Source: Candidatus Nitrosymbiomonas proteolyticus (GTDB lineage: Bacteria > Armatimonadota > Fimbriimonadia > Fimbriimonadales > Fimbriimonadaceae). From it: DNA of 64,000 nt. The stretch's first letter is position 1. Every line of letters begins with the position of its first letter. Position numbers and translations under genes: made by a program. Under the pieces are notes generated by a model, which saw only the letters and a program-made list of their open reading frames with translations, ran no database searches and had not been told where the DNA came from. The stretch covers positions 744,001-808,000 of the forward strand of contig AP021858.1 of the NCBI GenBank assembly GCA_017347465.1. The letters are read 5' to 3'. Positions 1 to 64,000 of the stretch are shown one piece after another.

Positions 1-103
1 GGGGAAAACTCTGTGGAAACGTTTGCATTTGTACAAGTTTGAGACCAGGCGTTTTTAACAGTATTCGACGCGCCCCACTCTTCCACAGCCTTTCCCACCT
101 GGC

Positions 104-856
104 TTACAACAATCCGTGGATTCTGCCGTACTTCATGACGACGGCCTCGGCGAAGTAGAGGGGGTGGATGTTGGGGGGGCGCTCGATGCCAAGCTTCAGC
201 GCGATCGGGATCCACACTTCATCCATGAACTGCATTTGGGCTCGCAAGGGCAGCTCGGGATACCGGTCGCAAAACAGCCTGAGAGCGTCGTATTCCGCGC
301 GGGTCATGCCGCGCAGATCGCCCACCACCGCCTCCAGGGGGTGCTCGTTGATCGCATGGGGAGCGACTCGAAACGTAGGTTCGGGCCGCTTGTCGTAGAC
401 GACGATGGTGCCCGCGACCATATCGCCCAGGCGCTGCGAAGTGGGGCTGGTCACCATCGACAACATCCCGATAAAGTAGGTGCCAGGAAAGAAATCGGCG
501 GGCCGAAGGAGGTTGCGTGCCAAGGCGTTTCCGAAAGTGATCCCGGTTCCGTCCAACTTTCGAACCCTAATCCCCATCATTTTCTTCCCGACCGTTTGGC
601 CGTTCCAGAGCCCCTCGAAGAGGATGAAGAACAGGAATGTGCCGAGGATGGGCAGCATCATGAGGAAGGCTCCCGCAAGCGACCCCACGATGTAGTCGAA
701 TACGGACAGGAACGAGATCAGGAACGTAAGGGTGAAAAGGACAAGCGCCCAGAGAATCAGATCGACCAGGTGGGCGACGGCGCGCGAGCCCAAACCAGCG
801 ATCCGGAACGATACGATGGTTTTTTCGGGGGTCAGGAGTACCAGTTCCTGCGCCAT
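104..856 (-). CDS. RDD family integral membrane protein
   Basis: A 250-residue inner-membrane protein of unknown biochemical role. The RDD domain fills about residues 15-155: the Arg/Asp pair lies in GLGSRAVAHLVDLILW, followed by hydrophobic segments near 30-50, 58-80 and 115-140, and by KMMGIRVRKLDG and LARNLLRPADF. The last 95 residues are soluble and are not part of the usual RDD domain. The gene is divergent from the DUF58 gene with a gap of only 26 nt. RDD and DUF58 proteins often occur together in MoxR-type clusters, so the pair is probably functionally linked, but no MoxR ATPase is visible in the window. Confidence 0.9.
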   Translation of the reverse strand: MAQELVLLTPEKTIVSFRIAGLGSRAVAHLVDLILWALVLFTLTFLISFLSVFDYIVGSLAGAFLMMLPILGTFLFFILFEGLWNGQTVGKKMMGIRVRKLDGTGITFGNALARNLLRPADFFPGTYFIGMLSMVTSPTSQRLGDMVAGTIVVYDKRPEPTFRVAPHAINEHPLEAVVGDLRGMTRAEYDALRLFCDRYPELPLRAQMQFMDEVWIPIALKLGIERPPNIHPLYFAEAVVMKYGRIHGLL

Positions 857-862
857 GATGTC

Positions 863-868
863 ATGCTA
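863..868 (-). promoter_or_regulatory. -10 element (TAGCAT) of the RDD gene, leaderless type
   Basis: TAGCAT read on the minus strand ends 6 nt before the ATG at 856. No Shine-Dalgarno lies in between, so transcription would begin at or within a few bases of the start codon. Confidence 0.5.
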
Positions 869-872
869 CCCT
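867..872 (+). promoter_or_regulatory. -10 element (TACCCT) of the DUF58 gene, leaderless type
   Basis: TACCCT ends 10 nt before the ATG at 883 and overlaps the opposite-strand -10 of the RDD gene by two bases. The two divergent promoters would compete for the same site. Confidence 0.4.
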
Positions 873-882
873 TACCAAGCTG

Positions 883-2190
883 ATGGTTCCGACTCGGCGT
901 TTTTGGCTTCTTGTCGCGATGGGCATTCCCGTTGCGGTCGTCGCTGGTGCAACCGGCGGCCCGCTCTTGCTCATTGCCTACAACGTTGCGCTCGTCGCTA
1001 TCGCTTGGGTGACTGCGCTGATGGGCCCGGATCCGCGCCGACTTTCCGTGGTACGAACGTTCGACCCCGTGCTTTCCGTTAGGGTACCTAACAAAATCAC
1101 CGTGACGATCGAGAACACCGGGGCCGAGCCGATGCAGGGCCTCTTTCGCGACGAGCCTCCCTTGGATCATCAGGCCACGCAAAGGGAAACCCGATTGCGG
1201 GTCGAGCCTGGGCGCGAATCGGTGTTTCAGTATTCGATCACGCCGAACACGCGAGGCAGCGACTTCTTCCGAGGGAGCTTCGTTCGGCTCGACTGCCCGC
1301 TAGGGCTCGTCCGCAAGCAGGCCTACCTCAACACGAGCCAAGTGGTGAGGGTATATCCCAACGTCCTGGCGCTCCGCGAGTTCGACCTTCTCAAGCACAA
1401 GGGAAAGCTCGATCAGATCGGAATCCGGAAGTCGCGAATCAAGGGGTTGGGGACTGAGTTCGAATCGCTGCGGGACTACGCCGAAGGCGACGACTACCGC
1501 AAAATCGACTGGAAGGCCACGGCGCGTCGAGGCAAACTCGTCGTGCGGCAGTTCGAGCAAGAGCGCAACCAACCCGTGATCCTCGTGGTGGACGTGGGGC
1601 GAAAGATGCTTGCCGACGTGAACGGCGTTTCCAAGCTCGACCATGTGCTCGATGCGAGCCTGATGCTGTCCCACGCGGCGATGGTCTCAGGCGATCTGGT
1701 CGGCCTCCTTGTTTATTCGGACACGGTTCGTCGGTACGTCCCTCCCCGAAAGGGCCGCAATCAAGCCGGGGTCATCGTCGATGCGATCCACGACTTGACC
1801 GCGGAACCTCTCGCCAGCAGTCCGCAGCGAGCCTTCTCCTACCTTGGAAGGCGGTGGTCGCGAAGGGCGCTGATCGTTCTTTTCACGGAGGTCGAGGACG
1901 AAGACGACGCCCGAAATCTGACCGCTGGGCTGAGGCAGGCGCTCAGGAGACATCTGACTTTGGTCGTCAGGGTGGCCGATCCGGACCTACTGCGCTCGGC
2001 CGCAGGTAGGGTCGAATCGGAGGAGGACCTCTTTCAAAAAGCGGCATCGCTCCAATTCGTCAACGAAAGACAGAAAGCGGGCTCGCTGCTCGACGCTGGG
2101 GGGTTTCATTCCCTCGAAACGGAGCCTCAAGACCTCGCGGCGGCGCTCGTTTCGTTCTACTTCCAGGTCAAGGAGCGCTCCCTGCTCTGA
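883..2190 (+). CDS. DUF58 domain protein (vWA-like, MoxR-associated)
   Basis: A 435-residue protein with two hydrophobic segments at residues 7-45 and a cytoplasmic or surface body. The DUF58 signature YAEGDDYRKIDWKATAR lies near residue 200 and is followed by a von Willebrand A-like strand with VILVVDVGRKM. DUF58 proteins are usually partners of MoxR AAA ATPases in envelope or stress modules; the exact job is unknown. The start is the first ATG after the divergent promoter. FadD follows 47 nt downstream on the same strand. Confidence 0.92.
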   Translation: MVPTRRFWLLVAMGIPVAVVAGATGGPLLLIAYNVALVAIAWVTALMGPDPRRLSVVRTFDPVLSVRVPNKITVTIENTGAEPMQGLFRDEPPLDHQATQRETRLRVEPGRESVFQYSITPNTRGSDFFRGSFVRLDCPLGLVRKQAYLNTSQVVRVYPNVLALREFDLLKHKGKLDQIGIRKSRIKGLGTEFESLRDYAEGDDYRKIDWKATARRGKLVVRQFEQERNQPVILVVDVGRKMLADVNGVSKLDHVLDASLMLSHAAMVSGDLVGLLVYSDTVRRYVPPRKGRNQAGVIVDAIHDLTAEPLASSPQRAFSYLGRRWSRRALIVLFTEVEDEDDARNLTAGLRQALRRHLTLVVRVADPDLLRSAAGRVESEEDLFQKAASLQFVNERQKAGSLLDAGGFHSLETEPQDLAAALVSFYFQVKERSLL

Positions 2191-2237
2191 ACGACGCACA
2201 AGGAACCCGCGAAACGGCCGCGAATTACTGCAAGACC

Positions 2238-3968
2238 ATGGCGAGCGAAGACCGAAACGAGACGATGGCGCGGATGTTCGTGGCCTCTTGCGCCGCGTAC
2301 GCCTCCAAGCCCGCGATGCTCTGGGCCAAGAACGGCGAATTCGTCCCGCTAACCTACGCGGAGCTGCACGAAAGGGTCCGGCGCTTTGCCGCCGTGCTCC
2401 GCGAAAGGGGCCTTAGGAAGGGCTCAACCATCGCTCTGCAGAGCGAGAACTGCCCGGAGTGGGCTTGGCTCGACTGGGCATGCCAATGCCTTGGGGTCGT
2501 CCTTGTTCCCATTTATCCAACCCTCCCGTCCGACGTCTCGAAGTACATCGTCCAAGACTCCGGCGCGAGCTGGGTCGTCGTCAGCGGCAAGGAGCAACAG
2601 GCGAAGCACGCCGACGGTTCGGTTCCGGTGGTATTGCTGAACTCGGTCGAGGGCTCGATCTCCCACCAAGCCGAGCAGGCGGAGCCGATGCCGATCGAGG
2701 AGTTTCAGGCTGCGGTCGACCAAGTGGAGCCATTGGATACGTGTACGATTATCTACACAAGTGGCACAACAGGGCCGCCCAAGGGCGCCGTCTTGCCCCA
2801 CCAAGCGCCCGCCTCGGTTCTGACCCAAATCCCCCGGCACCTTCCGATCGATCACAACGATGTGTTTCTCTCGTTCCTTCCGATGTCCCATGTTTTCGAG
2901 AGGATTGCTGGCCAGTTCTTGCCCATTTCATGCGGGGCGACAGTGGGCTACGCGGGCAGCTTGATGAGCTTGGCGGGGGACATTCAGAAGGTGCGCCCGA
3001 CGATCATGCTTTGCGTCCCGAGGTTTCTCGAAGCCACGATGGATCGGATCGTCGATGCGACGAAGAGGTACCCACGAGTTCGCAAGTTGCTCTTCGACCT
3101 CGCGCTCGCGCAGGGAGTCCGGAAGGCGCGCGGCCAGATCGCTCCCCTTGCCGGCGTGCTCGATCGGTTGGTGGGCAAGAAGGTTCGCGAGCGATTCGGG
3201 GGGCGCTTGAGGTTCTTCGTTTCAGGGGGGGCGGCCCTTGCCCCGCACGTCGCCGAGTTCTATATGGCGCTAGGTCTGAAGGTGCTGCAGGGTTATGGAC
3301 TCACCGAAACCACGGCGGCCTCGACGGTCAACCACCCCGAAAGGAGCAAGTATTGGACGGTGGGCGAACCGATCCCAGGAGTCGAGATCAAGACAGCGGA
3401 AGATGGGGAAATCCTCATTCGCGGCAAGAGCGTGATGACCGGTTACCACAACCTCGCCGAAGCCACCCGAGAGGCCATTGACTCGGAAGGGTGGTTTCAC
3501 ACGGGAGACATCGGCGAATGGGAGGGAGCCCACCTCAAGATCACCGACCGAAAGAAGGACATTCTCGTTCTGGCCAACGGGAAAAACGTTGCCCCCCAGC
3601 CCATCGAAAACAGGTTGAAGGAGAGCGAATGGATCGCTGAAGCGGTGCTGTTCGGCGACGGCGCGGAGTACGTCTTTGGGCTGATCGTTCCCAACTTCGA
3701 AAGGCTGCGGGCGCACCTCGAGACTCTTGGGATTCGCCCCCCGACCGACGAGGACCTCGTGGCGTCCGAGAAAGTCCGGGAGCTCATCAAGGCGGCGGTG
3801 CAGCACGTCAATTCGGAAAGCGCGGACTTCGAGAAGGTCAAAAAGCACGCGCTCGTGGCGGCCCGTTTTACAGTCGAGTCCGGCGATCTAACTCCCACTC
3901 TCAAGGTTCGCCGGAAGGTCGTTCGGGAAAAGTACGCCGATCTGCTGTCGACCTTGCGCAAGCCCTGA
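2238..3968 (+). CDS. Long-chain acyl-CoA synthetase (AMP-forming)
   Basis: A 576-residue member of the ANL superfamily that activates a fatty acid to acyl-AMP and then acyl-CoA. The P-loop-like motif YTSGTTGPPKGA lies near residue 175, the adenine-binding GYGLTETTA near 352, and the hinge region GWFHTGDIG with the following DRKKD near 420-440; the C-terminal catalytic Lys region is present. It has full length for FadD15-type synthetases. It follows the DUF58 gene by 47 nt and has no clear Shine-Dalgarno, so co-transcription is possible. The chain-length preference cannot be read from the sequence. Confidence 0.95.
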   Translation: MASEDRNETMARMFVASCAAYASKPAMLWAKNGEFVPLTYAELHERVRRFAAVLRERGLRKGSTIALQSENCPEWAWLDWACQCLGVVLVPIYPTLPSDVSKYIVQDSGASWVVVSGKEQQAKHADGSVPVVLLNSVEGSISHQAEQAEPMPIEEFQAAVDQVEPLDTCTIIYTSGTTGPPKGAVLPHQAPASVLTQIPRHLPIDHNDVFLSFLPMSHVFERIAGQFLPISCGATVGYAGSLMSLAGDIQKVRPTIMLCVPRFLEATMDRIVDATKRYPRVRKLLFDLALAQGVRKARGQIAPLAGVLDRLVGKKVRERFGGRLRFFVSGGAALAPHVAEFYMALGLKVLQGYGLTETTAASTVNHPERSKYWTVGEPIPGVEIKTAEDGEILIRGKSVMTGYHNLAEATREAIDSEGWFHTGDIGEWEGAHLKITDRKKDILVLANGKNVAPQPIENRLKESEWIAEAVLFGDGAEYVFGLIVPNFERLRAHLETLGIRPPTDEDLVASEKVRELIKAAVQHVNSESADFEKVKKHALVAARFTVESGDLTPTLKVRRKVVREKYADLLSTLRKP

Positions 3969-4071
3969 CGGTGTCCCTCTCACTCGTAGGAAGATCGGCC
4001 GTTCCCGCTCCTATCGCCGATTGGTGACGGGCTGGGACCCCTTACACGCAGGGAGATCAGGCTGCGTAATG

Positions 4072-4077
4072 TAACAT
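4072..4077 (+). promoter_or_regulatory. -10 element (TAACAT) of the site-2 protease gene
   Basis: TAACAT ends 11 nt before the ATG at 4089 and no Shine-Dalgarno follows. It sits at the end of an imperfect inverted repeat (ACGCAG at 4045-4050 with CTGCGT at 4061-4066). Confidence 0.4.
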
Positions 4078-4088
4078 GGGACAACCTC

Positions 4089-5192
4089 ATGAAATGGTCG
4101 TGGAGAGTCGCGAGGATTGCTGGGATCGACGTGTTCATACACGCGACGTTCTTCTTGCTGCTGGGTTGGATCGGGTTCGTTCACTACCTCGATCGGAACA
4201 GTATCGTGGATGCGGTCGTAGGCGCGGGGTTCCTTTTGGCTCTCTTCACGGTGGTGGTCCTTCATGAGTTCGGCCACGCGTTCGCTGCGCGGCTCTATGG
4301 GATTCAAACCAAGAACATAACGCTGTACCCCATTGGGGGCGTAGCGAGGCTCGAGCGGATTCCCGAAAAGCCGGCCCAAGAGTTGGTCGTCGCGCTGGCG
4401 GGTCCCGCCGTCAACCTCGTCATTGGGTTGATCTTGGCGGGGGTGTTGTTGCTCCTCGGCGGAATCCAGCCCATCGAGAGCCTAACGGCGACGGAGGGCC
4501 CGTTCCTCGAACGGTTGCTCGTGGTCAACCTCTTCCTCGCGGTCTTCAACATGGTCCCAGCCTTTCCTATGGACGGCGGCAGGGTCCTTCGGGCGCTGCT
4601 TGCGATGCGAATGACCTATCCGTCCGCTACCCGCCTGGCCGCGACGATCGGGCAAGGCATGGCGCTGCTGTTTGGGTTCGTGGGGCTGTTCGTCAACCCA
4701 TTCTTGATTCTGATCGCGGTGTTCGTGTGGGTTGGCGCCGAGCAAGAGGCGGCGATGGTCCGCTTGCGATCGGCGCTTGCAGGCGTTCGAGTCGCCGATG
4801 TGATGGTGCGTAGGTTCCAGGTGTTGGGTCCCAACGACCCCATCGCGACCGCCTCGCGAGCGATCCTCGACGGGTTTCAAACGGACTTTCCGGTGATTGA
4901 GAACGGCGGACTGGTCGGGGTCCTTTGTAAGAACGACCTTCTCGATGCTCTGGCTCGCAACCAACAGGGGACCATCGTGCGGGACGTGATGCGCTCGCGT
5001 TTTCACTTCGCCGCCCCTCAGCAATTGGTCGAGCAAGCGTTGCAGGCCGTGCAAGGCGCTGAGTGCCCGGTGATCCCCGTGCTGGATGGGCCAGCCCTCG
5101 TCGGCATTCTGACGGCGGAAAATCTGGGCGAGTTCTTGGCGTTTCAATCGAACCAGGCCGTGCCTCCTCAAAGGCCCTCGTTCGACGTCTGA
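4089..5192 (+). CDS. Site-2 protease (M50) with C-terminal CBS pair
   Basis: A 367-residue intramembrane zinc metalloprotease. The zinc motif HEFGH lies near residue 60 in the second hydrophobic segment. The third ligand is in the conserved NMVPAFPMDGG motif near 155-165, so all catalytic residues are present. Residues about 230-350 form two CBS modules (AAVMV-like VADVMVRRF and IVRDVMRSRF), which bind adenine nucleotides and may gate activity. This is the SpoIVFB-like class. The substrate is not evident from neighbours. Its stop lies 3 nt from the selD stop, so the two genes converge end to end. Confidence 0.93.
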   Translation: MKWSWRVARIAGIDVFIHATFFLLLGWIGFVHYLDRNSIVDAVVGAGFLLALFTVVVLHEFGHAFAARLYGIQTKNITLYPIGGVARLERIPEKPAQELVVALAGPAVNLVIGLILAGVLLLLGGIQPIESLTATEGPFLERLLVVNLFLAVFNMVPAFPMDGGRVLRALLAMRMTYPSATRLAATIGQGMALLFGFVGLFVNPFLILIAVFVWVGAEQEAAMVRLRSALAGVRVADVMVRRFQVLGPNDPIATASRAILDGFQTDFPVIENGGLVGVLCKNDLLDALARNQQGTIVRDVMRSRFHFAAPQQLVEQALQAVQGAECPVIPVLDGPALVGILTAENLGEFLAFQSNQAVPPQRPSFDV

Positions 5193-5195
5193 GCC

Positions 5196-6188
5196 TCAGC
5201 CGACGTGAATCGCCACCTCTCCCGAGGCGACGACGCGCCCGATCTTTGCGTGCCCCTCGATCGGGGTCTTGCTGAAGAGCGCGAGTCCGCCGCTTGTCTG
5301 GGGGTCGACGACGACGTGCTGGAGCCATTCGGGGACAGGGCCGCCCCAGCGAAGGAACGGCTCGACGAACTCGAGATTCCGGGATGCGCCTCCGGTCAGA
5401 CAGCCAAGTCCAACCAGGCGCTCGACTCCGGGCAGAACCGGGAGGGATTGAGAATCGACTTCAAGGACGACACCCGATTCTCTCGCCACATGCAGCAAAT
5501 GCCCCAGCAACCCAAATCCGGTGATGTCCGTGGCGCATCGAACCCCTGCCCGAACACCAGCCTCGCACGCGGCGGCGTTGAGTTGGCTCATCGACTCCGT
5601 GGCAAGGGCGATCTCCTCAGCAGATGCGAGGCCGTTTTTTAGGGCGGTCGATACGATTCCAGTTCCAAGCGGCTTGGCCAGATAGATGTCGTCGCCAGGT
5701 TCGGCCGAAGTGTTGACGAACATCTTGCAAGGATCGACGACTCCGGTAACGGCCAGGCCAAACTTGGGTTCCGAGTCCTCAACGCTATGCCCGCCCACAA
5801 GGACTGCGCCCGACTCGATAACCTTGTCGTGCGCCCCCAAGAGGACGTTCGCCCATACGTCGGCAGGAGCGGCTTGGGGATCGAAACAAGCGATATTGAG
5901 CGCGGTGATCGGCCTTCCGCCCATTGCATAAACGTCGCTCAAGGCGTTCGCGGCGGCGATCGCGCCAAAGGCGTAGGGGTCATCGACGACAGGCGTGAAG
6001 AAGTCGACCGTCTGAACCAGGGCTTGGCTTTCAGACAGCCGGAACACGCCCGCGTCGTCGCGCGTTGCGAACCCCACGAGGACGTCGGGGTGGGCGGATT
6101 TAGGGAGGAGTCGGAGCACGTCCGACAACTGGGCGGGGCCCAGTTTCGCCGCTCAACCCGCGCATCGAACCATTTGCGTCAGTCGCAC
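5196..6188 (-). CDS. selD: Selenide, water dikinase, selenocysteine-containing
   Basis: SelD makes selenophosphate from selenide and ATP for tRNA-Sec synthesis. Without readthrough the frame appears to begin at a TTG at 6128 and lacks the catalytic N-terminus. Extending upstream in frame gives MRLTQMVRCAG-U-AAKLGPAQL with UGA at 6153-6155. This matches the family pattern RLTxxxxxxG(C/U)xxK: the UGA falls on the catalytic Cys/Sec (residue 12) and Lys15 is the partner lysine. The GTG start at 6188, 10 nt after the amidase stop, gives 330 residues, close to the family's usual 340-350. The ATP-binding and DVYAMGG metal-binding regions follow. SelB is encoded at 35.1 kb. Confidence 0.9.
6127..6145 (-). 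promoter_or_regulatory. Candidate bacterial SECIS hairpin in selD
   Basis: Seven nucleotides after the UGA (6153-6155, minus strand) the mRNA can form a perfect 8-bp stem, AACUGGGC with GCCCAGUU, around a CCC loop. The loop is about 16-18 nt past the UGA, where bacterial SECIS loops are found. The loop lacks the G common in E. coli-type elements. Confidence 0.55.
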
Positions 6189-6198
6189 GCGGGCGAGT

Positions 6199-6822
6199 TT
6201 ACTTCCCTCGGGTCTTGAGTGCGAGCGACCATCGATCGCGAAGCTTGGCGACCTCCGGATACAGGTTCTTACCTGGGCATGAAGTCTGCGCGAAGTCCTT
6301 GTGAGCCCCTATGTGCTCGGGTCGGACGCCGTACTTCTCGGCCAGATACATGACCATCGCGTCGAGCGCGCGAATCTGCCCTGCCGTCGGCTCTTCGACT
6401 TCAAAGTTGCCCTCAAGGACGATGAGCAGATGCCCCGCGGGGTCGTATTCGGTGTTCGTATCGCCGGCGAGCGAGGGATCTCGTGCCTCGGCGATCTGCC
6501 CGTGGATGTCGATGTACCAGTGGTAGGGGATATCGGGCCAAGGCGGCTTGGTTTGGCCGCTTGCGAGTTTATCTTCGCGCTGAGAGAACGCTTGGAGCCC
6601 CTGCAGTTTGTCGATGAGCGAGCGTTCGCGATTCGATCCCACGCCCGCATGATGGATCGTGATTCGGAAGGGCTTGTGCTCGCGCCAGGGAGGTACCGGC
6701 GGCTTGGCCCCCCACTGCTCGCGGGTGAGCATCTGCGGGCGAGGGTAGGGGTCAGATTGTCCGTGGGGGGCGCACAACCAAGTGGGCGCCAGTGACACAA
6801 CGAATAACGTCAGACTCTTCAT
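6199..6822 (-). CDS. Secreted N-acetylmuramoyl-L-alanine amidase (Amidase_2/PGRP)
   Basis: A 207-residue zinc amidase that cleaves the bond between muramic acid and the peptide stem. Residues 1-20 are a signal peptide. The amidase_2 domain covers about 35-195: ITIHHAG carries the first zinc His, the tyrosine-bearing DIPYHWYID follows, and IGAHKDFAQTSCPG carries the second His and the Cys ligand. It is therefore expected to be active outside the membrane. It lies between the nuclease gene (8 nt upstream) and selD (10 nt downstream), with GAGG 9 nt before the ATG, so all are likely one transcript. Confidence 0.92.
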   Translation of the reverse strand: MKSLTLFVVSLAPTWLCAPHGQSDPYPRPQMLTREQWGAKPPVPPWREHKPFRITIHHAGVGSNRERSLIDKLQGLQAFSQREDKLASGQTKPPWPDIPYHWYIDIHGQIAEARDPSLAGDTNTEYDPAGHLLIVLEGNFEVEEPTAGQIRALDAMVMYLAEKYGVRPEHIGAHKDFAQTSCPGKNLYPEVAKLRDRWSLALKTRGK

Positions 6823-6830
6823 TGCGGACC

Positions 6831-7838
6831 TCAGGTCGATTCGAACCCCTTCGATTGGGGGTGGTATTCACACAGCCGAAAGTTGCAGGCCTTGCAGCGG
6901 CCCCTCGCGACGCCGGTCGGCGGAAAAGCTTCGAGCAACGAGCACCTTCGCTCCTTGACCTGGGCCAGGCGTTCGTTCAGCAAGGCATATCGCTTGCGCC
7001 AGCGATCCTTCAGGCGGTCCAGGCGTTGCGGATCGACGCGAGCCTCATGAATGCACTGGCTCGCCGCCTCAGCGTTGATCGGTACCCCAAGCCAAACGCC
7101 CACGAGCCGCGTGCTCTCTGGCTCCGAATTCCATGCGTGCTGCGCATAGAAGGCGTAGGTGTGCAACTGATCGAGGGCGTCGTTTTCGGCTCGCTCACTC
7201 ATCCGGCCCGTCTTCCATTCGAACACCAGCGTCTCCTCAGGCGCGGTGATCGCGAAGTCGTACTTGGCATAGACGGGAATGCCCTCCCACTCGAACCAAG
7301 GCGCGGCGCTCCGAGGAGGGGGGCGCCAGGTATCGGTGGCGTAGCCCGCGAGCCGCTCCATAAGGCCGGAAGCGCGAAAGACCTCGATGAGTTCGTTGCA
7401 CCTCTTTCGAGCCCCTTCCCAATCCTCTTGGGTAGGGTACTCGCCGTAGAAGACGTTTTCGAGCGGTTGACGAGCGAATCTGACTCCGCCATCGCCGTCC
7501 TTCGGTGGCCTTTCGCCCGGAGTCCGATAGTGCTCGATGAAGACCTCCGTCCAGGTCTCGTACTCTTCCAGGATACGCTCGACCCCTTTCTCCCAATTCT
7601 CGGGCCATTCCCGCTTGTCGTAGTATCTCCGGATGGCTTCGGTGATGACGTCGTCGACGACCTGCCCGACCAAGAGGCTCCACTTCATAAGGGCGCGCTG
7701 AAACCAGGCCTCTCGTTTCACCGGTTGCGAAAGCTCGATCCAAAGGTAATGCAATGCGTACTGCCGTTCGCACTCATCGAACGTACCGATGCTCGTCTTG
7801 GACAGGTTGGGCGAGGGCGGGTAAGAGGTCTCGGCCAT
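6831..7838 (-). CDS. RecB/Cas4-family PD-(D/E)XK nuclease
   Basis: A 335-residue predicted DNA exonuclease-like protein. The N-terminus LSKTSIGTFDECERQYALHY matches the RecB-nuclease entry motif with its first Cys. The catalytic core is YDFAI followed by VFEWKTGR (Asp then Glu-x-Lys) near residue 220-240. The C-terminus has CKACNFRLCEY, giving a four-cysteine set suited to an iron-sulfur cluster as in AddB and Cas4. The ATG at 7838 overlaps the upstream stop as TGATG, which decides the start and implies translational coupling. No CRISPR genes are present, so a repair role is more likely. Confidence 0.85.
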   Translation of the reverse strand: MAETSYPPSPNLSKTSIGTFDECERQYALHYLWIELSQPVKREAWFQRALMKWSLLVGQVVDDVITEAIRRYYDKREWPENWEKGVERILEEYETWTEVFIEHYRTPGERPPKDGDGGVRFARQPLENVFYGEYPTQEDWEGARKRCNELIEVFRASGLMERLAGYATDTWRPPPRSAAPWFEWEGIPVYAKYDFAITAPEETLVFEWKTGRMSERAENDALDQLHTYAFYAQHAWNSEPESTRLVGVWLGVPINAEAASQCIHEARVDPQRLDRLKDRWRKRYALLNERLAQVKERRCSLLEAFPPTGVARGRCKACNFRLCEYHPQSKGFEST

Positions 7839-8725
7839 CACGGGTTTCCGGCTGCGTCCATCGCCCTCCACAGGTCGGCGAGGTGCCGAACGTGAGTCAA
7901 GTGCGCTTGAGCGTCTTCGCCTCCATAGAACCAGATATGGAGCGCCCCCTTATCGATCCGCGACCGCAACGGAAAGAGCGGGTCTCGTGTGGCCGGAAGC
8001 TGGGACGAGGCCGGGGCGGGATGAAGGCCGAGTTGAGCGCCGATCGCACGGGCGCATTCGGTCGAGTTGGCATACGTTTCTGTGGGCACCTCGGAGACGG
8101 TGATCAGGAGCGTCCGCTTGCCTTCGATGGCTTCTCGGGCAAGGGGAAGCCAAGGCAGGATGCTCTCGTCAGCGGCGACCCGGATCGAAGAGCTGCTGTC
8201 CAAGCTCCCATAGAGTGAGTCGGCAAGTACGACTCGGCGAATCAGCTTGAGGGAATCAGGCTGCTGCACGAGCTCACGGACGGCGCCATATCCCGCGCTG
8301 AAGCTTGAAAGGTCCAACCCGGAAATCTGAACCCTCTGGGGCATCCCTTCTGCGAGCAACGCTCGGCGGCAAGCCTCCAGCCACCGTCCCAGCGCGAGTG
8401 GATCGCGGAACGGGCGCTGATAAACCGAAGAGCCCTGGCCGAAGTTCAGGACGAGCAACGGAGTTTGAAGGCCCCGATCGAGGTGCTCCCCGATGGCGAA
8501 CCACGACACAGTGTGAAAGTGGATCGTCAGGACGAAGCTCTCCTGCGGTGGCACGGAACGGGGCAGGAACAACTCGCCCTTAAGCTCGCCAACCTGCACT
8601 TCGAGGGTCTTGCCTGCGTGCGGCTGGGTGGGTGGGGCGATCTCTCGTTTCGGCATCGGCGGCGGGACAGCCTCGCCGGACGAGAGCATCGTTCCAGCTA
8701 AAAACACCGGAATCCAAGCGAACAT
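7838..8725 (-). CDS. Secreted alpha/beta-hydrolase-like protein
   Basis: A 295-residue protein with an N-terminal signal peptide (residues 1-20) and a proline-rich linker. The fold looks like an alpha/beta hydrolase: strand IHFHTV, then LDLSSFSAGYGA around residue 150 with a Ser in a nucleophile-elbow-like SFSAGYG. A late Asp and the His in WFYGGEDAQAHLTHVRHL could complete a triad. The substrate is unknown. It is the first gene of the hydrolase-nuclease-amidase-selD series and has a -10 element 6 nt before its ATG. Confidence 0.7.
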   Translation of the reverse strand: MFAWIPVFLAGTMLSSGEAVPPPMPKREIAPPTQPHAGKTLEVQVGELKGELFLPRSVPPQESFVLTIHFHTVSWFAIGEHLDRGLQTPLLVLNFGQGSSVYQRPFRDPLALGRWLEACRRALLAEGMPQRVQISGLDLSSFSAGYGAVRELVQQPDSLKLIRRVVLADSLYGSLDSSSSIRVAADESILPWLPLAREAIEGKRTLLITVSEVPTETYANSTECARAIGAQLGLHPAPASSQLPATRDPLFPLRSRIDKGALHIWFYGGEDAQAHLTHVRHLADLWRAMDAAGNP

Positions 8726-8731
8726 CGGCCC

Positions 8732-8737
8732 ATTGTA
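8732..8737 (-). promoter_or_regulatory. -10 element (TACAAT) of the hydrolase-nuclease-amidase-selD operon
   Basis: TACAAT on the minus strand ends 6 nt before the ATG at 8725 with no Shine-Dalgarno, so the mRNA is probably leaderless. It is the likely promoter for the four-gene series ending in selD. Confidence 0.55.
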
Positions 8738-8841
8738 GCGCGTCTCCCGTACAATAGCGTCTGAACTCCGCGATCGCGCAGAGGGTACGATTTATTGCAC
8801 AATCGCGGGGAGAGATTCGATTCTCAACGACAACGGAAACA

Positions 8842-9174
8842 ATGATGTTTCGCAAACTCTATTGGGTCACTGAGCAGGTCGAGGCCGACGGTGCTTCGAA
8901 GGTCACCGGGGTCTACACTTCCATTCACGATCTGGTCGAAAAAGGCATTCGCTGGCTGGGCGAAAGGGGCGACGGGCAGCATTTCCGGCTTTCGCTCGTC
9001 AAATTGGACAGCGGCAAGGCTCCTTTGGGGGTTTGGACGTCGCCGGAGTTTCCTTCGTTGCTCCACGATCTTCAAGCCTTCGTTCGAACTCATGAGTTCA
9101 CGAGTGAGGAGTGTCAGGAACTGTTCGATACGCTGATCGCCTTTTGCAGAGCCGAAACGGCGCAGCCCCGATAG
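8842..9174 (+). CDS. Conserved hypothetical protein
   Basis: A 110-residue soluble protein without a recognised domain. It has mixed alpha/beta composition, no signal peptide and no membrane segment. The codon use resembles its neighbours and the frame fills a gap between two minus-strand genes, supporting a real gene. Two ATGs lie in tandem at 8842 and 8845. No close -10 or Shine-Dalgarno was found; TACAAT at 8750-8755 could be a promoter with a leader of about 80 nt. Confidence 0.6.
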   Translation: MMFRKLYWVTEQVEADGASKVTGVYTSIHDLVEKGIRWLGERGDGQHFRLSLVKLDSGKAPLGVWTSPEFPSLLHDLQAFVRTHEFTSEECQELFDTLIAFCRAETAQPR

Positions 9175-9213
9175 CTCACGCCATCGGGGCCGGTAGGGCC
9201 GTGGGTCGCCGGG

Positions 9214-10236
9214 CTAGTTAGGCGCGTTCGTTCCGGAAGTCGACGCCGAGGGCACATCGACCTTGCGCTGCTCTTTCGCCCGATCGAGGGCTCTCTGCCA
9301 CACGTCTTGGAGGTCCTTCGGAGCGATCTTGATGTTCTGTTCGCTCTCGAACAGCCGGTCCGCGAGCCTCTTGCCCAAATCCGAGGCCTGAGCCCCGCGA
9401 GCCTTGGCGAGTTCCCTTCGGATGTATTCCTTGCGAGTCGCGTCGAGCTGCATGGGCCGTGCGGCGGTCTTCTTTTCGACGTAAAACTTGGCGAATCCGC
9501 CGTCGCCCTCAATCCAGGCGCTCGAAGATCCTTCCGCTGTTCCTTCGGCGATCTTGCGAACCGATTCGGGCATCTGGTTCACCACCCGAGTGCCGTACCG
9601 CCCCGCTGCCTGGCGAGCCTGAGGAGCTTCGCTGTATTGGATGGCGACGGTCGAAAAGCCCTGACCCGACTGAAGTTGCCGCTCTACGTTCTGCTTGGCT
9701 TCCTCCGACTTCACGAAGATCCAGAGCATGTCGCAAAGAGCGGGTTCGGTGAACTGCTGCGGGTTTTCGGTGACAAACTGCTCGACCTCTTCCGGCGTTA
9801 CGGTGACGCCTTGCGTCAGCAGCCTCTCGAGGCAGAGGTCGCTGGTGATCGCCTCTTTGATCCGTTCGAGCGTCAGCCCGCGGGCGGTCAAGGCGGTGAG
9901 GTAGTTCGTGTTCAGCGTCTTGCGGAATTCGAGTTCCTTGGTGACGTCCGCCGCGTTGGGGAAGAGCCCCTCGTCCTTGGCGAGTTGGATCATGACCTGG
10001 CGGGAAATCAGTTCCTCCAAGGCCTGGAATGCCAACGTGTCTGCCACGTTCGCCTCCTGAACTCCGTTGCTCGTGACGACCCTGACGCGCTCCTTGGTCT
10101 TCAAGTACGCGTGAAAGTCCTGCATCGTGATGGGGTCGCCGTTCACTACAGCGAGGTTGCCTCCCTCGTCGCCCTTCGAACAACCCGCAAGTAGAGCGGC
10201 CGATACGGCCAGCAGAATCCAAGTCTGATGTCTCAA
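9214..10236 (-). CDS. Peptidyl-prolyl isomerase / foldase lipoprotein, PrsA/SurA-like
   Basis: A 340-residue lipoprotein predicted to assist folding of exported proteins. The signal peptide ends in the lipobox LLAGC (Cys about residue 18). A SurA_N-like segment follows (VNGDPITMQDFHAYL). A parvulin-like PPIase domain covers about 175-270 (ALCDMLWIFVKSEEAK, FSTVAIQYSEAPQARQAAG). The C-terminus is helical and charged. The start is chosen as TTG at 10236 because AGGGAG lies 6 nt before it and the signal peptide begins there. It stands alone on the minus strand. Confidence 0.85.
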   Translation of the reverse strand: MRHQTWILLAVSAALLAGCSKGDEGGNLAVVNGDPITMQDFHAYLKTKERVRVVTSNGVQEANVADTLAFQALEELISRQVMIQLAKDEGLFPNAADVTKELEFRKTLNTNYLTALTARGLTLERIKEAITSDLCLERLLTQGVTVTPEEVEQFVTENPQQFTEPALCDMLWIFVKSEEAKQNVERQLQSGQGFSTVAIQYSEAPQARQAAGRYGTRVVNQMPESVRKIAEGTAEGSSSAWIEGDGGFAKFYVEKKTAARPMQLDATRKEYIRRELAKARGAQASDLGKRLADRLFESEQNIKIAPKDLQDVWQRALDRAKEQRKVDVPSASTSGTNAPN

Positions 10237-10389
10237 GTTGTACTCCCTTAAACTGAACTGGGGCATAAGGATACCTGCCGCACCTTCCAGCAGGCGGCAA
10301 TCCTGCCTCATGCAATACAACAGGGGGAGCGCAAGAATCGTGCCATCGGCCAGCGGCGCGGAAGCGGGCGAAAGAAGAAGGGTCTTCGG

Positions 10390-10614
10390 CTATGCCACGA
10401 TATCAAGGCCCTCGTCCGGCTCGACTTCGATGGGGCTTTCGGTCGAATCGACGATTTCTGCTGGCTCGTCGTCGTGAAGCTCGACGGAATCTTCGGGCGC
10501 GCTTCGCGAGTTCCGGTTGTAGTTCGGTTTCTCGCGCGACTCAGGAGTCCGCTGGACCTGCCCCGTCAACTGAACTGCGGGCTCGATCCTCTTGATCCGG
10601 TCGACATCCCCCAC
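10390..10614 (-). CDS. Small acidic protein downstream of fliA
   Basis: A 74-residue, probably disordered protein: a basic N-terminal half (DRIKRIEPAV, then SREKPNYNRNSRS) and an acidic tail. The GTG start lies 6 nt after the sigma-factor stop, so it would be co-translated with it. Small unrecognised proteins often follow flagellar sigma factors in this position. I cannot assign a function. A FlgM-like role is possible from position only; no FlgM motif is visible. Confidence 0.5.
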   Translation of the reverse strand: MGDVDRIKRIEPAVQLTGQVQRTPESREKPNYNRNSRSAPEDSVELHDDEPAEIVDSTESPIEVEPDEGLDIVA

Positions 10615-10620
10615 GACGCC

Positions 10621-11397
10621 TTACGCGGCGACACCGCCCTCCGAGTGCATGAAGTTGCGCAGCCGGTTCATGGCTTGCGTGTGAAGTTGATAAACCCGTG
10701 ACTCGCTCACGCCGAGTACCTTCCCGATTTCCTTGAACGTAAGACCTTCGAAGTAGTACAGCGCGACGACCAATCGCTCTCGATCTGGGAGCGCGTCGAT
10801 CCCTTGGCCTAGGATTCTGCGAATCTCGCGTCCTTCGACCTCGTGCCCGGTCGAGGAATTCTCATCGACGATCAGTTCGACGAAGTGAATGTGGTCGTCG
10901 CCCTCGCTGGTCGTGAGAATGTCGTCGAGGCTATAAACGTTCGTGCGCCCCATCCGAACGAGGAGCTCGCCGACCTCAGAGACGTCCAAACCGAGGTGTT
11001 CCGCGACCTCGCGCTCCGTTGGAGGGTGGCCGAGCTTTGATTCCAGAAGCATTTGAGCCCGATCGACCGCCTTCAGTTTTTCGCGGATCGAGCGGGGAAC
11101 CCAATCTTCGTCACGCAGCATTTCGAGAATCGCCCCGCGAATCAGCGCGATGGCGTAGGTCTCGAACTTCACGTCGCGAGTCGGGTCGAACTGATCGACG
11201 CTCTTGATCAGCCCGATGACGCCCGCACCGACCAAATCCTCTCGATCGAGACCGCCCGGCAAGCTCGTGACGAGCCTACCCGCGGTGATCTTGACCAGGT
11301 AGGAGTAGTGATCGATGAGCTGAACCCTGGCTTCGGGCGAACGATAGACCTTGAAGTCGACCCAATTTCTCTGCAACGCTTCCTGTGACAACGACAT
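10621..11397 (-). CDS. fliA: Flagellar/WhiG-type RNA polymerase sigma factor
   Basis: A 258-residue sigma-70 family protein of the FliA/WhiG group that directs polymerase to flagellar promoters. Region 2 spans about 25-95 (YLVKITAGRLV, GLDREDLVGAGVIGLIKSVDQFDP, KFETYAIALIRGAILEMLRDEDWVPR). Region 3 follows (GHPPTEREVAEHLGL), and region 4 carries LPDRERLVVALYYFEGLTFKEIG and GVSESRVYQLHTQAM. All regions are intact and the length is normal. It is flanked by a small membrane protein upstream and a small acidic protein downstream. Flagellin is encoded at 32.0-33.5 kb. Confidence 0.95.
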   Translation of the reverse strand: MSLSQEALQRNWVDFKVYRSPEARVQLIDHYSYLVKITAGRLVTSLPGGLDREDLVGAGVIGLIKSVDQFDPTRDVKFETYAIALIRGAILEMLRDEDWVPRSIREKLKAVDRAQMLLESKLGHPPTEREVAEHLGLDVSEVGELLVRMGRTNVYSLDDILTTSEGDDHIHFVELIVDENSSTGHEVEGREIRRILGQGIDALPDRERLVVALYYFEGLTFKEIGKVLGVSESRVYQLHTQAMNRLRNFMHSEGGVAA

Positions 11398-11438
11398 CGA
11401 ATAACCTCACTTCTTGGCCGCGCTGGGCGGACCCAACC

Positions 11439-11654
11439 CTAAGGGTTCCTGCTCGCCGCCCCCGAACCTTCGCGCCCTTCGGCTGAAATGTGTCGGACGC
11501 GTACTGTAAAAAACACGTACCATATTTGGGTGGCGACCAGTCCCAGTACAAACACCAGGGCGGCGCGAAGAACGCAGGTCACTGGGTCGACGCGAGCGAG
11601 AATCCCTCCCGCAAGAGCCGCAAAGGCAGCTAATCCTCCAATAACCTTCGGCAT
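11439..11654 (-). CDS. Small membrane protein upstream of fliA
   Basis: A 71-residue protein with two hydrophobic segments (residues 4-22 and 28-50) and a short basic soluble tail. It lies 41 nt upstream of the sigma-factor gene on the same strand. No family is recognised. The gene is supported by its membrane topology and by the lack of any better frame in the stretch. Confidence 0.5.
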   Translation of the reverse strand: MPKVIGGLAAFAALAGGILARVDPVTCVLRAALVFVLGLVATQIWYVFFTVRVRHISAEGREGSGAASRNP

Positions 11655-11771
11655 TCCGCAGACTCCGGTAAGCCCTCAGTGTCTGACTTCCCTGTAAACA
11701 ATACTGGCTTGCCGCTGAAGAATGCTTAGGGGAAATTCTGCGTTTTTTGTGAGGTTTTGCAACCGCCGACC

Positions 11772-12533
11772 CTAAAGAGGAATGCGAAGACCGTCATACG
11801 CGAGGCGGATTTGGGGCGGGAGCTCCTTCTCCACCCGAGCGTGATCGTAATCGTGGCTCAAGTGGGTGAAATACGTCATCTTTGCCCCGAGGGAAAGGGC
11901 CTCCTCGACGGCCTGGTCGAAGTGGAAATGGTTGGGATGCGGCCTGTACCGAACCGCGTCCATGATCAGAACATCCAAGCCCGTCAGGCTCTCCCTGGCC
12001 TGAGAGGGGATTCGGTTGACGTCGGTGAGGTAAGCGAGCCCGCCGACCCGAATGCCCACCACGGGCCAGGAGCCATGATCCACCAAGAACGTCTCGATTT
12101 CGAGGGAAGCGAGCCGGAGGTTCGGCGGCACATCGCGCAGATCGAACCTGGGGACCTCGATCCCGTCGGCGTGTTCCGCAAAGGCGTAGCAAAAGACCCT
12201 GCGGATGTCGTCCTGATAGGCGGGGAGGGTGTAGATGGGCATCGGCCTGCGCTGCGTAATGCAGAACGAGCGGAGGTCGTCCATGCCCATGATGTGGTCC
12301 GCGTGGGTGTGAGTGACAATCACGGCCTCGATGTCGAACACCCGCTCCCGAAGGAGCTGGAGCCTCATCTCCGGCGAGCAGTCCACCAGAACGTTGCCGC
12401 TCGGCCCGGAGAGCAAGAGGCTCGGCCGAGTCCTATGGTTCCTGGGGTCGGCGAGAAAGGAGTCGGAGTAGCGAACCCCGAGCATGGGAACGCCGTTACT
12501 CGTGCCCGAACCCAGTACGATCGCTTCTGCCAT
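11772..12533 (-). CDS. Metallo-beta-lactamase-fold hydrolase, PhnP-like
   Basis: A 253-residue MBL-fold phosphodiesterase-like enzyme. The zinc motif THTHADHIMGMDD (HxHxDH) is near residue 73, and further ligands are in FLVDHGSWPVVGIRVG, TDVNRIP and FTHLSHDYDH. The opening VLGSGTSNGVPMLG is typical of PhnP and related cyclic-phosphate phosphodiesterases. No phosphonate genes are nearby, so the substrate is open. The ATG overlaps the stop of the upstream gene as TGATG, indicating translational coupling with the DnaA-domain-like protein. Confidence 0.9.
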   Translation of the reverse strand: MAEAIVLGSGTSNGVPMLGVRYSDSFLADPRNHRTRPSLLLSGPSGNVLVDCSPEMRLQLLRERVFDIEAVIVTHTHADHIMGMDDLRSFCITQRRPMPIYTLPAYQDDIRRVFCYAFAEHADGIEVPRFDLRDVPPNLRLASLEIETFLVDHGSWPVVGIRVGGLAYLTDVNRIPSQARESLTGLDVLIMDAVRYRPHPNHFHFDQAVEEALSLGAKMTYFTHLSHDYDHARVEKELPPQIRLAYDGLRIPL

Positions 12534-13141
12534 CAGGCTTCGTCAGCAAGCTGAAGCACGTGCAACGCCACGATCACGCTCGGAACTTCGGACAGTTGTG
12601 ACACTCTTTCGATGCACCTCGCGAAGTTGCGCTCGGAAAACTCGTCGGTGGACTCTTGCTTGCGGCGAATATCGGCCAGAAGCTGGACGGAGTTGTGATA
12701 GAACCGAGCTCGGTTTTGAGGCAGAGACTTGTTGGCGATGGCGGCGAACGACCGGCCCAGTTGCTCGTAAATCGAGTCCCAAGAGGTTCGGGCTTCGAGT
12801 TCCGATCTCGCTTTTTGCAGGGCCTGCTCATGGAGGCGCTTGGCCTCCGCGTCGCGCCGCTTGACCGTCTCCCAGTCTTCGGCCTCGGTCCCGCTGATGA
12901 CGCGAACGTTCAGTTGCCTGCCCGCGATTCGAGTCAGCACCTGCTCCATGAGCCGGTGAGTCGCAGCGAGCTTCAGGTGGCCGGCAAGCTCGCTGGACCG
13001 AGGATCGACGCCGAGGACGAACACGTCGTCTTCCATGGCCACGGGCTGCGCGGCATTGAGCGCCGTCCACACGCCGACCCCCGTGACGGCCTGCTTGATC
13101 TGAGGAAGGGCCTCGCTCCAAACCTCCGCGATGTCTGGCAT
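12533..13141 (-). CDS. Unknown protein with DnaA domain I-like N-terminus
   Basis: A 202-residue soluble protein. Residues about 5-85 look like the N-terminal domain of DnaA: a Trp near the start, VGVWTALNAAQPVAMEDDV, then FVLGVDPRSSELAGHL and an amphipathic helix ending in NVRVI. The middle is a charged helix (KRRDAEAKRLHEQALQKA), and the C-terminal half is helical without a known motif. No AAA+ or DNA-binding domain of DnaA is present. It is coupled by TGATG to the MBL hydrolase. The domain I assignment is by eye and moderate. Confidence 0.7.
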   Translation of the reverse strand: MPDIAEVWSEALPQIKQAVTGVGVWTALNAAQPVAMEDDVFVLGVDPRSSELAGHLKLAATHRLMEQVLTRIAGRQLNVRVISGTEAEDWETVKRRDAEAKRLHEQALQKARSELEARTSWDSIYEQLGRSFAAIANKSLPQNRARFYHNSVQLLADIRRKQESTDEFSERNFARCIERVSQLSEVPSVIVALHVLQLADEA

Positions 13142-13149
13142 ATAGGACG

Positions 13150-13155
13150 ATTATA
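13150..13155 (-). promoter_or_regulatory. -10 element (TATAAT) of the DnaA-domain-like gene
   Basis: A perfect TATAAT on the minus strand ends 8 nt before the ATG at 13141, with no Shine-Dalgarno. It is one of the clearest leaderless-type promoters in the window. Confidence 0.65.
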
Positions 13156-13190
13156 GATTCCCACCGGCCTAACTTTCCTACCGAGGGGGT

Positions 13191-13925
13191 TCAGTCGCCC
13201 GAAACGACCGCATAAGGGTGGCTCGGATAGGAAAGGGCGAGCGCGACCACGTAATGCGGCACCTCCAGCAGCAGAACCCGGAAGTCGATGCTGGGGGCGA
13301 ACGCTTGCACGATCAGCCGATTCGAACCCGCGTAGGCCTTGAGGGCGATTTCGGAGAGGTTGAGCGGACGAGGGCTCGCCTTGGCGCAAGCTTCCTTGGC
13401 GACCCACACTTCGAGTGAATTGAGCGGGCCGAACCGGTCGTCGTCCGTTCGAATGCGCTCCAGGACCTTGCGGCTCACCGTCCGAAGCTCGGGCTCGATG
13501 TCCACCCCGATCCCCGCCAGCCTGGGGGCGTCGCCACGTGAAACGCGGATCGCCGTCGCGACCCCCTTCCCTGGGCAATGAGCCAAGCTCACCATCACAG
13601 CCTCGGCCCACGCCTGCGTCTCGTTCTTCAGGTAAGGAGCGAGTACGTGAGTCAGGGCGATCCGGCTGGCCGCCCAAAGCCGCCGCCCCCGCTCGGTACG
13701 CGTCTTTGGGGCGTGGAAGAGCCGGTCCGCGATTTCGGGTTTCGCGATCAGGAAGCCAGGGGATCTTGCCAAACGATGGCGCGTCCTCGCAACCGCCTTG
13801 AGCGTTCTGCCATACGTTGCCAGCGACTGCGCTTCAGGCGGCTCGTCGACGAAATGAATCCTGACCTCCCGCCCTGCGAACTGGGAGACTAGGTCTTGGT
13901 AGCCTGCGTTGAGCTTGGGGTCCAT
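13191..13925 (-). CDS. 4'-phosphopantetheinyl transferase superfamily protein
   Basis: A protein of about 244 residues predicted to attach phosphopantetheine to carrier proteins. The diagnostic motifs are GIGVDIEPE (first magnesium Asp and Glu) and EVWVAKEACAKA (W-x-x-KEA), with SLAHCPGKGVATA in the position of the Sfp-type S-H-S motif, so it belongs to the Sfp/EntD rather than AcpS subgroup. No polyketide, fatty-acid or siderophore genes are adjacent. The start is uncertain: ATG at 13925 is chosen, but the frame stays open to 14012, the start of cysS. Confidence 0.75.
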   Translation of the reverse strand: MDPKLNAGYQDLVSQFAGREVRIHFVDEPPEAQSLATYGRTLKAVARTRHRLARSPGFLIAKPEIADRLFHAPKTRTERGRRLWAASRIALTHVLAPYLKNETQAWAEAVMVSLAHCPGKGVATAIRVSRGDAPRLAGIGVDIEPELRTVSRKVLERIRTDDDRFGPLNSLEVWVAKEACAKASPRPLNLSEIALKAYAGSNRLIVQAFAPSIDFRVLLLEVPHYVVALALSYPSHPYAVVSGD

Positions 13926-13995
13926 CGAACGAGTCCCGTTGCCATCCAATAGGACGTATCGGCCTGCCGAATGAGATGGCCTAAGGCAGAAGCGG

Positions 13996-14001
13996 TAAGA
14001 T
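13996..14001 (+). promoter_or_regulatory. -10 element (TAAGAT) of cysS
   Basis: TAAGAT ends 10 nt before the cysS ATG at 14012. There is no Shine-Dalgarno in the gap. Confidence 0.45.
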
Positions 14002-14011
14002 TTCGTAGCCA

Positions 14012-15517
14012 ATGGAATCCAGGAAACTTCGGATCTACGATACGCTTACCCGGTCCTTGAAGGCGATCGAGCCCCTAGAACCTCGACACCTGCGCTTCTA
14101 TTGTTGCGGTCCAACAGTCTACAACTATGCCCATATCGGCAACTTCCGTACGTTCCTCTCGGCCGACTTGGTGGTCAGGACCGCCGAGGCCCTCGGATGG
14201 CGCGTTTCGTACGTAAGCAACATCACGGACGTGGGCCACTTGACCGAGGACGACGTGGCGGACGCGGGCGGTGAAGACCGCATGGAGAAGGCGCTGCGTT
14301 CTAAAGAGGGCGAGCGGTTTGTCAATGTTTGGGACCTCGCTTCTCACTATATCGACGCGCTGAAGAGAGACTGGCGCAGCCTCAACCTGCGGGAACCTAT
14401 GGTTCGCCCGAGAGCGACAGAGCACCTCCGCGAGCAGATCCTCGGCGTCCAGAGCCTCATTGAAAAGGGCCACGCGTATGTTACGGATAGTGGCGTGTAC
14501 TTCAACGTATCGAGCTTTCGAGATTACGGGAGACTGAGCGGCAACCGCGATCAAGACTCCTTGATGCGAGCCGTTCGAGAAGTGGTTCAGGACGACAACA
14601 AGAGGCATCCCGCTGACTTTGCTTTGTGGAAGCACGACGAGAAGCACCTTATGCAATTCTACAGCCCTTGGGGCTGGGGATTCCCCGGGTGGCACATCGA
14701 GTGCTCCGTGATGGCCATGAAGTACCTCGGCGAAACCATCGACCTTCATGCCGGCGGCGAGGACTTGGTGTTCCCGCACCATGAATGCGAGATCGCGCAG
14801 TCCGAAGCGCTGACCGGCAAGCCGTTCTCTCGGCAATGGATGCACACCCGGTTCCTGCAGGTGGACGGCGAGCGAATGTCCAAGAGCAAGGGGAATTTTT
14901 ATACGGTTCACGACCTCATCGAAGGCAAAGGGGTCAGTCCGCTCGCTTTGCGATACGCGCTCATCAGCGTTCCCTATTCCAAGCCGCTCAACTTCACGAT
15001 GCAGACGCTTCGGGACGCCGAGCAAGCGGTCGAGAGACTTCGGCTCTGCGACGAGGTTTCTTCGGAGGCCGGAGCGAGCGGTGGGGACGGCGAGGACGCC
15101 GTAGGGAAGTCATTGAAGTCGCTGTATGAGGAGGCGCTCGACGCGATGTGCGACGATCTGAACACCTCCGTCGCGCTCGCCAAGGTGTATGAAGGCAGCC
15201 GCGTGATTCTGCGGGAGCAGTCGGGGATGAGCAAAGCGAGCGGGCGAAGCGGCCAGGAGTTTCTTCAAGACGTGCAAGGGTTGCTGGGGATCGTCCGACC
15301 CGAATACGAGACCTGCGCGGGGAGTTCGGCTGACAACGGGGCTGACCTCGACGTGGACAGAATCGAAGAGAGAATCCGCCGGCGGGCGGAAGCCAAGGAG
15401 CGAGGGGATTACGCGGCGGCCGATGCGATTCGCGACGAGCTTGTGGCCGAGGGAATCGAACTCCGCGACTCGCCGGAAGGCACGAAGTGGAAGAGGAAGT
15501 CGCCGCTCGAAGCGTAG
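14012..15517 (+). CDS. cysS: Cysteinyl-tRNA synthetase
   Basis: A 501-residue class I aminoacyl-tRNA synthetase that charges tRNA-Cys. CCGPTVYNYAHIGNFRTF near residue 31 holds the zinc Cys and the HIGH motif (HIGN). The zinc site is completed by ECSVMAM and HHECEIAQSE, and the KMSKS motif is RMSKSKGNF near 289. The helical anticodon-binding region and a short C-terminal domain are present, so the enzyme is complete. It begins a plus-strand series with dapB 19 nt downstream and is divergent from the phosphopantetheinyl transferase gene. Confidence 0.98.
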   Translation: MESRKLRIYDTLTRSLKAIEPLEPRHLRFYCCGPTVYNYAHIGNFRTFLSADLVVRTAEALGWRVSYVSNITDVGHLTEDDVADAGGEDRMEKALRSKEGERFVNVWDLASHYIDALKRDWRSLNLREPMVRPRATEHLREQILGVQSLIEKGHAYVTDSGVYFNVSSFRDYGRLSGNRDQDSLMRAVREVVQDDNKRHPADFALWKHDEKHLMQFYSPWGWGFPGWHIECSVMAMKYLGETIDLHAGGEDLVFPHHECEIAQSEALTGKPFSRQWMHTRFLQVDGERMSKSKGNFYTVHDLIEGKGVSPLALRYALISVPYSKPLNFTMQTLRDAEQAVERLRLCDEVSSEAGASGGDGEDAVGKSLKSLYEEALDAMCDDLNTSVALAKVYEGSRVILREQSGMSKASGRSGQEFLQDVQGLLGIVRPEYETCAGSSADNGADLDVDRIEERIRRRAEAKERGDYAAADAIRDELVAEGIELRDSPEGTKWKRKSPLEA

Positions 15518-15536
15518 CGGCAGAGGAGCATGGCAG

Positions 15537-16349
15537 TTGAGTGAACGACCGATTCGATTGGCGCTCGCAGGCGCAGCCGGAAGAATGGGCGCGGAGGTCG
15601 TTGCGGCGGTCCAGCACGAGCGGGATATCGAACTGGTCGTCGTGGCGGATCGCAGCCACGGCGGAGAGAGCCTGCGAAAGGTCTTGGGAACCCAGTTCCC
15701 CGACCTGAAGATCGACGAGCGATTGGGTGCCGCTCTCGACCGTGAGAAGCCCGACGTGCTGGTCGACTTCACTCACCCGGCAGCGGCCCCCGAGCACGCG
15801 CTTTCGGCCCTGACGCGAGGGATCGCCGTCGTCATCGGCACCTCGGGCGTTTCCGGCGACGACCTGAAGGAGATCGCGATTGCAGCGGACCGGAGCGGAA
15901 AGGCCGCTTTAGTCGTGCCCAATTTCGCCATCGGGGCGGTCCTGATGATGCGATTCTGTGAGTTGGCGGCCCGTTGGATGCCCAACTGCGAGATTGTCGA
16001 GATGCACCACGACGCCAAGGCGGACGCGCCGAGCGGCACCGCGCATTTGACCGCCGAGCGCATCGGGCGGGCCCGCTCCACTCCGCCGAAGCCCATTCGT
16101 ACCGAGGTCTTCCGGGTCGAGGGCGTCCGCGGCGGAGTTCACGAAGGGGTCCCCATCCACTCGGTGCGGCTTCCCGGCCTGGTGGCTCACCAGCAGGTCA
16201 TTTTCGGCGCTAGGGGAGAGACGTTGATTCTTCGCCACGACTCGCTGGACAGAAGCTCGTTCATGGAGGGGGTCCGGCTCGCCATCCGCAGGGTCGGCGA
16301 AATGAAGGGCCTTGTCGTGGGTCTCGACAGCCTGCTGTTCGAGGATTGA
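15537..16349 (+). CDS. dapB: 4-hydroxy-tetrahydrodipicolinate reductase
   Basis: DapB reduces the product of DapA with NAD(P)H on the way to lysine and meso-diaminopimelate. The nucleotide-binding loop LALAGAAGRMG lies near residue 8-18, and the catalytic motif EMHHDAKADAPSGTA near 150 carries the His pair, Lys and SGT. The start is set at TTG 15537, because AGAGGAG lies 8 nt upstream and the frame then gives 270 residues, the usual size. An ATG at 15530 is out of frame. No other dap genes are in the window. Confidence 0.95.
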   Translation: MSERPIRLALAGAAGRMGAEVVAAVQHERDIELVVVADRSHGGESLRKVLGTQFPDLKIDERLGAALDREKPDVLVDFTHPAAAPEHALSALTRGIAVVIGTSGVSGDDLKEIAIAADRSGKAALVVPNFAIGAVLMMRFCELAARWMPNCEIVEMHHDAKADAPSGTAHLTAERIGRARSTPPKPIRTEVFRVEGVRGGVHEGVPIHSVRLPGLVAHQQVIFGARGETLILRHDSLDRSSFMEGVRLAIRRVGEMKGLVVGLDSLLFED

Positions 16350-16364
16350 CCGCCTGCGAGGCCT

Positions 16365-17558
16365 TCAGAAGGGACGGACCGCCAAGGCGACCATTGCCCG
16401 GATTCCGTACGGTATCGCGTCGTCGTTGAAGTCGAACTGGGGCGTGTGAACGCTCGCGTAGCCGTCTTCTCCCGGCGGAATGAGGCCGAGCTGAAAGAAG
16501 CAAGCCGGGCATTCCGTGCCGTAGAAGCTGAAATCCTCGCCGCCCATGGTCTGCTCTCCCTGATCGCTAACGCTGTCCCTTCCCAACTCCTCGCCCACGA
16601 CTTCCATGAATCGGCCGACGGCTTTCACGTGATTCGAAGTTACGGGGTAGCCCTCGACCCAATCGATCGAGGCTGTCATGCCGAAGGCCTGGGCGACGCC
16701 CTCGCACACTTCGCGGAAGCGTTGCGCGATCGTCGCGCGGGTCTCGGGCAAGAGCGTTCTCACCGTCCCTCGAATTCGCGCGAACTCCGGGATGATGTTG
16801 ACCGCCGAACCTCCCTCGATCTGACCCACGGTCACCACCAGAGAGTCCAAGGGGTCGGCGTTGCGAGAGGCCAGCGATTGGAGCGCGGTCACGAGGTAAG
16901 CCGCGGCGGCGATCGGATCGCGGGTCGTATGGGGCGCGGCGGCGTGACCCCCTCTTCCTTCGAGAACGACTTCAAACGTGTTGGTGGCCGCCATCATGGG
17001 GCCGACGCGAGTCGCGAGCTTGCCGAGGGGCAGCGTGGTCCAGCCATGCAGCCCGAAGATCATGTCGGCTGGCTTGCCGAGGACCTTGCCCGACAGGACG
17101 CCGTCTTGGACCATCTTTTGGCCCCCGGCCCCGCCCTCTTCCGCAGGCTGGAACAGAAGGAGAACATTGTTGGGTCGGCGGGTCGAATGAGCCAGCGTCC
17201 TCGCTGCGCCGAGAAGGATGCTGGTGTGGCCATCGTGTCCGCAGGCGTGCATCACTCCTTCATGCTGGCTCGCGTAAGGCTTGCCGGTAGCTTCGTGAAT
17301 CGGAAGAGCGTCCATGTCGGCGCGAAGGGCGATGGTGGGCGCTGATGCGGGGTTATCTGTTGCCGGGAGCCACCCCAAGACACCGGTCCCGCCCGCCAGT
17401 CCGGCCACGGACTCGACTCCAGCCGCGGCAAGCTCACGCTCAACGACCGCTGAGGTTCGCCGCTCCTGGTAGGCGAGTTCGGGGTGGGCATGGAGATCGT
17501 GACGAAGGTCCAGCACCGCGCGGATCAAGGGTTCGGTGGGCTCGATGACGGCGGACAT
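16365..17558 (-). CDS. M20 family metallopeptidase / amidohydrolase
   Basis: A 397-residue enzyme of the hippurate hydrolase/N-acyl-amino-acid amidohydrolase group. Metal-binding motifs are complete: IALRADMDALPIHE near 75, MHACGHDGHTSILLG near 108, the EEGGAGG pair near 140, and a late His in YASVHTPQFDF. The dimerisation insert (GRGGHAAAPH) is present. The acyl-amino-acid substrate cannot be told from sequence. It converges on dapB and is divergent from the DUF6544-like gene with the start codons nearly overlapping. Confidence 0.93.
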   Translation of the reverse strand: MSAVIEPTEPLIRAVLDLRHDLHAHPELAYQERRTSAVVERELAAAGVESVAGLAGGTGVLGWLPATDNPASAPTIALRADMDALPIHEATGKPYASQHEGVMHACGHDGHTSILLGAARTLAHSTRRPNNVLLLFQPAEEGGAGGQKMVQDGVLSGKVLGKPADMIFGLHGWTTLPLGKLATRVGPMMAATNTFEVVLEGRGGHAAAPHTTRDPIAAAAYLVTALQSLASRNADPLDSLVVTVGQIEGGSAVNIIPEFARIRGTVRTLLPETRATIAQRFREVCEGVAQAFGMTASIDWVEGYPVTSNHVKAVGRFMEVVGEELGRDSVSDQGEQTMGGEDFSFYGTECPACFFQLGLIPPGEDGYASVHTPQFDFNDDAIPYGIRAMVALAVRPF

Positions 17559-17564
17559 GGTGAG

Positions 17565-17570
17565 ACTTTA
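17565..17570 (-). promoter_or_regulatory. -10 element (TAAAGT) of the M20 peptidase gene
   Basis: TAAAGT on the minus strand ends 6 nt before the ATG at 17558, with no Shine-Dalgarno. Confidence 0.5.
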
Positions 17571-17595
17571 CCTAAGGCGGGTAAAAGGAGCCGAG

Positions 17596-18330
17596 TTGAC
17601 CACCCTCGATGAGCTTTGGAACTCGACCTCGCCCAGCGCCAAGACCTTCAGTGACGCCGCCGCTACGCTGGACGAACCCGTCCGTGCCTACTTCGCTCGA
17701 ACGTTCTCACCCGGAGCCGTCCTCCCCCGCGCGGCCCGGCTCAGAATGCACGGCGAGATCAAGCTGAACCGCTGGCTCCCGTTCGAAGCCGAACAGGTCA
17801 TCCACCTCGACCGAGGGATGGTGTGGAAGGCCAAGGTCCGGATGGGAAGGATGCGAATCTCCGGTTGGGACCGCGTGATCGGGGGCCGCGGCGACATGGT
17901 TTGGAAGCTGTTTGGCCTAGTCCCGATGCTGAAGTCTTCGGGTCCGAACGTCGACCGCTCCGCGATCGGCCGCTATCACGCCGAGAGCATTTGGCTTCCC
18001 TCTCGCCTCTTGGAGCGAGCCGAGTGGCTCAGATCCTCCCAGCAAGGGAGCCTCGAAGTGAGCCTGAGCGATTGGGGTCAGGCCACAACCCTCCGGCTCA
18101 CGACGAACCAAACGGGCGACTTGGTCTCCGTCGCCTCCAACCGGTGGGGGAATCCGCAGGGAAAGGAATATGCCGAGCATCCGTTTGGCGCATGGATCGA
18201 GGAGTCGCGCGCTTTCGAAGGAATCACGATCCCCACGAAGGTGAGGGTCGGCTGGTTCTTTGGTTCCCCTCAGTTCGAAACCGACGGCGAGTTCTTCCGC
18301 GCAGAGGTTACTTCCGCGATCTTCAAGTGA
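17596..18330 (+). CDS. DUF6544-like protein
   Basis: A protein of 244 residues resembling the DUF6544/DUF6920 group of unknown function: ARLRMHGEIKLNRWLPFEAEQ, then VWKAKVRMGRMRISGWDRVI, GRYHAESIWLPSRLL and a C-terminal GWFFGSPQFETDGEFF. No catalytic motif is evident. The start is set at TTG 17596 because AAAAGGAG lies 5 nt upstream. The frame remains open back to 17536, which would overlap the divergent M20 gene. No signal peptide is seen from this start. Confidence 0.75.
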   Translation: MTTLDELWNSTSPSAKTFSDAAATLDEPVRAYFARTFSPGAVLPRAARLRMHGEIKLNRWLPFEAEQVIHLDRGMVWKAKVRMGRMRISGWDRVIGGRGDMVWKLFGLVPMLKSSGPNVDRSAIGRYHAESIWLPSRLLERAEWLRSSQQGSLEVSLSDWGQATTLRLTTNQTGDLVSVASNRWGNPQGKEYAEHPFGAWIEESRAFEGITIPTKVRVGWFFGSPQFETDGEFFRAEVTSAIFK

Positions 18331-18400
18331 TTCCCCCTGAGTCCCGGCCCCCGTTTTCCCGATATGGAAATGGGGACCGGTGCTGGACCCACGGGGGAAG

Positions 18401-19150
18401 ATGCGCAAGCTCAAGATTAGCTCGATTGTGTGCTGCCTTTCGCTTGTCTCGGCGGGAGTCGCGAGGGATTCGGCTCCGGAGTGGAGCCGAGTGGCGTCGG
18501 ACGTTGCTTCGTACTTGGCTTTGGCGGTTCAAAACCTGGAGTCGGGGCAATGGCAGCGAGCCAATGCCTATTGTGAGTCCATTTTGCTCGGCGACGAGAT
18601 CACGTACTGCGTGATCGTTCGCAGCGACCAGCCCCAAGCTGCAAGTCGGGCGATCGAGGCGACCCAGATGGGTCTCGCCGTCTGGGAGCAGGCGCTTCGG
18701 CGCGAGGTTCGGTTTGTGCGTACGGAAGACCTTCGCACGGCGGATATCGCGCTCATTTTCCAGCCGAGGGTCCTTTCGGGAGGGCGGCAGATCGCGGGCA
18801 AGATTCGCTGGCAGCGTCGCGTCGTCGAGCGAAACGGCGGGTACTCGCCGACGTTCACGGCGGACGCCCACTTGAGCCTTATGGACCCCAACTCCAGGGC
18901 ACTCAGTTCACGAGCGCTTGCCCACTCCATCGCTCATGAAGTCGGACACGCGCTCGGACTGGAAGAGAGCAACTCCGCCCAAGGAGTGATGGGCCCGATC
19001 TCTCCTCAAGGGACGGGTTTGTTTGTGAGCGCGGACGACCTCCGAGTCTTGCTGGAGTTGAGGCAGCGCGCGGCCGAGATTCAGCAGCAAAGCCTTTGGT
19101 CCGGATTCGAGCCGTTCGGCGGGTATAAACCCGCAAGTGAAGCTCTCTGA
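18401..19150 (+). CDS. Secreted matrixin-like metalloprotease with altered zinc motif
   Basis: A 249-residue protein with a signal peptide (residues 1-23). The C-terminal half resembles an M10 matrixin domain: ALAHSIAHEVGHALGLEESN followed by a Met-turn-like QGVMGP. The first two zinc His and the catalytic Glu (HEVGH) are present, but the third ligand of HExxHxxGxxH is Glu instead of His. The ATG at 18401 is preceded by GGGGGAAG; a GTG at 18380 is the alternative. Its stop overlaps the start of the methyltransferase gene by 14 nt. Confidence 0.8.
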   Translation: MRKLKISSIVCCLSLVSAGVARDSAPEWSRVASDVASYLALAVQNLESGQWQRANAYCESILLGDEITYCVIVRSDQPQAASRAIEATQMGLAVWEQALRREVRFVRTEDLRTADIALIFQPRVLSGGRQIAGKIRWQRRVVERNGGYSPTFTADAHLSLMDPNSRALSSRALAHSIAHEVGHALGLEESNSAQGVMGPISPQGTGLFVSADDLRVLLELRQRAAEIQQQSLWSGFEPFGGYKPASEAL

Positions 19151-20948
19151 TGCGCTGGCCCAGCCCGTAGTCTGCGGTGACGGCGCGTACGGCACATTGT
19201 TGGCGGCTCGCGGATTCCCCAAGCAGCCTTACGACCTCGCCAACCTCGAAGCGCCCGAACTCGTTGCCGACCTGCACCGCCTTTACTTCGAAGCCGGCGC
19301 GGTGTTGATCGAAACCAATACGTTCACCGCCAATCGATTCCGCTTCGTCGATCTGCGCGACGACCTTTACGAGATCAACCGGGCAGGCGCGCGGATTGCG
19401 AAAGCGGCTTGCGGCGATGGCGCGGTGATCCTCGGCGCGATCGGACCTGCGGGCAAGCCCATGTACCCCCTGGGCAGCATTTCGTCAAGCGAAGTGATCG
19501 AATCCGCCCGTGAGCAGGCGCGAGCCCTCGAAGAGGGCGGGGTCGATGCGTTCCTGCTTGAGTCGTTTCTCGATCTCGATGAACTGGAGCGTGTCGTCGA
19601 GGGGGTGCGCCAGGCATCGAATCTCCCCATCATCGCCAGCAAGGCGTTTATCGAAGACGGCGAGGCGATCTCGGGCGGATTGCCCTACCAGTGTGCTAAG
19701 AGGATGGCGGCGATGGACGTGGCCGCCGTCGGGGCGAACTGCGTCGTTGGACCCCAAAGGATGCTGGACCTGGTGCGCATGATGACCGAAGCCACGTCGA
19801 AGCCCGTCCTGGCCTATCCGACCCCCGGAATGCCCACGCTCATCAAGGGCCGCGTCGCGTACGACACCGACCCAACTTACTTCGCAAAGGCCTGTCGCCG
19901 CCTCGCCGAAGAAGGCGCGACGCTGATTGGAGGTTGTTGCGGGACGACTCCGGATCACATCCGGGCGCTTTCTCAAGAACTCGGCCGGAGCCCGGTCCAG
20001 AGGGCGAAGCGAGCTTCCGTCGCTACTAGGGACTATGAGACCAAGCCGCTCGAGTCCACGCCGCGTACCGAGTTCGGCGAGCGGATCGCGCGTGGGGAAT
20101 CGACCTACAGCGTCGAACTCGACGTTCCTCGTGGGCTCAAGCTCGATCGCTTGATGGCGGACGTCGAAGCCGTTCGGGCGGCGGGCGCGCACACGATCAA
20201 CATTTCCGACGGCGCGAGGGCGCGACTCCGAATGAACCCAACGGCAGTCTGCCACCTCATTCAATCCACGACGGGCGCGGAGACCACGATGCACTTTTCC
20301 TGCCGCGACAGGAACCTCCTGGCGATCCAAGCCGACCTCCTGGGTTGCCACGCGCTCGGAGTGCGAAATGTCCTCGCCATTACCGGCGACCCGGCCAACA
20401 TCGGGGACTACCCTAGCGCGACCAGTGTGTTCGACGTCGACGCCGTGGGGTTGGTGCGAATCCTCGGAAGGCTGAACGAGGGGATCGACCTTGCCGGATA
20501 CGGGATCGGCAGGAAGTGCGGTTTCACGATCTGCGTGGCGTTCAATCCCGGCTCACCTCGCCCCGAAGTCGAACTCGTCCGACTCCAACAGAAGGCTGAC
20601 GCCGGGGCCCATGCGGTGTACACGCAACCCGTTTTCGACGAGAGCTTGGTCGAGATCGCCCTCGAATCCTGCAAGAAAGTGGGGCTACCCTGCCTGATCG
20701 GGGTGATGCCGCTACGCAACGCCCGGCACGCGGAGTTCATGCACAACGAAGTGCCGGGCATTCTCGTCCCGGAGAGACTCAGGGCGGCCTTGGCAGACGC
20801 GCCCGACGACGAGGCCGCGCTGGATTTGGGGATCGGCCAGGCCCTTCGGCTGGCCCGCTTGGCGAAGTCGGGCGGCGCTGGGGTCTACTTGATGCCGCCG
20901 GCGAATCGAATCACTGCGGCGGTGAAGGTACTCGAGGGGATTCGATAG
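19137..20948 (+). CDS. Bifunctional homocysteine S-methyltransferase / methylene-THF reductase
   Basis: A 603-residue fusion. Residues 1-290 form a homocysteine S-methyltransferase domain: GDGAYGTLL, IETNTFTANRF, GANCVVGPQ and the zinc motif GGCCGTTPDHI. Residues about 305-603 form a MetF-like flavoprotein domain (VELDVPRGL, HFSCRDRNLLAIQ, GVRNVLAITGDPANIGDYP). The pair would reduce methylene-THF and methylate homocysteine in one polypeptide, as in YitJ-type proteins. GTG at 19137 is the start and overlaps the upstream gene. Methyl donor specificity is not certain. Confidence 0.95.
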   Translation: MKLSDALAQPVVCGDGAYGTLLAARGFPKQPYDLANLEAPELVADLHRLYFEAGAVLIETNTFTANRFRFVDLRDDLYEINRAGARIAKAACGDGAVILGAIGPAGKPMYPLGSISSSEVIESAREQARALEEGGVDAFLLESFLDLDELERVVEGVRQASNLPIIASKAFIEDGEAISGGLPYQCAKRMAAMDVAAVGANCVVGPQRMLDLVRMMTEATSKPVLAYPTPGMPTLIKGRVAYDTDPTYFAKACRRLAEEGATLIGGCCGTTPDHIRALSQELGRSPVQRAKRASVATRDYETKPLESTPRTEFGERIARGESTYSVELDVPRGLKLDRLMADVEAVRAAGAHTINISDGARARLRMNPTAVCHLIQSTTGAETTMHFSCRDRNLLAIQADLLGCHALGVRNVLAITGDPANIGDYPSATSVFDVDAVGLVRILGRLNEGIDLAGYGIGRKCGFTICVAFNPGSPRPEVELVRLQQKADAGAHAVYTQPVFDESLVEIALESCKKVGLPCLIGVMPLRNARHAEFMHNEVPGILVPERLRAALADAPDDEAALDLGIGQALRLARLAKSGGAGVYLMPPANRITAAVKVLEGIR

Positions 20949-20983
20949 GTCGAGATCGCCAGGTTGCGATTCGATAAAGAACC

Positions 20984-21811
20984 ATGAACTGGAAAGGATG
21001 GCTCGCAGCGGGCGTGGGGGCAAGCGCAGGATTGCTGGTGTACGGCGCGCTCGTCGAGGCCAACCGGCTGGTCCTTGAGCGGCGAAGGCTGAAGCTCCGT
21101 GGATGGCCGGAGCGGCTTTCCGGCACGCGCATCGCTGTGCTCGCCGATCTTCACGTTCGGGACTCCTACTCTGAAGAACTGGCCGCGCACGCCGTCGCCA
21201 TGGCCCTCGACGAGTCTCCCGACTTCGTCGTTCTCGCGGGTGACCTTGTGGGCTACTGGAAACCCGAAAGCGTGGAGCGGATCGGCCGGGTCTTGGAGCC
21301 GCTGGTCTTGATGGAAGGCCGGGCGCTGGCCGTTCCGGGCAATCGTGAGTACTGGGACGGCGACCCCGACTTGCTCGAACCGATCCTCGACCAACTCAAC
21401 ATCCGGTTCCTTCGGAACGAGGCATGGCACAACGCCGGAATCACCTGGGTAGGAATCGATTCGGCCAACGTCGGAATGGCGGACCCGTTCCAAGCGATGG
21501 CGGCGGCGCACCTTATGGGTCACGAACCGATCGTGGTTGTGTGGCACGAGCCTGACCTGGTCGACTGGCTTCCGAGCGGGGGGGCGCTTCAGATCAGCGG
21601 GCACACGCACGGGGGCCAATTCCGAACGCCCTGGGGATGGCCGCCTATGACCACGCGGAATGGCAAGAAGTATCTCGAAGGGTTCTTCCCCGAAGCGCCG
21701 ACCCCGCTTTATGTCAGCCGCGGCGTGGGGGTTACCGGCCCTCCGTCTCGGCTGTTCTGCCCGCCCGAAGTGAGTCTCCTCATTGTAGAGCCCGGCGATC
21801 CGAGCGAGTGA
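20984..21811 (+). CDS. Membrane-anchored metallophosphoesterase
   Basis: A 275-residue calcineurin-like phosphoesterase with one N-terminal membrane anchor (residues 5-24). Metal-binding motifs occur in order: IAVLADLHV, VLAGDLVG, PGNREYW, VVWHEPDLVDWL and SGHTHGGQF. It matches the YkuE/UDP-diacylglucosamine pyrophosphatase-like group, but the substrate is not defined. It lies 35 nt after the methyltransferase/reductase gene and may be in the same transcript. Confidence 0.92.
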   Translation: MNWKGWLAAGVGASAGLLVYGALVEANRLVLERRRLKLRGWPERLSGTRIAVLADLHVRDSYSEELAAHAVAMALDESPDFVVLAGDLVGYWKPESVERIGRVLEPLVLMEGRALAVPGNREYWDGDPDLLEPILDQLNIRFLRNEAWHNAGITWVGIDSANVGMADPFQAMAAAHLMGHEPIVVVWHEPDLVDWLPSGGALQISGHTHGGQFRTPWGWPPMTTRNGKKYLEGFFPEAPTPLYVSRGVGVTGPPSRLFCPPEVSLLIVEPGDPSE

Positions 21812-21901
21812 CGCCTCAGCGTGCGGGCTACCGATTCGCAGCCATGAGGGTAGGGGGATGCGAGTGGGCCCCTCCGCAACGGGCGCCTTCGAGGAAGCGT
21901 C

Positions 21902-21907
21902 CATAAT
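21902..21907 (+). promoter_or_regulatory. -10 element (CATAAT) of the tRNA-Arg gene
   Basis: CATAAT lies 9 nt before the first base of the tRNA. The -35 region is not conserved. Confidence 0.4.
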
Positions 21908-21916
21908 CAAGCAGGC

Positions 21917-21992
<76 letters not shown>

Positions 21993-21997
21993 ACTCC

Positions 21998-22342
21998 CTA
22001 GGGAAGAACGTGGGGATAGAGGCCGGCCACGATCGAGCACGTGGGCCTCTCGCCGATCGCTCCGACCGTGTACACGCCCCCTGACGGGCAGTCTGGCTCG
22101 GTGCTGAGCTTGATGTAAATGGGCCAGATGTCCGCCATCGCGCAAGCGGCGCCTTCGGGGAGGTTGTTCTCCATTGCGTGCTGCTCCTTCGCGCTCTCGA
22201 TCTGCCTCAGGTTGGAGACGCACGCGCGCGCCTGCGACCGCTCCCTGGCTCGAATCCATTGGGGTACGGCGATCGACAGGATGATCCCGATAATCAGGAC
22301 CACGATCATGATCTCGACGAGGGTAAAGCCTCTCTTGCGCAT
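21998..22342 (-). CDS. Type IV pilin / type II secretion pseudopilin-like protein
   Basis: A 114-residue prepilin. It has the class III leader MRKRG followed by FTLVEIMIVVLIIGIILSIA, where prepilin peptidase would cut before Phe and where Glu5 is present. The soluble part is short with three Cys and a GVYTVGA segment, as in the short GspG/H-like proteins of Planctomycetes and Armatimonadota. No pilus assembly genes are nearby. The alternative start at GTG 22363 adds seven residues. Confidence 0.88.
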   Translation of the reverse strand: MRKRGFTLVEIMIVVLIIGIILSIAVPQWIRARERSQARACVSNLRQIESAKEQHAMENNLPEGAACAMADIWPIYIKLSTEPDCPSGGVYTVGAIGERPTCSIVAGLYPHVLP

Positions 22343-22468
22343 AAAGAGTTGTGTGCCAGGCACTCTCCCTGTCTAATGATCGGCTCTTTCGCGCCGCAAT
22401 AGAGGCCGAGGAGGGCCCGAGCGCCCCACTTTCGGCAATTCCTGTGAAATCACCGGCTTTTCGCGGAC

Positions 22469-24289
22469 TTACCCCTCGATTTCTTTCTGCAAGCGCTCGA
22501 CGAATTCGTCCACTTTCATGGGTCCCAAGTCGCCCGCCTCGCGGCTTCGCACGCCGACCGTTCCCGCTTCGATATCGCGGTCGCCGAGGATGAGCATGTA
22601 GGGGATCTTCTGAAGCTGATTCTCCCGAATCTTCTTGCCCAGCGTCTCGCGCCGATCGTCGACCTGAACGCGCATCCGCAAGCCTTCGCTAGGCCGCGCA
22701 TCGTAGCCTCTGAGACGGGTTGCGAGCGCTTGCGCGGCTTCGATATGGCGGTCGGCAATCGGCAAGATCGCGATCTGCACAGGCGCCATCCAGAGTGGGA
22801 ACGCGCCCGCGTAATGCTCGGTCAAGAATCCGATCATCCGCTCGAGCGACCCAAAAGGCGCGCGGTGAATCATGATCGGGCGGTGGGGCTTGCCGTCTTC
22901 TGCGATGTACTCGAGCTCGAATCGTTCGGGCAGAGAGTAATCGACCTGGACCGTGCCCATCTGCCACTCGCGCCCGAGCGCGTCTTTCACGATGATGTCG
23001 AGCTTGGGGCCGTAGAACGCCGCGTCGCCCACCGAAGTGAAATAGTCGATCCCCATTTCGTCGCAGGCGGTCGCAATTGCCGCTTCGGCCTGTCGCCAAT
23101 CGTCCGGGTGGCCGACGTACTTGTCGGAGTTCGGGTCTCGCGTTCCCAGCCGGAACGTGAGGTCTTCCAGCCCCAGTTTCTTGCGGGTCACCTGAATTAG
23201 GTCGACCACTCCCTTGAACTCCTCCAGAAGCTGGTCTTCCCGAACGAAGAGGTGGGCGTCGTCCTGCGTGAACCCTCGTACTCGCAACATCCCCGCAAGT
23301 TCGCCGCTCTGTTCGTAGCGATACACCGTCCCGAACTCCGCGAGCCGGACGGGGAGGTCGCGATAGCTTCGGAGTTGGGACCGGTAGATCTCAATATGGA
23401 ACGGGCAGTTCATGGGCTTGAGGATGAAGGTCTCCTTCTCCTCGTCTTCCATGAACGGGAACATCTTCTCCTTGAACGTGATGATGTGGCCCGATTTTTC
23501 GTACAGCTTGATCGACCCAATGTTAGGCGTAACGACGCCTTCGTAGCCTCGCCGGAGCTGTTCCTCCCGCATGAAGTCGTGCAGGACCTCCCGAAGGACC
23601 GCGCCCTTGGGAAGCCACAAGGGCAAGCCCGGACCCACCAAAGGCGAGAACTGGAACAAGCCCAACTCGCGGCCCAGCACCCGGTGGTCGCGCTTTTTTG
23701 CCTCTTCGAGGTTGTGCAAGTACAGTTCGAGTTCTTCGTGGCTCTCAAACGCCGTCCCGTAAAGCCGAGTCAGCATCTTGCTATTCACGTCGCCGCGCCA
23801 ATAAGCTCCCGCAATGCTCATCAGCTTGAAGTGGCGGATTTCCGACGTGTTCCCCACGTGCGGACCTCGGCATAGGTCGATGAACCTGCGAACTACGCCG
23901 TTGTGGCTGGCTTGCTGATCGAAGAAGCTGACCTCTTCGCCTTCGGGGATCGCTTCGAGAAGCTGCAGCTTGTACTCGGCCACATCCTCGCCTTGGCCGA
24001 GCGTGCATTCCTTGAGGATGATCTCCTCGGCCTCGGCCTTGTTGCTGGCGACCTTGCGCACGATCGCCTGGTTCAGAGCGGCCAGCTCCTTCATGCGCTC
24101 TTCGATCTTCGGAAGGTCGTCTTCCTTGAGGGCGACCGGCGAATCTACATCGTAATAGAAACCGTTCTCGATGGGGGGGCCGATCGCAAGCTTGATTCCT
24201 GGAACCAACTCCGTGAGGGCCTGGGCCATGAGGTGGGCGGCGGAATGGCGGAGTCGATAGAGATAGGATTCTTCGTAAGATGTGTTCAT
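22469..24289 (-). CDS. thrS: Threonyl-tRNA synthetase lacking the TGS domain
   Basis: A 606-residue class II synthetase for tRNA-Thr. It opens directly with the editing domain: RLRHSAAHLMAQAL (HxxxH) and FIDLCRGPHV near 170. The catalytic core has motif 1-3 features and the zinc ligands MNCPFHIEIY (Cys, His) and a late His in IMIHRAPFGSLER. The anticodon domain ends the protein. The usual N-terminal TGS domain of about 60 residues is absent. The ATG at 24289 follows GGAGGG with 8 nt spacing; upstream codons are non-coding leader. Confidence 0.96.
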   Translation of the reverse strand: MNTSYEESYLYRLRHSAAHLMAQALTELVPGIKLAIGPPIENGFYYDVDSPVALKEDDLPKIEERMKELAALNQAIVRKVASNKAEAEEIILKECTLGQGEDVAEYKLQLLEAIPEGEEVSFFDQQASHNGVVRRFIDLCRGPHVGNTSEIRHFKLMSIAGAYWRGDVNSKMLTRLYGTAFESHEELELYLHNLEEAKKRDHRVLGRELGLFQFSPLVGPGLPLWLPKGAVLREVLHDFMREEQLRRGYEGVVTPNIGSIKLYEKSGHIITFKEKMFPFMEDEEKETFILKPMNCPFHIEIYRSQLRSYRDLPVRLAEFGTVYRYEQSGELAGMLRVRGFTQDDAHLFVREDQLLEEFKGVVDLIQVTRKKLGLEDLTFRLGTRDPNSDKYVGHPDDWRQAEAAIATACDEMGIDYFTSVGDAAFYGPKLDIIVKDALGREWQMGTVQVDYSLPERFELEYIAEDGKPHRPIMIHRAPFGSLERMIGFLTEHYAGAFPLWMAPVQIAILPIADRHIEAAQALATRLRGYDARPSEGLRMRVQVDDRRETLGKKIRENQLQKIPYMLILGDRDIEAGTVGVRSREAGDLGPMKVDEFVERLQKEIEG

Positions 24290-24331
24290 AGCAGGACCCT
24301 CCCCGACCAAGGGAACGAATTGTCGTTTGAG

Positions 24332-24337
24332 ATTATA
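24332..24337 (-). promoter_or_regulatory. -10 element (TATAAT) of thrS
   Basis: Perfect TATAAT on the minus strand, 42 nt before the thrS ATG. It gives a short leader of about 35 nt containing the GGAGGG ribosome-binding site. No T-box stem or specifier is visible in the leader. Confidence 0.55.
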
Positions 24338-24424
24338 GCTTGCACGGCAAGGGGCCAGAGGGTCCTTCACGGGCTGTACTGGGTTCGTTCCTGCGGGGAC
24401 CTGTGCATTCTTGCCGGTTTGTTG

Positions 24425-24452
24425 TTGCAAAGAACCAATACTATCGTACAAT
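24425..24452 (+). promoter_or_regulatory. Promoter of the PEP-CTERM gene
   Basis: TTGCAA at 24425-24430 and TACAAT at 24447-24452 are separated by 16 nt and are followed by a leader of about 70 nt with AAAGGAG before the ATG at 24527. Confidence 0.45.
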
Positions 24453-24526
24453 GAAATGTGGCTGGGGTGAACGCCTCAACCGACTGGCTTTGGCCCCTTT
24501 TCGGGGCCGGCAAAGGAGACGACAAA

Positions 24527-25315
24527 ATGAATGCGAACTGCATACAGGGTTTCCGCGCCTTTGCGGGCGTTGCTTCCCTTGCACTCCTCTTCCCGATTGG
24601 GGCGGCGCAAACCGTCGAAGCAGGTACCGACCTCTGGGCCACGGCGAGCCCCGTGACCCTCGACATCGGCGGCATCGGACCCGTGGACTTCTGTGGCGCT
24701 CCGCCCGTGGACCCAACGCTTTGGGGACTTCCTCCCGGAACCGACACCGGCAACGCGGATACGGTCGTGCAGCGGCTCTCCGACGGCGACCTCTCCGGAG
24801 GCCCGGCAACGATTCCGATCGAGATCGTCGCGCTCTCGCTCACGAGCTGCGCCCCGATCACGGTGGACTTCGGCGGCGGACCCACCCTTTGGGACGTCCG
24901 TGTGGGCCTCTCGCAATTGGGTCCCTCGCAGGGCGCGATCATCGTTCAGGGAGGCCTGAGCGGAGGCACCTTTGACTCGACGTTCGTCGTTCGACCCATC
25001 TTCACGTTCACGGAGGTCGGAAATCCCCTCATGAACCACGTGATCGACGGCCAGCAACTTGTTTTCTGGGCCGACGACGCCCCTTGGTCTCCGATTCCGC
25101 CCGCGGGCGCGCAGCTAATTCAGGGTCCCTTTGGCGATCCCAGATTCAACTGTCACGTGGGCGCCCCTCCGGGAACGATGGACTTCTTCTTCCCGACCCC
25201 CGTCCTGTTCGGGGGCAATGGCAACTGGACCGTCAGCAATGCCGTGCCTGAGCCGGCCGCTTGCTTGGTGCTCGTGACGGGACTGGTGGGTTTACTGCGA
25301 AAGCGAAGAAGCTAG
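24527..25315 (+). CDS. PEP-CTERM sorted exported protein
   Basis: A 262-residue exported protein. It has a signal peptide (about residues 1-28), a Gly/Pro-rich beta-type body, and the C-terminal sorting signal VPEPAACLVLVTGLVGLLRKRRS-type: VPEP, a hydrophobic helix and a basic RKRR end. Such proteins are processed by an exosortase and displayed at or beyond the outer surface; no exosortase is in the window. The ATG at 24527 is chosen for AAAGGAG 8 nt upstream. It is divergent from thrS. Confidence 0.88.
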   Translation: MNANCIQGFRAFAGVASLALLFPIGAAQTVEAGTDLWATASPVTLDIGGIGPVDFCGAPPVDPTLWGLPPGTDTGNADTVVQRLSDGDLSGGPATIPIEIVALSLTSCAPITVDFGGGPTLWDVRVGLSQLGPSQGAIIVQGGLSGGTFDSTFVVRPIFTFTEVGNPLMNHVIDGQQLVFWADDAPWSPIPPAGAQLIQGPFGDPRFNCHVGAPPGTMDFFFPTPVLFGGNGNWTVSNAVPEPAACLVLVTGLVGLLRKRRS

Positions 25316-25339
25316 CGGGGAGGCTGCGTCGGTGGGAGC

Positions 25340-25355
25340 GGGGTCCTAAGGCCCC
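25340..25355. terminator. Possible bidirectional hairpin between converging genes
   Basis: GGGGTCC-TAA-GGCCCC forms a short GC-rich stem with one bulged T, between the PEP-CTERM stop and the nitrilase stop. There is no T-run on either side, so terminator activity is uncertain. Confidence 0.25.
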
Positions 25356-26209
25356 AAGCTGCGTGCGATCTCGACGAGGTCGCACCAGTTGGACCGTAGG
25401 TCGTCGAACAGGGGGGTATTGGCTCGCGCGATTTGACCCAGCTCGGGGTCGATTTGGGCAAGCAGAATGTGGTCTTCTTGGATAGGACTCTCGGCCACGA
25501 CGTTTCCCAAAGGATCGACGATCAGGCTCCCGCCGACGAACCCCTTTCCTCCCTCAAAACCCGAAAGCTGGCAATTGATCGACCACACGCCATGCTCCTC
25601 CGAGAGCGCCCGCAACATCCGCCGGTACCGGTCGAGATTCCCGATGCGCTCACCTGAAAAGTCCCTTGCCGGCGACGCGCTCGGGACTACCATCAGGGTC
25701 GCTCCCGACATCGCCAGCAGCGCGCCGAGCAGCGAATGCCACACGTCCTCGCAAATGAGGATTCCGACTCCGCCGAACCGGGTCTCCACCTTGCCCAGCG
25801 CCGTACCCTTGCCCACGAACCGTTGTTCGTCGAACACGCCGTAGGTCGGCAAAAAGAACTTTCGGTAGACGTGAGAGGTTCGGGCGTGGGACGGCCTGAA
25901 CTCCAGGTAAGCGGCGCTGTTGAAGCTCGTCCCCTCGCTCTGTTCATAGAAACCCACGACGCAATCGACGTGTCGGTTCAAACGTCCGGCGAGTCGCCTG
26001 GTGAGCTCAGCTTCGAGTTTCTCGGCGCTGAGAGACACTTCGGCGACCCCACCCTCGACGAAGTACCCGGAGGTACAGGTTTCGGGGAAGACCACCAGGT
26101 CCGCCCCCTCGCCCGAACTTTGAAGCAGCAGGTCCGCGATTCGGTCCAAGTTCTCGGGGACTTTGGCCTTTTGAGGGGCGAACTGAGCGCAAGCGACCGT
26201 AAAGGCCAT
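25346..26209 (-). CDS. Carbon-nitrogen hydrolase (nitrilase superfamily)
   Basis: A 287-residue amidase/nitrilase-fold enzyme. The Glu-Lys-Cys triad is present: LVVFPETCTSGY (Glu), VYRKFFLPTYGVFDE (Lys) and GILICEDVWH (Cys), with a second helper Glu in the expected place. It is close to the group acting on omega-amides or N-carbamoyl compounds and to glutaminase domains of NAD synthetases, but no synthetase domain is attached. It is convergent with the PEP-CTERM gene and lies just downstream of the helicase gene, with its own -10 element. Confidence 0.9.
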   Translation of the reverse strand: MAFTVACAQFAPQKAKVPENLDRIADLLLQSSGEGADLVVFPETCTSGYFVEGGVAEVSLSAEKLEAELTRRLAGRLNRHVDCVVGFYEQSEGTSFNSAAYLEFRPSHARTSHVYRKFFLPTYGVFDEQRFVGKGTALGKVETRFGGVGILICEDVWHSLLGALLAMSGATLMVVPSASPARDFSGERIGNLDRYRRMLRALSEEHGVWSINCQLSGFEGGKGFVGGSLIVDPLGNVVAESPIQEDHILLAQIDPELGQIARANTPLFDDLRSNWCDLVEIARSLGP

Positions 26210-26216
26210 GAAGCGA

Positions 26217-26222
26217 AGTGTA
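26217..26222 (-). promoter_or_regulatory. -10 element (TACACT) of the nitrilase gene
   Basis: TACACT on the minus strand ends 7 nt before the ATG at 26209 with no Shine-Dalgarno. Confidence 0.5.
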
Positions 26223-26231
26223 CCGCCGTCC

Positions 26232-28541
26232 CTACTCGGGGCTGATCTCGCGAACTCGAACTCCGGGCGTCCTTGAATTATCCCACGGCGTCAAGTACGC
26301 AAGTCGCTCGGCGACGCTTTGGGACCTGGACTTGGGATGAGCCACGACGCAAAGCCGCTCCTTAGCCCTCGTCATGGCGACGTATACGATGCGCCACTCT
26401 TCGGCCATTTCTCGCTCCTTGCGACACTCTGAGTTCCAATCGTGAAACGCCGACACGCCGGCCTCGAACCTGCAAGTCAGGATCGCCTTGGTCTTCTCGA
26501 CTTCGACCTCCTTTTTCCGCCCCGACATCGGGCCATGGGTATCTGGCAGGACGACGATGGGGAACTCGAGCCCCTTCGACTTGTGGATCGTCATGAGCGT
26601 GACGGCGCCTTCGTCGAAGTCGGTTGCGGGCGCGTCTCCTTCCTTGTGCCGAAGTTCGCGAATCTCGCGGATCCAGTCCACGAAGTCGAACGGGTCGAGG
26701 TGGGGGCGTTCCGCGGCCATCCTCAGGAGCTTCTTGACGTTCGCAAGTACCTGGCCCGCCCTCGGCTTGCGGGCTACATTGGGGAGGTACGGCGAGGCAG
26801 CGAGCAGCTCCGCAAGGGCTTGGAACGCCAAGAGCCGATGGACCCTCGCCTGGAGGGGAACGAACCATCCGAGGAACCTCGCGATCTTCTCCTTGTCGGA
26901 TTCCACCGCGGGCTCGAACGAGGAGAGCGCCTCGAACACGTGACCGTTTTGCGCGAGGAGCGCGATGGAGTCGACCGAGACCCCGGCGAACGGCCCACGC
27001 AAAGTCGAAAGCAGCGCGACGTCTTCCTCCGGGCGATACAGGCTGAGCAACGCGTTGGCGATGTCGCGGACCTCCAATCGAACGAAGAACTTCTCCGTTC
27101 CCCCGGCGATCTGCGCGGGCACCCCTCGCTGAGTGAGCCGGGGCAGAAGCTCCTGCGCGAATCGGCTCGCTCGGACCAGCACGGCGATGTCGCCCGGCCG
27201 ACCCGTTTCAGCGACGAGGTCGGCGATCCACCGGGCGACCTGCTCAGAGTCTCGGCGCTGCAGAGGCCAAATCTCCACTCCCTCGAACGGCGCGGGTCCG
27301 GAGGGCGAATCGCGCATCGGCAGGTAGCTGGTTCCCCAAAGAGCCGAGAACGTCGCGTCGATGTAGGCCAAAACCCCTTCGACCGACCGATGATTCTTCG
27401 AGAGGTCGACGGTTTCGGTGGTTTCGACCCGCGAATGAAACAAGCGAACGTCCGACTGGCGAAAACCGTAGATCGACTGCTGCGCGTCCCCTACGAGCAT
27501 CTCATCGCCGATCCCAAGCGTCTCGATCAGCCGATGCTGCATCGGGCTGAGGTCTTGAGCTTCGTCGACCAGCAAGACCCGGTACTGGTTTCGGAGCCTC
27601 TCCCTAACGAAGGGCGAGGTGGCGAGCAGGGCGACTGTTCTTCCTTCGAGAGAACTGAAGTCGAGGGCTTTCGCAGCGGCGAGCTTGCCTTCGAAACTCT
27701 CCCAAGAGGCGCAAGCGATCTCGACAAGGCCGCAACTGTCGGCCGCGGTCTCTCGCTCGGTCGCCTCGGAAGCTTGCGCGCCGTCGGCGTCCGTAAGTCC
27801 CTTGGGAACTCGTCTTCGGAGCTGCTTGAGCGCCCGAAAAAGCCGGGTTCCGAACGGAAGCGAAGGCTCCTGGGCGTTCAGTTCCTCGACGAGGGATTCG
27901 TCCATGGTCTCAACCCATTTCTCTTGCCAGTGGCGCAGCGCACTCTCGGGGCTGGCATAGATCTCGGCCCAGAACTGCCGGGGCAAACCCGAATCCCGCA
28001 GCGCCGAAGTCGCCGTTCGAACGGCCTCCTTCAGCACCCCGCTGGGGTCGCTGATTTCGAACTTCCTGCGCCCCGCCAGCTTCTTGATAAGGGTGTCCGC
28101 GGGCGAGTTCTCTCTGGCCGAGGCAATCGCTTCTGCGAGGCACTGCTCTTTAATGCGGGCGGACTCCGCCTCGTCGAGCACCACGAAATCGGTATCGACT
28201 CCGGCTTCGATCGCGCACTCGCGCAGTACCCTCTCGCAGAAGCCGTGGACCGTCTGAATCGGCCCCGTTTCCGCCACCTGAGCCTCAAGCGGCAGTCCAG
28301 CTTCGATCAACGTCTTGACGATTCGGCGCTTCATCTCCGCCGCCGCCTTCCGAGTGAACGTGATCGTCAGAATCTGGTCCGGCCGAAGCCCGACTTCGAC
28401 AACGTAGCGCAGGTAGCGGGCCACCAAGACACGGGTCTTGCCCGCTCCAGCGGCCGCGCGAACCGTGAACCTATTCGACTGCATCTCGACAGCCGACTGC
28501 TGCTCGGGGGTCAGGTTAGGAAGCAACTCGCGTACCCCCAT
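26232..28541 (-). CDS. UvrD/AddA-like DNA helicase without nuclease domain
   Basis: A 769-residue superfamily 1 helicase. It opens with LTPEQQSAVEMQ (Q motif) and the Walker A AAAGAGKT. The other motifs follow: LTITFTRKAAAEM (Ia), VLLVDEAQDLSPMQH (II), VGDAQQSIYGFR (III), NHRSVEGVLAYID (IV), TLMTIHKSKGLEFPIVV (V) and YVAMTRAKERL (VI). It ends about 35 residues after motif VI, so the C-terminal RecB-type nuclease of AddA is missing. The ATG at 28541 overlaps the end of the AddB-like gene by 26 nt, which fixes the start; the open frame upstream of it is not coding. It is probably a recombination or repair helicase. Confidence 0.92.
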   Translation of the reverse strand: MGVRELLPNLTPEQQSAVEMQSNRFTVRAAAGAGKTRVLVARYLRYVVEVGLRPDQILTITFTRKAAAEMKRRIVKTLIEAGLPLEAQVAETGPIQTVHGFCERVLRECAIEAGVDTDFVVLDEAESARIKEQCLAEAIASARENSPADTLIKKLAGRRKFEISDPSGVLKEAVRTATSALRDSGLPRQFWAEIYASPESALRHWQEKWVETMDESLVEELNAQEPSLPFGTRLFRALKQLRRRVPKGLTDADGAQASEATERETAADSCGLVEIACASWESFEGKLAAAKALDFSSLEGRTVALLATSPFVRERLRNQYRVLLVDEAQDLSPMQHRLIETLGIGDEMLVGDAQQSIYGFRQSDVRLFHSRVETTETVDLSKNHRSVEGVLAYIDATFSALWGTSYLPMRDSPSGPAPFEGVEIWPLQRRDSEQVARWIADLVAETGRPGDIAVLVRASRFAQELLPRLTQRGVPAQIAGGTEKFFVRLEVRDIANALLSLYRPEEDVALLSTLRGPFAGVSVDSIALLAQNGHVFEALSSFEPAVESDKEKIARFLGWFVPLQARVHRLLAFQALAELLAASPYLPNVARKPRAGQVLANVKKLLRMAAERPHLDPFDFVDWIREIRELRHKEGDAPATDFDEGAVTLMTIHKSKGLEFPIVVLPDTHGPMSGRKKEVEVEKTKAILTCRFEAGVSAFHDWNSECRKEREMAEEWRIVYVAMTRAKERLCVVAHPKSRSQSVAERLAYLTPWDNSRTPGVRVREISPE

Positions 28542-31344
28542 CGTCTGGATCGTCCAGGAACTCTGCGGACGACCGGCAAAGCTCACCCCACCTGCAGAAC
28601 TTGCACGCCTTCCCCGGCGCGGGAACGATGTCCGCCTCGCGCATTCTCCGCGCCGAGAAGCGAATAAAGTCCTTGGCGGGGGGAAGGAACTCGGCGAGCG
28701 TGCCCAGATCGACAACGCGGAGCCCGTTCGCTTGATCGGCGCGAAGGTTCTGATCGGAAAGGCGCGGGCAAACGAACAGCGTCCGATCGCCACCGATCGA
28801 CATCGCCTCAAGAGCCACGAAGCTCGATCCCTCGCTGAGCGACCATAGGTAAGCCGCAAGCTCCAGCCGCTCCGGCTCCTCCATCTTCTCAACGTCCGTG
28901 GAGAGGACAAGTGAACTTCTTGCGCTATGCAGAATGCCGACCGCGTATCGGCCCATCCGGGCGTATCCGGTCAGGCCGCCGCGAAGCGTCACGCCGCCAA
29001 CCCCTTTGAGGTTAAGAAAGCCTGCCAAGCCGGGGTGGCCGAAGCTAGCGTGGATCACGGTGGAGCCGGGGTCCTTTGGCCAAAGCTCGCGTGAGAGAAA
29101 CTCGCTTCGAACCCAGTTGCGAAAATACGTCCGCGCCTCTTCCTCGATCAGTTTCCGCTCGCTGGGCCGCAACCTTCGCGCTGAAGAGGCCACGATGTTC
29201 GCAAACGCCCTCTCCAAGGCCCGCCTTGCCTCGTCCGGGTTGGGCTGCAAAGGAAGCCCCGTCGTTTGGGGGAGCGAAAGCAACGCGCGGTGGACCTCCG
29301 CCCGCGGGTCGTTACGGTCGAGTTCGGTCGATCCGAATCGCAGCTTGAACCCACACTCAAGCCCATCGCGCAATTGGCGCAGGGACACTTCCTCAGCGGG
29401 ATCGATCGTGAATTGAACCCGTGAAGCGTCGAGGGTCCATTCGGTGGGGTCGGGGGGCTCAGGTCCTTCGTCGAACCCGAGAGCCACTTCGCGGTCGAGG
29501 TCGAAGACGCAGCTTGAGGCTTCGAGCGCGGATCCTCGGGGACGGTCGATCAGCGTGACCCTTCCCTCATACGCCCTCTTGATCTCCTCCAAATAGAACG
29601 TGGGGACGTTGTCGCGATCGTCGTCGGCTTGGGGATAGGAGAGGACGAGCCGGCCGGTGGCCGCGTTGCAGATCCGGACGAAGGCATCCCGCTCGTTGCG
29701 GGCGATTTCGTACGACGACTTGAACCCTTCTTCTAGCCCCAGCGCGCTGTTGAGGTACTCGCGCTCGAAATCCGAGAGAATCGGGTCTTCGGATCGCCTT
29801 TTGGGAAACACGCCCTCGAGCATCCCCAGGACGATCAGATTCGGGCATTCGCCGAGGGCGACCGACGACGTTCGGACCACGAGACCGTCTTCGGAACGAT
29901 TGGGAAGTCGAGCCCTTCGGCTTTCGGCGAGATCATGAAGCTGGCGGGCGAACTCGCCCAAGGAGGCGCCGCCATCCGAGGTCAGCGAACGAACTAGTGC
30001 GAACCTCCGATACGAATCGAGGAGCGCATTCCTTGCCGCCGCCGCTTGAGGAGCGACGGAATCTTCCGGGACGCTGAAGACCTGGAGGGAGGCGAGCGCG
30101 CCGAGCAGTTCCACCCAGTCTCCGAGGCTATGGCGAGTTTCAAGGGCTCGGGCCCGCCAGGCGATGATCTCCCCGAGGGGGGACTTAGGATCAGAATCGA
30201 TGCCCCCATAGCCCGACGCTCCGGCCATTTCGAGGGCGCTCAGGTTGGAGGGCGGGATCATCTGGGGATTGCACACTCGCCCCAAAGACAGCGCGTCGGA
30301 AAGGGCTTGGGGGCCGTCGAGAAGCGACCGAATCACGAGAAGAAGCGACCTCACCCACGGCATCTCCGCGAGCGGAAGGCTCAGTTCGGCTTGCAGAGGG
30401 ACTCCGTACATCTTTGCGACGGCGTCCAAGAGCTGCAAATAGGAACCGTCGCGAGCGTAAACCACGGTCTGGTCGAGCCCGCTGGATTTCGCGTCGCGGA
30501 GCGCCCATTCGACCTCGGCGAGGGGATCGCTCGAACTCACGATGGTCACAGCGGGCGAGCTCCCCTTGTAGATCAGATTCGTGAACAGACTCGAGCCGAG
30601 AGTCGTTGTCGAAGGAATATCTTGAATCGGCGCGGATAGCGATTTCGCGACGGCCTCCGAGTACCCGAAGACGGTTTCGCTGTCTCTGTTGCCTTCGATC
30701 ATGACCGTGAGGTTCGAGCCCCATTCAGTCAGCTTGCGCACCACTTCGAGGTTGAGCGGGTTCTCGTCGCAAAACACGCCCACGAGGAGAGGTCCCTCAA
30801 GGCTGGGCGGCGGCGGCCCCTCGCGGAGTCGATTCAGTCTCTGAAACGAAGTTTCCCGTCCCAGAAGCGAGGTCGCTTCGAGAAAGGCGTCGTAGAGGTC
30901 GGCGAGCGAGCTGAGCTTGGAGGAAAACACGTCGTCGACCGAGACAGCCACTTGGCGAAGCTCGGGGCTTCCGATCCGGCAGGAAGCAAGTTCATGAAGC
31001 GTCTTCAGCGCGCGGGTCTGAAAACCCTCCGAAAAGAAATGGGGGGCGAAGACGGACGACGGCGCGATTTTCTCGCAGGCGTGGGCGACGACCTCGAGTT
31101 CGAGCGAGGGGTCCATCAACTGCCTCACTTCGCTCGAAGATTGAGTGAGAAGGGTCGCGGCGAACCTTTCGAGATCGGTGATCTCGATGCGGCCCCCGGA
31201 GTAGGCCGCGCGCAGCCGGGCGACGCCTTCGTTCGAGAGGCCGCACGCGAGCGAACCTCCCGCGGATTCAAACTCCTGAAGGGCTTGCCGAATCGCTCCG
31301 AGGCTGGGAGGGACTCGAATGACGCGCAGGCTGCCGTGCCGCAT
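28516..31344 (-). CDS. AddB-like protein with inactive nuclease domain
   Basis: A 942-residue protein in the position of AddB beside an AddA-like helicase. The body resembles the degenerate helicase part of AddB (VVYARDGSYLQLLDAVAKMYGVP, then LIVLGMLEGVFPKR). The C-terminal RecB-like domain keeps its iron-sulfur cysteines: LECGFKLRFG, then CKFCRWGELC near 910-920. The active-site region near residue 805 reads LRGGLTGYARM and later GILHSARSSL where active proteins have an Asp and a D-x-K. The nuclease is therefore probably dead and the protein may bind DNA or Chi-like sites only. Confidence 0.8.
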   Translation of the reverse strand: MRHGSLRVIRVPPSLGAIRQALQEFESAGGSLACGLSNEGVARLRAAYSGGRIEITDLERFAATLLTQSSSEVRQLMDPSLELEVVAHACEKIAPSSVFAPHFFSEGFQTRALKTLHELASCRIGSPELRQVAVSVDDVFSSKLSSLADLYDAFLEATSLLGRETSFQRLNRLREGPPPPSLEGPLLVGVFCDENPLNLEVVRKLTEWGSNLTVMIEGNRDSETVFGYSEAVAKSLSAPIQDIPSTTTLGSSLFTNLIYKGSSPAVTIVSSSDPLAEVEWALRDAKSSGLDQTVVYARDGSYLQLLDAVAKMYGVPLQAELSLPLAEMPWVRSLLLVIRSLLDGPQALSDALSLGRVCNPQMIPPSNLSALEMAGASGYGGIDSDPKSPLGEIIAWRARALETRHSLGDWVELLGALASLQVFSVPEDSVAPQAAAARNALLDSYRRFALVRSLTSDGGASLGEFARQLHDLAESRRARLPNRSEDGLVVRTSSVALGECPNLIVLGMLEGVFPKRRSEDPILSDFEREYLNSALGLEEGFKSSYEIARNERDAFVRICNAATGRLVLSYPQADDDRDNVPTFYLEEIKRAYEGRVTLIDRPRGSALEASSCVFDLDREVALGFDEGPEPPDPTEWTLDASRVQFTIDPAEEVSLRQLRDGLECGFKLRFGSTELDRNDPRAEVHRALLSLPQTTGLPLQPNPDEARRALERAFANIVASSARRLRPSERKLIEEEARTYFRNWVRSEFLSRELWPKDPGSTVIHASFGHPGLAGFLNLKGVGGVTLRGGLTGYARMGRYAVGILHSARSSLVLSTDVEKMEEPERLELAAYLWSLSEGSSFVALEAMSIGGDRTLFVCPRLSDQNLRADQANGLRVVDLGTLAEFLPPAKDFIRFSARRMREADIVPAPGKACKFCRWGELCRSSAEFLDDPDDGGTRVAS

Positions 31345-31354
31345 GGAAGTTCAA

Positions 31355-31360
31355 AGTGTA
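31355..31360 (-). promoter_or_regulatory. -10 element (TACACT) of the AddAB-like operon
   Basis: TACACT on the minus strand ends 10 nt before the ATG at 31344. It overlaps the opposite -10 by two bases. Confidence 0.45.
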
Positions 31361-31364
31361 TCAT
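31359..31364 (+). promoter_or_regulatory. -10 element (TATCAT) of the membrane protein gene at 31.4 kb
   Basis: TATCAT ends 7 nt before a GTG at 31372. An ATG at 31363 lies inside the hexamer, so the GTG is the more likely start if transcription follows the leaderless pattern. Confidence 0.45.
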
Positions 31365-31371
31365 GCCCTGC

Positions 31372-31992
31372 GTGAGCCCCAAGGTGTGGACCCCTCGGCG
31401 CAAGTTGTTGGGGAACCTGATTCCTCTCCTGTTCGCCTTGCCGCTTGCCGTCTGGGGCGCGACCACGCTCGTCCGTACCGGCGAAGTTTTCGGCCCGGGG
31501 CTCTGGCAGTTCTCGCTGGCTCCGGTTGTGGCGTGGGTCGGAATGTGCCTCTTGGGTTTGGCCGGAAACGAGTCCATGCGAGGCCAACTCATTCGATTGC
31601 TGAAGTTGCCTCCTCCCACGCACGAGGAAAGCCGGTGGTTCGTGGGGTTCTCCCGTCCTTCGCATTTTGGGTTGCTGGACCCTCACGAGGACATCGGCTT
31701 CTTGCGCCTTACTCCTACCGCAATCCGGTTCGAAGGCGAGCGCTATCGCGTTGAAATCCCGACGCCCGCAGTCGAGCGGGTTCGATTTCGGGCGAACGCG
31801 CACAGTTGGGTCGGGTTGGGAAGATGGATTTCGATCGAGGGAACGCTCGAAGGCCAAAAGATTCGCATGCTCGTCGAACCCCGCGAGCGAGCGACCCTTT
31901 TGGGCAATCTCATTCTGTCGGGAGAGATTCGGCGGCGCCTGGCGGGGGCCGTAACAGGAAAAGACCCCGGAGATCGTCCGAGGTCTTCGTGA
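31372..31992 (+). CDS. Membrane protein of unknown function
   Basis: A 206-residue protein with two N-terminal membrane helices (about residues 12-33 and 45-66) and a soluble domain with alternating beta strands (FLRLTPTAIRFEGERYRVEIP, then ISIEGTLEGQKIRMLVEPRE). This looks like a small PH-like domain, a guess from strand pattern. It is divergent from the AddB-like gene. Its last 30 bases contain the flagellin terminator hairpin of the opposite strand. Confidence 0.65.
   Translation: MSPKVWTPRRKLLGNLIPLLFALPLAVWGATTLVRTGEVFGPGLWQFSLAPVVAWVGMCLLGLAGNESMRGQLIRLLKLPPPTHEESRWFVGFSRPSHFGLLDPHEDIGFLRLTPTAIRFEGERYRVEIPTPAVERVRFRANAHSWVGLGRWISIEGTLEGQKIRMLVEPRERATLLGNLILSGEIRRRLAGAVTGKDPGDRPRSS
31961..31987 (-). 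terminator. Rho-independent terminator of the flagellin gene
   Basis: Read on the minus strand, AAGACCTCGG and CCGGGGTCTT form a 10-bp stem with one G-U pair and a 7-nt loop, followed by TTCCTGTT. It lies 48 nt past the flagellin stop and inside the 3' end of the opposite gene. Confidence 0.65.
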
Positions 31993-32035
31993 TGAAATCA
32001 CTGGTAGGCGGCCAGTCGTTTCGAGTTAGTCGTCG

Positions 32036-33484
32036 TTATCCGATCAGGCTCAGCACCGAGCTCGGCGCCATGTTGGCCTGCGCGAGCACCGCGAGACCAG
32101 ACTGCTGAAGGATCTGAAGTTTCGTAAAGTTGGTCATTTCGAACGCAACATCGACGTCTCGGATCGAGGACTCAGTGGCCGAAAGGGTCTCTCGTGCCAC
32201 GCCCAACGATCGAATCGTCGACTCAATGGTGTTGCGTTGGAAGTTACCAATGTCACCGCGGGACCTCGAGATTTCCTCGATGGCCGCGTCGATGACCTTG
32301 AGCGCGTCGGTCGCCCCGCTTGTCGTCGTGATGTCGAGGTTGCTGAGGTTCAAGCCCGCAACCACGTTCTTACCCAACTCTGAGGCAGCGAAGTTCTGCA
32401 ACGAGAGCGCGGCCGATTGGCCAGCGTTCGCGCCCACCTGGAATTGGGACGAGCCCACGACCAAGTTGCCGGCTGTAAAGTCAGCCGATGCGGCGTTGCC
32501 TGCCTCCGTCAACACGATGCGGTTCCCCGACGAGTCGGTCAGCACGAGGCCGTTCTGTTGCATCCTGCCACCCGTAAAGGTGACCGTTGCCAGGCCGCCG
32601 CTCGTCGAACCGTTCGAGTCGATGAAGACGCTCGCGATCGCGTTCGTGCCGGTGGCGTTGGACGTACCTGCGGTGTTGAGGACCCCGTTCGCGTCGGACA
32701 ACGAGAAGTTGCCGATCGAACCGTAGCTGTCCGCCTTCAGGACCACGCCCGTACCTGACGACCAAATCGCCGAGACGCCAGTGGTGCTCGAAGCCGCGTT
32801 GATTTGGTTGACGACGTCCTGGACCGTGTCGGTCGCCGAAGTCGTGAACGTTCGGCCGTTGATCGCAAACGACCCAGCCGAGACCGTTCCAGTAGCGAAG
32901 GTGAACGTAACGGAACCCGTGATCACTGCACGGGTGGCAGCGGTCGTGACCGCGACCGTCACGAGCGAGTTTGTGTTGATCGCCGCGCTGTTGAAGCTTC
33001 CGCCAAAGTACATGCTTCCAACGTTCGAAGAGCCCGTGATGCTCGCCGTTACACCGGAACTGCCATCGAGCAGTTTCTTCGTACCGTACTGCGTTTGCTC
33101 CGAAATACGCGAAACTGAGTTGATGATCGACGTAAGCTGATTCTGGTTTGCCTGAATCTGAGCTGACGTCATCGTTCCCGAGTTCGCAGCGGCGAGCGAA
33201 AGAGTTCGCGCGTCGCGCAGAAGTCGGTTGACCTCGTCAAGGGCGCCTTCCGCCGTCTTGGCGAAGTTCACCGCATCTTGGTTGTTACGGATCGCTTGAT
33301 CGATGCCACCGATTTGGGCCCGAAAGCTCTCCGAAATGATGAGTCCCGCCGGGTCGTCGGCAGCAGAGTTGATGCGAAGACCCGTGGAAAGGCGCGTAAT
33401 GGACTTCCCGAACTCAACGCTGCTGTTGCCAACGTTGCGCAGGGCGTTCATTGCCGCGACGTTTGTGTTTACGCGAAACGACAT
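32036..33484 (-). CDS. Flagellin
   Basis: A 482-residue filament subunit. The conserved D0/D1 N-terminus is present (FRVNTNVAAMNALRNVG, then RLSTGLRINSAADDPAG and AIRNNQDAVNFAKTAEGAL), as is the C-terminal D1/D0 pair (AIEEISRSRGDIGNFQRN, then EMTNFTKLQILQQSGLAVL). The middle about 200 residues are Thr/Ser/Val-rich and variable, as expected for surface-exposed D2/D3. The ATG at 33484 follows GGAGG with 5 nt spacing. A GC-rich hairpin (33523-33536) lies in the leader. It is likely under the FliA-type sigma factor, but I could not find a convincing sigma-28 promoter. Confidence 0.97.
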   Translation of the reverse strand: MSFRVNTNVAAMNALRNVGNSSVEFGKSITRLSTGLRINSAADDPAGLIISESFRAQIGGIDQAIRNNQDAVNFAKTAEGALDEVNRLLRDARTLSLAAANSGTMTSAQIQANQNQLTSIINSVSRISEQTQYGTKKLLDGSSGVTASITGSSNVGSMYFGGSFNSAAINTNSLVTVAVTTAATRAVITGSVTFTFATGTVSAGSFAINGRTFTTSATDTVQDVVNQINAASSTTGVSAIWSSGTGVVLKADSYGSIGNFSLSDANGVLNTAGTSNATGTNAIASVFIDSNGSTSGGLATVTFTGGRMQQNGLVLTDSSGNRIVLTEAGNAASADFTAGNLVVGSSQFQVGANAGQSAALSLQNFAASELGKNVVAGLNLSNLDITTTSGATDALKVIDAAIEEISRSRGDIGNFQRNTIESTIRSLGVARETLSATESSIRDVDVAFEMTNFTKLQILQQSGLAVLAQANMAPSSVLSLIG

Positions 33485-33703
33485 TTGTTCCTCCGTGATG
33501 TCGAACGTCTGGCCTGCGATCGCTCCCCGAGGGGAGATCTCTCGGCCATGCCCCATGTCCTCCTGACATGCCGTTCTAACGAGTGTTTAGGTATTCCCGC
33601 GAGCAAGCATCGCTGTCAAATGTGCTGGGGTCGGGCAAACCACGCAATTTTGCGATGTTCGCCGCGGGCGCGATTGGCACGATCTCGCATGCCCTGGGGC
33701 CAG

Positions 33704-33709
33704 TACACT
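33704..33709 (+). promoter_or_regulatory. -10 element (TACACT) of the 138-residue hypothetical gene
   Basis: TACACT ends 6 nt before the ATG at 33716, with no Shine-Dalgarno. Confidence 0.5.
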
Positions 33710-33715
33710 GTCCGA

Positions 33716-34132
33716 ATGGGACTCAACGCATTCGCTGCGGAACTCAAGCGCCAGATTCACGAGAACTTGAGCGCGGGTTCCCCGCCTCCATTGGGGGAGT
33801 TCGACGAAGCCGAGTTTCGGGAGCTATGTGACTTCGGCGCGCCTCAAATGGGAGCGACCCTTTTTGAGCCCCAAGCGTTCCTGTTCGAGTTCATTTACAC
33901 GAACGCTCCCGGGGGCCCCAGGGTCTTCGGGGTGCGGGTCCCGTCGCCTGAGCGAATCGTGTTCTTGCCGGTCCCCAGTTGGGTGGTCGAGGAGATTTGG
34001 CAGGGCGAGATCGACGGGCGCTTCGAGTTCTACTCTGAAGCCGTTGCCCTCGTCGAGGCACTGCGAAGGGAGCTCGACGAGGCCGCCAACGCGAAGTGGT
34101 TTGGACCCAGGCCGCCCAAGCGGAGGGAGTAA
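33716..34132 (+). CDS. Conserved hypothetical protein
   Basis: A 138-residue acidic soluble protein with no recognised domain, no signal peptide and no membrane helix. It contains the beta-like stretch RVFGVRVPSPERIVFLPVPS and helical ends. The start is set by the -10 element 6 nt upstream; the open frame further upstream lies in the flagellin leader. It precedes the glycosylasparaginase gene, which has its own -10 element. Confidence 0.65.
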   Translation: MGLNAFAAELKRQIHENLSAGSPPPLGEFDEAEFRELCDFGAPQMGATLFEPQAFLFEFIYTNAPGGPRVFGVRVPSPERIVFLPVPSWVVEEIWQGEIDGRFEFYSEAVALVEALRRELDEAANAKWFGPRPPKRRE

Positions 34133-34166
34133 GGAAAGGGGTCGGTGAAGGCAAGTTCGTGCCGGG

Positions 34167-34172
34167 TAGCAT
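34167..34172 (+). promoter_or_regulatory. -10 element (TAGCAT) of the glycosylasparaginase gene
   Basis: TAGCAT ends 7 nt before the ATG at 34180, with no Shine-Dalgarno. Confidence 0.5.
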
Positions 34173-34179
34173 CCGCGCG

Positions 34180-35067
34180 ATGATTACCTTCGTTTCAACC
34201 TGGCGCGAACCTGGAAAGGTCGTCCTCGATGCAGCCCTGTCCGCTCACCAGTCGGGAAAGGACCTCGTCACCTGCGCCGAAGCGGGGCTTGCCCAAGGCG
34301 AGCTCGACCCCAGTCTCATGGCGATCGGGCTCGGCTCCCTGCCCAACTCCGATGGCGAGCTTGAACTCGACGCCAGCATCATGCGAGGCAGCGACCTAGC
34401 TTGCGGTGCGGTGTGCGCGGTTCGGGGAATCGTCCCGGTGATCTCGGTAGCGAGAAGAGTCATGGACGCGACCCCCCACGTCATGCTGGCCGGCGATCAG
34501 GCTAGGCGATTCGCCATCGACCACGGATTCCGTCCCCAAAACTTGATGACCGCAGAGTGTATCGAGGCCTACAACGAGTGGCTCGCAGACCCCGAAAGGC
34601 AAGAAAGGAGATACGTCCACACTCGTACGGAGGACCATGGCGATACCGTCACCTTCTTAGGCCGGGACGCCCAGGGGAGTTTCGTTGCGGCGAGCTCGAC
34701 GAGCGGGAGATCGTTCAAGGTTCCCGGCCGGGTCGGCGACTCTCCCATCGTCGGCGCAGGCATCTATGCGGACGACGAGGTGGGCGCAGCGGGCGCAACC
34801 GGACTCGGCGAAGAGTTGTGGAAGGCGGTCGCTTCGTTCCGCGCCGTTGAGTTCATGAGGCACGGCATGAGCGCGCAGGAGGCCTGTGAGGAAACCGTTC
34901 GACAGATGCTGAGACGCCAGCCGGGGAGCACCGAGATGATGTGCGTCGTGATCGCCCTCGGAAGGGACGGAGCCTGGGGCGCCTCGACGACTCGCGACAC
35001 GTTCCCTTATTGGGTTCATGCTGGCGGAGAAACCCGGATGATCGAGGTGGGTCCTCCCGCTCCATAA
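34180..35067 (+). CDS. N4-(beta-N-acetylglucosaminyl)-L-asparaginase (Ntn hydrolase)
   Basis: A 295-residue proenzyme of the asparaginase-2 family that cleaves glycosylated asparagine or related amides. Autocleavage would occur before the Thr of [11 protein letters not shown] (near residue 155), freeing the nucleophile. The beta-subunit signature [19 protein letters not shown] and [12 protein letters not shown] follow, and the conserved GEELWK and EACEETVR helices are present. No export signal is seen, unlike many bacterial members. It lies 8 nt upstream of selB. Confidence 0.92.
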
Positions 35068-35068
35068 T
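35063..35068 (+). promoter_or_regulatory. -10-like element (CATAAT) of selB
   Basis: CATAAT ends 7 nt before the selB ATG at 35076 and overlaps the upstream stop codon. selB could be transcribed from here as well as from the upstream gene. Confidence 0.4.
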
Positions 35069-35075
35069 TGAAGCA

Positions 35076-36935
35076 ATGGCCCGCCTTATCGGTACAGCCG
35101 GACACGTCGACCACGGGAAAACGAGCCTCATCAAGGCGCTGACCGGGATCGACGCCGACCGTCTGCCTGAAGAAAAGGCACGGGGAATGACCATCGACCT
35201 CGGATTCGCCTACGTCGAGCTTCCGGGGATCGGCCGGGCTTCGATTGTAGATGTCCCCGGCCACGAGCGGTTCCTGACGAACATGATCGTCGGCGCGCTT
35301 GGGGTCGATGTCGCGCTGCTCTGCGTGAAGGCGGCCGACTCCGTCATGCCACAAACCCGGGAGCACCTCCAGATTCTTTTGCTGCTCCCGGTGGAGAGGC
35401 TGATCGTTGCGCTGACGTTTGCCGACCTCGCTGACGACGAAACGCTCCAGATTGCAAAGGATGAAGTTCAGGAGCTCCTCGACGCGACGCGGTTCGCCGG
35501 GGCGCCGGTGGTCCCGGTGTCCGCCCCCACGGGCGACGGAGTCGCCGAACTCAAGGACGCGCTGGCGCAAGCGCTTCGGGAGACCTCCGCCGCGGAGGAG
35601 GGTCCGTGGTACTTGCCGATCGACAGGGCTTTTGTGCTGAAAGGGCAAGGGATCGTCGTCACCGGGCCTTTGATGAGGGGGGCGGTCCGGGCGGGCGACG
35701 AGGTGTCCGTTCAACCGGGCGACGTTCGCGCAAGGGTGAGGTCCATCCAGCATCATGGCGAGCCAACTGAGATCGCCGAAGCGGGGCGGCGGACCGCGCT
35801 CGTTCTTTCTGGAATCAAGCCGGAAAGGGTGCGGCGCGGCATGATCGCCGGCGAACCCGGCACGGTCTTTGAAACGCTGCGGTTCGACGCTCGCGTGGAA
35901 TGGGTTGCCGCCTGCAAGCATGGGTCTCGGGTACGCGTTTCTCTTGGAGCCGAAGAGGTCATCGGCAGGGCGTTCCTCAATGCGCAGGACCGCGACCTGG
36001 TGCAATTGCGGCTGGAATCGCCCGTAGGCTGCGCGACGTTTCAGCCCCTCATCCTGCGCCACTACAGTCCTCCCCACGTCATCGCCGGAGGGCGAGTGAC
36101 GGTCCCCCTCGCTGCGCCCCGAAGGTTCCGCGATGCGCCCCAAGCTTCCGTCGATTCGTCCAACCGAGCGGTTTCGGTCCTTGCGCTCTTGAGCGCGGAT
36201 GCCCGAGGGAGGAGCGTGGCTGAAGTGGCTCAGCAGGCAGGGCTTTCCCATTCCGCCGCCGCCGAAGCCTTGCAGCGCCTCGCAAGCGAAGGCCAGGCGA
36301 TCAACCTTAGCGGGGCTTGGATCGCTTCCCATCAACTCACCGCAGCGGGCGAGGCAATCGTCCTTGCGCTCCAGAGAATGCACGCGGCCGCGCCCTCGCA
36401 GTCCTCTCATCCGCGAGACCGGGTCTTGAAGGCTGCGGGGCTCGATTGGAAGGGTGCCAGCCTGGACCGATCCCTGGCGCTTCTTTCGCAGGCCGGAAAG
36501 GTTGAAGTTCTCGGCGCAAACCTGCGGCTGCCTGGGTATCGGGTGCAAATGAACCCGCATCAGCGCCAATTGCTCGACCGGGTCGAGGGCGCCCTGTCGG
36601 CGAGCGTAGCGTCGCCCCCATCACCGAGCGAGATCGCCTTGGCCGAGCGTCTGCCGCTCCAGGCGGTCGAAGCCGCGATCAAGCTCGGCCTTGAGGCAGG
36701 GGAGATCGTCCGAATCGACAAGGACATGTATCTCACTCAAGAGGCCCTCCGCAAGATTCAGGACTCTATTGTGGCGGCCTTCGGGGATCGCTCCTTCGCC
36801 GCCGCCGAGTTCCGCGACCTTCTCGGAACGAGCCGCAAGTTCGCGATTCCTTGGCTCGAATACCTGGACCGCATTCGGTTTACGCTGCGAGTGGGAGATA
36901 AGCGGGTCGTCCGGGGCCGGAACTTAGAAGAGTGA
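35076..36935 (+). CDS. selB: Selenocysteine-specific elongation factor SelB
   Basis: A 619-residue GTPase that brings Sec-tRNA to a UGA followed by a SECIS hairpin. G1 is [10 protein letters not shown]3 is DVPGHE, and the EF-Tu-like domains 2 and 3 follow ([21 protein letters not shown]-type region near 185-205). Residues about 370-619 are four winged-helix domains that bind SECIS RNA. The G4 motif, normally T/N-K-x-D, reads TFAD, an unusual Lys-to-Phe change. The ATG at 35076 is chosen because the G domain begins there. It fits the UGA-containing selD at 5.2-6.2 kb. selA and tRNA-Sec are not in the window. Confidence 0.96.
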
Positions 36936-37748
36936 CCTTAGCAGTTCCTCGGGCGTGGGCCTCTTGACCACGACCGCTTCCACATCGCCATACCCCTCGA
37001 CAAGGAGCTTGGCCGCCACCTCCTGGCCCTCCCTCGCGCGAACCCGGAGGCCTGCGGAAGTTTCCGAAACTTCGAGCGCAAAAGGAGCGACCAAGGCGCG
37101 AACGCCCTCGGACTGGTGCGTTTCGATTTCGAGAGTTCCTGGGGTCGCGCGGCGTTCCAGATCGGGATACGAACCCGAAAACACGACTTCGCTTGCGCGC
37201 AGCACCACAATTCGGTCCGCGCCTCGCGCCAGCCAAGGGAGGTTGGTGGCCGCCACGAGCGCCGCGCCACTGGCAACCCGCCGCTGCAAGACTTGGAGCG
37301 TGGTCGGCAACCTCCACGGATCCAACGTGTCCAATTGGTGGTCGATCAGGATCAGATCGGGCTTGGAAACGAGCCCTTCGACCAGTTCACAAGCCCGACG
37401 CTCTGCGGGTGTGAGGCTCGCAATCGGAGTGTTTCGGACCTCCCACAACCCCAATGCGTTGAGCGCCTCGACCAGCCGATCGTTGCCGCTTGCGCCCGAG
37501 AAGGTCTTGGCGAGTCCCAGCGGAGTCGTGCGCTTCTTGACCTCGGGCCTTGCGAGCACCGCCTTGCCCCGGATCTGCGCTTTGCCTTGCCCCAACTTGC
37601 GCTCGCCGAGGAGGGCTGCGAGGAACTCCGACTTCCCGGAGCCATTCGGGCCGAACACGAACAGCGTGCGGCTCGGCATGAGCTCCAGTTGCAGCGTCGG
37701 CCCTTTGGGTAGGAGAGCGGCTTCGCTCAAGACGAGAATCGGGCTCAT
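36924..37748 (-). CDS. Degenerate ABC-type ATPase
   Basis: A 274-residue ABC ATPase-like protein. Walker A is intact (FGPNGSGKS). The signature reads SLTPAERR instead of LSGGQ. Walker B is LILIDHQLDTLD with His in place of the catalytic Glu, and the switch His is replaced by Asn (VAATNLPW). A C-terminal domain of about 90 residues follows. ATP hydrolysis is likely weak or lost. No permease gene is adjacent. It overlaps the peptidase M24 stop by 4 nt and is the last gene of the series. Confidence 0.85.
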   Translation of the reverse strand: MSPILVLSEAALLPKGPTLQLELMPSRTLFVFGPNGSGKSEFLAALLGERKLGQGKAQIRGKAVLARPEVKKRTTPLGLAKTFSGASGNDRLVEALNALGLWEVRNTPIASLTPAERRACELVEGLVSKPDLILIDHQLDTLDPWRLPTTLQVLQRRVASGAALVAATNLPWLARGADRIVVLRASEVVFSGSYPDLERRATPGTLEIETHQSEGVRALVAPFALEVSETSAGLRVRAREGQEVAAKLLVEGYGDVEAVVVKRPTPEELLRSLF

Positions 37749-38824
37749 CGGCCTTCCGGAAACGTCAACAGGTCCTTGGGCGAGTGAGTGAGCGTCTCGA
37801 TCCCGGACTCAGTCACGACGACGTCGTCTTCGATCCGGACTCCGCCAAACCCCTCGATGTACACACCTGGCTCGACGGTCCAGACCTGTCCGGGGGCGAG
37901 CACGTGCTCGCTGGTGGGCGCAAGCCGCCCGAAGTCGTGAACAAGCATTCCCAGTCCGTGTCCAAGCCCGTGCCCAAAGTAACCGGCGAGGTCGGCTTCC
38001 GCAAGTACCCTGCGGGCCACCGCGTCGACCTCCTTAGCTGGGACGCCCGGCTTCATGGCTTCGAGAGAGGCCAACTGCGCCTGGAGCACCTGGCCGTAAA
38101 CCTCTCGCTGACGGGTCGAGGGCTCGCCGATGACGACCGTTCGCGTGATGTCGCTGTTGAAGCCGTTCAAGCACGCGCCAAAGTCGAGCGTAAGGAAGTC
38201 GCCTTCCTCGATCACCTTTTCCGTAGCCGTCCCGTGGGGTTTGGCGCTGTTTTCGCCGCTCGCCGCAATCACCGGGAAGGCGGCCGTGGCCCCTCGTTTC
38301 CGGAAGAAGAACTCGATTTCGATGGCGACCTCGAGTTCGGAAACCCCGGGGCGGAGGATTCGTCTGACGTTGTCGAAGCACTGGTCCGCCAACACGCAGG
38401 CTTTGCGAATCCCCTCGATCTCCTCCGCCGACTTCACCATCCGCAACGGGCCGACCAACTCGGCGACGGGCGTCAGTTGAACGCCTTGGAAGGCTGCTTC
38501 CCACTCCTTGAGCGTCGATACCGTGACCGAATCGCTCTCGAAACCAAGCTGCCGGATGCCGCGGCCTTCGATATGGCGCGCGAGGAACTGAGCGCTCAAA
38601 ACGGGGCTCGCGTAGGAGTCCGAGGGCATATCCTTGACCTCGGTCTTCGCCTGGACCGTATAGCGGCTATCGGTGAGGAAAATCGCGTCGGCAGGAGTTG
38701 CGAGTACCCAAGCCGAGGAGCCGCTGAACCCCGAAGCCCACTGCACGTTCGCGATATTGCTGAGCAGCACGGCTGGGATGTCGCGCTCGCACAAGGCGTC
38801 TTGAAGTTTCTGGAGGTTCGTCAT
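37745..38824 (-). CDS. Xaa-Pro aminopeptidase (M24)
   Basis: A 359-residue metallopeptidase that removes an N-terminal residue before proline. A creatinase-like N-domain (residues 1-130) precedes the pita-bread catalytic domain. All five metal ligands are visible: [16 protein letters not shown] (two Asp), [13 protein letters not shown] (His), and [17 protein letters not shown] (two Glu). Length is typical for the PepP/PepQ-like group. Start and stop both overlap neighbours as ATGA, so it is coupled to aroQ upstream and to the ABC-like gene downstream. Confidence 0.95.
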
Positions 38825-39276
38825 ACGGTCTCGTCGCAGTGCTTCCGGACGGCCTGCAGCGCCAGTTCATAGCCGAAAGCGCCCAACCCGACGATCTGGC
38901 CGACGGTGATGGGAGCGATCACCGAATGCTGCCGAAACTCCTCACGGGCCGCGACGTTGCTAAGGTGGACCTCGACGACAGGAAGCCGAACGCCGACCAG
39001 AGCGTCCCGCAAGGCGATGGAGTAGTGCGCCAAGGCGCCCGGGTTGATCACGATGGCGTCGGCCCACTTGCGGTGCTCTTGGATCGTGTCGATCAGAATC
39101 CCTTCGGAGTTGCTCTGGAGGATGCGAACGTCGATCTTGAGCGCTTCCGCGGCCCGCTGGATGTCGGCGTCGATCTCGTCGAGCGGCTTTTTCCCGTAAA
39201 CATCGGGCTCCCGAAAGCCAGTGAGGTTGAGGTTCGGTCCGTGCAAAACGAGGACTCGAACGGATTGCTCAGCCAT
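38821..39276 (-). CDS. aroQ: Type II 3-dehydroquinate dehydratase
   Basis: A 151-residue shikimate-pathway enzyme that removes water from 3-dehydroquinate. Motifs in order are LHGPNLNLTGFREPDVYG with the catalytic Tyr, NPGALAHYSIALRDAL, and VEVHLSNVAAREEFRQHS with the His and Arg set. The length is normal for type II. The ATG at 39276 overlaps the end of the Trm112-like gene by 8 nt and fixes the start; open frame upstream is not coding. Confidence 0.96.
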   Translation of the reverse strand: MAEQSVRVLVLHGPNLNLTGFREPDVYGKKPLDEIDADIQRAAEALKIDVRILQSNSEGILIDTIQEHRKWADAIVINPGALAHYSIALRDALVGVRLPVVEVHLSNVAAREEFRQHSVIAPITVGQIVGLGAFGYELALQAVRKHCDETV

Positions 39277-39460
39277 GGGTCTCCTCCGCGCGGACAGGTT
39301 CGAGGGTCCCATCTTCGGGCGTAAGTTGGGGGATGCCTTCGAGAATGGGGTACTTTCGTCCGCACTTCGAGCAGACAACCCACTCTCCCTCGAGTCGCAA
39401 GGCGGGCCGATCGTCACACACCGGACATGCCAGGATCTTCAAGAACTCCGGATCGATCAC
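39269..39460 (-). CDS. Trm112/UPF0434 family zinc-ribbon protein
   Basis: A 63-residue zinc-binding protein. LACPVCDD and VVCSKCGRKYPILEGIPQL give the two CxxC pairs and the C-terminal PILEGIP motif of the Trm112/YcaR family. Bacterial members often activate methyltransferases or are linked to glycosyl transfer genes. It overlaps the glycosyltransferase stop by 4 nt and the aroQ start by 8 nt, so the genes are translationally coupled. Confidence 0.92.
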   Translation of the reverse strand: MIDPEFLKILACPVCDDRPALRLEGEWVVCSKCGRKYPILEGIPQLTPEDGTLEPVRAEETHG

Positions 39461-40536
39461 CTGGCCGCCTCCTTGTAGGCTTCGAGGGTGAGTTCAGCCG
39501 TGCGCTTCCAACTGAAGCTCTTCTCGCGCCTCCTTCCCGCTTCGCGCATAGCGGCAAGCTTACTCGAATCCCCAACGAGGTTCTCGATATCCCTGGCCCA
39601 ATCGCCCGCAGACCAGCTATCGATGACGAGCGCTGCGTCACCCGCGACCTCGGGCAACGAGCCTCCGGCGCTGCAAACCACGGGGCAACCGCAAGCGAAC
39701 CCCTCGAGCAGCGTCAGCCCAAAACCCTCATACTTGCTGGGTACGAGGAGGAGGTCGGCCGTACTGTAGAGCGCGTTCAATTGATGGCCCTCCACATAAC
39801 CGCACAACCTGATTCTCTCATGGATCTCCTCGGGCCCCCAGCCGGCCTTTCCCGCCACGACCAACGAATGAGGGAGGGTCCGGGGGAGCAGCCGCGCGGC
39901 CCCAAAGGCGAGTTGGAGGTTTTTTCGAGGCCAGCGGGTCCCCACAGCAAGAAGGAAGGGCGGCTCGATGCCCATCTCCGCCACGACCTTGAGCGCTTCC
40001 TCACGGGGCATCGGGCTGACCTCGATGTTGCAGGCAAGAGGGGTCACGGCGATTTTCGAGGCCGCTTCGGGCATGAACCGCACGATGTCCCTCTTGGATG
40101 TCTCCGACACGGTCACGACCTTCGCGGCTCGCCTGACCGACGAGGGCACGCCGCGCTGCAAAAGGACCCGGTCGATCGGGCGGAACCACGAGGGTTCGAG
40201 AAAGAACGAAGCGTCGTGGACGGTGGTCACCGCTCGCGGCCCAGCAAGGAAACTCACGTTGTATTGGGTGTGAAGGACCCTCGCTCCCCGCCTTCGCGCG
40301 ACGAGAGGAAACCGCACTAGGCTCCAGAGTCGGCTCGACATCGACGACAGGACGATCCACTCGAACCGAGGGTCGTCGGGAATCCTTTCGGGCTTGGAGG
40401 CGTTGCTAAAAAGCAGGAGCCGAAAATCGGACTCGACTTGGCTCATTCCGTGCAGGAGGCCTGTCCAGTAAGTTGAGTCGCCGGTGAAATCCTTTCCGGC
40501 GAGCCTTGCATCAATGGCTACGATGAGCGGGTCCAT
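39457..40536 (-). CDS. Glycosyltransferase family 4
   Basis: A 359-residue GT-B glycosyltransferase. The N-terminal domain begins with VAIDARLAGKDFTG. The donor-binding C-terminal domain has AVGTRWPRKNLQLAFGA and the E-x7-E motif within YEGFGLTLLEGFACGCPVV. It probably transfers a sugar from a nucleotide or lipid donor to a cell-surface glycan. The acceptor is unknown. The ATG at 40536 is the first sensible start; TATTAT directly overlaps it, so a start a little downstream cannot be excluded. Confidence 0.92.
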   Translation of the reverse strand: MDPLIVAIDARLAGKDFTGDSTYWTGLLHGMSQVESDFRLLLFSNASKPERIPDDPRFEWIVLSSMSSRLWSLVRFPLVARRRGARVLHTQYNVSFLAGPRAVTTVHDASFFLEPSWFRPIDRVLLQRGVPSSVRRAAKVVTVSETSKRDIVRFMPEAASKIAVTPLACNIEVSPMPREEALKVVAEMGIEPPFLLAVGTRWPRKNLQLAFGAARLLPRTLPHSLVVAGKAGWGPEEIHERIRLCGYVEGHQLNALYSTADLLLVPSKYEGFGLTLLEGFACGCPVVCSAGGSLPEVAGDAALVIDSWSAGDWARDIENLVGDSSKLAAMREAGRRREKSFSWKRTAELTLEAYKEAAR

Positions 40537-40608
40537 AATAGTCTTGGACTCGGAGTATGGAATAGTATCGCAAACCGAGTTCGGAACCGATCCCAAGGAC
40601 ACTGAGGA

Positions 40609-40971
40609 ATGAAGAAAAAGAAGGGCGCACCCGTCGTACTGATCGCGATTCTCGTTATTTTCGTCGGCGTCGTCGCCGTGATGAACGCCAATCCAGCCAG
40701 CGAAGAAGACCCCAATTTGGCCGCGCGAAGAGCCAACGCCGAAGCGCAAACGGCCTCCAAGCGCGAGACGCCCACGAAGGAAAGGATGGCCATGTTGGTG
40801 GATTCTGGGACCGACCAGCCGACGTCAGAAGGCGGGCCCACCCAGCCACAGGGACTGAGTCCCGTTCCCGTGATCCTGCTCCCCGAGAACAGGATGCCCG
40901 CGCCCGTGCCCGACGACAACAACATCACGTCGCAGTGGTACACCGAAAAGTCGAGGCTGAAGAACAAGTAG
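40609..40971 (+). CDS. Single-pass membrane protein of unknown function
   Basis: A 120-residue protein: a basic start (MKKKKG), one membrane helix (residues 8-26) and a Pro/Glu/Ser-rich, probably disordered outer part ending in KSRLKNK. No domain is recognised. GAGGA sits directly before the ATG. It stands as a lone plus-strand gene between two minus-strand series. Confidence 0.7.
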   Translation: MKKKKGAPVVLIAILVIFVGVVAVMNANPASEEDPNLAARRANAEAQTASKRETPTKERMAMLVDSGTDQPTSEGGPTQPQGLSPVPVILLPENRMPAPVPDDNNITSQWYTEKSRLKNK

Positions 40972-40991
40972 TCCGTGGTCGGACGCGGCGA

Positions 40992-41768
40992 TCATAGCTT
41001 CGGCAAGACGCGGAGTCGCCCGCCCGAGTCCTTGATTCGCTCGAACGTCACCCCATAGACCTCGTCGAGAACGGGGCTTTCGAGCACTTCACCGTAACTC
41101 GCGGCTGCGGCGATGGTCCCCGCGCCTAAGAGAATCGCGCGATCGGCGAACGCCGCCCCCAAATTGAGGTCGTGCAAGGCAGCGAGCACCGCATGTCCTT
41201 TCGCGCAGAGGCTGCTTAGGAGTCTTGCGATGGCGATCTGGTGGCCCACGTCCAAGTGCGCGGTCGGTTCGTCGAGCAGCAGAATCTCGGCCTGTTGAGC
41301 CAGCGCTCGCGCGATCAAAGCTCGCTGTTTTTCCCCTGCGCTCACCTGAGTGATGGGCCGGTCCTTCAAATGAAAGCAGTCGCACAGCTTCATCGCCTCT
41401 TCTGCGATGCGCAGGTCCTCCCTGGAGTCAAAAAACGAGTGCGAATCGGCGAGCCGCCCCATAAGAACGATCTGCTGCACGGAGAAGCGGAACTCAGAGG
41501 GCTCCTCTTGAGGGACGTAAGCGATGCGTTGGGCGAGTTCGGGGAACGAAAGCGCGTCGAGCCGGTCGCCTTGGATGAGAACTTGGCCGCCCATCGGCCG
41601 CAGGGATTTGGAGAGCGTCTTCAGCAGCGTTGACTTACCGCAGCCGTTGGGACCCAAAAGCGCTACCGCCTGGCCGGGCTCCAAGCTGAAGTCGACATGG
41701 GAGAGAACTTGAATGGGGTCGTAGCCGCACGCAAGCGCCTCGGTTTCGATCGACTTACAGAGGCTCAT
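40992..41768 (-). CDS. ABC transporter ATPase, FecE/BtuD-like
   Basis: A 258-residue ATPase of the iron-siderophore/cobalamin importer type. Walker A is ALLGPNGCGKSTLL, the Q-loop is VPQEEPSEFRFSV, the signature is VSAGEKQRALIARAL and Walker B is ILLLDEPTAHLD. The H-loop AALHDLN is present, so it should be active. The matching BtuC/FecD permease and binding protein are not in the window. The chosen ATG at 41768 overlaps the exporter stop by 14 nt. Confidence 0.9.
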   Translation of the reverse strand: MSLCKSIETEALACGYDPIQVLSHVDFSLEPGQAVALLGPNGCGKSTLLKTLSKSLRPMGGQVLIQGDRLDALSFPELAQRIAYVPQEEPSEFRFSVQQIVLMGRLADSHSFFDSREDLRIAEEAMKLCDCFHLKDRPITQVSAGEKQRALIARALAQQAEILLLDEPTAHLDVGHQIAIARLLSSLCAKGHAVLAALHDLNLGAAFADRAILLGAGTIAAAASYGEVLESPVLDEVYGVTFERIKDSGGRLRVLPKL

Positions 41769-43695
41769 CGATGACCCCACTCGAGTAGGTCCGGTACATC
41801 GAGGCGTACACGCCGCCCTGAGACAAGAGTTCGGAGTGGCTTCCTTGCTCGACGACCTCACCCTTGCGGAGCACGAGGATGCGGTCGGCCCGAGCCGCTG
41901 TCGAGAGCCGATGGGCGATGATCAACGTGGTTCGGCCGTGCATGACGTCTTGCAAGGCGGACTGAACGGCCCGTTCGCTTTCGGAGTCCAGATTGCTCGT
42001 CGCTTCATCGAGGATCAGCACCTTGGGTTGCCGGACGAGCGCCCGCGCGATGGCGATTCGCTGTATCTCGCCCCCGCTCAGCCTCACGCCGCGCTCGCCC
42101 ACCGTCTCCTCGAACCCCTTGGGCAGCGGATCGACGAACGGCGTCACGTGCGCTTCCTTGGCGGCGCGGCGAACTTCTTCGTCGGTCGCGTTGGATTTGC
42201 CGAGCCGGATGTTGGCCGCAATCGAGCCCGCGAACAGGAAGGTGTGTTGAGGGACGACCGCCATCTGAGAACGGAGCCACGACCGAGAAAGGGTCTGCAC
42301 GTCCACCCCATCGACCTTTACGTGGCCCTCACTGGGGTCGTAGAACCGGAGCAGGAGGTCAGCGATCGTGCTCTTGCCCGCTCCGCTCGCGCCCACAAGC
42401 GCAAGGCTCTCGCCGGCGGGAATCTCGAACGAAACGTCCTTCAGCACGGGCTCGCCTCCGGGGTATGAGAAGCTGACACGCTCGAACGTCACTTGACCGC
42501 GGGTCGGCTCCGGGAGCGACTGCGCGCCTTCGGGCTCGTGCTCTTCGGGCACGTCGAGCACTTCACGGTAGATCCGATCCGTTGCAGCTTGCACCTGGTT
42601 GTACGTGTTGTTGACGTTTCCTATGCTGCGAAAGCCCTGATTGACCACGTCCAACGCGAAGATGATCGCGGCGATGTCCGCCACATGAACCGCCCCGCGA
42701 AAGGCGAGGTGCCCGCAGATGTAGATCACCAAGGCGAGGGCCGACGCGCCGATCAATTCGACCATCGGCCGCAGCGAAGCGAACCTACGGGCCGCCCGCA
42801 ACTGACTCTTGAGGGTGTCTCGAATCCGCTCGTTGAAAGCTCCCGCGACCCGATCTTCCGCAGAGAACGCCTTCACGACCTTGATCCCCAGCACCGCTTC
42901 GTTCGAAAATGCGGAGAGTTCCGCGAGGTTTTCTTGAACCTGCGCCTGCGCCGCTTTCATCCTCCGCCCGTTACGGTAGATGACGTACGCCATGATCGGC
43001 AGCACTCCGAGCGAGATCAGAGCCAACTGCCACTGAATCCAGACGATCATCGCAAACGCCGACACCGCCTTCACAGGGCCGTCGAGAGTGTCCCGGACGA
43101 TTTGCACCGAGTTTTGAAACACCAGGACGTCGTTCGTCAGGACGCTTTGGATGCTCCCTGACCGCTTGGCGTGGAAGTAGCTGAGAGGGAGGCGCTGAAG
43201 CTTCTCGAAAATGCGCTTGCGGAGGTTGGCCGAAAGGTCAGAAGCAGCGTGCGTGAGGAAGTAGGCCTGGCCCCGCGTGAACCAGTACTTGGTGAGAAAC
43301 AGGGCGACGATCAGAAGGCAAAGAACGCCGAGCCGTTCGAGGGCCGACTCGCGCGCAGGAAGGCTGAAGTCCGTTTGGGAGTCTGCGGCCCGACGCACCG
43401 CTTCTTCGACGCGAGCCTTCTCCACCCCCAATTCGCGAGCCATTGCTTCGGCTTGCTGATCGGTGAGCTTGGGCTGGGAGCCGAGACCGGGCAGGGGCGT
43501 CGAACCCAACTCCCGAGAGGCGGACGCGGGCGTGGTGTCTACAATGGCGGCGATGCTCTGCTGAACGAGCGGGATCATCGCCGAGGTCAGCAGCGAGGTT
43601 GCGAGCACACACAGAAGCCCCCACGTAATCGGCTTCTTCTGCGCTTTGAGTTCACCAGTAACTCGGGGGTCGAGCTTCCGAAAGAATCCAGGCAC
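41755..43695 (-). CDS. ABC exporter, MsbA-like (permease-ATPase fusion)
   Basis: A 646-residue half-transporter. The N-terminal part (about 1-390) is the six-helix exporter domain, with an unusually long periplasmic or extracellular loop after helix 1 (residues about 50-120). The ATPase part carries LVGASGAGKSTIADLLL (Walker A), LSGGEIQRIAIARAL (signature), VLILDEATSNLD (Walker B) and IIAHRLST (H-loop). It is expected to flip lipids or export hydrophobic compounds as a homodimer. It starts one base after the asnS stop. Confidence 0.94.
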   Translation of the reverse strand: MPGFFRKLDPRVTGELKAQKKPITWGLLCVLATSLLTSAMIPLVQQSIAAIVDTTPASASRELGSTPLPGLGSQPKLTDQQAEAMARELGVEKARVEEAVRRAADSQTDFSLPARESALERLGVLCLLIVALFLTKYWFTRGQAYFLTHAASDLSANLRKRIFEKLQRLPLSYFHAKRSGSIQSVLTNDVLVFQNSVQIVRDTLDGPVKAVSAFAMIVWIQWQLALISLGVLPIMAYVIYRNGRRMKAAQAQVQENLAELSAFSNEAVLGIKVVKAFSAEDRVAGAFNERIRDTLKSQLRAARRFASLRPMVELIGASALALVIYICGHLAFRGAVHVADIAAIIFALDVVNQGFRSIGNVNNTYNQVQAATDRIYREVLDVPEEHEPEGAQSLPEPTRGQVTFERVSFSYPGGEPVLKDVSFEIPAGESLALVGASGAGKSTIADLLLRFYDPSEGHVKVDGVDVQTLSRSWLRSQMAVVPQHTFLFAGSIAANIRLGKSNATDEEVRRAAKEAHVTPFVDPLPKGFEETVGERGVRLSGGEIQRIAIARALVRQPKVLILDEATSNLDSESERAVQSALQDVMHGRTTLIIAHRLSTAARADRILVLRKGEVVEQGSHSELLSQGGVYASMYRTYSSGVIDEPL

Positions 43696-45099
43696 CTAGA
43701 ACTCCGCGCTCCCTGGCGTTCGGGCGAAGGGGATCACGTCGCGGATGTTCTTCATTCCCGTGACGTACATGAGCATTCGTTCGAGACCCAAGCCAAAGCC
43801 CGAATGAACCGCGCTGCCGTACCTGCGAAGATCGAGGTACCAGCCGTAAGCCTCTTCGGGCAATCCGGCCTCTCGAATCCGGCGCAAAAGCACGTCGTAC
43901 CGCTCCTCGCGCTGCGATCCGCCGATGATCTCGCCAATGCGAGGCGCCAACACATCCATGGCGGCAACCGTTTTGTCGTCGTCGTTCAGGCGCATATAGA
44001 AAGCCTTGATCTCCTTCGGATAGTCGTAGACGATCACGGGCCGTCCCACCTTCGTTTCGGTGAGCCACCTTTCGTGCTCGCTTTGCAGGTCGCAGCCCCA
44101 ACCCACAGGAAACTCGAACGGCTCCCCGCTCGATTCGAGCATCGTCATTGCCTCGCCGTAGGAAAGCCTCTCAAACGAAGAATTCGCCACCTGATCGAGC
44201 GTCGAGACAAGGTTGGGCTCGATCCGGAGGTTGAAAAACTCGACGTCCGCCGCACAACGATCGAGAACGTGCTGGACGATCGCCTTGAGGAATTCCTCCG
44301 CGAGGTTCATGTTGCCTTCAAGGCTGCAGAACGCCATCTCCGGCTCGATCATCCAGAACTCAGCGAGGTGGCGCGGCGTGTTGCTGTTCTCGGCTCGAAA
44401 GGTCGGGCCGAACGTATACACGTTGGTGAGCCCCAAGGCGAGCGCTTCAGCCTGGAGCTGCCCGCTCACCGTTAGAAACGCAGGTTTGCCGAAGAAGTCG
44501 TCACTCGCGGAGGCGCTCTTCAGGCGATAAGATGCGCCTTCGCCTTCGCCGTCGATGTCGAGTTGGCTCGTCACCGAAAACAGCGCGCCCGCGCCCTCGG
44601 CGTCGCTGGCGCTGATCAAGGGCGTGTGGATATAAGCGAACCCCCGCTCGTGGAAGAAGCTGTGGATGGCGAGCGAAACCTCAGACCGGACGCGAAACAC
44701 CGCTCCAAAGGTGTTGCCCCGAACCCTCAGATGTCCGATCTCTCTCAGAAACTCGAACGACGCGCCCTTCTTTTGCAGCGGATAGGTCGTGGGGTCGGAG
44801 GGCCCCAAAACCGTACAGGTCTCCGCGCGGAGTTCGATCGGTTGCCCTGCGGCGGGGGATGCGACGATCTCGCCCTCGAAGCGCACCGACGCCCCCGTCG
44901 TCACCAGCTTAAGAACCGAATCGTCGATCGAGTTCTCGGGAATGACCACCTGGAGGTCCCGCATCGACGAGCCGTCGCTCAACTGAACGAAGCTAACGCC
45001 CTTGCTGTCGCGACGCGTCTTGACCCACCCATAAGCAGCCGCCCTCGAACCGGGCTGAGCCGAGAGGAGGTCACGGATGTACTCGCGCCGATAGTCCAT
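43696..45099 (-). CDS. asnS: Asparaginyl-tRNA synthetase
   Basis: A 467-residue class IIb synthetase. The N-terminal OB fold ([20 protein letters not shown]) binds the anticodon. Motif 2 reads [20 protein letters not shown], with the Asn-specific residues of AsnRS, and motif 3 is [13 protein letters not shown], ending in the AsnRS-type [15 protein letters not shown]. Direct AsnRS means Asn-tRNA need not be made by amidation. It has a -10 element 9 nt upstream and leads the exporter genes. Confidence 0.97.
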
Positions 45100-45108
45100 C
45101 GAGCGGGG

Positions 45109-45114
45109 AGTTTA
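45109..45114 (-). promoter_or_regulatory. -10 element (TAAACT) of asnS
   Basis: TAAACT on the minus strand ends 9 nt before the asnS ATG at 45099, without a Shine-Dalgarno. Confidence 0.45.
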
Positions 45115-45141
45115 CCGGGTGGTTCGGCGGAGGTTCCGACC

Positions 45142-45420
45142 TTATTCCGATTGGGGCTCGGACTTGGCGGGGGCCTTCTTTGCCGGAGCCTTCTTCGCGG
45201 CAGGCTTTTTTGGCGCTTTGGCTGCCGGTTTTTCTGCGGCTTCGGTTTCTGGCTTCTTGGACTTCGCAGGCTTCGCGGCGGGCTTCTTGGCGGCGGGCTT
45301 TTTGGCTGCAGGCTCAGGCGCCTTGGCTAGCGTAGCCCCCTTGAGCTCGTTGATCAGTTCCTTGACCCGTTTTTCCTTTCTGTGGCGACGCTGGCGGATC
45401 TCTTTGTTTCGAATGCGCAT
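45142..45420 (-). CDS. Lys/Ala-rich histone H1-like small protein
   Basis: A 92-residue protein. Residues 1-28 are a very basic helix (IRNKEIRQRRHRKEKRVKEL). The rest is low-complexity KPAAK/APAKK repeats like the tail of eukaryotic H1 or bacterial HU/H1-like proteins. It probably binds nucleic acid non-specifically, but whether DNA, rRNA or another polyanion is unknown. The ATG at 45420 is chosen because the upstream frame lacks coding character. It lies between lgt and asnS. Confidence 0.75.
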   Translation of the reverse strand: MRIRNKEIRQRRHRKEKRVKELINELKGATLAKAPEPAAKKPAAKKPAAKPAKSKKPETEAAEKPAAKAPKKPAAKKAPAKKAPAKSEPQSE

Positions 45421-45478
45421 AAACCGGTGATTCCTTTGGGTTGGGGCTCGGCCCCTGATTGGCAGGACGTAGGATACC

Positions 45479-46270
45479 TCAGCCTTGGCTCGGAGCCGGG
45501 TCTTCGGTGGAAAGATCTGGCTTCGCGCCGTTTCGCCGACCCCAGACCGCATAGAGCCCGATTCCCAGAATCGCCATCACCGCGGCGGCGATGTGAGCCT
45601 CGGTGAGGGGGAGGTTCGCGATCGTCGTCGAGGTGACGCCCGCCCGGAAGAACTCGTACGCGAACCGGGCCACCCCGTAGACGACGAGCATCGCGGCGAA
45701 CGACTGGCCCAGGGCCAGCCCTTTCTTCTCGATCCGATGCAGAATCCACGCCCCCGCGACGAGCATCAAGGAGTCGTAGATTTGAGCCGGGTGGTGCAAC
45801 TCGCTGTACCCTTCCACATGGATTCCCCAGGGCAGATCGCAGACGCCGCCGTAGCAGCACCCGTTCAGGAGACACCCGACGCGGCCGATGGCGTGGCCGA
45901 TCAGGACGGGCACCGCCGCCGTATCGAGGAGCGCGAGCAGCGGCTTCTTGGCTCGCCAAGCGAAGCCCCAAGCGGCGAAGAAGCCGAAAATCAAGCCCCC
46001 AAAGCTCGTAAGCCCGCGAAACTGAAGGGTCCAAAGTTCTTGGGGGTTCTGTCGGTAGTACTCCAACGATTGCAGAATGAAGACGACGCGAGCGCCGATG
46101 ATGCCCAAGAGCAAGATGGCGAAGCTCGCATCGGTGATTTGCTGCGGGGTGAGCCCGTACCGCTTCGCACGCCTTCGCGCGAGATAAACCCCGGCAAGGA
46201 AGGCGATCAGGATCGCAAAGCCGTAGCTGTAGACCTTGAATTCGCCGATTTGGAAGAGGATGGGGTGCAT
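45479..46270 (-). CDS. lgt: Prolipoprotein diacylglyceryl transferase
   Basis: A 263-residue integral membrane enzyme that attaches diacylglycerol to the lipobox Cys of prolipoproteins. At least six hydrophobic segments are present, and the signature HAIGRVGCLLNGCCYG with the essential Arg lies near residue 146-161. A conserved Tyr/His start motif (SYGFAILIAFLAG) is also seen. It serves lipoproteins such as those at 9.2, 46.3 and 52.5 kb. It is part of the minus-strand series downstream of the pyr genes. Confidence 0.96.
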   Translation of the reverse strand: MHPILFQIGEFKVYSYGFAILIAFLAGVYLARRRAKRYGLTPQQITDASFAILLLGIIGARVVFILQSLEYYRQNPQELWTLQFRGLTSFGGLIFGFFAAWGFAWRAKKPLLALLDTAAVPVLIGHAIGRVGCLLNGCCYGGVCDLPWGIHVEGYSELHHPAQIYDSLMLVAGAWILHRIEKKGLALGQSFAAMLVVYGVARFAYEFFRAGVTSTTIANLPLTEAHIAAAVMAILGIGLYAVWGRRNGAKPDLSTEDPAPSQG

Positions 46271-46332
46271 ACGCGCTCGATCCTGCCGGGGCGGAGTGTA
46301 CCTTCGCGCACGTCCGTCGCCCGGGAGGGGTC

Positions 46333-47124
46333 CTACAGAACGGCCTGGTGCGAAAGCGCCTGGTCAGCTCGCTCGGCGGCCTTCTTCGCAGCAAGGTCAT
46401 CCCCGGCCGCTTGGTACAGTTCGATCACCTTCTGCCAGGCCTTTCGCACGTGAATGACCTTCGCGCCCACGAAGGCTTGACCAGAAGGGGAATCCACATC
46501 GACGACGACCTGCAAGTGCTGGCCGATCGCCTCCTCGACGAGCTGAGCGAGCTCCCGATCCACGCTCTTGCCTTCGAGGGGCGGAACGATCTCGTAAAGC
46601 ACGCTCATCAGGATAGGCGCCTTGTCTTTGGGGGCGACCTCAAAAGTGCCGCGCGCCAGTTCGATCGCCTCCTTGGCCTTGCCCGTATGGGCGAGGCACT
46701 GAGCCAGCCGAAGGCTGTCGTTGACGACCCGGTCCACGTCGTTTTCCCGCCGCGCCCATTCGAGCGCAGTTTCATAGATCGGAATGGCACGGTCCCACAT
46801 CCGCGCCGTTCGAAACGCGTCGGCATAACGCCAAGCCTGCTCGGACTTGATCCGGGCGACATCGACCGATTGCGTGAGCTTTTCTGCGTAGTGCGTCAGG
46901 TACTCATTCCGCTCTTGATCGGTGAGTTCTCCCCGAAGCACTCGCTCCTGAAGCGCGTTCGCCGCCCGTGCAAGGTTCCGCTGGATCACCTCGGGCTGCA
47001 ACTCGCCGACCGCCTCGGGGTCGTTCGGGTCAGGGGGCGATCCCAAGCTGCAACCGCCAGCCGAAAGGAGCAGGGCCGCAGCGGCGAGCCCGATTGCGAA
47101 AGGGGCCATGCGCCACTTTCCCAT
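46333..47124 (-). CDS. TPR-like lipoprotein of unknown function
   Basis: A 263-residue lipoprotein. The signal peptide ends in the lipobox SAGGC (Cys about residue 25). The mature part is helical with TPR-like repeats (YADAFRTARMWDRAIPIYETAL; LRLAQCLAHTGKAKEAIELA; AWQKVIELYQAAGDDLAAKKA), a scaffold for protein binding. The ATG overlaps the pyrC stop as TAATG, so it is translationally coupled to pyrC, although no link to pyrimidine synthesis is evident. Confidence 0.85.
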   Translation of the reverse strand: MGKWRMAPFAIGLAAAALLLSAGGCSLGSPPDPNDPEAVGELQPEVIQRNLARAANALQERVLRGELTDQERNEYLTHYAEKLTQSVDVARIKSEQAWRYADAFRTARMWDRAIPIYETALEWARRENDVDRVVNDSLRLAQCLAHTGKAKEAIELARGTFEVAPKDKAPILMSVLYEIVPPLEGKSVDRELAQLVEEAIGQHLQVVVDVDSPSGQAFVGAKVIHVRKAWQKVIELYQAAGDDLAAKKAAERADQALSHQAVL

Positions 47125-48446
47125 TACATCACCGTGGCGTAGCGCTTGCTGTCGAACATCACGTCGCGGTAAACCTCCACGCCGCAGAAGGTCAGAACCG
47201 GCTTTCCGCGAAGTTCAGATCCGTGGAACGGGCTGTTCTTGCTCTTGCTGAACGTTCGATTCACATCGAAGACCCACTCGACGTTGGGGTCGATCACGGT
47301 GACCTGGGCCACAGGCGCTGCGCCGGGCTTGAGGGTTCCCGCATCCAGCCTCAGAATCTGGGCGGGGGTCGTCGACAGCTTGCGAATCGTTTCGAGAGGG
47401 CTGAGAACGCCCCGGTGGGTGAGGTAGGTGAGCGTCACGCCCACGACCGATTCAATCCCGACGACGCCAAAAGGGGCTTCCTCAAAGGGAGCGTGAACCT
47501 CGTGCGCCGCGTGGGGCGAATGGTCGCTGGAGATGCAGTCGATCGTACCGTCCTGAAGGGCCTGGAGGATGATGTCCACATCCACCTCCGTCCGCAGCGG
47601 GGGCTGCATCTTGTACCTCGTGTCGAAGTCGCCGACCGCGTTTTCGGTGAACACGAAGTGCGGCGGCGCGACTTCGCACGTGACTGGGGCGCCCAGGTGC
47701 TTGGCTTGCCGGATGAGCTCGATCGTGCCCCACGTGCTCACGCGCATGATGTGAAGCTGGCAGCCCGCGTGCATGGCGAGGATGCAGTTCCGCGCGATGG
47801 CGACCTCTTCGGCGCTGCGAGGGATCCCGTGGAGACCCAACATAGCGCTCATGTCGCCCTCGTTCATCGCCCCTCCCTTCAGCAAGGAGGCGTCCTCGCA
47901 GTGGGCGATGATCGGCAGATCGAGCTGAACGCAAAACTCCATCGCCTGCTTCATCACCAGTGCGTCTTGCGTCGGGTAGCCCTCATCGGAAGCCGCGACG
48001 ATTCCGGCCCTCTTGAGCGCGGCGAGGTCGCTGAGGTGCTTGCCCTCCAGGCCCTTCGTCAACGCGCCGACCGGGGCGACGAACACTCCCCCAGCCTCGG
48101 GCGATGCGGCCCTGTCGAGGATGAAGTCGATCAGCGTCGGGCTGTCGAGCGGAGGCTCCGTATTGGGCATGCAGCAGATGTTCGTGTAGCCGCCCGCCGC
48201 CGCCGCCTGGGTCCCTGTCAGGATGGTTTCCTTGTGCTCCCCGCCCGGCTCGCGCAAATGAACGTGGAGGTCGACGAGTCCAGGGCAGATCCAAAGGCCC
48301 GAGCAATCGTAAACCTCATCGACGTCGTTGATTCTGATATCGGGGCCGATCTCAGCGATCTGCGCGTCCTCGATCAGCACGCTCCCTACGGTGTCCAGGT
48401 CTTGCGAGGGGTCAAGGATTCTGCCGTTCTTGAGAAGTAGTTTCAT
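47124..48446 (-). CDS. pyrC: Dihydroorotase (type I)
   Basis: A 440-residue zinc enzyme that closes carbamoyl-aspartate to dihydroorotate in pyrimidine synthesis. The metal motif VDLHVHLREPG lies near residue 58, the Asn/Met motif NICCMPNTEPPLD near 90, and the catalytic Asp is in SSDHSPHAAHEV near 300. It overlaps the pyrB stop by 4 nt (ATGA). The next gene, a lipoprotein, overlaps its stop as TAATG. Confidence 0.96.
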   Translation of the reverse strand: MKLLLKNGRILDPSQDLDTVGSVLIEDAQIAEIGPDIRINDVDEVYDCSGLWICPGLVDLHVHLREPGGEHKETILTGTQAAAAGGYTNICCMPNTEPPLDSPTLIDFILDRAASPEAGGVFVAPVGALTKGLEGKHLSDLAALKRAGIVAASDEGYPTQDALVMKQAMEFCVQLDLPIIAHCEDASLLKGGAMNEGDMSAMLGLHGIPRSAEEVAIARNCILAMHAGCQLHIMRVSTWGTIELIRQAKHLGAPVTCEVAPPHFVFTENAVGDFDTRYKMQPPLRTEVDVDIILQALQDGTIDCISSDHSPHAAHEVHAPFEEAPFGVVGIESVVGVTLTYLTHRGVLSPLETIRKLSTTPAQILRLDAGTLKPGAAPVAQVTVIDPNVEWVFDVNRTFSKSKNSPFHGSELRGKPVLTFCGVEVYRDVMFDSKRYATVM

Positions 48447-49423
48447 GCTTTCGCCTTCGTCTTGGTCGCCTTGGGTTTCGCGGCGGGTTTCTTGGGCCCC
48501 TCAGAGCGGGATTTCCGCTTGCCCCCGAACGCCCAATAGAGGCCCGCCATGCGCACGAAGATGCCGTTCTCGACCTGTTGCGTGATCGCCGACTGCTCGC
48601 CGTCTGCCGCGAGGTCATCGACTTCGACCCCCCGGTTGAGCGGTCCTGGGTGCATCACAAGGCAATCGGGAGCGGCATATCGAAGGCTCCGGGCGTTGAC
48701 CTGATAGAGCTTCGCATATTCGGCGATCGAACTCAGCGCGGTTCCCTCCATCCGTTCTTTCTGGAGCCTAAGGCACATCACCACATCGGCGTTGTCGATC
48801 CCCTCTTCGAGATCGTAATAGATGTTGGCGGGCAGCATCGCGCCATGAGCGGGCATCAACGTTCGTGGGCCCACAAATCGAACCTCGTTGCCGAGTTTCG
48901 AGAACAGCCAAGCGTTGGATCGAGCTACCCTCGAATGCAGCACGTCGCCCACGATCGCAACCCGCAGGTCCGAGAGCCGACCCTTGCGTTCGAGTACGGT
49001 CAAGGCGTCCCCAAGCGCCTGCGTCGGGTGCTCGTGCATGCCGTCACCGGCGTTGAGAACTGGCCCCGTAAAGTACTGCGCGGCCAGAAGTGGGGACCCG
49101 CTCATTCGATGCCGGATCACCAGCCCGTTCAACCTCTCATACCGGAGGGTGAGGATCGTGTCCTTGAGCGTCTCGCCCTTGTTCATCGAGCTTCCCGGCT
49201 GAGAAAAGTTCGCGATCCTCATGCCGAGATAGTGAGCCGCTCGCTCAAAAGAGACTCGCGTGCGTGTGGAGGGCTCGAAGAACAACATGCCAAGCGTCAA
49301 CCGGCCCATATCGGGTAGCGGCTTGCCCGAAAGGACGCGAGACTTCATCTCGACGGCGAGGTCGAGAAACTCCTCGATCTGCGCCCGGTCCATATCTCGG
49401 ATCGTCAGTAGGTTCCTGTACAT
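48443..49423 (-). CDS. pyrB: Aspartate carbamoyltransferase with Lys/Ala-rich tail
   Basis: A 326-residue catalytic chain that joins carbamoyl phosphate and aspartate. The carbamoyl-phosphate motif FFEPSTRTRVSFE is near residue 49, with GDGMHEHPTQAL near 125, and the aspartate loop region HPGPLNRGVE near 268. The last about 25 residues, after GLYWAF, are a basic KPAAKPKATKTKAKA-like tail absent from typical PyrB. No pyrI regulatory chain is present. It follows pyrR by 3 nt. Confidence 0.96.
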   Translation of the reverse strand: MYRNLLTIRDMDRAQIEEFLDLAVEMKSRVLSGKPLPDMGRLTLGMLFFEPSTRTRVSFERAAHYLGMRIANFSQPGSSMNKGETLKDTILTLRYERLNGLVIRHRMSGSPLLAAQYFTGPVLNAGDGMHEHPTQALGDALTVLERKGRLSDLRVAIVGDVLHSRVARSNAWLFSKLGNEVRFVGPRTLMPAHGAMLPANIYYDLEEGIDNADVVMCLRLQKERMEGTALSSIAEYAKLYQVNARSLRYAAPDCLVMHPGPLNRGVEVDDLAADGEQSAITQQVENGIFVRMAGLYWAFGGKRKSRSEGPKKPAAKPKATKTKAKA

Positions 49424-49426
49424 GTT

Positions 49427-49960
49427 TCAGTTCCCCTCGGCCTCGCCGCGCTCGAGCAGCACCGCGTCTTCTCCTTCGATTTCGGCAAACAGCACCCGCA
49501 CATGATCGGATCTTTCCGTCTGGATCACCCGCCCGCAGTAGTCGGGTTGAATCGGCAACTCTCGATGCCCCCGGTCCAGCAGAACCGCCAAGCGCACGAC
49601 TTGGGGCCTCCCGAACTGGAACAGCGCGTCCAACGCGGCCCGGGACGTTCGGCCCGTGTAGATCAACTCATCGACGAGGATGACCTTCTTGCCGGTGACC
49701 TCAAAGGCGATCTCGGTCTCGTCGTTAGGCTCACCGGGACGGTCGTCTCGGAACCCCGCGATGCTCAGCTTTCCGCAAGGCACCTGCACACCCTCGATTT
49801 GCGACATCGCAAAGGAGAGCCTCTTGGCGAGCTGCCACCCCCGCTTGACGACGCCGACCACGACCAAGTCTTCCGCTCCGTGGTTGGATTCGAGGACCTC
49901 ATGGGCAAGCCTACCCAGCGTTCGTCGAATGTCGGCTGAATCGAGGAGCCTTATGCTCAT
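49427..49960 (-). CDS. pyrR: PyrR bifunctional regulator / uracil phosphoribosyltransferase
   Basis: A 177-residue phosphoribosyltransferase-fold protein. In other bacteria it binds pyr leader RNA to cause attenuation and has uracil phosphoribosyltransferase activity. The PRPP-binding motif KVILVDELIYTGRTSRAALD lies near residue 95-114. The family motif normally has two acidic residues (VDD), here VDE. It opens the pyrRBC group. The 9-nt gap to the upstream gene leaves no room for a classical leader there, so regulation may act farther upstream or be lost. Confidence 0.95.
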   Translation of the reverse strand: MSIRLLDSADIRRTLGRLAHEVLESNHGAEDLVVVGVVKRGWQLAKRLSFAMSQIEGVQVPCGKLSIAGFRDDRPGEPNDETEIAFEVTGKKVILVDELIYTGRTSRAALDALFQFGRPQVVRLAVLLDRGHRELPIQPDYCGRVIQTERSDHVRVLFAEIEGEDAVLLERGEAEGN

Positions 49961-49969
49961 CGTTGCTGA

Positions 49970-51097
49970 TTATGGCGACTTAGAGCTAACCGTTGCCAAG
50001 AACGAGCGAGTCCCTGACCTCGAAGTCCGGACTTGATTCCATTGCGCGAGCTGTTTGGCGCGGGTGGTGTCGTAGTAAGCGGCGAACGTGGGCGCGCGCT
50101 GCGGGCTCCAGACCAACACCCCAGGACCGACCCGCGCGAGCCCGGCAGAGTCCGGAAGCAGCAGCTTTGTGCCCGCAGCGAGATCGTGCAGCCAAACGTT
50201 GGTTTCTTCGTGCGCGACCGCCAGCCAGGGGGGCTCGCGATCCAGGAGCCGAATCGACCCTCGTGTCTCCATGAGGTACCGGCGGCTCCCTGTGGGGATG
50301 TCGAATCGGCCCAGGATGAGGGAGCCGTGCGCGGTTCCTTCGACGAAAGCGGTGAGTCGGGAGCCGCAACGGGTGAGCCATCGAAGGTTCGCGCCGGCGA
50401 TCTTGAAATAGAACTCGCGCGTCGAAGGGTCATAGCCTGCAAGTCCCCACCGGCCATCGTCCAGTTTGGAGAAAGCTGCGATCCCGTCGCTCACGACGAA
50501 GAGCCGATCGAAGCTGTCGTTGAGCGAAACGGGCTTGCGGGCTTCGATGGGTTCGATCGCGGCGGGGCTCGCCCCCCGATCAAAGTCGATCGAGCGTCCT
50601 TCCAGCCTCCCCACGAGGTACGGGGCGGGATTCTCAGAGGTGAGGTCTACCGCGAAGAGCGCCTCCAACCAAAGGGCTCCCGAAACATCGTGCCACCTCA
50701 AAAGGAAGTAGGCTTTGTCGTCGAGCCGAACCGCCCCGCTGAGCGCGGTCGCTCCGGCGGTCCGTTGCTTGGCTCGAATGGCGAGATCGTTCGCGCCGAT
50801 TTGCTCTGCGGTGAACAGCTTCGGGCTTCGCGCCGCATCGGGCATTCGCGTGGTCTTCACGTGGTTGCCGTTTCGGACCGAAAGTCCGCGGGAGTCCCAC
50901 ACGGCGAATACGTCGTCCTTTCGGAAGAGAACGCTCGTTCGCGGCGCCTCCTCCTTGAGAACCGCTTCGAGGGAGTGCTTGTGCGCTCCGGCCGGCGTTT
51001 GGAGGTAGAACGTGTTGTTTCCGAACGTCAGAGCGTGTCCGGTGGGAGATACGCCGGTTTGAATCGCCGCGCCGAGAAGCAAGACCGAAACGACCAT
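49970..51097 (-). CDS. Secreted protein of unknown function, possible beta-propeller
   Basis: A 375-residue protein with an N-terminal signal peptide (about residues 1-17) and repeating beta segments (FYLQTPAGAHKHSL, VWDSRGLSVRNGN, AYFLLRWHDVSGA, EFYFKIAGANLRWL, VLVWSPQRAPTFAAYY) compatible with a beta-propeller-type fold. No catalytic motif is seen. The ATG at 51097 is chosen for the signal peptide; a -10-like TACACT is 14 nt upstream. It lies 9 nt before pyrR, and its co-transcription with the pyr genes is likely. Confidence 0.7.
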   Translation of the reverse strand: MVVSVLLLGAAIQTGVSPTGHALTFGNNTFYLQTPAGAHKHSLEAVLKEEAPRTSVLFRKDDVFAVWDSRGLSVRNGNHVKTTRMPDAARSPKLFTAEQIGANDLAIRAKQRTAGATALSGAVRLDDKAYFLLRWHDVSGALWLEALFAVDLTSENPAPYLVGRLEGRSIDFDRGASPAAIEPIEARKPVSLNDSFDRLFVVSDGIAAFSKLDDGRWGLAGYDPSTREFYFKIAGANLRWLTRCGSRLTAFVEGTAHGSLILGRFDIPTGSRRYLMETRGSIRLLDREPPWLAVAHEETNVWLHDLAAGTKLLLPDSAGLARVGPGVLVWSPQRAPTFAAYYDTTRAKQLAQWNQVRTSRSGTRSFLATVSSKSP

Positions 51098-51111
51098 CGA
51101 GGTTGACTGCA

Positions 51112-51117
51112 AGTGTA
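51112..51117 (-). promoter_or_regulatory. -10 element (TACACT) of the secreted protein-pyrRBC series
   Basis: TACACT on the minus strand ends 14 nt before the ATG at 51097. It would give a leader of only a few bases. Confidence 0.35.
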
Positions 51118-51358
51118 CTGTGAGGACTGCGCCCTTTGGGACTCTGAAGCCGCAAAGTGTAAGAATGGGAAGCTCAACCCGGCCGATTGGGGCGGGGCGG
51201 TTTCCGTCGCCAACGTTTATGGCTTGCGCGCGATTTGCGTCTTCAACGACTTCCGGGAAAGGCTGATCCTCTCTCGCGCGGCAACTTGCGGAGAATCTGC
51301 CGCCGAGCCGCAAGATCAGTGCATCGTCCCAACGGGCTCCGACAACAACACGGCGTAA
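51113..51358 (+). CDS. Small cysteine-rich protein of unknown function
   Basis: An 81-residue protein. The first half is dense and conserved-looking: YCEDCALWDSEAAKCKNGK, then a VANVYGLRAICVFNDFRERLI core. Four Cys in CxxC...C...C spacing could bind metal or an Fe-S cluster. The C-terminal 28 residues look unstructured. GTG at 51113 is the only sensible start; it is 15 nt from the start of the divergent secreted-protein gene. The 3' end overlaps the convergent VOC gene by 43 nt, so a shorter form is possible. Confidence 0.6.
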   Translation: MYCEDCALWDSEAAKCKNGKLNPADWGGAVSVANVYGLRAICVFNDFRERLILSRAATCGESAAEPQDQCIVPTGSDNNTA

Positions 51359-51702
51359 CCGTCCGGGTCCGCCACCAGAAGGGTCCGCTCGCCCCAAACA
51401 GCCATTTCAAGCCCGCGCAGAATGGTGACCTTGTGGTCGATCAGGAACTTGGACACTTGGGGAAGGTTTCCAATCCGGAAGTTGATCACCTGGCCCCCTG
51501 CCCGGTCCAGCATGGGGTTTTGCTCGTTGGCGGGCTGCTGGAGAAGGAGGATTTCGGTCGCGCCGGTCGAGAGGTACGCGAGCCTATGGCCGTCCCAGTC
51601 CTCCTCGTGCCGCACCGGAAGGTGAAGGAGTCCGTGATAGAACTCCAGCGACACGTCCATGTCTCGGACATCCAATATGAGGCTCGTAAACTGACAGGCC
51701 AT
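51316..51702 (-). CDS. VOC (glyoxalase/dioxygenase) family protein
   Basis: A 128-residue vicinal-oxygen-chelate fold protein. Two beta-alpha-beta-beta-beta modules are visible: FTSLILDVRDMDVSLEFYHGL and, after LDRAGGQVINFRIG, RTLLVADPDGYAVLLSEP. Such proteins act in lyase, dioxygenase or resistance roles. The metal ligands cannot be fixed by eye, and the first-module His is not obvious, so activity is unknown. The ATG at 51702 is chosen because the fold starts there. Confidence 0.85.
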   Translation of the reverse strand: MACQFTSLILDVRDMDVSLEFYHGLLHLPVRHEEDWDGHRLAYLSTGATEILLLQQPANEQNPMLDRAGGQVINFRIGNLPQVSKFLIDHKVTILRGLEMAVWGERTLLVADPDGYAVLLSEPVGTMH

Positions 51703-51791
51703 GGTCCACTTTGCTCTCGGTAGGTTCCTTTCGGCGCCGTGGGGAAAGACTCCTTCCGATCTATTCCGAAACTCGCCGCCCAACCCGGCGT

Positions 51792-51797
51792 CATAAT
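51792..51797 (+). promoter_or_regulatory. -10-like element (CATAAT) of the zinc-ribbon gene
   Basis: CATAAT ends 5 nt before the ATG at 51803, with no Shine-Dalgarno. Confidence 0.5.
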
Positions 51798-51802
51798 AGG
51801 CC

Positions 51803-52522
51803 ATGTCTCCCGATGCGCTCTTTCGACTCTGGCAGCTTCACCAAATCGACGCGGCCATTGTCGAGATTCGCGCACGGGCCGCGGGGCTCGATCCGGGACG
51901 CGAGATTCAGCGCGAGATCGACCGGCTTTCCCAACTCCTTGCGGGCGCTCAAGAGCGCTACCATCAGCTCGCGGGCGAGCAGGCCGACCTGGAACTGAAG
52001 CAAAAGGGCATCGACGAGAAGATCGCGAAGTTCGAGAAAGACCTCTTTAGCGGGCGAATCGTCAACCCGCGCGAAGTCGAAGCGATGCAGAGGGAGATCG
52101 AGATGCTCCGCAGGCAGCGCGGAGAGGCCGATGTCCGAATCCTCGAACTCTGGGAACTCGTACCGCCTGCAAAGGCCGAATCTGAGGCGCTGCAACGCCA
52201 GATCGAAGAGCAGCAAAGGCTCCTTGCGGCCCACCAGAAGCAGGTTCTTCAGTTCAAATCGCAGTTGGAGGACGCCTTCAAGAAGCGGACCGAGGAGCGG
52301 CCCGAGGCCGTGTCCCGCGTCGATCCCATGCTTCTCACGAGGTACGAGTCCATCCGAAAGAACCACGGTGGGATCGGGATGACTCGAGTTGGGAAGGATC
52401 AAATGTGCGAGCGCTGCGGTACGAAAGTGCCCCTGAAGGGCCTCGAACTCGCTAAGGAAGGGAGGCTTGCACTGTGTGAGTCTTGCCACAGAATCCTTTA
52501 CGTTTCTGAGGCGATCGCATGA
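51803..52522 (+). CDS. Coiled-coil protein with C4 zinc ribbon (CdsZ-like)
   Basis: A 239-residue protein. Residues about 20-170 are a long coiled coil with heptads (QREIEMLRRQRGEADVRILELWEL). Residues about 195-235 form a zinc ribbon: CERCGTKVPLKG and, later, CESCHRILYV. This is the zf-RING_7 group seen beside RNase H or NIF3-like genes in many bacteria and thought to handle nucleic acid, though a molecular role is not settled. Its stop overlaps the lipoprotein start by 4 nt (ATGA). Confidence 0.9.
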   Translation: MSPDALFRLWQLHQIDAAIVEIRARAAGLDPGREIQREIDRLSQLLAGAQERYHQLAGEQADLELKQKGIDEKIAKFEKDLFSGRIVNPREVEAMQREIEMLRRQRGEADVRILELWELVPPAKAESEALQRQIEEQQRLLAAHQKQVLQFKSQLEDAFKKRTEERPEAVSRVDPMLLTRYESIRKNHGGIGMTRVGKDQMCERCGTKVPLKGLELAKEGRLALCESCHRILYVSEAIA

Positions 52523-53202
52523 GGTTCGGCATCGGGCTCGTCTCCGCTGCTCTCCTGTTCTGCGCCTCCTGCGCGAAGTTTCCAAGCTCCGGGGGGCTCC
52601 CCAACGATAAGCGCTTGGTCTTCCTCATGCAGGTCCAGGGCACGATTAACCCCAATTATGTCTATATCGTAGCTCTCAGGCCTTCCACAGAACCGAATCC
52701 GCCCGACACCGGGCCGATCCCGGTGATCGCGCCGCCCTGGGGCAACGGCTTTGTGGCGGGCAATGCGACGCACTTCGTCCGCTGGGACGTCAATCAGTCC
52801 CCTGACTACCTGCTGTACGCGTTTCAGGATCCCAACTTGCTTCAGTACTTCGCCATAGGGGTCCCGATCGTGTACGAGGACGTGTTGCCGGGGTCCAAGC
52901 GGATTCGCTTCGAAATCGACCTGAGTCAGATCATTCCCGCCGCGATGTTGGATCAGTATGAGTCTATCCAAGTGAACTTCCTCACAATGGACGTCGTGCC
53001 GCAAGGGGCGACGGGCTCGAAGCAATGGGACGCGCTTGGGAACTCGTTGGTGCCCTCCGGGATCAACCAATACGTGACGCTGTCGCTCCGGACGAGCGGT
53101 ATATATAACAATCAGACGTTTTTTGATTTAGAACCCCAGAACGACACCACCCTCCCCGACCTCGACATCGTCGATTGGTCTGTAGAAGTTCGGCTGCAAT
53201 AA
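52519..53202 (+). CDS. Lipoprotein of unknown function
   Basis: A 227-residue lipoprotein. The signal peptide ends with the lipobox FCASC (Cys about residue 18). The mature part is beta-rich with a conserved-looking NPNYVYIVALR start and FVRWDVNQSPDYLLYAF. No family is recognised. It is translationally coupled to the zinc-ribbon gene and sits directly before the GT2 gene, whose ATG follows its stop without a gap. Confidence 0.8.
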   Translation: MRFGIGLVSAALLFCASCAKFPSSGGLPNDKRLVFLMQVQGTINPNYVYIVALRPSTEPNPPDTGPIPVIAPPWGNGFVAGNATHFVRWDVNQSPDYLLYAFQDPNLLQYFAIGVPIVYEDVLPGSKRIRFEIDLSQIIPAAMLDQYESIQVNFLTMDVVPQGATGSKQWDALGNSLVPSGINQYVTLSLRTSGIYNNQTFFDLEPQNDTTLPDLDIVDWSVEVRLQ

Positions 53203-54117
53203 ATGCCCAAAGTCAGCGTACTGCTCACCTGCTACAACCACCTCGAGTTCCTCGGGCCATGTGTCGATTCGATCCGCGGTCAAACGATGGGCGACTTCGA
53301 GGTGATCGCCATCGACGACGGCTCGTCGGACGGCACGAGGGAGTGGCTTTTGTCCCAGCCCGACCTAAGGATACTCTTCAACGAATCGAACTTGGGAACC
53401 TACGCCAGCCTCAATCGGGGGCTTGCCGAGTGCGCCGGAGAATACGTCGCGATCCTTAACGACGACGACCTTTGGGCGCCGGAGAAGCTCCGAGCGCAAG
53501 TCGAACTCATGGAGAGCGATCCTTCGATCGGCCTCTGCCACACCGACGGCTGGTTCATCGACGGCCAGGGCAACCGTTTGGAAGGCTCGCCTCTCGGTTT
53601 TGAGTTCCCGAGGACGCTCAAAGGGAACGTTCTGACCGCCCTGCTCTACGCCAACAAGATCATCGCCAGCGCGGCCCTAGTTCGGCGAGAGTGCTTCGAG
53701 CGGCTCGGCGGGTTCAACGAGGAGTACTTCGGCTCCGGGGATTGGGAAATGTGGCTTCGGATCGCGGCCGCCTACCCCGTAGGGTACGTCGATCTCCCCC
53801 TGACGTTCTATCGGGTTCATGGGGCCAATGCAAGCCACAAGCTCGAGCGAATATGGCAAGACGACGAGCGACTTCGGAAGTGGATTCGGTCGCAATACGC
53901 CTCGTACGGCCAAATGGGGCTCGAGGGCCACGATCTCAGGAATGCAATGGCCCACAACGAAGCGTGTTTGGGAACCGTCTGCAAGCTCAACGGCAAGCCC
54001 GCTGAGGCGAGAAGAGCGTACGCGAGGTCGATTCGCTTGTCGCCTGGCCGTTGGAAGAGCTATGTGCGGTGGCTGGCGACCTACTTCCCCGCAGGCGTGT
54101 TTCGGAGGTTGGGATGA
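53203..54117 (+). CDS. Glycosyltransferase family 2
   Basis: A 304-residue GT-A glycosyltransferase. VLLTCYNHLEFLGPCVDSI and VIAIDDGSSDGTREWL form the nucleotide-binding start, and the metal-binding motif is ILNDDDLW near residue 85. The acceptor region is at SGDWEMWLRIA. It likely builds a surface polysaccharide or glycolipid. Its stop overlaps the cysteine desulfurase start by 4 nt (ATGA), although the two have no obvious common role. Confidence 0.93.
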   Translation: MPKVSVLLTCYNHLEFLGPCVDSIRGQTMGDFEVIAIDDGSSDGTREWLLSQPDLRILFNESNLGTYASLNRGLAECAGEYVAILNDDDLWAPEKLRAQVELMESDPSIGLCHTDGWFIDGQGNRLEGSPLGFEFPRTLKGNVLTALLYANKIIASAALVRRECFERLGGFNEEYFGSGDWEMWLRIAAAYPVGYVDLPLTFYRVHGANASHKLERIWQDDERLRKWIRSQYASYGQMGLEGHDLRNAMAHNEACLGTVCKLNGKPAEARRAYARSIRLSPGRWKSYVRWLATYFPAGVFRRLG

Positions 54118-55304
54118 GCCCTCGTGGCCCAAGGGAGCGCGCGATCTACGCCGATCATGCGGCAACGACTCCGATGAGGGAAGAGGCGCGGCAGGCGATG
54201 CTCCCTTTTTTGGGGCCGGAGTTTGGCAACCCAAGCAGCCTCCACTCGCACGGGAGGCGTGTCGCGGCCGCGCTCGACGAGGCAAGGGAGTGCGTCGCAA
54301 GCGCATTGGGGTGCGAATTCGGCGAGGTGATCTTTACATCGAGTGGCACCGAAAGCGCGAACTTGGCGATTCTGGGCCTCGCGCTGGCGAACCCGGATCC
54401 CCGACGCAATCGAGTGATTCTGGGCGCCGCGGAACACCATTGCGTGATCGAGACTCGCGGCCTACTGGAAAGGTTGGGCTACCGAGTTGAGTTCGCTGAG
54501 GTCGACCGATGGGCTCGGGTCGACTTGGAGGCTCTGGAGCCCCGCCTTGCTGAGGACGTGCTCTTGGTTGCCGCGATGCAAGCCAACAATGAGTTCGGCA
54601 CGGTTCAGGGGGTCGCCCCGATCGCCGAGAGAGCCCACGAAGCAGGTGCGACTTTCTTCTGCGATGCGGTTCAATCGTTCGGCAAGGTTCCCTTCTCAGC
54701 GAGTTCGCTGGGCGCGGACCTTCTCGCGATTTCAGCGCATAAGGTCGGCGGACCGAAGGGCGCAGCGGCACTCTATGTTCGGGCCGGGGTCCGGCTCCAG
54801 CCTCTAACGGTCGGGGGCGGACAAGAACGCGAACTTCGGGCGGGGACGCCCAACGTCGCGGGCATCGTGGGATTTGCTGCCGCGATCCGTTCGTTCGCTT
54901 CCTCTGCCCCACGCTCAGACGCTGCGAGGAGCGCGAGAGACGCCTTCGTGCGCCGGCTTCTTGAGGCGAGGCCTGACGGGCTCCGGTTCACCACCGATCA
55001 CGGCCCGGGGGTGTTGCCCGGGTTCTGCCACCTTCGCTTCGAGGGCGTCGCCGCCGAGTCCGTCCTCGTCGTCCTCGACCAGTTGGGCGTGAGCGCGGGA
55101 GCGGGCGCGGCCTGCAGTTCGGGCAGCCTCGAACCCAGCCATGTGATGCAGGCGGCCGGGTTGACCTCCGCGGAATCGAAGGAGGGCTTGAGGTTCTCGT
55201 TTGGCCACTCGAACAGCGAGCAAGACGGCGTCGAAGCGGCGGCCCGACTTGTCGAGGCCGTCGCCACCGTGCGGCGGGCGGCACGTCACTCCGTGCGGCT
55301 ATAG
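54114..55304 (+). CDS. Cysteine desulfurase (NifS/IscS-like)
   Basis: A 396-residue PLP enzyme that takes sulfur from cysteine for iron-sulfur clusters or thio-modification. YADHAATTPMREE starts the fold. The PLP lysine is in AISAHKVGGPKG near residue 207. The catalytic Cys is in the short loop AACSSGSLEPSHV, typical of the NifS/IscS group. It could also release selenium for selD, but this is speculative. The ATG at 54114 overlaps the GT2 stop; no iscU or iscR is nearby. Confidence 0.94.
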   Translation: MSPRGPRERAIYADHAATTPMREEARQAMLPFLGPEFGNPSSLHSHGRRVAAALDEARECVASALGCEFGEVIFTSSGTESANLAILGLALANPDPRRNRVILGAAEHHCVIETRGLLERLGYRVEFAEVDRWARVDLEALEPRLAEDVLLVAAMQANNEFGTVQGVAPIAERAHEAGATFFCDAVQSFGKVPFSASSLGADLLAISAHKVGGPKGAAALYVRAGVRLQPLTVGGGQERELRAGTPNVAGIVGFAAAIRSFASSAPRSDAARSARDAFVRRLLEARPDGLRFTTDHGPGVLPGFCHLRFEGVAAESVLVVLDQLGVSAGAGAACSSGSLEPSHVMQAAGLTSAESKEGLRFSFGHSNSEQDGVEAAARLVEAVATVRRAARHSVRL

Positions 55305-55305
55305 T
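55300..55305 (+). promoter_or_regulatory. -10 element (TATAGT) of the methyltransferase gene
   Basis: TATAGT overlaps the upstream stop codon and ends 5 nt before the ATG at 55311. Confidence 0.5.
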
Positions 55306-55310
55306 GGGAT

Positions 55311-56069
55311 ATGGAAGGCCCGCGCGGCCAGCTTTACGACTTGGCGGCGCTCTTCGACGACGACTACGCCTACTTTCATTCGGCGCTGTTCACGAATGAC
55401 ATCTCCGACGCCCATGCTGCAATGCTGTGGGACCTGCTGGCGATCGATTACGGGATGTCCGTTCTGGATGTCGGGTGTGGTGAGGGCCGCCTTTCGAACC
55501 GGCTCGCCGAAGCGGGATGCGTCGTAACGGGAATCGACCTCAGCCCCACGCTCGTCGATTTAGCCTGCCGCGACGCCTCGGAACGGGGGTTCGAGGTCCG
55601 GTACATTCTGGGCGACGTCCGCGACTTGGCGTGGGAGGGCGAGTTCGACAGGGCTTTCTTGTGGTTCAACACCTTCGGCCACTTCGAAGAGGAGTGCAAC
55701 AAGGAGATCCTCGCGAAGTGCTTTCGGCTGCTCAAGCCCGGAGGGATCCTCCTTCTCGACCTGACCAACCGGGCTCGCCACATCGCCGAATCGAAGCGAG
55801 CGTATGAGTTTGCGATTGGCGAGGACTTCCTGCGCGATGAGTTCGTTTCCGAATGGGACGATCCGGTCCAGGTGGTCGTCCGCACGCTCGTACGTGGGGG
55901 CTCTCGAAGGTCGTTGACGTTTCGCTACCGCATGTTTGAGCCTGATGAGATCATGGAAGCGATGCGGACGGCGGGTTTTGCGGAGGTGTCGGTTCGCGAT
56001 GTGGACGGCGGCCCGTTCGGACCCGATTCGAAGCGCATGGAAGTTCTGGGATTCAAGTCGCCTGAGTAG
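55311..56069 (+). CDS. Class I SAM-dependent methyltransferase
   Basis: A 252-residue Rossmann-fold methyltransferase. Motif I is VLDVGCGEGRLSNRLAEAG near residue 46, motif II is GIDLS, and motif IV is the FLWFNTFGHF strand. The C-terminal part (FRYRMFEPDEIMEAM) matches small-molecule methyltransferases. Substrate unknown. It follows the cysteine desulfurase by 6 nt and has its own -10 element. Confidence 0.92.
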   Translation: MEGPRGQLYDLAALFDDDYAYFHSALFTNDISDAHAAMLWDLLAIDYGMSVLDVGCGEGRLSNRLAEAGCVVTGIDLSPTLVDLACRDASERGFEVRYILGDVRDLAWEGEFDRAFLWFNTFGHFEEECNKEILAKCFRLLKPGGILLLDLTNRARHIAESKRAYEFAIGEDFLRDEFVSEWDDPVQVVVRTLVRGGSRRSLTFRYRMFEPDEIMEAMRTAGFAEVSVRDVDGGPFGPDSKRMEVLGFKSPE

Positions 56070-56087
56070 CCGGGCCTGCGGCTCCGG

Positions 56088-56093
56088 TAGTCT
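56088..56093 (+). promoter_or_regulatory. -10 element (TAGTCT) of hslU
   Basis: TAGTCT ends 9 nt before the ATG at 56103. A weak AGAGGGAG also lies in the gap, so either mode of initiation is possible. Confidence 0.35.
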
Positions 56094-56102
56094 AGAGGGA
56101 GC

Positions 56103-57560
<1,458 letters not shown>

Positions 57561-57607
57561 GGCGTCTCGTCAAGGAGCGAAGGCCGGGCGCCCGCAAAAT
57601 TTCGAGG

Positions 57608-57613
57608 GATAAT
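57608..57613 (+). promoter_or_regulatory. -10-like element (GATAAT) of the secreted protein gene at 57.6 kb
   Basis: GATAAT ends 5 nt before the ATG at 57619, with no Shine-Dalgarno. Confidence 0.5.
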
Positions 57614-57618
57614 GGACT

Positions 57619-59055
57619 ATGCGTTGCTGGATGTCGCGGATCGGATGGAGTGGCGCGGCCTTCGTGGGGCTGCTTGCCATCGGCGCAACCCCGCAGGAGC
57701 CTCTTCAGGAACCCCTCTTTACCCGTGACGAGCGGCTGAAGGTCTTGGAGTACTGGGCGAATCCGGAGAGGTACGCGTCGTCCCTTCCTTCCAACGCCTC
57801 GAAGGTGGGCGTGTGGCAGGTTAGGCTCAGCGAGAAGGCGTCCAAGTGGCTCTGGGATTACCGCAAGGCATTGAATCTCCCCAAGATTCCTCCCGGTGAG
57901 GTTCCGCCGCCCCTAACGCCCGAACAGCAGGGTTGGGAGAACTGGATCGACGCCCGCGTGGCGTGGGATCGCTGGCAAGCGGGCAAGACTTCCGAGGAGC
58001 GCAACGCTCAACGGCAGGGCCGGAAGCCCGCGTTTGACGAGCCTCAGCCACCGAATCCGGGTCCGATCCCCGCTGCGCTCTTCGATCTGGCTGGCGAGCC
58101 GCCTGCATTCGCCGACGTCGTCAGCCCCTCGGCCCACAGAATTCGCTTCGACGACGGCGTACAGATCGACTATGTGGATAACCCCAACATGCGCCCACGG
58201 TACGCCTACTACAGATTCCCCCAAGGAGTGATGCATGCGGGAAACCGGGTCCGGGATATGGCTCCCGCCGAGCTTGAGCGCTTGTTTGAAGAAGCGGGAG
58301 TGACGGCTTCGGAGCGGCGCGTGATGGCGGTCGTCTCGCTGCTCGAAGGGGGGTTCGAGTCGGTCAACACGTACGACACCGGTTTCGTGTCCGTTGGATT
58401 CATTCAGTTCGCTTGTCTGAGCGGAGGCGCCGGGTCGCTGGGTCAGGTGCTCCTCAAGCTCAAGTCGGAAAAACCAGACGAGTTTCAGACGCACTTTCGC
58501 AGGTTGGGAATCGACGTGACGCCCTCGGGCCAACTCGCAGCGATCAGTTTGTTGAACGGTGAAGAACTGTGGGGTCCGCGAGCGGCGCAAGCGATCATCG
58601 ACGACAAGCGCCTGATCGCCGTATTTCAGCGGGCGGGTCAGGTGAGCCGCGCTTTTCGCGTGGCCCAAATCGCCGTGGCGAAGGAGCAGTACTACCCGGC
58701 AAACGACGCGGTTTCCGTAACGCTGTCAGATGGCCGGTCGCTCTCGGGCATAGTTTCGGATTTCATCAAGAGCGAGTCGGCGATGGCGATTCTCATGGAC
58801 CGCAAGGTGAACACCGGCAAGCTCGATCCCTTGGCCGAGGTGATCGCTTTCTGTGCGGAGGAGTGCAACGCTAAGGAGTTGAAGGACCTCAGCCGGTATG
58901 AGCGGGACATCGCGGCTGCGCTCAAGTATCGCAAGGACTACCTTCTCGACGCTTCGCTGACGCAACCGGGACCGGCGGTGGATGCTCGCCGAAACTTAGT
59001 CGAGATGTCGCGCAAAGGGTCTCGCGCTGGACGCACCCCACCTCCCGTTCCCTAA
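57619..59055 (+). CDS. Secreted protein, possible lysozyme-like domain
   Basis: A 478-residue protein with a signal peptide (residues about 1-23) and a Pro-rich region near 105-150. The central segment VVSLLEGGFESVNTYDTGFVS followed by VGFIQFACLSGG resembles the E-containing active-site region of goose-type or phage-like lysozymes (Glu, then a Y-D turn and a GFIQF strand). A peptidoglycan or other glycan target is possible but not proven. The C-terminal half is helical. No partner gene points to its role. Confidence 0.65.
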   Translation: MRCWMSRIGWSGAAFVGLLAIGATPQEPLQEPLFTRDERLKVLEYWANPERYASSLPSNASKVGVWQVRLSEKASKWLWDYRKALNLPKIPPGEVPPPLTPEQQGWENWIDARVAWDRWQAGKTSEERNAQRQGRKPAFDEPQPPNPGPIPAALFDLAGEPPAFADVVSPSAHRIRFDDGVQIDYVDNPNMRPRYAYYRFPQGVMHAGNRVRDMAPAELERLFEEAGVTASERRVMAVVSLLEGGFESVNTYDTGFVSVGFIQFACLSGGAGSLGQVLLKLKSEKPDEFQTHFRRLGIDVTPSGQLAAISLLNGEELWGPRAAQAIIDDKRLIAVFQRAGQVSRAFRVAQIAVAKEQYYPANDAVSVTLSDGRSLSGIVSDFIKSESAMAILMDRKVNTGKLDPLAEVIAFCAEECNAKELKDLSRYERDIAAALKYRKDYLLDASLTQPGPAVDARRNLVEMSRKGSRAGRTPPPVP

Positions 59056-59082
59056 AACCCAATGCCGCCCAGCGATCCGCTG

Positions 59083-59088
59083 TAGAAT
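59083..59088 (+). promoter_or_regulatory. -10 element (TAGAAT) of the transporter fusion gene
   Basis: TAGAAT ends 10 nt before the ATG at 59099. An earlier ATG at 59087 lies inside it and is therefore a poor start. Confidence 0.45.
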
Positions 59089-59098
59089 GGGTGCGGCG

Positions 59099-61528
59099 AT
59101 GGTCTGGCGGCTGACCCTTTGGGGAACGATCGGGGCTCTCTTCTGCGCCACCGTTGGTGCGTGGGGCAGCGACCCTGTCGAACTCCACGTGTGGGGGCAG
59201 GGCTTCGGGCCGGAGACCAAGGGTCTGGAGGCTGCGGTTCGAGAGTTTGAGCGCCGCAATCCTGACGTGAGGGTGCGGATGCTCAGCATGGGCGCCGGAG
59301 CGATGAACCCGCAGAAGCTCATGACGAGCATCGTAGGCAAGGCGCCGCCCGACGTGATTCGCCAGGATCGCTTCACCATCGGCGACTGGGCCAGCCGAGG
59401 CGCGTTCCTGGACCTCTCACCCTACATCGAGCGGGACATAGAAACCGATCCCCTTTCCCCTCGGCCGGAGCAGTACTACCCGGAGACGTGGGCCGAAGTG
59501 AGCTACCGCAAAGGCGTTTTCGCGATCCCGACCTCCTTCGACAACCGGGCGCTCTACTGGAACAAGAACATCTTCCGCGAGAACGCAGCCGCCCTTCGCA
59601 AGGCTGGGCTCGGCCCCAGTCGCCCGCCTCGAACTTGGGAGGAGCTTCTGGCCTACAGCAAGGTCCTCACCCAGCACAACGCCGACGGGACGCTGCGCCA
59701 AGCGGGCTTTCTCCCGAACTTCGGCAACTCGTGGCTCTATCTTTATGCCTTCCAACAAGGCGCCGAGTTCATGAGCCCTGACGGGCGGACGTGTACCCTC
59801 TTCACTCCCGAATCCGCGAAAGCACTTCAGTTCATGGTCGAGGGGTATGAGGTCGTGGGCGGCTATGAGAAGGCGCTCAGCTTCCAGTCAGGATTTCAGT
59901 CCAACATGAACGATCCCTTTATCGTCGGCAAAGTCGCGATGAAGATCGACGGCGACTGGATTCTCGCCAACCTCGCGCGCTACGGCCCGCAACTGGATTT
60001 TGGGGTAGCCCCTCCCCCGGTTCCGGAAGACAGGTACCGATTGCAGGGCGAATTCGCGGGCGAAACCGAACGATTCGTCACGTGGAGCGGCGGGTTTTCG
60101 CTCGCCATCCCAGAAGGGGCCCGCCATCCCGAGCAGGCTTGGCGATTCGTGAAATGGATGACCAGCTTGGAGGGCAGGCTTCTCGAAGCCGAGGCCCAGA
60201 GGGATTGGGAGGAAAAACGCGGACGGCTTTCGATCCCGCGACAGAACGCCCATCGGGAGGCCAACGAGATCATTTTCCTCCAGCTCAAGCCCAAGCAAGC
60301 CAAGTTCGCCGACGCCCTGCAAGTTCATGTCGATCTCGCCCCCGCGGCGAAGATTCGGCCTGTGACCTTCGTCGGCCAGATTCTCTGGGACGAGCACGTC
60401 CGTGCGACTGAACGAGCTTGCCTGAAGCTCTCGCCCCCCGAACGCGCCCTGAAGGCGGGCCAGGCGGTCGTTCAGAGGGAGATCGACGAGTTCTTTCGCA
60501 TGGAGCAATACCCGCCCGCCAGTCCGTTCGTACTGGTCGGATTCGGGGTGTTCCTTGGGGGCGCAGCGGTGGCTTGGTTTGTCGTCCGAACGCGAAGGGA
60601 GCGGGTGGGCCGACTCTCGCGGCAAAGCGCAAGATGGGGCTACCTACTGATCTCCCCTTGGCTTGTGGGCTTTGGCATCCTGACGCTTGGGCCCATGATC
60701 GCCTCCCTCGTTCTTAGTTTTACGCACTACCCGGTTTTGAGCGAACCCAGGTGGGTGGGGACCGATAACTTCGCGGACCTGTTTACGGCGGATTGGCCCA
60801 ACGTGAAGAAGTCGCTGGCGAACGCGGCGTACTTGGCGGGGGTCGGGGTGCCTCTCAGTCTTCTGACCGGCCTTTCCATCGCTCTGCTGCTCAACTCCGC
60901 TGTGCGCGGCCTCCGTTACTACAGGACCTTCTTCTATATGCCGGCCATCGTCCCCACGATCGCCAGCGCGGTCCTTTGGGCATGGCTTCTTTCGGGCGAC
61001 CCCAATAAAGGACTCATCAACGCCGTATGGCTCGCGACGGTTTCGGAGTGGTTCGGGACTCCCGTTCCCGGATGGATCAACGCTGAGGCATGGGCCAAGC
61101 CCGCTCTGATCCTGATGGGAGTTTGGGGCGCGGGGAGCGGGATGATCCTGTGGCTGGCGGGGTTGAAGGGAATCCCTACCTCGCTCTACGAGGCGGCTGC
61201 GATCGACGGAGCGAACCCCCGGCAGCAGTTCTGGACTGTGACCCTCCCCCAGCTTAGCCCGATCATTTTCTTCAACCTCGTGATGGGGATCATCGGCTCG
61301 CTGCAAGAGTTCGACCGAGTCTACGTGATGAGAACCCCCGACGGGACCCCTGGCCCCGCTGATTCTCTTCTCGTGCCGGTGTACCACCTGTTCGTCAACG
61401 GTTTCTCTTACTTCAAGATGGGCTACGCAAGCGCTTTCGCGTGGCTGCTGTTTGCGATCATCCTGATCCTGACGGCGATTCAACTCAAGCTTGCCCCGAA
61501 GTGGGTCCACTACGAGGCCGAGAACTGA
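59099..61528 (+). CDS. Fused sugar-type solute-binding protein and ABC permease
   Basis: An 809-residue natural fusion. Residues 1-20 are a signal sequence. Residues 25-470 are a family 1 solute-binding protein (VELHVWGQG, IPTSFDNRALYWNKN, WRFVKWMTS). A membrane helix near 485-505 then leads into a MalF/UgpA-type permease with about six helices. The permease has the ATPase-coupling EAA motif YEAAAIDGANPRQQFWTVTL near 705. The binding domain is thus tethered to the pore from outside. No second permease (MalG-type) and no ATPase gene follow; atpD is next. Confidence 0.93.
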   Translation: MVWRLTLWGTIGALFCATVGAWGSDPVELHVWGQGFGPETKGLEAAVREFERRNPDVRVRMLSMGAGAMNPQKLMTSIVGKAPPDVIRQDRFTIGDWASRGAFLDLSPYIERDIETDPLSPRPEQYYPETWAEVSYRKGVFAIPTSFDNRALYWNKNIFRENAAALRKAGLGPSRPPRTWEELLAYSKVLTQHNADGTLRQAGFLPNFGNSWLYLYAFQQGAEFMSPDGRTCTLFTPESAKALQFMVEGYEVVGGYEKALSFQSGFQSNMNDPFIVGKVAMKIDGDWILANLARYGPQLDFGVAPPPVPEDRYRLQGEFAGETERFVTWSGGFSLAIPEGARHPEQAWRFVKWMTSLEGRLLEAEAQRDWEEKRGRLSIPRQNAHREANEIIFLQLKPKQAKFADALQVHVDLAPAAKIRPVTFVGQILWDEHVRATERACLKLSPPERALKAGQAVVQREIDEFFRMEQYPPASPFVLVGFGVFLGGAAVAWFVVRTRRERVGRLSRQSARWGYLLISPWLVGFGILTLGPMIASLVLSFTHYPVLSEPRWVGTDNFADLFTADWPNVKKSLANAAYLAGVGVPLSLLTGLSIALLLNSAVRGLRYYRTFFYMPAIVPTIASAVLWAWLLSGDPNKGLINAVWLATVSEWFGTPVPGWINAEAWAKPALILMGVWGAGSGMILWLAGLKGIPTSLYEAAAIDGANPRQQFWTVTLPQLSPIIFFNLVMGIIGSLQEFDRVYVMRTPDGTPGPADSLLVPVYHLFVNGFSYFKMGYASAFAWLLFAIILILTAIQLKLAPKWVHYEAEN

Positions 61529-61555
61529 GCCACAACACCGCTCCCAACCGCAAGG

Positions 61556-63069
<1,514 letters not shown>

Positions 63070-63417
63070 AAAGGGGGGCGAGCACCCATTTAGGGTTCGG
63101 CTCTCGCTCGACGAGATGTTGTTTGCACCAGTCTGGGTCGGGAACTGGGATGCACCTGTCATAATAGGGGTGTTGAGTTCAAATCGGACCCTCGGTCTTG
63201 GAAGAAGCGTAGACGTCTATTTGGGTCGCTGGGAACTCTGGGGCGCCTGGTGCGATTGCTCTGGGACGGGCGAACAAGGAAAGTCGGATGTACGCCCTTG
63301 AAGCGGGGCAAGAGGTTTTGGCCGTGCGGCCCGAAATGGCGCTTCTGGGGATATTGAACGGCGCAACCGACGAATCGTCATAGCCATGATCTTTGGAACC
63401 TCTCAGGAAATCGGACA
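63070..63417. other. 348-nt region without a convincing gene
   Basis: I see no clear coding sequence here. CATAAT at 63160-63165 could be a promoter; it is followed 7 nt later by a TTG that could open a 42-codon frame (63173-63301), which is not well supported. Weak inverted repeats (CGAGC/GCTCG near 63080-63112) lie after atpD but have no T-run. Confidence 0.5.
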
Positions 63418-63957
63418 ATGTCACGCGACTGGTCGAAATTAGACGAACTGATCTTGTATGTCGCGCAACGATGCGCAGGGGACTCTCGCTTTGGGAAGAT
63501 CAAGCTCAATAAGATTCTTTTCTACGCTGACTTCAAGGCCTTTCTGAAAACCGGGAAGTCGATTACCGGGGAGAACTATGTCAAGCAGCCGTTCGGACCG
63601 GTGCCTTGCCATCTCGAAAAGCGGCTCAAGCACCTCAAGGGTAAGGACCTTGAGGTTGTTGAGACTGAGTTTTTTCGTAGGCGACAGCAACGCGTGGTTC
63701 CCAAACGCGAAGCGCGGCTCGACAAGTTTTCGGGAGAGGAGATTGCGATCGTAGACGACGTCATCCGCCAGTCGGCCAATTACACCGGATCCGATATCAG
63801 CGAGTTGTCCCATCGCTTCTCGGCTTGGCGAGTAGCGGAGATTGGAGAAGAGATTCCGTATGAGGCTGCCCTTGTCCAGACTGGGGAGAGGACGAGGGAG
63901 AAGCTCCAAGTCGCAGAGACGCTCTTGAAACGAGCGCGCGATGCGAGGTCGAAGTAG
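63418..63957 (+). CDS. Panacea-domain (SocA/DUF4065) antitoxin-like protein
   Basis: A 179-residue protein. Residues about 10-100 match the Panacea domain: KIKLNKILFYADFKAFLKTG, SITGENYVKQPFGPVP and LSHRFSAW near the end of the domain. Panacea proteins act as antitoxins against many different toxin types and are coded in two-gene operons. AGGA lies 9 nt before the ATG. The base composition is less GC-rich than the surrounding genes, a sign of transfer. The next gene begins only 3 nt after the stop. Confidence 0.85.
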   Translation: MSRDWSKLDELILYVAQRCAGDSRFGKIKLNKILFYADFKAFLKTGKSITGENYVKQPFGPVPCHLEKRLKHLKGKDLEVVETEFFRRRQQRVVPKREARLDKFSGEEIAIVDDVIRQSANYTGSDISELSHRFSAWRVAEIGEEIPYEAALVQTGERTREKLQVAETLLKRARDARSK

Positions 63958-63960
63958 CTG

Positions 63961-64000
63961 GTGCGAAGTATCGTTCGAACGGACGAGTTCGAGCGCGAGT
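63961..64000 (+). CDS. Start of a gene cut by the window edge, candidate toxin
   Basis: A GTG at 63961, 3 nt after the Panacea gene stop, opens a frame reading MRSIVRTDEFERE up to the window end. Tight coupling to an antitoxin-like gene suggests the toxin partner. Thirteen residues are too few to name its family, though an IVRTDEF start would suit a RelE/ParE-type small toxin. Confidence 0.4.
   Translation, partial: MRSIVRTDEFERE

Follow-up and report, generated by a model that had tools for sequence, protein, structure and literature searches.

An in-frame UGA at the catalytic position of selD in Candidatus Nitrosymbiomonas proteolyticus, and sequence evidence for selenocysteine use in the Armatimonadota

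The window analysed here is a stretch of 64,000 nucleotides, positions 744001-808000 of the single 2.81-Mb contig of a genome that is 99% complete, and it includes genes for the synthesis and use of selenocysteine (Sec). On the minus strand at 5196-6188 lies selD, for selenide water dikinase, which runs from a GTG start at 6188 to a TGA stop at 5196-5198 and encodes 330 amino acids, with Sec as residue 12, when the in-frame TGA at 6153-6155 (codon 12 of 330; GTG CGA CTG ACG ... GGT TGA GCG GCG AAA) is read as a Sec codon. The Sec-specific elongation factor gene selB is located on the plus strand at 35073-36935; its product scores 354.7 bits against TIGR00475 (cut-off 242.25) over positions 2-580 of 581, and the selB that a sequence-only reading had placed in the same window is therefore full length.

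Mechanical ORF calling starts selD at a TTG at 6128 and yields a 310-aa ORF from which the first 20 residues are missing, the truncation that the sequence-only reading had anticipated from standard gene calling. When the UGA is read through, the score in a profile search with NCBIfam selD (TIGR00476; curated cut-off 125 bits) rises from 326.3 to 356.9 bits and coverage extends from positions 31-303 to positions 1-303 of 311, a full-length match in which the proposed restoration of the SelD N-terminus is borne out from the first position of the profile. The reading frame is intact apart from this TGA. The GTG at 6188 occupies the start codon position common to 46 Sec-containing relatives (ATG in 39, GTG in 7), which supports the gene limits of 5196-6188 first put forward.

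The site itself was compared with that of E. coli SelD (PDB 3u0o). The two proteins are homologous over residues 1-314 and align without a gap from V1 of the Armatimonadota protein and I6 of E. coli through the N-terminal region, so that U12 falls on the catalytic Cys17 and K15, three residues on, falls on Lys20, just as had been proposed from the DNA alone. The Cys or Sec and the Lys required of the N-terminal loop are both present, and the loop that carries them is encoded upstream of the TTG at 6128. The proteins differ in that the catalytic residue is Cys in E. coli and Sec here, and in that Cys19 of E. coli is replaced by Ala or Ser in the Armatimonadota family.

The remainder of the Sec-decoding machinery is dispersed in the genome and does not form a single operon. 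A selA gene at genome positions 2365264-2366562 scores 382 bits to Pfam SelA and stands above the NCBIfam cut-off, and a tRNA-Sec (selC) at 814862-814951 scores 74.4 bits to Rfam RF01852, where the next tRNA reaches 50.7; ARAGORN likewise reports a tRNA-SeC with anticodon TCA (UCA) in the genome. The absence of selA and selC had been named as grounds for abandoning the selenoprotein interpretation, and both were found. Thus selA, selB, selC and selD occur together in one genome, the combination by which the Sec-decoding trait is recognized in bacteria.

Relatives were drawn from 85 genomes of the same taxonomic family, in which the site could be read in 50 SelD genes. The codon is TGA in 46 of these and Cys in four (TGT in G084 and G055, TGC in G036 and in the divergent G018). 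Nearly all SelD genes among the 85 genomes contain exactly one TGA, and selA and tRNA-Sec are present in essentially the same genomes as selD; G018, whose Cys-SelD is 41% identical, has neither. By our count, a single TGA is found in 121 of 148 matched stretches across the phylum. A search of genome contigs with the single SelD protein returned one near-identical record only, CP054189, an independent assembly whose 97%-identical selD copy has the same TGA. The alternative pattern set out beforehand, relatives with a sense codon and no SECIS, is not what was seen: relatives carry the UGA (46/50) together with a covarying hairpin of SECIS type. In G063, a 97% complete genome of the same genus, no match to SelD, selA or tRNA-Sec was obtained, and the Sec trait has apparently been lost by this member of the genus.

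The RNA that follows the UGA was examined in a gap-free alignment of 57 nt from the UGA, comprising 44 distinct sequences. It contains two recurrent hairpins: P2, formed by columns 11-18 and 22-29, and P3, formed by columns 30-36 and 40-46. In this genome P2 lies on the minus strand at 6127-6145 (AACUGGGC-CCC-GCCCAGUU), between the UGA and P3, and P3 follows on the same strand at 6110-6126 (GUCGGA-CGUGC-UCCGAC). Pairing in P3 reaches 94.2%, and three of its pairs (30/46, 31/45 and 33/43) show double changes, in 21 cells altogether; 31/45 occurs as G-C, U-A or A-U, for instance, and 33/43 switches from G-C to C-G. When codons were shuffled within column and amino acid, leaving every protein unchanged, z was 9.2 for P3, 3.8 for P2 and 3.6 for P1, a possible closing helix that is only 74% paired; when codons were drawn from general usage the values were 15.1, 8.6 and 7.5, and both sets are upper estimates given that the sequences are related. 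Along the gene, synonymous-corrected RNA structure peaks at the UGA. Pairing of P3 drops to 57% in the four Cys genes, as against 94% in the family alignment, and their synonymous-corrected fold signal is on average absent (mean z 0.33 in these four versus -2.16 outside them).

A published model of the bacterial SECIS (bSECIS) specifies a loop of 3-9 nt, an upper stem of 4-16 bp, at least one G in the first two loop positions, 16-37 nt from the UGA to the apical loop and a minimum free energy (MFE) of at most -7.5 kcal/mol (PMC13188914). The loop, stem and loop G of P3 all fall within this model, as does its distance of 32-33 nt from the UGA to the apical loop. In this genome P3 alone folds at -7.2 kcal/mol, slightly short of the limit of -7.5; the family consensus P3 reaches -11.5, P2 alone -11.4 and the whole 57-nt stretch -21.4. 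In other families of the phylum (20 genes sampled) most genes have a P3-like hairpin at the same place, often GCGCAGGUNCUGCGC, and P2 varies. Because P3 is widespread and P2 is variable and found mostly in the one family, P3, the second hairpin after the UGA, is likely the SECIS and the putative site of SelB recognition, with P2 an additional, lineage-restricted feature. The canonical bSECIS is a single stem-loop, and the family differs from it in the extra conserved P2 between the UGA and P3 and, in some relatives, in a third helix that could close P2 and P3 together. It is possible, although we would not favor it at present, that the family bSECIS is a two-hairpin element in which the RNA-conserved P2 holds the SelB-binding P3 at a fixed distance from the UGA; if true, the element would be structurally distinct from the single-stem bSECIS and open to remodelling. 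The selD of G048 (L049) has the UGA and lacks both P2 and P3, which appear to be replaced by one long hairpin.

Several other accounts of these data must be weighed. The conserved hairpins might reflect amino-acid and codon constraint only, with no SECIS, and conservation does extend to the protein motif LGPxQLxEVLR, while the z of 3.8 for P2 is modest under synonymous permutation and is inflated by sequence kinship. The z of 9.2 for P3 with its 21 double-change cells over three pairs, the loss of the signal in Cys forms and the structural peak of the gene at the UGA all run against such constraint, which we consider very unlikely to be the whole explanation. The UGA might instead be decoded without Sec, by a UGA-reading tRNA-Cys or tRNA-Trp or by non-specific read-through. 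Four relatives do have Cys in place of Sec, so that Cys would probably be functional at this site, but they encode it by TGT or TGC and have lost the hairpin; moreover, the Sec machinery is complete in this genome and co-occurs tightly with selD across the 85 genomes, and UGA keeps its role as a stop codon in this organism, since the selD frame is closed by a TGA. Non-Sec decoding is accordingly given very little credence.

A sequencing error at the TGA, or a pseudogene, with the real protein beginning at TTG 6128, would agree with the 310-aa ORF that standard calling returns from that position. The same TGA is present, however, in the 97%-identical independent assembly and in 44 further SelD genes of the family, a degree of retention that points to neither chance nor sequencing error; the frame is otherwise intact, and a protein begun at 6128 would be without its catalytic loop. 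The probability of this explanation is close to negligible. Given the frame, the site, the machinery, the conservation of the UGA, the covariation of the hairpin and its loss in Cys forms, selD is almost certainly a genuine selenoprotein gene, in which Sec would be inserted at codon 12 under the direction of SelB and P3.

From the established biology of bacterial Sec, SelB carrying Sec-tRNA-Sec would bind P3 downstream of the UGA during translation and deliver Sec at codon 12 in place of termination. The selenol of Sec12, acting with Lys15, would then make selenophosphate from selenide and ATP, and SelA would use this selenophosphate to make Sec-tRNA-Sec. SelD would thus need its own product, and would supply Sec both for itself and for one or more other proteins, including a deiodinase-like client.

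The candidate client is encoded by a second UGA-containing gene, of the thioredoxin fold, at genome positions 977162-977551 (locus L117 of G000:C1, 1401 bp), found in a search with AhpC-TSA. Read through (FGSYTUPPF...YIREAHPEDG, with the UGA in SYTUPPF), its product matches the Pfam iodothyronine deiodinase family (E 7.8e-28). Across the 85 genomes this family gave eight matches, each with one TGA. In the present gene the UGA is followed by a hairpin (GCGCCC-AGGC-GGGUGC) whose loop lies 16 nt away. Deiodinase-like selenoproteins are already known in bacteria (PMC13188914; PMC2398784). Because this gene exists, SelD is probably not the sole selenoprotein of the genome. Formate dehydrogenase (FdhA) was ruled out as a second selenoprotein, there being no UGA in any strong family match, and selenouridine synthase, which would represent a second use of selenophosphate, gave no match above cut-off in the 85 genomes. 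A covariance-model search of eight genomes for more SECIS elements placed only selD above noise, and when the window was scanned for further UGA-containing frames accompanied by bSECIS-like hairpins, 25 candidates emerged, of which none was gene-like as judged by frame lengths. A relative has a further selenoprotein candidate, a peroxiredoxin-like frame with an in-frame UGA in FGUVFC (L119; G053:C1:1297465-1297893).

The kind of gene described here was already known, since in a 2006 survey no other bacterial selenoprotein was as widespread as SelD and FdhA (PMC1794560). Sec-containing SelD has long been recognized in bacteria, and the present gene resembles the known examples in its catalytic UGA, its putative downstream bSECIS and the co-occurrence of selA, selB and selC (PMC1794560; PMC13188914; PMC4561486). 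What is mildly unusual is the CxxU motif, the double hairpin and the existence of Cys relatives that keep the machinery. The motif (Cys9 at 6162-6164 and Sec12 at 6153-6155, minus strand) is found in 43 of 46 family Sec-SelDs, whereas its reported share among single-domain Sec-SelDs of the marine GOS data is about 5.6% (PMC2398784), and none of the four family Cys-SelDs has Cys at -3. Two genes of other families have a Cys at +2 instead. As for the Cys relatives, G036, G055 and G084 (L056, L054 and L050) have selA and tRNA-Sec, and no UGA-containing FdhA match was found in them, whereas the 2006 survey recorded Sec-FdhA or Sec-SelD in all bacteria with selenoproteins (PMC1794560). Retention of the Sec machinery in genomes that have no Sec-SelD, and in which no Sec-FdhA was detected, is a mildly unusual pattern and, with two of the three genomes fragmented, a lead and not a result; it raises the question of which selenoproteins maintain the machinery where SelD has Cys.

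A search of the open-access literature found no paper treating the selenoproteins of Armatimonadota. In this largely uncultured phylum, standard gene calling truncates SelD, and the observations described here provide well-supported sequence evidence for the use of selenocysteine throughout a poorly studied group. The 46 Sec and four Cys sister genes of the family offer a natural comparison in which to follow the erosion of a SECIS after the switch from Sec to Cys.
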